A stretch of DNA of 12,180 bases. Source: Gemmatimonadota bacterium (GTDB taxonomy: Bacteria > GCA-2686955). Below are positions 1 to 12,180 of this stretch, piece after piece. The notes beneath the pieces are model-generated. The model did no database searches. It was not told where the DNA came from and saw only the letters and a list, made by a program, of their open reading frames with translations. The position numbers and the translations under genes are program-made. Location: assembly GCA_002686955.1 (NCBI GenBank), contig NYZA01000265.1, forward strand, positions 1-12,180, written 5' to 3'. Positions within the stretch are counted from its first letter, which is position 1. The number at the start of each line of letters is the position of its first letter.

Positions 1-310
1 CACGCCTCCGCGCGAAACGGTGCGAAGCACCGCCAGGGCACGAATCTGCGCCGCCTCGCGACGAAGGTTGGTGAGAAATGCGGGCTAGCCGGACACGCGG
101 CACGTGTCCGGCAAGACACGTTTCCGCGTCCACTAGATTCGCTCATCCCACGCGACTCACTGCTCTACAGACACTTGCGCCGGCACTGCCAACATGGCCG
201 GCCCCTTGCGAAGTGGACCCGCACCGGACCTCTCGCGAAAGAGGTCGCGACCAGCCCCGCTTCGGAGATCTTCTCCCTTCCGCGGATGCTGTTCCCAACC
301 GGAGAGCACC
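1..310. other. Gene-free 5' stretch of the window
   Basis: No reading frame here has a recognisable product. Several frames stay open only because of the high GC content. The hairpin at 88-112 and the Shine-Dalgarno sequence of the TPR gene at 301-306 are the only features seen. The first 85 bases could be the tail of a mobile element or of a gene lying to the left of the window. Confidence 0.4.
88..112. repeat. Perfect 10-bp inverted repeat (hairpin), REP-like
   Basis: GCCGGACACG at 88-97 pairs with CGTGTCCGGC at 103-112 around a 5-nt loop. A second, imperfect hairpin (GACACG, TTTC, CGCGTC) follows at 115-130. The pair lies in a gene-free stretch, with no T-run for an intrinsic terminator. 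It resembles small palindromic repeats of the REP/BIME type or the end of an insertion sequence. The preceding bases GGTGAGAAATGCGG (70-83) recall the terminal region of IS1380-type elements, but that rests on memory only. The function is unknown. Confidence 0.5.
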
Positions 311-1099
311 ATGTCTCATCTCGGCAACCCGCAACAAGCCGGCCTCACCCTCCTGATATCGGCCACCACCGCCGTGGCCCAGATCGGAAGCTTCGAGTCG
401 GGCACCAGAGCATTTCGATCGGGCGACTTCGAAGAGGCGGTCGAGCAATTCGACGCCTACCGCAACGAGCACCCCTCCAACCCCTGGGGCCACTACATGT
501 GCGCGCTCGCCGAGCAGCGGAGCGGCGACCTCGAGGCGGCGGCGGCCGACTACCGGCGGGCGATCGAAATCCAGCCGGCTCTGGTCAAGGCCCACCGCAA
601 CCTCGCCCGCGTCGAGCTCGATCGCGGCCGGCCCGATTCCGCGCTCGCGCCTGCTCAGCAGGCAACGGAGATCGATCCCGAGAGCGCCCAATCCTGGCGG
701 GTCCTCGGGAGGGTCCACCACAGCCTCGGCGCCACCGAGGAAGCGACACTCGACTACGAACGCTCCCTCGAAATCGAACCCGCCGACGGCTGGACCCTGA
801 ACAACCTCGGTTACCTCAAGCTCCAGAACAACGACGCCGCGGGCGCCCGTCCCCTCCTGGAGCGAGCCGCGGAGCTGCTCCCCGATGAGGCGGTGGTGCA
901 GAACAACCTCGGTGTCGCTTTCGAACGCTGCGGAGACCGGGCCGCCTCGGCCGAAGCTTATGCCCGCGGCGCCGAGCTCGGATCCGTGAAAGCGCGGGCC
1001 AGTCTCACCAGGGTCTGGATCGGTGTCGATCGCCCGCGGGGAGAGCAGGGTGACGATGCCGTGCTGCGGATCAGCCAAAAAGGCGTCCGATCGTTCTGA
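311..1099 (+). CDS. Tetratricopeptide repeat (TPR) protein, probably exported
   Basis: The 262-residue protein is made almost wholly of TPR units, roughly residues 28-235, about six repeats. Typical A-x-Y and A-x-x-P spacing is visible, for example GHYMCALAEQRSGDLEAA, and VLGRVHHSLGATEEA further on. TPR proteins are protein-protein interaction scaffolds; no catalytic domain is present and the partner is unknown. The start at 311 was chosen because GGAGAG lies 4 bases upstream (301-306). The frame is open further upstream to 194, but that extension is Arg/Pro-rich shadow sequence. Residues 10-23 (AGLTLLISATTAVA) look like a short signal-peptide core with an AVA-Q cleavage site, although the N-region lacks the usual basic residues. 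The last 25-30 residues, after the final repeat, no longer look like TPR and may mark a changed or truncated C-terminus. The gene converges on the M61 remnant. Confidence 0.8.
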   Translation: MSHLGNPQQAGLTLLISATTAVAQIGSFESGTRAFRSGDFEEAVEQFDAYRNEHPSNPWGHYMCALAEQRSGDLEAAAADYRRAIEIQPALVKAHRNLARVELDRGRPDSALAPAQQATEIDPESAQSWRVLGRVHHSLGATEEATLDYERSLEIEPADGWTLNNLGYLKLQNNDAAGARPLLERAAELLPDEAVVQNNLGVAFERCGDRAASAEAYARGAELGSVKARASLTRVWIGVDRPRGEQGDDAVLRISQKGVRSF

Positions 1100-1200
1100 T
1101 CGCCCGCCTCCAAATCCGATCTCGACCATCGGCGGACGGTGGTGTCTCACTTGCTCGCGCCTCGCGGCAAGGTGGGGGCACCACCGCGAGCCTCACGACC

Positions 1201-1933
1201 TCAGCCCTGCACCCCCAATGTTCCGAGGTCCTCCCCCAACCACCCCCGAAGCAGCTCCATCGCTTCAATCGACGGCGAATCGACCTTCTCCACGCGGTAT
1301 TGATCCGCCGGCCACGGTGCCAGAACAAGCTCCACCTCGCGCAACATTCCATGTCGCGCCAAAGTGATGCTGATCTTCTGTCCCGATCGACGCTCCATGA
1401 ACCGCTCCCGCGGTCCCTCCTCCGTCCAGGCTCGATGCCCGTTGATGGCGATGATCTCGTCACCCACATAGACCCCTGCCCGCGCCGCCGGCGTATCGAC
1501 CCGTACTCGGCTCACGATGGCTCGGCCCGGCTTGTCTCGCACATCGATCCCGATCTGGCCTCCCGGCGGAAGCCCATCGCCCTGCGCCCGCTTCCACCCC
1601 GGAACGACCCGTAGACCGAAGGGCGTCAAGTGGCGCTCGAAATCGATCTGATCGGGAGCTCCGTCGATCTTGATTCGCCACACATTCTTGGAGATCTTGT
1701 AGACCGGAATCGCCCCCTCCGGTCCACGAGCCTCGACCTCGTGCACGTGGCGAGAGTACTCGCGTACGAGAGTAGGAACCCGGAGTCCAGATCGGCATGA
1801 TCAGATCGAGGACGGGACCTGCCGGCGCAGGAACCATCATTTCGACCGAGATCAAGTTGCGATGCACATCGGGAGAAGACACACGGTATCGCGTAGCATG
1901 GGCGACCGGGGCGTCGCTCGAATCTCGTTTCAC
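1201..1933 (-). pseudogene. M61 (glycyl aminopeptidase-like) peptidase, internally deleted and frameshifted
   Basis: M61 peptidases are about 600-residue zinc metallopeptidases: an N-terminal beta domain, a thermolysin-like catalytic domain with HEXXH, then a PDZ domain. Here a GTG start at 1931-1933 has a strong GGAGGAG Shine-Dalgarno sequence at 1940-1946. The N-terminal signature MPIWTPGSYS is followed, after one extra base near 1770, by VREYSRHVHEVEA in another frame. That block normally continues PGSY directly. The frame then reads YKISKNVWRIKI (still N-domain) and passes straight to IDFERHLTPFGLRV and a PDZ domain (GIDVRDK, AARAGVYVGDEIIAINGHRAW), ending near the usual M61 C-terminus. 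The whole catalytic domain, including HEXXH, is absent. Corrected length is about 243 residues against about 600. It starts 25 bases after typA ends, so it probably was once co-transcribed with it. It cannot be an active peptidase. Confidence 0.8.
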
Positions 1934-1958
1934 CAGAATCTCCTCCGGGGTTGTGCGT

Positions 1959-3764
<1,806 letters not shown>

Positions 3765-3984
3765 GGGGGCGTCTTTCGATGGAGATGCGGCGTGTACGAG
3801 CGAAAACGAAGCGAACGGCACAGCATGACAGATACCACGCTTATCCTTCACTGCAATCCTCACCGAAGGCCCACCATGCTCACCACCCGCCAGCAAACCG
3901 CCACCGCTCTCGTCGTCCTGGGCCACATCCTCCACACCCCGGCCGCTCCCGCGCCCGTCTCACGAACATCCAAGAGCGCGCATA
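3765..3984. other. Intergenic stretch upstream of typA
   Basis: About 220 bases separate the chosen typA start from the deiminase remnant. On the minus strand the typA frame is open to 3935. On the plus strand an ATG at 3876 opens a short hydrophobic stretch (TALVVLGHILHTPAAPA) that could be the relic of a signal peptide from the deiminase gene. It cannot be joined in frame with the C-terminal piece at 3985. No clear promoter was recognised. Confidence 0.3.
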
Positions 3985-4143
3985 ATGACCGGCTTCGCCG
4001 AACCCGCGTGGGACGAAGCGGCCCGCCAACGGGTCGAGGAGCTCTTCCCCGATCGCGACGGTCATATCGTCGACACGCGGGAGCTCTGGTACTGGGGCGG
4101 CGGCATCCACTGCGTGACGAACGACCAGCCCGCGGGAAGCTGA
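3985..4143 (+). pseudogene. C-terminal remnant of an agmatine/peptidylarginine deiminase
   Basis: The 52 codons from ATG 3985 to TGA 4141-4143 contain VEELFPDRDGHIVDTREL and then GGGIHCVTNDQPAG. The end of the agmatine deiminase/PAD-type family reads like this: a short helix, FPxRxVVGIDxREL, then the GGGxIHCxT loop carrying the catalytic cysteine, usually followed by QQQP. These enzymes hydrolyse guanidino groups (agmatine to N-carbamoylputrescine) and are about 340-370 residues long. Nothing resembling the first 300 residues is found upstream, so only the last exon-like slice remains. The ATG is in the right frame but is probably an internal methionine. It lies between typA and frr on the opposite strand to both. 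Confidence 0.65.
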
Positions 4144-4155
4144 CCCGGATCGAGA

Positions 4156-4713
4156 TCAGATCTCCAAGAGCTCCGTCTCTTTCGCCGTCGTGAGCTCATC
4201 GATCTGCTTCACGAAGCGATCGGTCAGCTTCTGAATCTGATCCAGACCGTCGTGCATCAAGTCCTCCGAGAGATCTCCCGCCTTCACTCCCGCCTTGAGC
4301 TTCTCGTTCGCCTCACGACGCACCGAACGGATCGAAACCCGACCGTCCTCGGCCATCTTCTTGACCATCTTCACCAGATCGCGCCGCCGCTCCTCGGTGA
4401 GCTGAGGGATCGCCAGCCGGATCACCGACCCGTCGTTCGATGGGTTCAGACCGAGGTCGGCCACCATGATCGCTTTCTCGATGTCCTTGATCGTCGACTT
4501 GTCCCAGGGCTGAATCACGATCAAGCGCGGCTCCGGCACCGTAATCGTCGCCACCTGATTGAGCGGCATGGAGGAGCCGTACGCCTCCACGCGAACTCCG
4601 TCGACGAGCGCGGTCGTCGCCTTGCCTGAGCGCAAGCGCGCGAACTCGTTTTGAGCGTGCTCGATGGCGTTGGTCATGCTCTCTTCGGCTTCGAAGCAAA
4701 CCTCGTCGATCAT
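4156..4713 (-). CDS. frr: Ribosome recycling factor
   Basis: RRF, with EF-G, splits post-termination ribosomes so that subunits can be reused. The 185-residue product has the normal family length. It has the family features: an N-terminal helix ending in [14 protein letters not shown], the central [19 protein letters not shown], the block [16 protein letters not shown], and near the middle [11 protein letters not shown]. The ATG at 4711-4713 overlaps the pyrH stop as ATGA, so translation is likely coupled to pyrH. This pyrH-frr order is widely conserved in bacteria. It is the last gene of the translation operon; the stop at 4156 is followed by the deiminase remnant on the opposite strand. Confidence 0.96.
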
Positions 4714-5441
4714 TGCGAGTCCTCCTTCACGAGCGTTCCGATCTCTTCGCCGAGAACGATCTTTCTGATATTCCCTCGCTCACCGATCTTGAACACCACC
4801 ATTTTCAGCCGGTTGTCCATGGAGAGGGAAAAAGCGGTCGAATCCATCACGCGCAGCCGGTTCTTGATCGCATCCATGTAGGTGAGGGTGCGCAGGCGTT
4901 TCGCGTTCGGATCGAGGACGGGGTCGGCGGTGTACACGCCGTCGACATTGGTGCCTTTCAAGATCGCGTCGGCGTCGATCTCCGCCGCCCGCAGCACGGC
5001 CGCTGTATCGGTCGTGAAGAAGGGGTTCCCCGTGCCGGCCGCGAAGATCAGCACACGCCCCTTCTCGAGATGGCGCATCGCGCGGCGACGAATATAAGGC
5101 TCGGCGACCTCCTTGATATGGAGCGCCGACTGCAAACGGGTCTCGCAGCCTCGCCTTTCGAGCGCCGCCTGGAGCGCGATGGCGTTGATCACGGTCGCCA
5201 GCATGCCCATATAGTCGCCGTAGACTCGCTCCATCCCCTCGGCGGTTCCCGCGAGACCGCGGAAGATGTTCCCCCCACCGAGCACGATCGCGATCTCTAC
5301 TCCGAGCTTACGCACGTCGTCGATCTCGGCGGCCATCAGATCAAGGGTGCCCTGGTCGATGCCGTGGCCGCTCTCGCCGCCCATGACCTCGCCGCTCAGC
5401 TTGAGTAGTATGCGTCGGTAGATCGGCGCGGGTTCGGGCAT
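4710..5441 (-). CDS. pyrH: Uridylate (UMP) kinase
   Basis: PyrH phosphorylates UMP to UDP with ATP. It is a hexameric, amino-acid-kinase-fold enzyme of pyrimidine nucleotide synthesis, regulated by GTP and UTP in many bacteria. The 243-residue protein shows [13 protein letters not shown] at the N-terminus (P-loop-like lysine and glycines), the glycine-rich LGGGNIFRG, the nucleotide-binding region [16 protein letters not shown], and [15 protein letters not shown]. Start ATG 5439-5441 is preceded by AGGAAAGAG about 5 bases away. It follows tsf by 49 bases and overlaps frr by 4 bases, which makes a coupled tsf-pyrH-frr block. Confidence 0.96.
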
Positions 5442-5490
5442 CTATTCTCTTTCCTGTTGGGCCCGGGAGCTCGACCGCCCGCGGACCGAG

Positions 5491-6090
5491 CTACTCCCCG
5501 AGCGCGAACCTGCTGAAACGCCGAACCGAGAGGTTCTCGCCGAGCTTCGCGGCCGCATCGGTCACCAGGGCCTCGACCGTTACTCCGCCTGACGGATCGC
5601 GAACATCGATCTGCTCGAGCAGACAGATCTCTCGATACCATTTATCCATCTTGCCGTCGATGATCTTCTCGATCACCGCTTCCGGCTTTCCAGTCTCTCG
5701 GGCCTGCTGGGCGTAGATCTCGCGCTCCCGATCGACCGCATCCTGGGCGAGCTCCTCGCGCCGCACCACCAGCGGATTGCAAGCCGCGACCTGCATCGCC
5801 AACGACTTGGCCAGGCGCTGAAAATCATCGGTTCGAGCCACAAAGTCGGTCTCGCAGTTCAGCTCGATCAACACGCCGAGTCGCGATCCGGGGTGGATAT
5901 AGGAGATCACCGCACCTTCGTTGGTCTCTCTCCCCGCGCGCTTCGCCGCCGACGCGGCACCCTTTTGGCGAAGCAGGTCGACCGCCTGCTCCATGTCACC
6001 GCTCGTCTCGGTTAGTGCTCGCTTGCAATCCATCATGCCGGCCCCGGTGCGGTCCCGCAGCTCTTTGACGGTCGATGCCGTGATCGTCAT
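5491..6090 (-). CDS. tsf: Translation elongation factor Ts (short form)
   Basis: EF-Ts exchanges GDP for GTP on EF-Tu. The 199-residue protein has the N-terminal UBA-like domain (VKELRDRTGAGMMDCKRAL) and the core motif CETDFVAR that pries the nucleotide site of EF-Tu. It ends after a single core subdomain. It is closer to the compact Thermus type (about 196 residues) than to the about 280-residue E. coli type, and this short form is normal in several phyla. The ATG at 6088-6090 has CTTCGGAG upstream. It lies 80 bases after rpsB, with an inverted repeat between the two. Confidence 0.95.
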   Translation of the reverse strand: MTITASTVKELRDRTGAGMMDCKRALTETSGDMEQAVDLLRQKGAASAAKRAGRETNEGAVISYIHPGSRLGVLIELNCETDFVARTDDFQRLAKSLAMQVAACNPLVVRREELAQDAVDREREIYAQQARETGKPEAVIEKIIDGKMDKWYREICLLEQIDVRDPSGGVTVEALVTDAAAKLGENLSVRRFSRFALGE

Positions 6091-6106
6091 GTCCAGTCTC
6101 CGAAGA

Positions 6107-6143
6107 CGCCGCCCACGGAATCGATCCCACGATCGGGGCGGCG
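6107..6143. promoter_or_regulatory. Two-part stem-loop between rpsB and tsf
   Basis: CGCCGCCC (6107-6114) pairs with GGGCGGCG (6136-6143). Inside it CGATC (6122-6126) pairs with GATCG (6131-6135) across a CCAC loop. The transcript of the minus strand can therefore form a 13-bp stem with a 7-nt bulge, just ahead of the tsf ribosome-binding site. No U-run follows on the minus strand, so it is unlikely to be a full terminator. It could be an RNA-processing or attenuation element that sets the S2 to EF-Ts ratio. The structure is seen; the role is inferred. Confidence 0.4.
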
Positions 6144-6170
6144 CGATTTCTGTTGAAATGAAGGTCGGGG

Positions 6171-7307
6171 TTAGCTCGTCCGCTCTTCCGGCTCTTCGGC
6201 GCTCGCCTCTTCGGCCGGGCTCTCCTCGGGAGCGGCCTCTTCGCCGGCGCTCGCCTCGGCCGGCGCTTCCTCGGTCTCGGTGGGCTCGTCGGTCGAGACC
6301 TGCTCGGCGGCAGGCGAGTCCAGATCGACCACCGGCTCCGACTCCTGGGCCACCTCGATCGGAGCCTCGACCGCAGCCTCCACCATCTCGGCCGAAGGCG
6401 CCGTCTCCTCGACCACCGGCGCCGCGGCGGTCTCTTCGGCGCCGGCTTCCGCTTGCGCCCCCTCCTCGGCGGTGGCCGATTCGGTCAGTGCGGCTTCCAG
6501 CTCACCGTCCTCGCTCTTCGCATCGAAATCGAAATCGCCGGCGTCGTGCCGCCCCGCGATCACCGCATCGGCGATCGCCTTGGTCACGACACTAATCGAG
6601 CGGACGGCGTCGTCGTTCGCGGGAATCGGAAAGTCGATCTCGGTCGGATCGCAGTTCGTATCGACGATCGCGATGACCGGGATCCCCAGCTTGCGGCTCT
6701 CCTTGACGGCAATCGTTTCCTTTCGGGTGTCGACAACGAAAACCACCGTGGGCAGATCGACCATCGCTTTCACGCCCCGCAGAACCCTCGAGAGCTTCTC
6801 ATGCTCGCGCTTGAGCATCAGCCGCTCCTTCTTCGTGAGGCTGTGGAAGCTCCGATCCTCTTCCATATGCTCGAGCCGCTTCATCTTGTCGACGGAGACT
6901 TTGATCGTCGCGTAGTTGGTCAAGAAGCCGCCGAGCCAGCGCTCGGTGACGAAGAACATCCCGCAACGTTCCGCCTCGGCTACGACCGTCTCCTGCGCCT
7001 GGCGCTTCGTCCCCACGAAGAGCACCTTGCCACCCTTGCGAGCATGCTCTCGCACGAAGGCGGTCGCTTGCCGCAATCGCACCTGCGTCTTGCGCAGATC
7101 GATGATGTGGATCCCGTTCCGCTTTCCGAAGATGTAGCGGCGCATCTTCGGATTCCAGCGCTTGGTCTGGTGGCCGAAATGGGCGCCGGCTTCCAGCAGA
7201 TCTCTTGCGGTGACCTCGGTGGCGGTCTCAGTGGCGGCCTCAGTGGCGGTCTCAGTGACGGTCTCAGTGACGGTCTCGGTGACGGTCTCAGTGGCGGTCT
7301 CGGACAT
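6171..7307 (-). CDS. rpsB: 30S ribosomal protein S2, with repetitive N-terminus and long acidic C-terminal tail
   Basis: S2 binds the 30S head-body junction and helps place S1 and the mRNA. The family core runs from about residue 34 (RDLLEAGAHFGHQTKRWNPK) through YIFGKRNGIHIIDL, FVGTKRQAQ, ERWLGGFLTNYATI and DPTEIDFPIPANDDAVRSI to about 252. Start ATG 7305-7307 is chosen because CCAGGAG lies 6 bases upstream; an in-frame ATG at 7377-7379 has none. The 378-residue product is far longer than usual (about 240-270). Residues 3-31 are a Glu-Thr-Ala/Val-Thr repeat, and residues 253-378 form an Ala/Glu/Pro-rich acidic tail with almost no basic residues. Acidic S2 tails occur in several phyla; the N-terminal repeat is rarer. 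It is second upstream of pyrH, as in many bacteria. Confidence 0.94.
   Translation of the reverse strand: MSETATETVTETVTETVTETATEAATETATEVTARDLLEAGAHFGHQTKRWNPKMRRYIFGKRNGIHIIDLRKTQVRLRQATAFVREHARKGGKVLFVGTKRQAQETVVAEAERCGMFFVTERWLGGFLTNYATIKVSVDKMKRLEHMEEDRSFHSLTKKERLMLKREHEKLSRVLRGVKAMVDLPTVVFVVDTRKETIAVKESRKLGIPVIAIVDTNCDPTEIDFPIPANDDAVRSISVVTKAIADAVIAGRHDAGDFDFDAKSEDGELEAALTESATAEEGAQAEAGAEETAAAPVVEETAPSAEMVEAAVEAPIEVAQESEPVVDLDSPAAEQVSTDEPTETEEAPAEASAGEEAAPEESPAEEASAEEPEERTS
7215..7301 (-). repeat. 12-bp tandem repeat inside the 5' end of rpsB
   Basis: Seven full copies and a partial copy of a 12-base unit of the type GAGACCGTCACT run through codons 3-33 of rpsB and encode E-T-(A/V)-T. 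Units differ by a few T/C or T/C-G changes (ETAT, ETVT three times, ETAT, EAAT, ETAT). Because the unit is a multiple of three bases, slippage changes the repeat number without breaking the frame. Confidence 0.9.
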
Positions 7308-7400
7308 AGTCGGCTCCTGGGGTTGTTCCTGGAAGGCCCGCTCGGCCGCCGAGGATGGCTCGGCGACACCCCAATGCACTCATGGACCTTCGCGGTTTGC

Positions 7401-7419
7401 GCGGCCCCGATCGGGCCGC
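7401..7419. promoter_or_regulatory. Stem-loop between rpsI and rpsB
   Basis: GCGGCCC (7401-7407) and GGGCCGC (7413-7419) form a perfect 7-bp GC stem with a 5-nt loop in the 137-base gap between rpsI and rpsB. On the minus-strand transcript it is followed by GCAAACC rather than a U-run. A partial terminator, a processing site or a leader element for rpsB are all possible. In other bacteria S2 represses rpsB-tsf through the rpsB leader, but the known RNA motif was not recognised here. Confidence 0.35.
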
Positions 7420-7444
7420 ATCGATCGCGGTCGAGAAGTGGAAC

Positions 7445-7840
7445 TCAGCGTTTCGAGAACTGGAACCTGGCGCGCGCGCCCTTCTGACCGTACTTCTTCC
7501 GTTCGACCTGGCGGGCATCGCGGGTGAGGAAGCCCTCGCGCCGCAGAGCCGCGCGATTCCCCTCATCCATCTGGACCAGGGCGCGGGCGATCCCGAGACG
7601 AAGAGCACCGGCTTGCCCGGTCTTCCCTCCGCCGACCACCTTCGCCACGACATCGACGCCGGTCCGCGTCTCCGTCGCCAGAAGGGGCCGCTCGATATCT
7701 TGAACCAGCACTTCGCGATTCAGATAGTCGAGCACCGCGCTGCCGTTGATCGTGATTTCGCCGGTTCCACCGGGGTGAACCCAGACCTTGGCGATCGCCC
7801 GTTTGCGGCGACCCGTCGCTGAGAAAGTAGTCTTCGACAT
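7445..7840 (-). CDS. rpsI: 30S ribosomal protein S9
   Basis: S9 lies in the 30S head; its C-terminal tail reaches the P-site tRNA. The 131-residue product has the family length and motifs: ATGRRKRAIAKVWV near the N-terminus, GTGEITING, VVGGGKTGQAGALRLGIARAL, and the C-terminal RKKYGQKGARARFQFSKR ending in the universally conserved Ser-Lys-Arg. ATG 7838-7840 lies 30 bases after the rplM stop; GAGGAG and AGGGA lie upstream. The rplM-rpsI pair is conserved across bacteria and is normally a single transcription unit. Confidence 0.97.
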   Translation of the reverse strand: MSKTTFSATGRRKRAIAKVWVHPGGTGEITINGSAVLDYLNREVLVQDIERPLLATETRTGVDVVAKVVGGGKTGQAGALRLGIARALVQMDEGNRAALRREGFLTRDARQVERKKYGQKGARARFQFSKR

Positions 7841-7870
7841 TCCCTAGCTTGGCTCCTCGATCTCGAATGT

Positions 7871-8311
7871 TCAGGCCCGGTGCGGAAGCTCGTACGGCTC
7901 CGGCTTCTGGGCCTGATGGGGATGGGTGGCTCCGGCGTAGACGTGCAGCTTCTTGAACATCTTCCGCCCCAGCCGATTCTTCGGCAGCATGCCTTTCACC
8001 GCTCGCTCGACGATCAGCTCGGGGCTCTTCGCCCGAACCGAATCGTAGGTCTGAAAACGCCCCCCGCCCGGCCAGCCGGTATAACGGAAGTACTTCTTCA
8101 GCTCCGCCTTTCGCCCCGTGAGCTTCACCTGATCGGCGTTGAGCACGATGACGTTGTCGCCGTTGTCGACGTGCGGAGTAAAGTTCGGCTTGTGCTTGCC
8201 GCGCAAGAGGCTCGCAACCTGAGTAGAGAGGCGACCGAGGACCATATCGCGGGCATCGATTACCACCCACTTCCGGTCGACGTCCTCCTTGCGCAGGCTC
8301 TGCGTGATCAT
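7871..8311 (-). CDS. rplM: 50S ribosomal protein L13
   Basis: L13 is an early-assembly protein of the large subunit. The 146-residue protein carries the family sequence [17 protein letters not shown], then [37 protein letters not shown] and the C-terminal [17 protein letters not shown] 8309-8311 is chosen because it begins MITQSL and has CCGGAG 5-6 bases upstream. The frame is open upstream to 8386, but those 25 residues do not match L13. It is the first gene of the cluster and has a promoter-like sequence about 100 bases upstream. Confidence 0.97.
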
Positions 8312-8412
8312 CTCAGACTCCGGTGGATCGCCGCGCCGCCGATCGGCCGACGCGCGGATGATAGCTTCGCGCCAAGCGAACAACATGAGTCCGCCTATGG
8401 CATAGAAGGAGG

Positions 8413-8442
8413 AGGCTAGCGTCGATGCTCTTCGCCTGTCAA
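8413..8442 (-). promoter_or_regulatory. Possible sigma70-type promoter of the rplM operon
   Basis: On the minus strand TTGACA (8442-8437), a perfect -35 box, is followed after 18 bases by TAGCCT (8418-8413), a weak -10 box with the conserved T, A and final T. A transcript would begin near 8405 and carry an untranslated leader of about 95 bases before the rplM ATG. The position fits the first gene of the operon. The -10 match is only 3 of 6. Confidence 0.4.
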
Positions 8443-8613
8443 CGGTTGGCTCGCCGATTCGTCGACGATTCCGGAGGACCGCGCACTTCGGGGCGGGTCA
8501 CCGTCGAAACGAGTGCCAGGCACGCCCCGTCGCCCCGCGCGCCTCGAACCGGCGGACCTGCAAGGACCGCGGCCAGACCGAGCCTGGCGCGCACCCGCTT
8601 TGCTCAACGCGGC

Positions 8614-8790
8614 TCACTCGGACCTTCCGTACTGCGCGAGCCATTCCCCATTCGACGGCCCACCGTACGCACCCATATCGGAACGTGGTCCATCGGGCAG
8701 TCGCGCCAGTCCAGTCGTTGACGGCCGCGGGGGAGCTCGCCGTGGCCACGGAGCGAAATCGGTTGAAGGAGACGGAAATTGCATCGCCGG
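8614..8790 (-). pseudogene. Decayed C-terminus of a right-handed parallel beta-helix protein
   Basis: On the minus strand one frame reads DGPRSDMGAYGGPSNGEW just before a stop at 8614-8616. An x-DG-x-RxDMGAYGG-P block ends many secreted parallel beta-helix proteins, just after a SPAIDAGDP-type segment. The neighbouring frame, immediately upstream, reads ISVSFNRF and then SSPAAVNDWTGAT, which looks like that preceding segment. The two pieces are therefore probably one sequence split by a frameshift near 8705-8715. No intact start, signal peptide or helix repeats were found upstream. It is a remnant, not a functional gene. Confidence 0.45.
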
Positions 8791-9747
8791 CTTGCCGAAT
8801 CCGCCAGTCACGCGCACCTTCCCCCTCCAGATTCTCCAAGTAGGTCTCGACCGCGGCCGCCACGGAGTGCGCGGCATCCTCGCCTGCAAATCCGAGAGCC
8901 GATCCAGCCAGCGATCGAAGCAGGGGACTCGGCGGTCCGGTGCCAGACGACGTCCCCGGATCCAAGCTGCGAACTCCCGCGGCCGCGGATTGCTCATCCC
9001 CGATCCGTCCCGCGTCGCCTCCTGAGCTGTGAGCAGAGGCCCGGTCCGGGTCGCTCGCTGACCGCTCGGGGGAAGACAGTTGACCCGCGGGATCGCGGTT
9101 TCCCGCAACGCCGCGCGAATCTCGGCGCGGTTGCGCCCACGTCGCGATCCCCCTGCCACGTCGGCCGGTCCCTTGTGCCGGCCAGGTGTCGGCGAACTCC
9201 GCTGTCTCCGGGAGCTCCAGCCCTTGCCGTCATCTGTTGATCTCATGACCGGCCCGCGAGCGCAAGATAGTGGACCACCTGAGGGCGTGTGCAATCCGCC
9301 GCGCGCTCGCCACCCGCAGCCCCCTGATTCCCGGTCTCGACGGCCTCGAATACCCGATATCCACGATTGCCGCACTTCCGGATATCCACGGATCTTCGGG
9401 GACATACCTGTCGTCGCTTCGGCGGACTCCTCCCGCCGAAGACCGCCGCGGATTCTGCTAAGATCGAGCCACGCCGGTCGTTTCCGCATCGGCCACCACT
9501 GCCCTGAGGATTCTGAGTGCTGAACCACTGGGCGACCGGAGCGTGCGGGGTGGCCGGGGTTGTGGGGGGCTTGGTAATGAGTTGTTCGAGGACTAGATTT
9601 CCGCCGGAACGGAGCAGGATGCGGCCATCCGTTTGGTCGCTGAGTCTCAATCGGCTGCGCTACGAAACTCGTTACTACTGGACCCCCACTTCTGGCGTTC
9701 AACTACGCTCGTCACGACTCGTGATGTTGGCTGCCGTGGGAAACAAG
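8791..9747. other. Stretch of about 950 bases without an intact gene
   Basis: Long open frames exist on both strands, but their products are Arg/Pro/Gly/Ser-rich with no family signature, as expected of GC-rich non-coding DNA. Parts on the minus strand may be further debris of the beta-helix gene. From about 9570 rightwards the sequence becomes visibly less GC-rich, leading into the DUF4041 gene. The boundary of an inserted segment may therefore lie between about 9560 and 9720. No integrase, insertion-sequence end or complete tRNA was seen. Confidence 0.4.
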
Positions 9748-11382
9748 ATGAATCACCAGCCATACGAGGTCCTCTTGGCGGTCATGGGAGTCCTCTGGTT
9801 CGTAACGTTGGTCCGGCAGTGGCGCCTGAGATCGGCCCATTCGCGGCTTGTTGAAGCTCATAAACAACTAAGGAAGAGGCATGCAACACTCGAGAACGAC
9901 CAAGCAAATATGCATGCAGCGCACACCACAGCCAAGGCGGAGCTCGCAGATATTTCAGAATCGAACCGCCGCGTTGCGGCCGCGCAAAGCCGCCTGATTG
10001 CAGCTCAAACTCAGATCGAGGCTGAACTCCGCGCGCTGCAAGATGAATATGCGCTTCTGCAGGGGGAGCATGCTCGCGTTACGTCCGAACGAGATGAACT
10101 GCGAACCGCACACGATCAACTTGAGCCCAAGTACAAAGCAAGCGAGGCCAAGCAAACCGCTCTCTTGGAACGTTTCAGACCGATCGAAGACTTAGGCAAG
10201 GAAGCCAAGCGACTTGAAGATTCAGTGACGAAGCTGAAGGAATCATATCGACAGAAGAAGGCCAAGTACGACAAATTGGTACACACGGTAGCGGCGTTCG
10301 ATGACGGAATCGAGCTCGCTGAGTTGGGATTCTACGAACCCCATTTCGACTTTGATACGTCGGAGAGATACAAGCATGCCATACGCGAGATCAAAGAAGA
10401 GCAAAAGGAAATGGTCCGCAACAGAGAGGCAATAGTCTGCAACATCCAGTGGACAGTTGACAATAGCCTAGCAAAGGGGCAGACGATGATCAATAGAGGC
10501 GTACGTTTGACCGCGCGGGCGTTCAACAACGAGTGCGATGCGGCTGTTGCGAAGGTGCGGTGGAACAACGTACGCCGGATGGAACTACGAATCGAGAAGG
10601 CCTTCGACGCCGTCAACAAGGCCAACCGTTCTCAACATATCGTCGTCACAAGCGAGTATCTTGCTCTCAAACTACAGGAACTTCGTCTTGCTCACGAATA
10701 CAAGGAGAAGAAGCACCAAGAGCGGGAAGAAAAGGCAGAACTTCGAAGGCAGGAACGAGAAGAGGCGAAGCTTCGCAAAGACGCTGCCCAAGCTGCTGAG
10801 GAGGAGGCCAAGTACGCCAGACTATTGGCTAAAGCTCGACAGGAAGCTAGGTCAGCTAGCCCGGAGCGCCTCCAGGCTCTGAGGGAGGACATCGCGACAC
10901 TAACGAAGCGGCTTGAGGATGCACATTCGAGGGGGGAGAGAGCGTTGTCAATGGCCCAGCAAACGCGATCGGGCTATGTGTATGTGATTTCCAATGTTGG
11001 CTCGTTTGGGGACGCAGTCTACAAGATCGGGATGACTCGGCGATTGGATCCAATGGATCGAGTCCGGGAACTGAGCGCCGCCAGCGTGCCGTTTGTTTAC
11101 GACACACATGCCATGGTATACTCACGAGATGCTCCGGCCATGGAAGCTGCGCTGCACCATGCCTTTGATGGTCGGCGCGTGAACAAGGTCAATTCCCGCA
11201 AGGAGTTCTTCAGGGTCAGGCTTGAGGAAGTCAAGCGCGAAATTGAACGCCTATTTCCAAACGCCGATTTCGTTGAGACCATCGAGGCACGTGACTTCAG
11301 GGAGACGAAATCCATCGAAGAGAGCCGGAACGACGCTAGGTCCAAGACAGATGCCCGGAAAAAGTTCCCTGACGCATTGTAG
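9748..11382 (+). CDS. SNIPE-like membrane-anchored DUF4041/GIY-YIG (T5orf172, MUG113) nuclease
   Basis: The 544-residue protein has four parts. (1) An N-terminal hydrophobic segment (about 7-22, EVLLAVMGVLWFVTLV) flanked by basic residues, a likely inner-membrane anchor. (2) A long coiled coil (about 30-165) of charged heptads. (3) A DUF4041-type region (about 165-330) with FYEPHFDFDTSERY at 195, followed by a Lys/Glu/Arg-rich helix to about 400. (4) A GIY-YIG domain from 409: GYVYVISN, YKIGMTRR (425), RVREL, then Glu466 in AMEAALHHAF, the expected metal-binding glutamate, and RVNKVNSRKEFF. Known SNIPE is a surface-associated nuclease of this architecture that cuts phage DNA as it enters. ATG 9748 is chosen because the membrane segment follows at once and GGGA lies 6 bases upstream; GTG 9721 and ATG 9724 are alternatives, and the frame is open from 9517. 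Base composition is lower in GC than the neighbours, suggesting transfer. It stands alone, with no partner gene. Confidence 0.85.
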   Translation: MNHQPYEVLLAVMGVLWFVTLVRQWRLRSAHSRLVEAHKQLRKRHATLENDQANMHAAHTTAKAELADISESNRRVAAAQSRLIAAQTQIEAELRALQDEYALLQGEHARVTSERDELRTAHDQLEPKYKASEAKQTALLERFRPIEDLGKEAKRLEDSVTKLKESYRQKKAKYDKLVHTVAAFDDGIELAELGFYEPHFDFDTSERYKHAIREIKEEQKEMVRNREAIVCNIQWTVDNSLAKGQTMINRGVRLTARAFNNECDAAVAKVRWNNVRRMELRIEKAFDAVNKANRSQHIVVTSEYLALKLQELRLAHEYKEKKHQEREEKAELRRQEREEAKLRKDAAQAAEEEAKYARLLAKARQEARSASPERLQALREDIATLTKRLEDAHSRGERALSMAQQTRSGYVYVISNVGSFGDAVYKIGMTRRLDPMDRVRELSAASVPFVYDTHAMVYSRDAPAMEAALHHAFDGRRVNKVNSRKEFFRVRLEEVKREIERLFPNADFVETIEARDFRETKSIEESRNDARSKTDARKKFPDAL

Positions 11383-11430
11383 ATAGATCCATGTCGCCGA
11401 ACGACCATGTCTATACCTATGAGACCTCGA

Positions 11431-11463
11431 ATCGGGTAGCCGGGGGTTTCTCTCCCCCAGCCC
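11431..11463 (-). ncRNA. Group II intron domain VI and 3' splice site
   Basis: GGGCUGGGGG pairs with CCCCCGG and CCC around an AGAGAAA loop. An unpaired A at 11437 sits in CUACCCGAU, 7 nucleotides from the 3' end, which is the usual distance for the branch-point adenosine. The intron would end in the standard AY dinucleotide (AU) at 11432-11431. Confidence 0.7.
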
Positions 11464-11467
11464 CCAC

Positions 11468-11499
11468 ACCACCCCGCATGCGGGTCCGCACGGGGCGGT
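11468..11499 (-). ncRNA. Group II intron domain V (catalytic hairpin)
   Basis: Starting one base after the reverse transcriptase stop, ACCGCCCCG (11499-11491) pairs with CGGGGUGGU (11476-11468). A CGC catalytic triad has a G-U wobble at its centre. Above it are a 2-nt bulge (UG), a 4-bp upper helix (UGCG/CGCA) and a GACC tetraloop. Two helices separated by a 2-nt bulge with a capping tetraloop are the defining domain V shape that binds the two catalytic metal ions. All elements needed for activity are present. Confidence 0.8.
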
Positions 11500-12180
11500 T
11501 CACCGTAGTTGAGCAGATTGGATCCAGATGTCTCGAATGGAGACCAGGCCTCGTCGAGCGAGATAAGCATCGGAAAGAGCTACGTGAATCGCGTAATTGC
11601 GAGACATGTGCCACGGTCCTTTCGAGCTGAGGCCCGTCAGGATCGCCCATTTCCTGCTTACGCCCCGCGCAAGCAGTCGTTGGATCCTGGTGTATCGCTT
11701 GCGCCACATATTCCAGTAGCACATGCGCACTCGTCGTCGGATCCATCTCTCCAGTTCGGGGATGGGCCTGTAGTAACCCGAGAGCCCGAAGTATGCCATC
11801 CATCCGTTGAGGTAGAGAGCAAGCTCCTTCATTCGACGCTTCATGGACACGCCCCAGTTTCTCCCGGTCAACTCCTTGATCCGGGCCTGGAAGCGATGAA
11901 GTGTCTTATCCGACCAACTAATCTTGGTTCCCCGGAAGGTGAATCCCAGGAATGTTGCCTTGTTGGTCGGCACGACGTGGCTCTTCTGCGTGTTGACCTC
12001 CAAGCGGAGCACGCTTTCGAGCCATCTGGTGACACTTGCCATCACGCGTTCACCGCTGCGCTTACTCCCGACCACGATGATCACATCGTCGGCGTAGCGC
12101 GCGAAGCGGTGTCCTCTCCTCTCAAGCTCCTTGTCGAAGTCGTCGAGGATGATGTTGGCGAGCAAGGGCGACAGAGGGCC
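11500..12180 (-). CDS. ltrA: Group II intron reverse transcriptase/maturase, partial (5' end outside window)
   Basis: The visible 227 residues begin inside the reverse transcriptase domain with GPLSPLLANIILDDFDKELE (RT block 4), then RYADD, the catalytic YxDD box. Next comes the RT-to-thumb region KSHVVPTNKATFLGFTFRG, and the maturase (X) domain with LNGWMAYFGLSGYY and KGPWHMSRNYAIHVALSDAY. It ends at TGA 11500-11502 without the DNA-binding/HNH endonuclease domain of LtrA-type proteins. It therefore belongs to the endonuclease-lacking group, which usually homes through replication forks or single-stranded target DNA. These proteins splice their own intron and copy it into DNA. The frame is open to the window edge with no frameshift, so the protein may be intact. 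Confidence 0.92.
   Translation of the reverse strand, partial: GPLSPLLANIILDDFDKELERRGHRFARYADDVIIVVGSKRSGERVMASVTRWLESVLRLEVNTQKSHVVPTNKATFLGFTFRGTKISWSDKTLHRFQARIKELTGRNWGVSMKRRMKELALYLNGWMAYFGLSGYYRPIPELERWIRRRVRMCYWNMWRKRYTRIQRLLARGVSRKWAILTGLSSKGPWHMSRNYAIHVALSDAYLARRGLVSIRDIWIQSAQLR

Follow-up and report, generated by a model that had tools for sequence, protein, structure and literature searches.

A probable anti-phage nuclease of the SNIPE (PD-lambda-1) family, likely acquired horizontally, from a bacterial phylum with few sampled genomes

Introduction

The anti-phage nuclease first described as PD-lambda-1 has been renamed SNIPE. In E. coli it is held at the membrane, where it is bound to ManYZ before infection, and it engages the phage tape measure protein and cuts phage DNA during injection (PMC13190303). 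Association with ManYZ is not a requirement across the family, and E. coli SNIPE itself defends against many siphoviruses without it (PMC13190303). Mutation of residue E414 abolishes defence, and the substitution W257R enhances defence against Bas14, arginine being common at that position in homologues (PMC13190303). A transmembrane segment is predicted in 66% of SNIPE homologues, and the length of the N-terminal region is highly variable among 474 of them (PMC13190303). A homologue from Streptococcus thermophilus also defends against phage, and of a pair of S. thermophilus homologues sharing 98.5% identity, one gave no protection and the other over three logs (PMC12322248). Because this nearly identical pair differed fully, membership of the family is no guarantee of function. 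We found no solved SNIPE structure.

Here we describe a SNIPE gene on a contig of exactly 12,180 bases, analysed over its whole length and referred to below as the window. The initial annotation, made from the sequence, had read the gene as a distant SNIPE homologue standing alone among housekeeping genes, with a coiled coil that looked long and might reach towards a different phage entry pore. Our analysis indicates that the product is very probably an anti-phage nuclease of the SNIPE family that was acquired horizontally and acts at the membrane on entering phage DNA.

Results

Gene structure and domain organisation

The gene and the regions of its product are as follows.

9748..11382, + strand: SNIPE / PD-lambda-1 gene, 544 aa (PADLOC PD-Lambda-1 match; intact ORF; identity to E. 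coli SNIPE)
9757..9813, + strand: membrane segment at the N-terminus (residues 4-22), with a predicted N-outside/C-inside orientation (hydropathy; arginines after it; position in E. coli SNIPE)
9814..10326, + strand: coiled-coil N-terminal region, residues 23-193 (model helices; 3.5-residue hydrophobic periodicity)
10327..10671, + strand: central domain, made up of the conserved GFYEPHFDF block at residues 194-202 and of DUF4041 (Pfam, 255-308) (Pfam; basic positions kept)
10672..10968, + strand: helical connector, residues 309-407 (model helices 302-369 and 372-407; R313 aligned to E. coli W257)
10969..11263, + strand: GIY-YIG nuclease domain, residues about 408-505, key residues Y412, Y425, R438, E466, N479 and E486 (T5orf172, MUG113, fold match, invariant residues)

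The reading frame is intact and ends in TAG. It is open already from 9517, which makes the start of the gene uncertain; the likeliest start is the ATG at 9748, which is preceded by GTGGGAAACAAG and directly followed by the membrane segment. A promoter scan of 9300-11600 found none of the types that it covers.

Pfam DUF4041 (PF13250) matched residues 255-308 (E=8.5e-20, 70.8 bits against a cut-off of 27), while T5orf172 matched residues 409-501 (E=3.7e-17) and MUG113 the C-terminal domain (E=2.5e-15), both far above cut-off, so that the profile searches proposed in the initial annotation came out positive for all three families. The PADLOC PD-Lambda-1 model PDLC03976 matched across residues 82-538 (E=5.5e-164), and a second PD-Lambda-1 model matched the protein at E=1.5e-160. 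Similarity to SNIPE runs through the protein and is not confined to the two domains, as seen in the span of the PDLC03976 match and in a shared clade with E. coli SNIPE. Judged by sequence, the product is a clear member of the SNIPE (PD-lambda-1) family, and the proposed architecture of a predicted membrane segment, a coil, DUF4041 and a C-terminal GIY-YIG domain is supported. The motifs on which that proposal was built are all present: FYEPHFDFDTSERY from residue 195, GYVYVISN at residue 409, YKIGMTRR at 425 and KEFF at 485, in addition to E466. The first of these had been called a DUF4041-type block; DUF4041 is indeed present, but FYEPHF lies upstream of the Pfam match, although it is conserved across the SNIPE family.

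The predicted membrane segment is short and only moderately hydrophobic, with a mean Kyte-Doolittle value of 1.62 over 19 residues that is nevertheless the highest among the nine window proteins tested. Three arginines follow it within six residues (R23, R26 and R28), and the net charge before it is -1. By the positive-inside rule, an anchor with the N-terminus outside and the C-terminus inside is predicted, as in E. coli SNIPE. The region behind the anchor has a heptad (3.5-residue) periodicity that was reached by 0 of 1000 shuffled sequences. Its length had been put at about 140 residues, whereas the distance from the membrane segment to FYEPHF is about 170. Measured to F259, the distance is 237 residues, compared with 124-235 (median 182.5) in 30 membrane-anchored homologues. 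We considered the coil as a length outlier and rejected this, as it is the longest by two residues with no gap in the distribution, and two homologues from other genomes reach 234 and 235. The idea that the coil acts as a ruler or extends the reach of the protein gains no specific support, its length being continuous with that of homologues and N-terminal variation having been published already.

An AlphaFold2 model of the full protein, built with 40 sequences, had a mean pLDDT of 85. It begins with two long helices (6-142 and 144-192), followed by a compact central part and a further long connector, also helical, and ends in a C-terminal domain of alpha/beta type. A PDB fold search with the whole model was uninformative, its best matches being generic coiled coils. 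As the long helices swamped this search, we modelled the nuclease domain by itself (pLDDT 79.7). The eight best PDB matches to this domain were then all GIY-YIG proteins (Slx1 and HIGLE) with Z-scores of 7.0-7.4, the next match being at 4.1. Foldseek E-values for the same domain were weak (0.04 at best), with the seven best matches belonging to the same GIY-YIG family. GIY-YIG nucleases are thus the only clear PDB matches of the predicted domain. The Slx1/HIGLE nucleases (PDB 6sei, 7cq3 and 7wme) have this domain fold in common with the window protein at 14-19% identity; they are otherwise unrelated and lack DUF4041 and a membrane anchor.

Comparison with E. coli SNIPE and other homologues

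As E. coli reference we used the PhiR26_1 gene product annotated as PD-lambda-1 (XSB42081.1, 500 aa). It carries all the published SNIPE residues (E414, N250, L253, W257, E264, K305, I308 and E223), and because the residues named in PMC13190303 all match, we regard it as SNIPE itself. Its identity to the window protein is 49.5% over 376 residues (160-535 of the window protein) and 44% overall. A maximum-likelihood tree, built from 58 proteins, places both within the same 20-row clade (support 99/95). With about 50% core identity and a place inside this clade, the protein is not the distant homologue that it had been taken for.

Within the clade, the window protein is sister to proteins of rhizobial plasmids and viral contigs (100/97), namely DUF4041 proteins such as Sinorhizobium fredii WP_104840497.1 and those of four viral contigs (L032, L035, L037 and L050). 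These have a membrane segment and about 50-55% core identity, but their N-terminal region is shorter, with 142-190 residues between the membrane segment and F259 where the window protein has 237. The highest identity, 56% over 381 columns, was to a homologue in a Sulfurimonas MAG (L005), the ORF of which, as read, has 386 aa and no membrane segment; it lies on a short contig of uncertain binning. At this locus (1505-3418 of a 4.4-kb contig), an upstream ORF of 138 aa starts with a hydrophobic segment.

Conservation was assessed in a non-redundant set of 57 homologues, which come from viral contigs, plasmids and genomes. Viral contigs yielded 88 homologues when a six-sequence alignment was used as query, and none when they were searched with a single-protein pattern. 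E466 of the window protein aligns with the essential E414 of E. coli SNIPE and is invariant (57/57), in agreement with the catalytic role that had been assigned to it; Y412, R438, N479 and E486 are likewise invariant. Y425 is replaced by V, F or I in 13 of the 57. Of the two mutants that had been suggested for plaque assays, E466 is therefore a good choice and Y425 a weaker one than the invariant Y412 or R438. In the DUF4041 region, eight positions are basic (K/R) in 80% or more of the homologues, and the window protein has K or R at each of them. At the position of R313, arginine is the commonest residue (12/57).

Genomic neighbourhood and origin

The following features flank the gene.

8390..9747, no strand: stretch of about 1.3 kb lacking recognisable genes, from rplM to the SNIPE gene (ORFs unmatched in Pfam; codon-phase signal absent)
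11431..11500, - strand: domains V and VI at the 3' end of a group II intron (Rfam RF00029 at 45.7 bits, with a gathering score of 40)
11500..12180, - strand: reverse transcriptase/maturase of the group II intron, truncated where the contig ends (GIIM 3.2e-15, RVT_1 1.6e-11, TIGR04416 7.1e-38)

The intron starts 49 bases past the SNIPE stop codon, and the contig ends 0.8 kb downstream of the gene, inside the reverse transcriptase. A broken reverse-transcriptase copy on another contig of the same genome (C181) is 88% identical over 182 bases, and such a related copy would explain the contig break at 12180. An intact, more distant group II intron copy is found on contig C71. The description of the gene as standing alone amid housekeeping genes holds for its left side, whereas the right side is cut off inside the intron; it also passes over the foreign composition of the gene and a synteny break located there.

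Apart from the stretch at 8390-9747, the region is dense in genes. The possibility of a hidden gene at 8390-9700 was considered and dismissed, as six ORFs had no Pfam match and a codon-phase signal was absent. The segment 9541-9568 resembles a group II intron 3' end; as a second, inverted intron remnant it was discarded (p=0.07 against first-order Markov sequences, no Rfam match). No tRNA or known RNA was detected at the island edge, and the window yielded neither an integrase or phage structural gene nor a flanking repeat. Elsewhere in the window, ribosomal protein S2 (6171-7307, - strand) has a long, acidic, Ala/Glu-rich C-terminal tail and a repetitive Thr/Glu-rich N-terminal stretch, with an imperfect 27-base repeat at 7215 and 7275.

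The SNIPE gene has a GC3 of 0.61, whereas values of 0.76-0.83 were obtained for the genes on this contig that encode ribosomal proteins and for pyrH, frr and the typA-like gene. The phylum is represented by only two of 97,973 species genomes and is a poorly sampled lineage. In the only other genome, the genes maf, dtd, a laccase-like gene and relA, named from a reading of their translations, lie upstream of rplM, and DUF4041 is absent. In the genome of the window these four genes are on another contig, so the rplM-maf junction is broken, with the SNIPE gene on the rplM side. Near the maf end of this junction lies a gene for a 554-aa protein (L112, 11238-12902, - strand, G000:C225) whose N-terminal part gives a weak HNH signal (PADLOC ZorE2 E=3.7e-4; Pfam HNH_3 below cut-off); this protein may be a further nuclease belonging to the variable region. 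DUF4041 was found in only 7 of 386 genomes of a broad sample. Acquisition of the SNIPE gene with a mobile element fits these data, although with two genomes a rearrangement and an insertion look alike.

Host docking partners

The ManY and ManZ families (PF03609 and PF03613) were not found in the genome of the window, which is 84.5% complete; the same searches were positive in the control genomes of E. coli, B. subtilis and L. lactis. With these families not found, docking on ManYZ as in E. coli is unlikely, the absence being suggestive at this level of completeness. The presence of Omp85 proteins makes an outer membrane very likely in this host, in which case phage DNA has to pass an inner membrane, as in E. 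coli.

Discussion

The sequence features for anchoring, DNA binding and cutting are all present in the window protein, and they suggest an active nuclease. Its architecture and catalytic residues make it likely that the protein does the same job as E. coli SNIPE, as originally proposed. By analogy with E. coli SNIPE, it would reside at the membrane, bind the tape measure protein and DNA, and cleave during injection. The coiled coil would hold DUF4041 and the nuclease beneath the membrane. On infection, DUF4041 would contact the phage injection machinery, through the tape measure protein, and the incoming DNA, which the GIY-YIG domain with E466 would then cleave during entry. Recruitment might proceed via the tape measure protein alone or involve another host membrane protein; most likely it is the tape measure protein that recruits the nuclease, whether or not a host partner takes part.

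The different phage entry pore suggested earlier gains some support from the host, in which the ManY/ManZ families were not found. That the protein docks on another inner-membrane entry partner via its long coil, with coil length setting the depth of the nuclease, seems improbable to us. A question of a different kind is whom the gene serves. It may be cargo of a phage or mobile element, which it would serve in superinfection exclusion by the SNIPE mechanism. Homologues occur in phage genomes and viral contigs, E. coli SNIPE itself residing in a lambdoid phage, and the foreign composition, the adjoining group II intron and the synteny break point the same way. In the window, however, none of the integrase, phage structural or flanking-repeat sequences of such an element was found, its downstream side being cut by the contig end, and we consider this reading possible but on the unlikely side.

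GIY-YIG domains are common in homing endonucleases, and with a group II intron 49 bases away the gene could be thought to encode a homing endonuclease tied to that intron, not a defence protein. This is extremely improbable, as the PD-Lambda-1 match spans most of the protein, the membrane segment and DUF4041 are foreign to that class, the gene ends at 11382, outside the intron and on the opposite strand to it, and relatives in the annotated loci examined are not beside introns. The mobile intron and the gene-free DNA around the gene could also suggest the inactive relic of a former SNIPE gene, but 544 codons run without a stop or frameshift and the invariant residues of the family are all kept, which renders decay quite implausible. 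We therefore prefer a functional SNIPE family nuclease of horizontal origin.

The mechanism of SNIPE, its wide distribution and the variability of its N-termini are already known, and in these respects our data confirm published points. New are the unusual host, by which a clear SNIPE is added to a little-sampled bacterial phylum, and the missing ManYZ. The sole known docking partner not having been found in this host, the locus provides a usable case for asking whether SNIPE needs a host partner or the tape measure protein alone. Compared with E. coli SNIPE, the window protein has in common the domain order, the position of the predicted N-terminal membrane segment, DUF4041, the catalytic glutamate of the GIY-YIG domain and KEFF. 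It differs in having a host genome without detected ManY/ManZ, a coiled coil that is 56 residues longer (anchored at F259), and R313 where the E. coli protein has W257.
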